A stretch of 8,517 nucleotides of DNA from Candidatus Altarchaeota archaeon (GTDB taxonomy: Archaea > SpSt-1190), in assembly GCA_030590165.1 (NCBI GenBank), contig JAUUZA010000029.1, positions 1 to 8,517 of the forward strand. The letters are read 5' to 3'. Made by a program: the position numbers and the translations under genes. This document shows, in pieces, positions 1 to 8,517 of the stretch. The notes under the pieces are model-generated. The model ran no database searches. It saw nothing but the letters and a program-made list of their open reading frames with translations, and was not told the origin of the DNA. Position 1 is the first letter of the stretch. The number at the start of each line of letters is the position of its first letter.

Positions 1-32
1 ATTCCATGAGAATGAAAGAGCTGGTGAAATGA
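1..32 (+). CDS. 3' end of an unidentified upstream gene
   Basis: Only the last nine or so codons are in the window. The frame beginning at base 3 reads SMRMKELVK and stops with TGA at 30-32. That stop overlaps the ATG of the next gene (29-31) in an ATGA junction, the usual sign of translational coupling. Frame 1 is closed by several stops. Frame 2 is the open frame of the next gene. The fragment is too short to identify. In many archaea mevalonate kinase lies directly upstream of isopentenyl phosphate kinase, so that is the obvious guess, but it rests on gene order alone. Confidence 0.55.
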   Translation, partial: SMRMKELVK

Positions 33-772
33 TTTTCATTAAAATTGCTGGGCCACTTATTACCGACAAAAATAAACCCTTTTCAGTCAATTGGAAGACG
101 CTTGAAACTGTTGCTCATTCAATTGGTGAAGTAAAAGAAGATATTATAGTGGGCCACGGTGGAGGCAGTTTTGGCCATTTTATAGCCAATGAATACGCCG
201 GTCTTGATTCTGGATACTTTAAAATTAGAGAATCAATGATGAAATTGAATACTATTGTAGTCTCAAGTTTAATTGCAAAGGAAATTCCTGCAGTCGGTTT
301 TTCCCCAAGTAACTTTATGTTAATGAAGGGTGGAAAAATTGAGAAAACTATGTTTGACCAAATTTTAACATCAATAAAAAAATATGTTCCTGTTCTTCAC
401 TTTGACCCAATACTTGATAGGGAAACAGGATATGAATTACTTTCTACTGAACAAATTCTTCGTGAACTTGCCAAGGTTATTAAACCAAGAAAATTCTTAT
501 TGGCTTCAACTGGGCCACTTACAATTAAGGGTGAAAAGGTTGATGAAATTGCTGACTGGAATTTCCGTGATATAGTGCCAAATCTTGATGATAAAGAGAG
601 ATTAGATATTAAGGGCGGCATTAAGGAGAAAGTAATGGAGCTTGCCCATATTTCTGCTGAAAATAATATTGAATGCTATGTTTTTGATGGTTCTAGCCCA
701 CACGCAATAAAACGAGCTTGGAAGTTTGGGGAAGGAACAAGAATTAGAGTAAGTAAAGTCCCTTCAATTTAA
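29..772 (+). CDS. Isopentenyl phosphate kinase (divergent)
   Basis: Amino acid kinase family protein of 247 residues, a normal length for archaeal isopentenyl phosphate kinase. That enzyme phosphorylates isopentenyl phosphate with ATP to make isopentenyl diphosphate for ether-lipid synthesis in the cytosol. The best evidence is HGGGSFGH at 43-50, whose last His is the substrate-phosphate residue of this family, plus K5 and K14 at the N-terminus and DIKGGIKEKV near 193. Several nucleotide-side motifs deviate. The usual KxGGS loop reads KIAGP (5-9). The usual TDVDGVY region reads STGPLTIKG (160-168). The SGD segment near 139 reads STE. ATG at 29 is chosen because it overlaps the upstream stop and follows a GGTGA. 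The family is fairly sure. Full catalytic activity is less sure, and a related kinase specificity is possible. The gene ends inside the convergent pyrE gene (29-base overlap). Confidence 0.85.
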   Translation: MIFIKIAGPLITDKNKPFSVNWKTLETVAHSIGEVKEDIIVGHGGGSFGHFIANEYAGLDSGYFKIRESMMKLNTIVVSSLIAKEIPAVGFSPSNFMLMKGGKIEKTMFDQILTSIKKYVPVLHFDPILDRETGYELLSTEQILRELAKVIKPRKFLLASTGPLTIKGEKVDEIADWNFRDIVPNLDDKERLDIKGGIKEKVMELAHISAENNIECYVFDGSSPHAIKRAWKFGEGTRIRVSKVPSI

Positions 773-1472
773 GTGCTCTCTTGGCTTCATTAGTCCCAAA
801 TTTCCCTACATAATCTTTCATTTTTCTAATTATGACTGGACTTATCTTTCTTTTAGATTCAAGATAATTAAAAACTTCAGTAATATTCACAATTGAATAA
901 ACAGGTATTTTCTTCATTTCCTCAAATTCACTAATTGCACTCTTTCCGCTTTCTCCAATTTCCTGTCTATCAACACCAATCAAAACACTAGTATAACTTA
1001 GCTTTTCTGAAACTTTATCAAATAAATCAATAGCGTCATACTTCGTTTTTCCTGTGGTGAATACATCATCAATTATTACAATTTTCTCATCTTCAATTTT
1101 CTTACCAAACAACCAATTTTTTTGAAAATCTTTTTCACTTCCTTCGCCATGGGCTTTAGGAAGCTTACGATTGTAAACTACATCCTTATTAATTTCATAT
1201 AAAGACGATAAAGCAATGGAAACGGCAACAGAAAGGGGAGTTCCCTTGTCTGCAGGGCCAAAAACAAGGTCAAAATTTTCAAGGCCTATTTCATTTTCTA
1301 AGGCTTGTGAATAAAATTCACCTAATTTTTTCAAATTTTGTCCGTTTTCAATCAAACTACTAAAATTAATAAAATATGGTGAGTGTCTTCCACTCTTCAG
1401 TTTAAATTCTCCAAACTTTAAAGCCCCAGTTTCCCATAAAAAATCAATAAAATCTTCTTGATACTTTTGCAC
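744..1472 (-). CDS. pyrE: Orotate phosphoribosyltransferase
   Basis: Type I phosphoribosyltransferase of 242 residues. It joins orotate to PRPP to give OMP in de novo UMP synthesis. Visible motifs are LKSGR..SPYF (25-33), GPADKGTPL (72-80), the mobile catalytic loop NRKLPKAHGEG (101-111), the PRPP-binding stretch IVIIDDVFTTGKT (131-143), and GVDRQE (166-171) followed by SAISEFE. These fit the longer E. coli/yeast-type OPRTase better than the short (about 180-residue) form common in archaea. The last 15 or so residues after KFG (224-226) extend past the E. coli end. The start is GTG at 1472. It has no SD, but a TATA-like ATTTTAAAAT is centred about 24 bp upstream, so the mRNA is probably leaderless. 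The 3' end overlaps the convergent kinase gene. Confidence 0.93.
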   Translation of the reverse strand: MQKYQEDFIDFLWETGALKFGEFKLKSGRHSPYFINFSSLIENGQNLKKLGEFYSQALENEIGLENFDLVFGPADKGTPLSVAVSIALSSLYEINKDVVYNRKLPKAHGEGSEKDFQKNWLFGKKIEDEKIVIIDDVFTTGKTKYDAIDLFDKVSEKLSYTSVLIGVDRQEIGESGKSAISEFEEMKKIPVYSIVNITEVFNYLESKRKISPVIIRKMKDYVGKFGTNEAKRALKLKGLYLL

Positions 1473-1490
1473 AAGAATAATTCCCGAACT

Positions 1491-1500
1491 ATTTTAAAAT
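1491..1500 (-). promoter_or_regulatory. TATA-like box for pyrE
   Basis: The palindromic ATTTTAAAAT is centred about 24 bp upstream of the GTG start of pyrE. This spacing puts transcription start at or next to the start codon, and no SD is present between them. Identification is by sequence and spacing only. Confidence 0.5.
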
Positions 1501-1511
1501 TATTTTTAACT

Positions 1512-1520
1512 CTAAAAAAG
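1512..1520 (-). terminator. T-tract terminator candidate after L35Ae
   Basis: Read on the minus strand, six T residues (bases 1514-1519) occur nine bases after the L35Ae stop codon, without a hairpin. Archaeal RNA polymerase can terminate at such T-rich tracts, and the next promoter-like box (for pyrE) begins just beyond it. Confidence 0.4.
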
Positions 1521-1527
1521 GGATAAC

Positions 1528-1785
1528 TCACTTCAAGATAATTTCAGTACCGAGCGATTGTCCCGGCATTCCCTTCCTAAAACGAGCCCTAACAACACCC
1601 TTATTTCCATGAGCCCCACTCACAGTACCTTTAATTTCCTTTCCAGTCTGAGTCGTCCAAATGACTTCTTTTCCTACGAGCTTTTCAGCCTCTTCTTTTG
1701 TAGTAACTCCTTCCAATTTGATAATCATTTGAAAAGGATTTTGAGTGTGTCTCCCTGTTCTATAACTAACTATTACACCTTTCAT
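1528..1785 (-). CDS. rpl35ae: Large-subunit ribosomal protein eL33 (L35Ae)
   Basis: Small basic protein of 85 residues, the archaeal/eukaryotic 60S protein L35A (eL33), found on the large ribosomal subunit and absent from bacteria. The whole length matches the family: GVIVSYRTGRHTQNPFQMII at 3-22, the acidic helix with EEAEKLVGKEVIW at 31-43, and the C-terminal signature HGNKGVVRARFRKGMPGQSLG at 59-79. No residue looks out of place, and the length is typical. The ATG at 1785 lacks an SD but has a TATA-like TTTTTTAATA about 25 bp upstream, so it is probably leaderless. It stands alone between two minus-strand genes with their own signals. Its presence is strong evidence that the window is archaeal. 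Confidence 0.97.
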   Translation of the reverse strand: MKGVIVSYRTGRHTQNPFQMIIKLEGVTTKEEAEKLVGKEVIWTTQTGKEIKGTVSGAHGNKGVVRARFRKGMPGQSLGTEIILK

Positions 1786-1805
1786 ACTTCTTGCTCATAC
1801 CGTGG

Positions 1806-1815
1806 TATTAAAAAA
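1806..1815 (-). promoter_or_regulatory. TATA-like box for L35Ae, with T-tract
   Basis: On the minus strand TTTTTTAATA is centred about 25 bp before the L35Ae ATG. The same run of T follows the upstream 220-residue gene (stop at 1839-1841), so it could also end that transcript. A short dyad, ATACC-GT-GGTAT (1797-1808), lies just inside it. Confidence 0.5.
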
Positions 1816-1838
1816 CTTGACTTCTCAAATCCCCATTT

Positions 1839-2501
1839 TTACAGCTCAAGAAGTCTTTGTTCAACATTTGAAGCCATACTCTCTTCCAAAAACAAAACTC
1901 CTCTCTTGGCTTTTCTGAATTTGTGAGCAATATCTACTATCATAATATCGTATGCCTTACTAACCGCCACCATAACATCTTTCTGGTCTCCAGGAACGAG
2001 GTGCACAAAGAAACTTGCTAATTTTAGCCAAATCTGTCTGAAAAATAGGTGGAAAGGTAACCAATAAAAAATATCATCAAACGCAGCATAAAAATGTTTC
2101 ATATACCCTGAATTCGAGAGGAACCAAAGCCTGGCTTCTTGTATAACTCTAACTTTAGTATCTTTATCCATTTTGAGTTCATTTTCAACTTTAACCATTA
2201 ATTTATCAAAATCAGGTTCAATTAGTTTTGCACGCAAGCCCAAAGTTTGACATTCCTTAACTAATTTTACCCATAAAAGTGTTTCTTCAGGACGCGAAGT
2301 TCCTGTTCTTCGACTAATTTCGAGTAAAAAAATTTCCCAAGGAAGAAGCCCTCGCAAAAATTCATCGACTAAAACTTGATATTTTAGTTGTGCTTGGAGA
2401 TAAATTGGCCCTTCTTTCATATGTTTCTTCAATTTACTAAAATCAAAATTTGTTCGGTTAAACGGAATAACTTCCACAAAAAACTTTAGCATAAGTAACA
2501 T
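1839..2501 (-). CDS. Conserved-looking protein of unknown function, 220 aa
   Basis: I do not recognise this protein. It is predicted soluble: it has no signal peptide, and the hydrophobic, aromatic-rich segment at about 144-170 (with FYWLPFHLFF) is broken by Arg and Lys, so a membrane span is doubtful. Two strand-like stretches end in acidic residues, IFLLEIS (57-63) and AKLIEPDF (91-98). The C-terminus has a helix with AYDIMIVDIAHKF followed by a GVLFLEES strand. That order faintly recalls the TraB/Tiki fold, but the metal-binding residues of that fold are not visible, so I do not assign it. The start could be ATG 2501 or the third codon after it (ATG at 2492). Neither has a clear SD. The gene is divergent from rfcL and shares its short promoter region. 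Confidence 0.75.
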   Translation of the reverse strand: MLLMLKFFVEVIPFNRTNFDFSKLKKHMKEGPIYLQAQLKYQVLVDEFLRGLLPWEIFLLEISRRTGTSRPEETLLWVKLVKECQTLGLRAKLIEPDFDKLMVKVENELKMDKDTKVRVIQEARLWFLSNSGYMKHFYAAFDDIFYWLPFHLFFRQIWLKLASFFVHLVPGDQKDVMVAVSKAYDIMIVDIAHKFRKAKRGVLFLEESMASNVEQRLLEL

Positions 2502-2510
2502 TTATGTGTG

Positions 2511-2532
2511 AGGACTAAAATTTGAAAGTCCT
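2511..2532. promoter_or_regulatory. Inverted repeat in divergent promoter
   Basis: AGGACT (2511-2516) and its exact reverse complement AGTCCT (2527-2532) are separated by 10 AT-rich bases. The element lies between the divergent 220-residue gene and rfcL. It abuts the shared TATA region and covers the expected start of the leftward transcript. It has the form of a dimeric operator. An RNA hairpin in the leftward leader is the alternative. With 6-base arms, chance is possible. Confidence 0.4.
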
Positions 2533-2544
2533 TAAATTTATAAG
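2533..2544. promoter_or_regulatory. TATA box of rfcL, possibly bidirectional
   Basis: TTTATAAG (2537-2544) is centred about 24 bp before the GTG start of rfcL. This is the spacing for a leaderless archaeal transcript. The opposite strand reads TTATAAATTT, also a good box, centred about 37 bp before the ATG at 2501, so one element may serve both divergent genes. Confidence 0.6.
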
Positions 2545-2564
2545 AATGTAAAATCTAAACTCAA

Positions 2565-3722
2565 GTGTGGCTTCATAAACATTACCCAAAAAATCTTGAT
2601 GACCTTGTCGGTCAAGATGAAGCTAAAAAAAGAGTTCTAGCATGGTTAAAATCACCTTCCAAAGGATTATTAGCATATGGACCTCCAGGTATTGGAAAAA
2701 CTACTCTTGCCTACTTAATTGCAAAAACCTTTGATTTAGAACTCATTGAAATGAATGCAAGTGATTTCAGAAAGAAAAAAGATATTCATGAACGACTAAT
2801 GGGTGCCGCACTCCAAGCCAGTCTTTTTGGTAAGAAAAAATTAATTGTAATTGATGAAGTTGACGGAATGAGTGGACGAAAAGATTTTGGTGGTATCCAA
2901 GCCATAGTTGAATTAATAAAACGAAGTAAATTTCCTGTTTATTTAACTTGTAATGATAATTGGGCAAATCCAATTAGAAGCCTACGAAACCATATAATTG
3001 AAGTCGAGTTTAAACGCCCAAAAACAAATGAGATTGTAAAACTTCTTGAAAAAATAGCTGATGAAGAAGGAATTAAGATTAAACGCTCAGTTCTACTACA
3101 AATTGCCGGTAGTGGAGATATTAGAAGTGCCATAACTGATTTACAATCATTATCGACTGGGAAGATTGAAGTGAATGATGATGCCCTCCTTTCACTTGGT
3201 GAACGTAATAGACAAAACTCAATTTTTGAAGCACTTCGAGATATATTCAAGAGCCAGAGTGTAAAACGCGCAAGAAATGCGACAAATAATTTAAAAAATA
3301 ATATTGGTGAAGTAATGCTTTGGCTTGATGAAAACATTCACCGTGAATATGAAGGTGACGATATTATGCGTGCCTATGATGTATTAAGTAGGGCAGACGT
3401 TTTTTATGGACGGATTTATCGTCGTCAAGATTGGTCTCTCTTAAAACACGTCATAACTCTTTCAACTTCCGGAGTTGCAATGGCAAAAACAAAACCTTCA
3501 TATAAATTTGTTGCTTATCGTCCTCCTTTGTTTTTGATGATGATGGGGCGTACTCGTGGCACAAGAGCCGCCAGAAAAAGCCTTTTGAGTAAGATAGGAC
3601 GCCGAACTCATTGTTCAAAAAAGACTGCTCAAAATTATCTTCAAGTAATATTGAAGATGCATAAACACGGAAAACTTCCTTTTGAAATTGATGACAAGGA
3701 ATTATCTATACTTAAGAAGTGA
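2565..3722 (+). CDS. rfcL: Replication factor C large subunit (short form)
   Basis: AAA+ clamp-loader subunit of 385 residues. With the small RFC subunits it opens and loads the PCNA ring at primer-template junctions. Motifs in order: N-terminal RFC box WLHKHYPKNLDDLVGQ (2-17), Walker A GPPGIGKT (39-46), Walker B LIVIDEVD (93-100), sensor 1 YLTCND (126-131), sensor 2 GDIRSAI with R187, then a helical collar domain that includes YRPP..LMMMGRTR at 318-331. The box usually written EKYRP is degenerate here (HKHYP). The protein is shorter than the roughly 450-500 residues of many archaeal homologues. It ends in DKELSILKK with no Lys/Glu-rich tail and no recognisable PCNA-interacting QxxLxxFF motif. 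The start is GTG at 2565, with no SD and a TATA box at leaderless distance. The 3' end overlaps tmk by 21 bases, convergently. Confidence 0.95.
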   Translation: MWLHKHYPKNLDDLVGQDEAKKRVLAWLKSPSKGLLAYGPPGIGKTTLAYLIAKTFDLELIEMNASDFRKKKDIHERLMGAALQASLFGKKKLIVIDEVDGMSGRKDFGGIQAIVELIKRSKFPVYLTCNDNWANPIRSLRNHIIEVEFKRPKTNEIVKLLEKIADEEGIKIKRSVLLQIAGSGDIRSAITDLQSLSTGKIEVNDDALLSLGERNRQNSIFEALRDIFKSQSVKRARNATNNLKNNIGEVMLWLDENIHREYEGDDIMRAYDVLSRADVFYGRIYRRQDWSLLKHVITLSTSGVAMAKTKPSYKFVAYRPPLFLMMMGRTRGTRAARKSLLSKIGRRTHCSKKTAQNYLQVILKMHKHGKLPFEIDDKELSILKK

Positions 3723-4304
3723 AAGAACTTTTTGGATTATTTCATCAGTCATTTCATTCACTTCCTTATATTCTAAATACTCAACATTATATTCATTCTT
3801 AATCCAATCAGGTAAATCATAAAAACTTGTTGAAACTTTTTTTAAAAAATCATCAGCTTCAAAAATATCTTCACTTCCCAACCTAATTCCTTTTCGTCGC
3901 AGTAATTCTTTATATGGAGTTTTTGGAATGATGGTTAAATTTGGTTTCATTCCATTAAATTTATTGAGTTCCTTTAACCAATCCATGTCTACACCAAGAA
4001 CCATTCCCTCATAAACATAATAACTAAGAGAAGACCTTTCCAAAATCAAAATATCTGTCTTTGGTTTATCTTTTGAAGATAAATAATGATGCAAGTGGTC
4101 TGCGGCATATACTAATGAAAATACTTCAGGACTAATTTTGTCCTTTGAGTTTCTTAAAAGGTCGGCAAACATTCCAGTAATCAATCTGGATGGAAGTGCT
4201 GTTCTCTCAGCTTTTAGACCTTGTTCTCTTAATTTCATTAAGAGTGCAGTTGCTATAGTACTCTTTCCAGAAAAATCAGGGCCTTCAATTGAAACAATTA
4301 TCAT
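3702..4304 (-). CDS. tmk: Thymidylate kinase (dTMP kinase)
   Basis: P-loop nucleoside monophosphate kinase of 200 residues, within the normal size for the family. It converts dTMP plus ATP to dTDP for DNA synthesis. The P-loop EGPDFSGKST (7-16) is the dTMP-kinase form. ILERSSLSYYVYE (87-99) corresponds to the usual DRY/S..AYQ substrate region, with Glu in place of the Asp. PNLTIIPKTP (121-130) is the conserved PDLT strand. RRKGIR (136-141), followed by DIFE, is the lid with its arginines. A related deoxynucleoside monophosphate kinase cannot be excluded. The ATG at 4304 has no SD. A weak TATA-like CTTTTATGTTT lies about 23 bp upstream, partly in the 36-bp gap after the preceding gene, so independent leaderless transcription is possible. 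Its 3' end overlaps rfcL. Confidence 0.9.
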   Translation of the reverse strand: MIIVSIEGPDFSGKSTIATALLMKLREQGLKAERTALPSRLITGMFADLLRNSKDKISPEVFSLVYAADHLHHYLSSKDKPKTDILILERSSLSYYVYEGMVLGVDMDWLKELNKFNGMKPNLTIIPKTPYKELLRRKGIRLGSEDIFEADDFLKKVSTSFYDLPDWIKNEYNVEYLEYKEVNEMTDEIIQKVLSLLKYR

Positions 4305-4321
4305 ATCTTCAATTCAAGTGG

Positions 4322-4332
4322 AAACATAAAAG
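4322..4332 (-). promoter_or_regulatory. Weak TATA-like box for tmk
   Basis: CTTTTATGTTT on the minus strand is centred about 23 bp upstream of the tmk ATG. The match is weak. It is listed because its spacing agrees with the other SD-less starts in the window. Confidence 0.3.
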
Positions 4333-4340
4333 ACTTGCTC

Positions 4341-4910
4341 TCATTTATCAATAGATGAAAAATAAGTGGTCGGTTTATCTGAACTTGTTTGATTTGTTAC
4401 ATAAACCAAGGCCCAGTGTTTAATTTGTGGTGTATATTTTTGAAAAACGTCCGGTCCTTTATCGAAGGAATATTTTTCAAATTTGTATAAATTTTCTCCG
4501 TGAACAAGAAAAATTCCGTGTTTACACCATTTTTCATATACACTTCTTAAAATTTGTTTTTTCTTTACTATAACAAAATTCTCTTGATTTTCCAATCTAA
4601 AAAAGGCTGAAGCACCTTCTTCTAAGTCAAGGAAAAAAATTCCTTTGTGCGTAAAACAAAATAAACTATTTCTTGAAGGTGTTTTTGATACTTTTAAAAA
4701 TTCCATAAAATTTTCATCAGGATGTTCTATAACTTTTCTATAAAACATTTGAGCCTTTGCATAATTATCAACTTCTTTCCTAAAAGAAACTAAATAATGA
4801 GCTGAATTTTCCTTAAGTTCAGAAAGCAAAAATTTTTTCAGTTTTTTTCGTTGAATTAGACTTATATTAAATTTAGAATCAATAATAATAAGTTCTTGTT
4901 TTTTCTGCAT
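4341..4910 (-). CDS. Protein of unknown function, 189 aa
   Basis: I do not recognise this protein. It is 189 residues long, rich in Lys, Phe and Tyr, and has no signal peptide or membrane segment, so it is probably cytosolic. The N-terminal third is basic (RKKLKKFLLSELKE at 21-34). The middle has alternating hydrophobic strands: LFCFTHKGIFFLDLE at 83-97, then FFRLENQENFVIV at 103-115. Another strand pair, GIFLVHGENLYKFEKY, follows at 131-146. It has only two cysteines (C85, C129) and no nucleotide-binding or zinc motif. The short antiparallel strand pattern suggests a beta-rich domain, which is inference. The ATG at 4910 has no SD. A TATA-like element about 23 bp upstream, right after the thrS terminator, suggests its own leaderless transcript. 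tmk follows 36 bp downstream. Confidence 0.75.
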   Translation of the reverse strand: MQKKQELIIIDSKFNISLIQRKKLKKFLLSELKENSAHYLVSFRKEVDNYAKAQMFYRKVIEHPDENFMEFLKVSKTPSRNSLFCFTHKGIFFLDLEEGASAFFRLENQENFVIVKKKQILRSVYEKWCKHGIFLVHGENLYKFEKYSFDKGPDVFQKYTPQIKHWALVYVTNQTSSDKPTTYFSSIDK

Positions 4911-4926
4911 ACTCTTTTGTAACTCT

Positions 4927-4938
4927 AAAATTTAAAAA
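4927..4938 (-). promoter_or_regulatory. TATA-like box for the 189-aa gene
   Basis: TTTTTAAATTTT on the minus strand, with TTTAAA centred about 23 bp before the ATG at 4910. It is fused to the T-tract of the thrS terminator, so one AT-rich stretch may end one transcript and start the next. Confidence 0.5.
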
Positions 4939-4958
4939 GAAACCCCAGCAAAGCTGGG
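4935..4958 (-). terminator. Hairpin and T-tract terminator of thrS
   Basis: Two bases after the thrS stop, the minus strand reads CCCAGC-TTT-GCTGGG (a perfect 6-bp GC-rich stem, bases 4944-4958), then GTTTC and TTTTT. This is the form of a bacterial intrinsic terminator. In archaea the T-rich tract alone can terminate, with the hairpin perhaps protecting the mRNA 3' end. Confidence 0.75.
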
Positions 4959-4960
4959 CA

Positions 4961-6478
4961 TTAAAATTCAGATCTTTCCATATCGGCCAAAAGAAGTTTC
5001 TCCTTAAAGTCCTGTTTTGGATAATCAATAGTTTTGCCTTTAATTCCTGTTTTAGTTTTTTGGATATTCATCTGAATTCCTTTATGTGTTCTAACAGAAA
5101 CAGTTTCATTTTCTACTTCTCTTTTTCCAACAACAGCAATTAATGCAACTTTGTTAAGTTCTGCATTCCTTATTCTTTTATTCAATGTGCCTTCTGAATC
5201 AATAGCAGCTCTAATTCCTGATGCCCTCAAATCATTGACTAAATTTTGTGCATATTCTTTTTGGTCATCATTAATTGGTAAAACTCTTAGTTGTTCTGGA
5301 GAAAGCCAAAGTGGTAGACGCCCTTTTGAACTTTCAATTATTACTGACATAAATCTCTCGAGTGAACCAAGTACTGCAAAGTGAACCATTACTGGTCTTT
5401 GATGCTTGCCTTCAGTATCAACATAACTCATCTTGAAATTTTCTGGCATGAAAAAGTCAGTTTGAATTGTTGTCAATTGCCACCATCGTGCCATATTATC
5501 TTTGACATATACATCAATTTTTGGGCCATAAAATGAACCGTCACCTTCTTCAATTTCATACTCAACTTTAACTTCTTTTAATGCTTCTTTCAACCCTTTT
5601 TCTGCCTTGTCCCAAAACTCTTGGGAACCCATTGCATTATCTGGCTTTGTTGCTAATTTAATTTTATACTCAAATCCAAAGAGGGCATAAACTTTCTGAG
5701 ATGCTTTTATTATTTTTATTACTTCTTCCTGAATTTGTTCAGGAGTTACAATGAAGTGATGGTCGTCCTGTGTAAAGGCCCAAGTTCTTGATATACCATG
5801 GAGTTCTCCACTTTGTTCCTTCCTATAATCCATAGCAAATTCTGCATATCTTATTGGAAGGTCTTTGTAACTTCTTGGTTTGAATCTGTAAATTTGTATG
5901 TGTAAAGGACAATTCATGGCTTTTATTCCCCATTCCTCACCTTCTTGCTCCCAAATAAACATCTTATCTCTATAATGTTTGTAGTGACCACTCATTTTCC
6001 ACAATGTTGCTTTTGCAATATGAGGAGTTCCAACTTCCTCACATCCAAGTTTTCCATTCACTTCTCTCATTAATTCAATTAATTTATTTTTTATTATCAT
6101 TCCTTTCGGATGAAATAAAGGTAAACCTTGCCCGACTATGTCTTCTTGAATATGGAACCAATCACATTGTTCACCAATAAATCTATGGTCTCTTGTCATT
6201 CGTTCACTATAGTCAACAGTCCATTTATCTAAGTCTTTTTTATTATCAAATGCAACAAGCCAAATTCGTTGAACTTCTTTTCCACTTTCTTTGTCTAAAG
6301 CTGAACCTGCATTAATTACTTTTACAAATTTTTTCTTAGCTTCAAATTTTTTTTCGAGTGAAATATAATTTTCTTTTGTTAAGGGTGTTGTTGTATCCAA
6401 ATCAAACCATAATTGTTCTTCTCTGTGTCCAGAATTTAGGACTTTTCCGATACTCTCTAATTCATTTTTTATTTCCAT
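4961..6478 (-). CDS. thrS: Threonyl-tRNA synthetase lacking editing domain
   Basis: Class II aminoacyl-tRNA synthetase of 505 residues that charges tRNA-Thr. The catalytic core begins near RDHRFIGEQ (96-104). Zinc ligands are C190 (in MNCPLH), H241 (in TQDDHH) and H366 (in PVMVHF). Motif 2 arginines R219 and R231 are present. Motif 3 is AVLGSLERF (368-376). The C-terminal anticodon-binding domain follows WLSPEQLRVLPI. The first 95 residues keep only the flanks of the bacterial N2 editing domain (FDLDTTTPLTKENYISLEKK, then EVQRIWLVAFDNKKDL). TGS, the HxxxH motif and the Cys/His editing site are missing, and no archaeal DTD-like domain replaces them. The layout resembles the crenarchaeal catalytic-only enzyme. 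I choose ATG 6478 because AGGTG lies 6 bases upstream. An in-frame GTG at 6487 would overlap that SD. A terminator follows directly. Confidence 0.95.
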   Translation of the reverse strand: MEIKNELESIGKVLNSGHREEQLWFDLDTTTPLTKENYISLEKKFEAKKKFVKVINAGSALDKESGKEVQRIWLVAFDNKKDLDKWTVDYSERMTRDHRFIGEQCDWFHIQEDIVGQGLPLFHPKGMIIKNKLIELMREVNGKLGCEEVGTPHIAKATLWKMSGHYKHYRDKMFIWEQEGEEWGIKAMNCPLHIQIYRFKPRSYKDLPIRYAEFAMDYRKEQSGELHGISRTWAFTQDDHHFIVTPEQIQEEVIKIIKASQKVYALFGFEYKIKLATKPDNAMGSQEFWDKAEKGLKEALKEVKVEYEIEEGDGSFYGPKIDVYVKDNMARWWQLTTIQTDFFMPENFKMSYVDTEGKHQRPVMVHFAVLGSLERFMSVIIESSKGRLPLWLSPEQLRVLPINDDQKEYAQNLVNDLRASGIRAAIDSEGTLNKRIRNAELNKVALIAVVGKREVENETVSVRTHKGIQMNIQKTKTGIKGKTIDYPKQDFKEKLLLADMERSEF

Positions 6479-6484
6479 ACAAAA

Positions 6485-6489
6485 CACCT
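6485..6489 (-). promoter_or_regulatory. Shine-Dalgarno site deciding the thrS start
   Basis: AGGTG is placed 6 bases before ATG 6478. It overlaps the alternative GTG codon (6485-6487), so the ATG is the likelier start. A TAG stop of an upstream frame (6488-6490) also overlaps it, which would permit coupled translation. Confidence 0.65.
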
Positions 6490-6544
6490 ATTTGGCTGCG
6501 GCCATATTCAAAGTCATTTTTCCGACTGTGTTTGGGACCACCCC

Positions 6545-6553
6545 ATAATTAAA
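6545..6553 (-). promoter_or_regulatory. Possible TATA box for thrS
   Basis: TTTAATTAT on the minus strand follows the stop of the zinc-ribbon ORF. A transcript starting about 25 bp downstream would have a leader of roughly 45 bases before thrS, containing the SD and a short TGGC-CGCA-GCCA stem. The match is modest, and read-through from upstream is equally possible. Confidence 0.3.
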
Positions 6554-6554
6554 G

Positions 6555-6668
6555 CTAGGGAGAACTCGAATTTAAAGGTTTCCAAGTATATCCACACCTA
6601 GCACATTTGTAAGAATTCATGTATCGTTTGAATCTTGAACTATTACACGCCGGACATTTCTTTATCAT
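6555..6668 (-). CDS. Small zinc-ribbon protein, 37 aa
   Basis: A 37-residue ORF with two CxxC knuckles: CPAC (5-8) and CARC (22-25), the latter followed by GYTWKP. The 13-residue spacing is typical of a single zinc ribbon binding one Zn2+ through four cysteines. Such minimal ribbons usually contact nucleic acid or other proteins, but no specific family is recognisable. The ATG at 6668 has a strong SD: AGGTGAT sits 3-5 bases upstream and matches the 16S anti-SD well. It lies between the ferredoxin-ATPase operon and thrS on the same strand. The region after its TAG stop continues open in another frame up to the thrS SD, so the annotated stop could reflect a frameshift (see findings). Confidence 0.7.
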   Translation of the reverse strand: MIKKCPACNSSRFKRYMNSYKCARCGYTWKPLNSSSP

Positions 6669-6725
6669 TTAATCACCTTTTTGGTCGAGCTTTTTAGAAA
6701 AAAGCTCGGGGCATTTTTTTATCAT
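6669..6725 (-). CDS. 18-codon mini-ORF, possible leader peptide
   Basis: The frame from ATG 6725 encodes MIKKCPELFSKKLDQKGD and stops with a TAA directly abutting the ATG of the zinc-ribbon ORF. It has its own SD, AAGGAG, 8 bases upstream, within the 18-bp gap after the downstream ferredoxin-ATPase gene. Its first six residues, MIKKCP, equal those of the zinc-ribbon protein, and the DNA of both starts is nearly the same. It contains a perfect 10-bp hairpin. It may be a translated leader, a remnant of a duplicated zinc-ribbon gene, or a chance frame. I see no way to choose from sequence alone. Confidence 0.35.
   Translation of the reverse strand: MIKKCPELFSKKLDQKGD
6672..6678 (-). promoter_or_regulatory. 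Strong Shine-Dalgarno of the zinc-ribbon ORF
   Basis: AGGTGAT lies 3 bases (5 from the AGGTG core) upstream of ATG 6668, seven bases past the hairpin arm. Its close fit to the 16S rRNA 3' end supports translation of this very small ORF. Confidence 0.6.
6686..6708. other. Perfect 10-bp hairpin with 3-base loop
   Basis: CGAGCTTTTT (6686-6695) and its exact complement AAAAAGCTCG (6699-6708) flank AGA. On the plus strand it is followed by GGGCA and seven T, like an intrinsic terminator, although no plus-strand gene lies near. On the minus strand it sits inside the mini-ORF and upstream of the zinc-ribbon SD, where it could act as an RNA structure controlling that gene or protecting the 3' end of the ATPase operon mRNA. 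Confidence 0.7.
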
Positions 6726-6743
6726 ACTTTAAACTCCTTATAT

Positions 6744-7607
6744 CTACTTTGAAGCCGTTTCAATATTTTTAATTATACTTTCAAATAATGGCTCAAATTT
6801 TTTATTATACACAACTGGAGGCATCAAATTAACAATAGCATTAACAAAATCAATATCATAAGGAATCTTACCTAAAATCGGTATTTTTTCAGTTTCTAAC
6901 ATATCTTCAATTGTTTTAACAAAATCTGGATTTATATCCACTTTATTAATTATAACTCCATATTTTATCCTAAAATGTTTCACAACTTCGAGTGCACGTT
7001 TTAAATCTGAAAGCGCTGAAGGAGTTGGTTCAGTCACTGCAACTACAAAATCACTTCCTTTTATTGAAGATATAACTGGACAACCTATACCTGCAGAAGC
7101 ATCAATAATCATAATTTGATGCTCGGTTTTACTGGCTTTTTCTTTTAGTAAATTAATTATTTCTCCTGACCCTGATTGGCCAGTTTTCAATTGACCACTA
7201 AAAACAGGAAAATCTTTTTTTGCTGAACCTATCCAACCATTCACAACTTTTTCTGTTTTTATTGCACCCTTTGAACAAAATAATTCACAAGCTCCACAAC
7301 CTTCACATAAGAAGGGGTTTATGTTAAGCCCTTTTTCATCAATAGTGATTGCAGAAAATTCACACACATCTTTACATTTTTCATATCCCTCAAATTTTGG
7401 TTTAATTACTCTTGCAACTTCAGTAGTTGAAATTTCTTCTTTTTCAAAATCTTCTTCTTTTAATCCCAAACATAATCCTAAATTTGGAGCATCAACATCA
7501 CAATCAACTGCAATAACACTTTTCTCTCTTGAAAATAAAACTGCCAAAGAAGAAGCTATACTACTCTTTCCAACGCCTCCCTTACCCGATAAAACTGTTA
7601 TTTTCAT
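6744..7607 (-). CDS. MinD-type ATPase with degenerate ferredoxin insert
   Basis: SIMIBI-class P-loop ATPase of 287 residues, of the MinD superfamily with an inserted ferredoxin domain (COG1149 type). The deviant Walker A SGKGGVGKS is at 7-15, DCDVDAPN at 35-42, the Walker B region IMIIDASAG at 165-173, and the family's VTEPTPSALSDL at 191-202. The ferredoxin insert (about 70-120) keeps C78 and C82 plus C101, C104, C107 and C111. The first two cysteines of motif 1 are replaced by F72 and Y75, so C82/C101/C104/C107 can hold one [4Fe-4S] cluster and the other site is incomplete. The start overlaps the stop of its paralogue (ATGA), with GAGG 8 bases upstream. Homologues come as tandem pairs, some in the Desulfovibrio orange-protein (ORP) operon near NifX-like proteins. 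The exact role is unknown. Confidence 0.9.
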   Translation of the reverse strand: MKITVLSGKGGVGKSSIASSLAVLFSREKSVIAVDCDVDAPNLGLCLGLKEEDFEKEEISTTEVARVIKPKFEGYEKCKDVCEFSAITIDEKGLNINPFLCEGCGACELFCSKGAIKTEKVVNGWIGSAKKDFPVFSGQLKTGQSGSGEIINLLKEKASKTEHQIMIIDASAGIGCPVISSIKGSDFVVAVTEPTPSALSDLKRALEVVKHFRIKYGVIINKVDINPDFVKTIEDMLETEKIPILGKIPYDIDFVNAIVNLMPPVVYNKKFEPLFESIIKNIETASK

Positions 7608-8446
7608 AGACTCAACCTCTCAAGTTTCTTTGCCATTTCCTCAATATTTTTATGAACTATTGGTTTTCCTCTAGAATAATCTTCAATAATCTTTCTTGAA
7701 TAAGGAAGTTCTCCAAATATATTCACTTTTTTTTCTTCTAAAATTTTTAAAACTAAATTTTTATCACCTATTGTAGATTTATTGATTACAACTTCATATT
7801 TTAATTTTAATTCCTTACACAAATCTAAAATAAGATTTAAATCATGAACCCCCAAAGGCGTTGGTTCAGTAACAGCTAAAACAAAATCAACTCCCTCTAA
7901 TGCAGCAACAACCGGACAATGTGTTCCTGCAGCAGTATCTATTATTGTAAAATCATATTCTTTTTCTTGTGAAAGCTCTCTTGCTTTTCTTATAACCCTC
8001 ACACCTTCCATTTGAGTTGGAATTATTTCACCAGAAATTAAATCTAAACCTGATGTTTCATCCTTCCCAATCTTTACATATCCAGTTAATTTTTTTCCCC
8101 TACTTATTGCACCAGTCGGACAAATCTTTTCACAAACACCACAACCATTACATTGTTCAATAAAGAAGAGGGGAAATTTGTCTTTTACAAAAACTATTGC
8201 ATTTGACTTACAGTTCTGGGCACATTTGCCACATTTTGTACATTTAGACTCATCTAAAACAGGAATCATTTGATATACTTTTTCTATTTCTTTTCGCTCA
8301 ATACCTAGGATAAGGTGGTCATTTGGACAATCAACATCACAATCAACCAACTGAACCTTGTGCCTCTTAGAAAGTTCATTTGCAAGAGCAGTGGCTATTG
8401 AGGATTTTCCAGTTCCCCCTTTACCTCCAGTAATAGCAATAATCAT
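7604..8446 (-). CDS. MinD-type ATPase with 2[4Fe-4S] ferredoxin insert
   Basis: Paralogue of the next gene downstream, 280 residues. Deviant Walker A GGKGGTGKSS at 7-16, DCDVDCPN at 35-42 with an extra Cys at 40, Walker B region FTIIDTAAGTHCPV at 166-179 with C177, and VTEPTPLGVHDL at 192-203. The ferredoxin insert is complete: C69, C72, C75, C79 and C99, C102, C105, C109-P, enough for two [4Fe-4S] clusters. This is the redox-complete member of the pair. The coupled genes suggest a heterodimer in which ATP hydrolysis is linked to electron transfer or metal-cluster handling. That is inference from family and arrangement, and the substrate is unknown. ATG 8446 overlaps the preceding stop (ATGA) and has GAGG 9 bases upstream. 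Confidence 0.92.
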   Translation of the reverse strand: MIIAITGGKGGTGKSSIATALANELSKRHKVQLVDCDVDCPNDHLILGIERKEIEKVYQMIPVLDESKCTKCGKCAQNCKSNAIVFVKDKFPLFFIEQCNGCGVCEKICPTGAISRGKKLTGYVKIGKDETSGLDLISGEIIPTQMEGVRVIRKARELSQEKEYDFTIIDTAAGTHCPVVAALEGVDFVLAVTEPTPLGVHDLNLILDLCKELKLKYEVVINKSTIGDKNLVLKILEEKKVNIFGELPYSRKIIEDYSRGKPIVHKNIEEMAKKLERLSL

Positions 8447-8517
8447 TTATGCATCCCTCGTCTCACGGGGGTTCCAAAACTTTCTAATTCGTCCTTTAAT
8501 AATTTCTCAACATTTTC
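8443..8517 (-). CDS. 3' end of an unidentified gene, first in ATPase operon
   Basis: The minus-strand frame is open from the window edge and gives 24 residues ending GTPVRRGMHK. Its TGA (8443-8445) overlaps the ATG of the ferredoxin-ATPase in an ATGA junction. The segment starts with a charged helix. It is too short to assign. In related operons a NifX/NifB-like or other small iron-sulfur accessory protein often occupies this place, but nothing in these residues shows that. Confidence 0.6.
   Translation of the reverse strand, partial: ENVEKLLKDELESFGTPVRRGMHK

Follow-up and report, generated by a model that had tools for sequence, protein, structure and literature searches.

Probable insertion of a dispersed 30-nt hairpin, with target duplication, into the start of an archaeal zinc-ribbon gene

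Results

A hairpin lies between two copies of a zinc-ribbon gene start

The mini-ORF and hairpin found ahead of a zinc-ribbon gene in a Candidatus Altarchaeota archaeon are most probably the scar of a 30-nt dispersed hairpin inserted into the start of that gene with duplication of its target. The window, a stretch of 8,517 nucleotides (contig JAUUZA010000029.1), comes from a 724-kb draft assembly (genome G000), and the features discussed all lie on its minus strand. Domain searches identified a pair of MinD-type ATPases with an inserted ferredoxin domain, the first at 7604–8446 and the second, upstream of the mini-ORF, at 6744–7607; this pair (6744–8446) is absent or weakly matched in other genomes of the hairpin family and is found paired in distant archaea. 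The mini-ORF follows at 6669–6725 (18 codons, translated as MIKKCPELFSKKLDQKGD*) and then a zinc-ribbon protein of 37 amino acids (6555–6668, CPxC...CxxC), which was assigned from homologues elsewhere and from its top Pfam matches, these being zinc ribbons that all score under their curated cut-offs. The downstream gene (4961–6475) encodes a class II aminoacyl-tRNA synthetase, probably of the threonyl type as judged from its domain set.

As described in the sequence-only reading of this locus, the TAA of the mini-ORF directly precedes the zinc-ribbon ATG at 6668, SD-like motifs stand before both starts (AAGGAG for the mini-ORF and AGGTGAT for the zinc ribbon), and a perfect 10-bp hairpin with arms CGAGCTTTTT and AAAAAGCTCG and the loop TCT occupies 6708–6686. 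The folding energy of the hairpin region was −19.6 kcal/mol, compared with −12.4 ± 2.8 in shuffled sequences (z −2.6). The full element, CGAGCTTTTT-TCT-AAAAAGCTCG-ACCAAAA, is 30 nt long (6679–6708), made up of the 23-nt hairpin CGAGCTTTTTTCTAAAAAGCTCG and a conserved tail, ACCAAAA, and it matches the family covariance model R1 with 35.5 bits (E 1.2e-5).

The repeated peptide MIKKCP, which had prompted the suggestion of a decayed duplicate, reflects a real local duplication of the gene start, with a flank alignment that beats all but 3 of 1000 shuffles. The gapped alignment pairs AGGAGTTTAAAGTATGATAAAAAAATGCCC (6738–6709) with AGGTGATTAAATGATAAAGAAATGTCC (6678–6652), so that the SD is included in the duplication: the upstream copy holds the SD AGGAG, the ATG, and the first 17 nt of the gene, and the downstream copy, from which the intact zinc-ribbon ORF starts, holds the SD AGGTGAT, the ATG, and the first 17 nt. 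The duplicated start words read AGG...ATGATAAARAAATGYCC, with CGAGC...ACCAAAA between them, and the duplication is imperfect, with a core identity of 15/17. The upstream copy terminates at the hairpin foot and the downstream copy begins at the first base after ACCAAAA; because there is no filler at this junction, the insert corresponds exactly to the 30-nt element. Since the element sits exactly between two copies of ~30 nt (SD, ATG, and six codons), the mini-ORF represents the original gene start, now continuing into the insert. In a sister genome (G001, locus L049), a zinc-ribbon homologue likewise has GAGCTTTTT...AAAAACCTCGACCAAAAGGAGG ahead of its own start.

The hairpin belongs to a dispersed archaeal family

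Searches of 297 archaeal genomes with AAAVCTCGACCAAAA returned eight matches in G001, four in G003, two in G004, two in G005, and a single match in each of G000 and G006, whereas the backwards control of this motif gave no matches in these six genomes. The relaxed motif AAAAGNNNNAYCAAAA outnumbered its control by 42 to 1 in G001, 33 to 5 in G005, and 18 to 1 in G006, compared with only 7 to 4 in the window genome, where the window copy is the sole strong match among the stretches examined. Hairpins of the family shape, with the tail A[C/T]CAAAA after the stem, number up to ~40 per sister genome, and a covariance-model survey, for which the E-values are rough, detected them in 110 of the 394 archaeal genomes covered. 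Contig ends at G001:C38, C39, C45, C50, and C13 show draft breaks within or beside hairpin copies, and copy numbers in these genomes are therefore probably underestimated.

The stem is conserved as a structure. An exact complementary 5′ arm was present in 81 of 131 tail-search matches, which were gathered without conditioning on pairing, compared with a mean of 6.9 (maximum 15) when the arms were shuffled. Stem pairs 1, 2, and 4 vary on both sides in an alignment of 35 28-mers; this alignment was selected for pairing and is therefore descriptive only, with the shuffled-arm comparison serving as the fair structure test. The base beside AAAAG is linked to the Y of AYC (C with C in 37 of 38, T with T in 29 of 29), which could mean descent by subfamilies or an additional contact. 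In the flanks of 106 hairpins the tag A[C/T]CAAAA lies on the 3′ side, by construction of the search, and the 5′ side consists of non-conserved target sequence.

Rfam searches of the window and nine hairpin-rich loci returned no family covering the hairpins; the matches nearby were tRNAs and an HgcC hit below threshold. The HgcC match (33.6 bits, gathering threshold 50) lies at 265–395 on the minus strand of L318 in genome G356, immediately beside a hairpin that recurs in L317 and L319. No account of the motif was found in the literature, whether searched by its letters or by a description of it, and as far as was found the family is without a name.

Family copies are flanked by target duplications and favor tRNA 3′ ends

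Direct target repeats flank roughly one in four to one in three family copies. Ungapped flank repeats scoring at least 12 were found at 34 hairpins, a set that takes in a few loci outside the family, compared with none in the reversed-flank control; gapped repeats at the same score were found at 22 of 75 hairpins, compared with 0.3 expected. The repeats are of variable length, about 12–30 bp and longer in tandem arrays, and include perfect repeats of 29 bp at L093, 26 bp at the start of a TatD-type gene (L142), and 25 bp at L085, together with a 23-bp repeat of tRNA-end sequence at L228 and one of 18 bp at L227. Most hairpins show no detectable duplication and may be old copies or hairpins of other origin.

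Mature tRNA 3′ ends host 34 of 94 non-redundant family hairpins, compared with 1.0 expected from random positions, and all 34 are on the tRNA strand with the foot at most 3 nt from the tRNA end. As the 94 hairpins come from loci fetched for holding hairpins, these densities are not genome-wide rates; orientation and distance are unaffected. At L228, L231, L074, and L243 the tRNA end itself is duplicated. The tandem case at L096 (1414–1516, minus strand) comprises two 73-nt units before an intact tRNA-Ser gene, and each unit joins a duplicate of the tRNA-Ser 5′ end to a hairpin. Apparent tRNA introns with a hairpin were noted at L090 (about 1486, minus), L273 (1501, minus), L259, and L264; by sequence, the copies at L090 and L273 look like hairpins within a tRNA-Arg(CCT) intron, with exons ...ACAGCCTCCTA and AGCTGT..., and ARAGORN did not detect the L090 tRNA gene.

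The strongest alternative to insertion is that the hairpin is not mobile but serves a function in stopping transcription or in RNA processing, as a tRNA 3′ trailer and at gene ends, with the flanking repeats arising by replication slippage at the palindrome. The strict placement and orientation at tRNA ends would fit such a role, as would the copy that directly follows a stop codon at L271, the compensatory changes that preserve the stem, and the T-runs on both strands. Slippage, however, copies existing sequence and brings in no hairpin common to other sites; the 26-bp perfect repeats at the L142 gene start need an insertion event, and the four duplicated tRNA ends likewise stand against it. 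For the window's family we consider this explanation unlikely, while still giving it appreciable weight. In distant archaea, among them genomes that seem Methanocaldococcus-like and Thermococcus-like from their size and gene content, the same hairpin follows stop codons or forms part of composite repeats, and clear target repeats are mostly lacking. Mobility and a terminator or processing role are equally likely there, and only for the window's family and a few other cases is the insertion model firm. A composite repeat at L295–L300 (genome G129), almost unchanged across six sites, consists of CAACCTTTTAAGAAAAGGTTGATCAAAA, then a CTTATGGGTATACCAATAGGGCGTGAGTCCTATGG hairpin that is conserved, and a further GTTGATCAAAAC; in another archaeal family (L068 and L082, G083) CGAGCTTTAAAAAACCTCGACCAAAA units form tandem arrays with a spacing of 48–52 nt.

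The hairpins differ from known repeat families and their movers

REP sequences are described as dispersed, multicopy single hairpins of 20–40 nt with a conserved tag on one side, foldable as RNA and sometimes located within genes (PMC3733652). The window family shares these traits with the RAYT-associated GTAG/CGTC REPs but carries its tag, A[C/T]CAAAA, on the 3′ side and lacks the GTAG/CGTC tetranucleotides; its young copies also lie between 12–30-bp target repeats, its stem varies by compensation rather than keeping a fixed sequence, and no Y1/RAYT gene was found in its draft genomes. Many extragenic palindromes have been listed for Methanocaldococcus and Pyrococcus genomes by RepRanger (PMC12306157). 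That work gives counts and motif similarity, and no description was found in it of the present motif with its tail, of target repeats, or of placement at tRNA ends (PMC12306157). MITEs are short, non-coding, palindromic, AT-rich elements with direct repeats around young copies (PMC10969869). The family resembles them as a short inverted-repeat element in dispersed copies and, for roughly one copy in three or four, in having a flanking target duplication. It differs in being a bare hairpin of 28–40 nt whose repeats are long and variable, where one transposase would typically give a fixed duplication length.

Integration of the casposon or CRISPR type by Cas1 produces target duplications and uses tRNA 3′ ends as targets, as in the hairpin family; Cas1 was not found in the family genomes and the repeat length is not fixed. 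Movement by an integrase of known type, whether a REP/RAYT or IS200/IS605 Y1 transposase, a Cas1-type integrase, or reverse transcriptase-driven insertion, would account for several traits: RAYT and IS200 systems share the palindrome and conserved 3′ tail, casposons the long target repeats and tRNA 3′ targets, and retroposition the A-rich 3′ end and variable repeats. Searches for Y1_Tnp (PF01797) in the drafts G000–G006 and G009 gave no match, with control genomes positive; Cas1 (PF01867) gave none in the same set and was found in 10 other genomes, and RVT_1 gave none in the seven family genomes, again with positive controls. The family genomes are drafts of 72–90% completeness, so that the absence of all three genes from these seven makes the Y1, Cas1, and reverse transcriptase routes less likely, not impossible. 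With the GTAG/CGTC tags also lacking, a mover of known type appears improbable. To our knowledge, no autonomous element is related to the hairpin family, with the search having covered the Y1, Cas1, and reverse transcriptase families.

The mini-ORF is not conserved as a regulatory leader

Among other possible roles, the sequence-only reading had suggested a regulatory leader, with mini-ORF translation opening the hairpin and bringing ribosomes to the next start, and it looked to conservation in relatives as a check. A dedicated leader of this kind would control expression of the zinc ribbon and of the threonyl-tRNA synthetase. Leader-peptide attenuators likewise have a short ORF overlapping a hairpin ahead of a gene; the window ORF and hairpin differ from them in having no control codons and in not being conserved along with the gene. 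At L045 (genome G006) a zinc ribbon and a ThrRS-type synthetase, and at L050 (genome G004) a DUF134-type gene and a zinc ribbon, occur with neither hairpin nor mini-ORF. These insert-free loci are diverged in sequence rather than strain-level empty sites, because the nearest relatives belong to other genera. The hairpin sequence is moreover common to tRNA ends and unrelated genes. The mini-ORF contains no Thr codons, despite the ThrRS downstream, and no run of regulatory codons; Thr attenuation was ruled out on the former ground. Loss of stem and mini-ORF where the zinc ribbon is kept is the outcome that the sequence-only reading had named as refuting its proposal, and a dedicated leader-peptide switch is not supported; the idea of a two-peptide unit found no support either.

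What speaks for a leader is the geometry, with the hairpin between two starts and the stop flush with the second, and this geometry recurs. The distance from the mini-ORF stop to the restart codon is 0 in the window, +4 nt at the TatD-type gene start (L142), and +8 nt at L049, where the insertion is at the second zinc ribbon after a DUF134 gene; the fourth gene-start insertion (L102) gives an in-frame fusion. Simulated random insertions placed a stop within −5 to +10 of the restart in 15% of cases, so that three coupled insertions of four are mildly unexpected (binomial about 0.01, for a small sample that was not blindly chosen). A dedicated leader is nonetheless very improbable, ranking below a mover of known type. 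The recurrence suggests instead that the insertions tolerated are those that keep ribosomes flowing into the gene, and it is plausible that translational coupling at such sites lets the gene survive. Of the mechanism proposed earlier, the hand-over of ribosomes from the mini-ORF to the zinc-ribbon start is possible and is the only part left standing, as a consequence of insertion and not its purpose, and the dedicated switch falls away.

A chance palindrome in a slipped gene-start duplicate, unrelated to the other hairpins, would suit the window copy being the only strong match seen in its genome but is scarcely credible given its 15-base identity with sister-genome copies, where the backwards control has zero matches, and the identical architecture at L049 and L142; it was ruled out by the sister-genome motif copies and the excess of flank repeats over controls.

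Discussion

The favored reading, insertion with target duplication, is well supported, and anatomy and parallel cases point to the following course. The 30-nt hairpin with ACCAAAA would have entered about 17 nt into the zinc-ribbon coding sequence, and about 30 nt of target (the SD, ATG, and six codons) would have been duplicated, leaving one copy on each side. The upstream copy would then have become the 18-codon mini-ORF running through the hairpin, with its stop flush with the new ATG. With the initiation region still complete in the downstream copy, the zinc-ribbon gene can continue to start normally. Ribosomes ending the mini-ORF probably re-initiate at the zinc-ribbon ATG, which would help to explain why an insertion inside a transcription unit is tolerated. 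The element itself belongs to a large family of archaeal hairpin insertions, conserved in structure, that favor gene boundaries and especially mature tRNA 3′ ends; the T-runs it carries might, in addition, stop transcription.

More tentatively, and short of an even case, we propose that ~28-nt mobile hairpins are widespread in archaea and are recognized by their shape and A[C/T]CAAAA tail and not by sequence. Their insertion sites would be gene boundaries, chiefly the positions directly following mature tRNA 3′ ends, where they take one orientation, and the target duplications would be long and variable, produced by machinery other than a Y1 transposase, Cas1, or reverse transcriptase.

Of greater interest than the window locus is the hairpin family as a whole. 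A tiny hairpin with long target duplications, a stem variable in sequence and conserved in structure, and a strict orientation at tRNA 3′ ends falls outside standard descriptions of REPs and MITEs. If these hairpins are mobile, an undescribed route of insertion would be active in tiny, reduced archaeal genomes. The family also offers a concrete way in which gene starts may be duplicated and overlapping mini-ORFs created without regulatory leaders, which is a trap for annotation.
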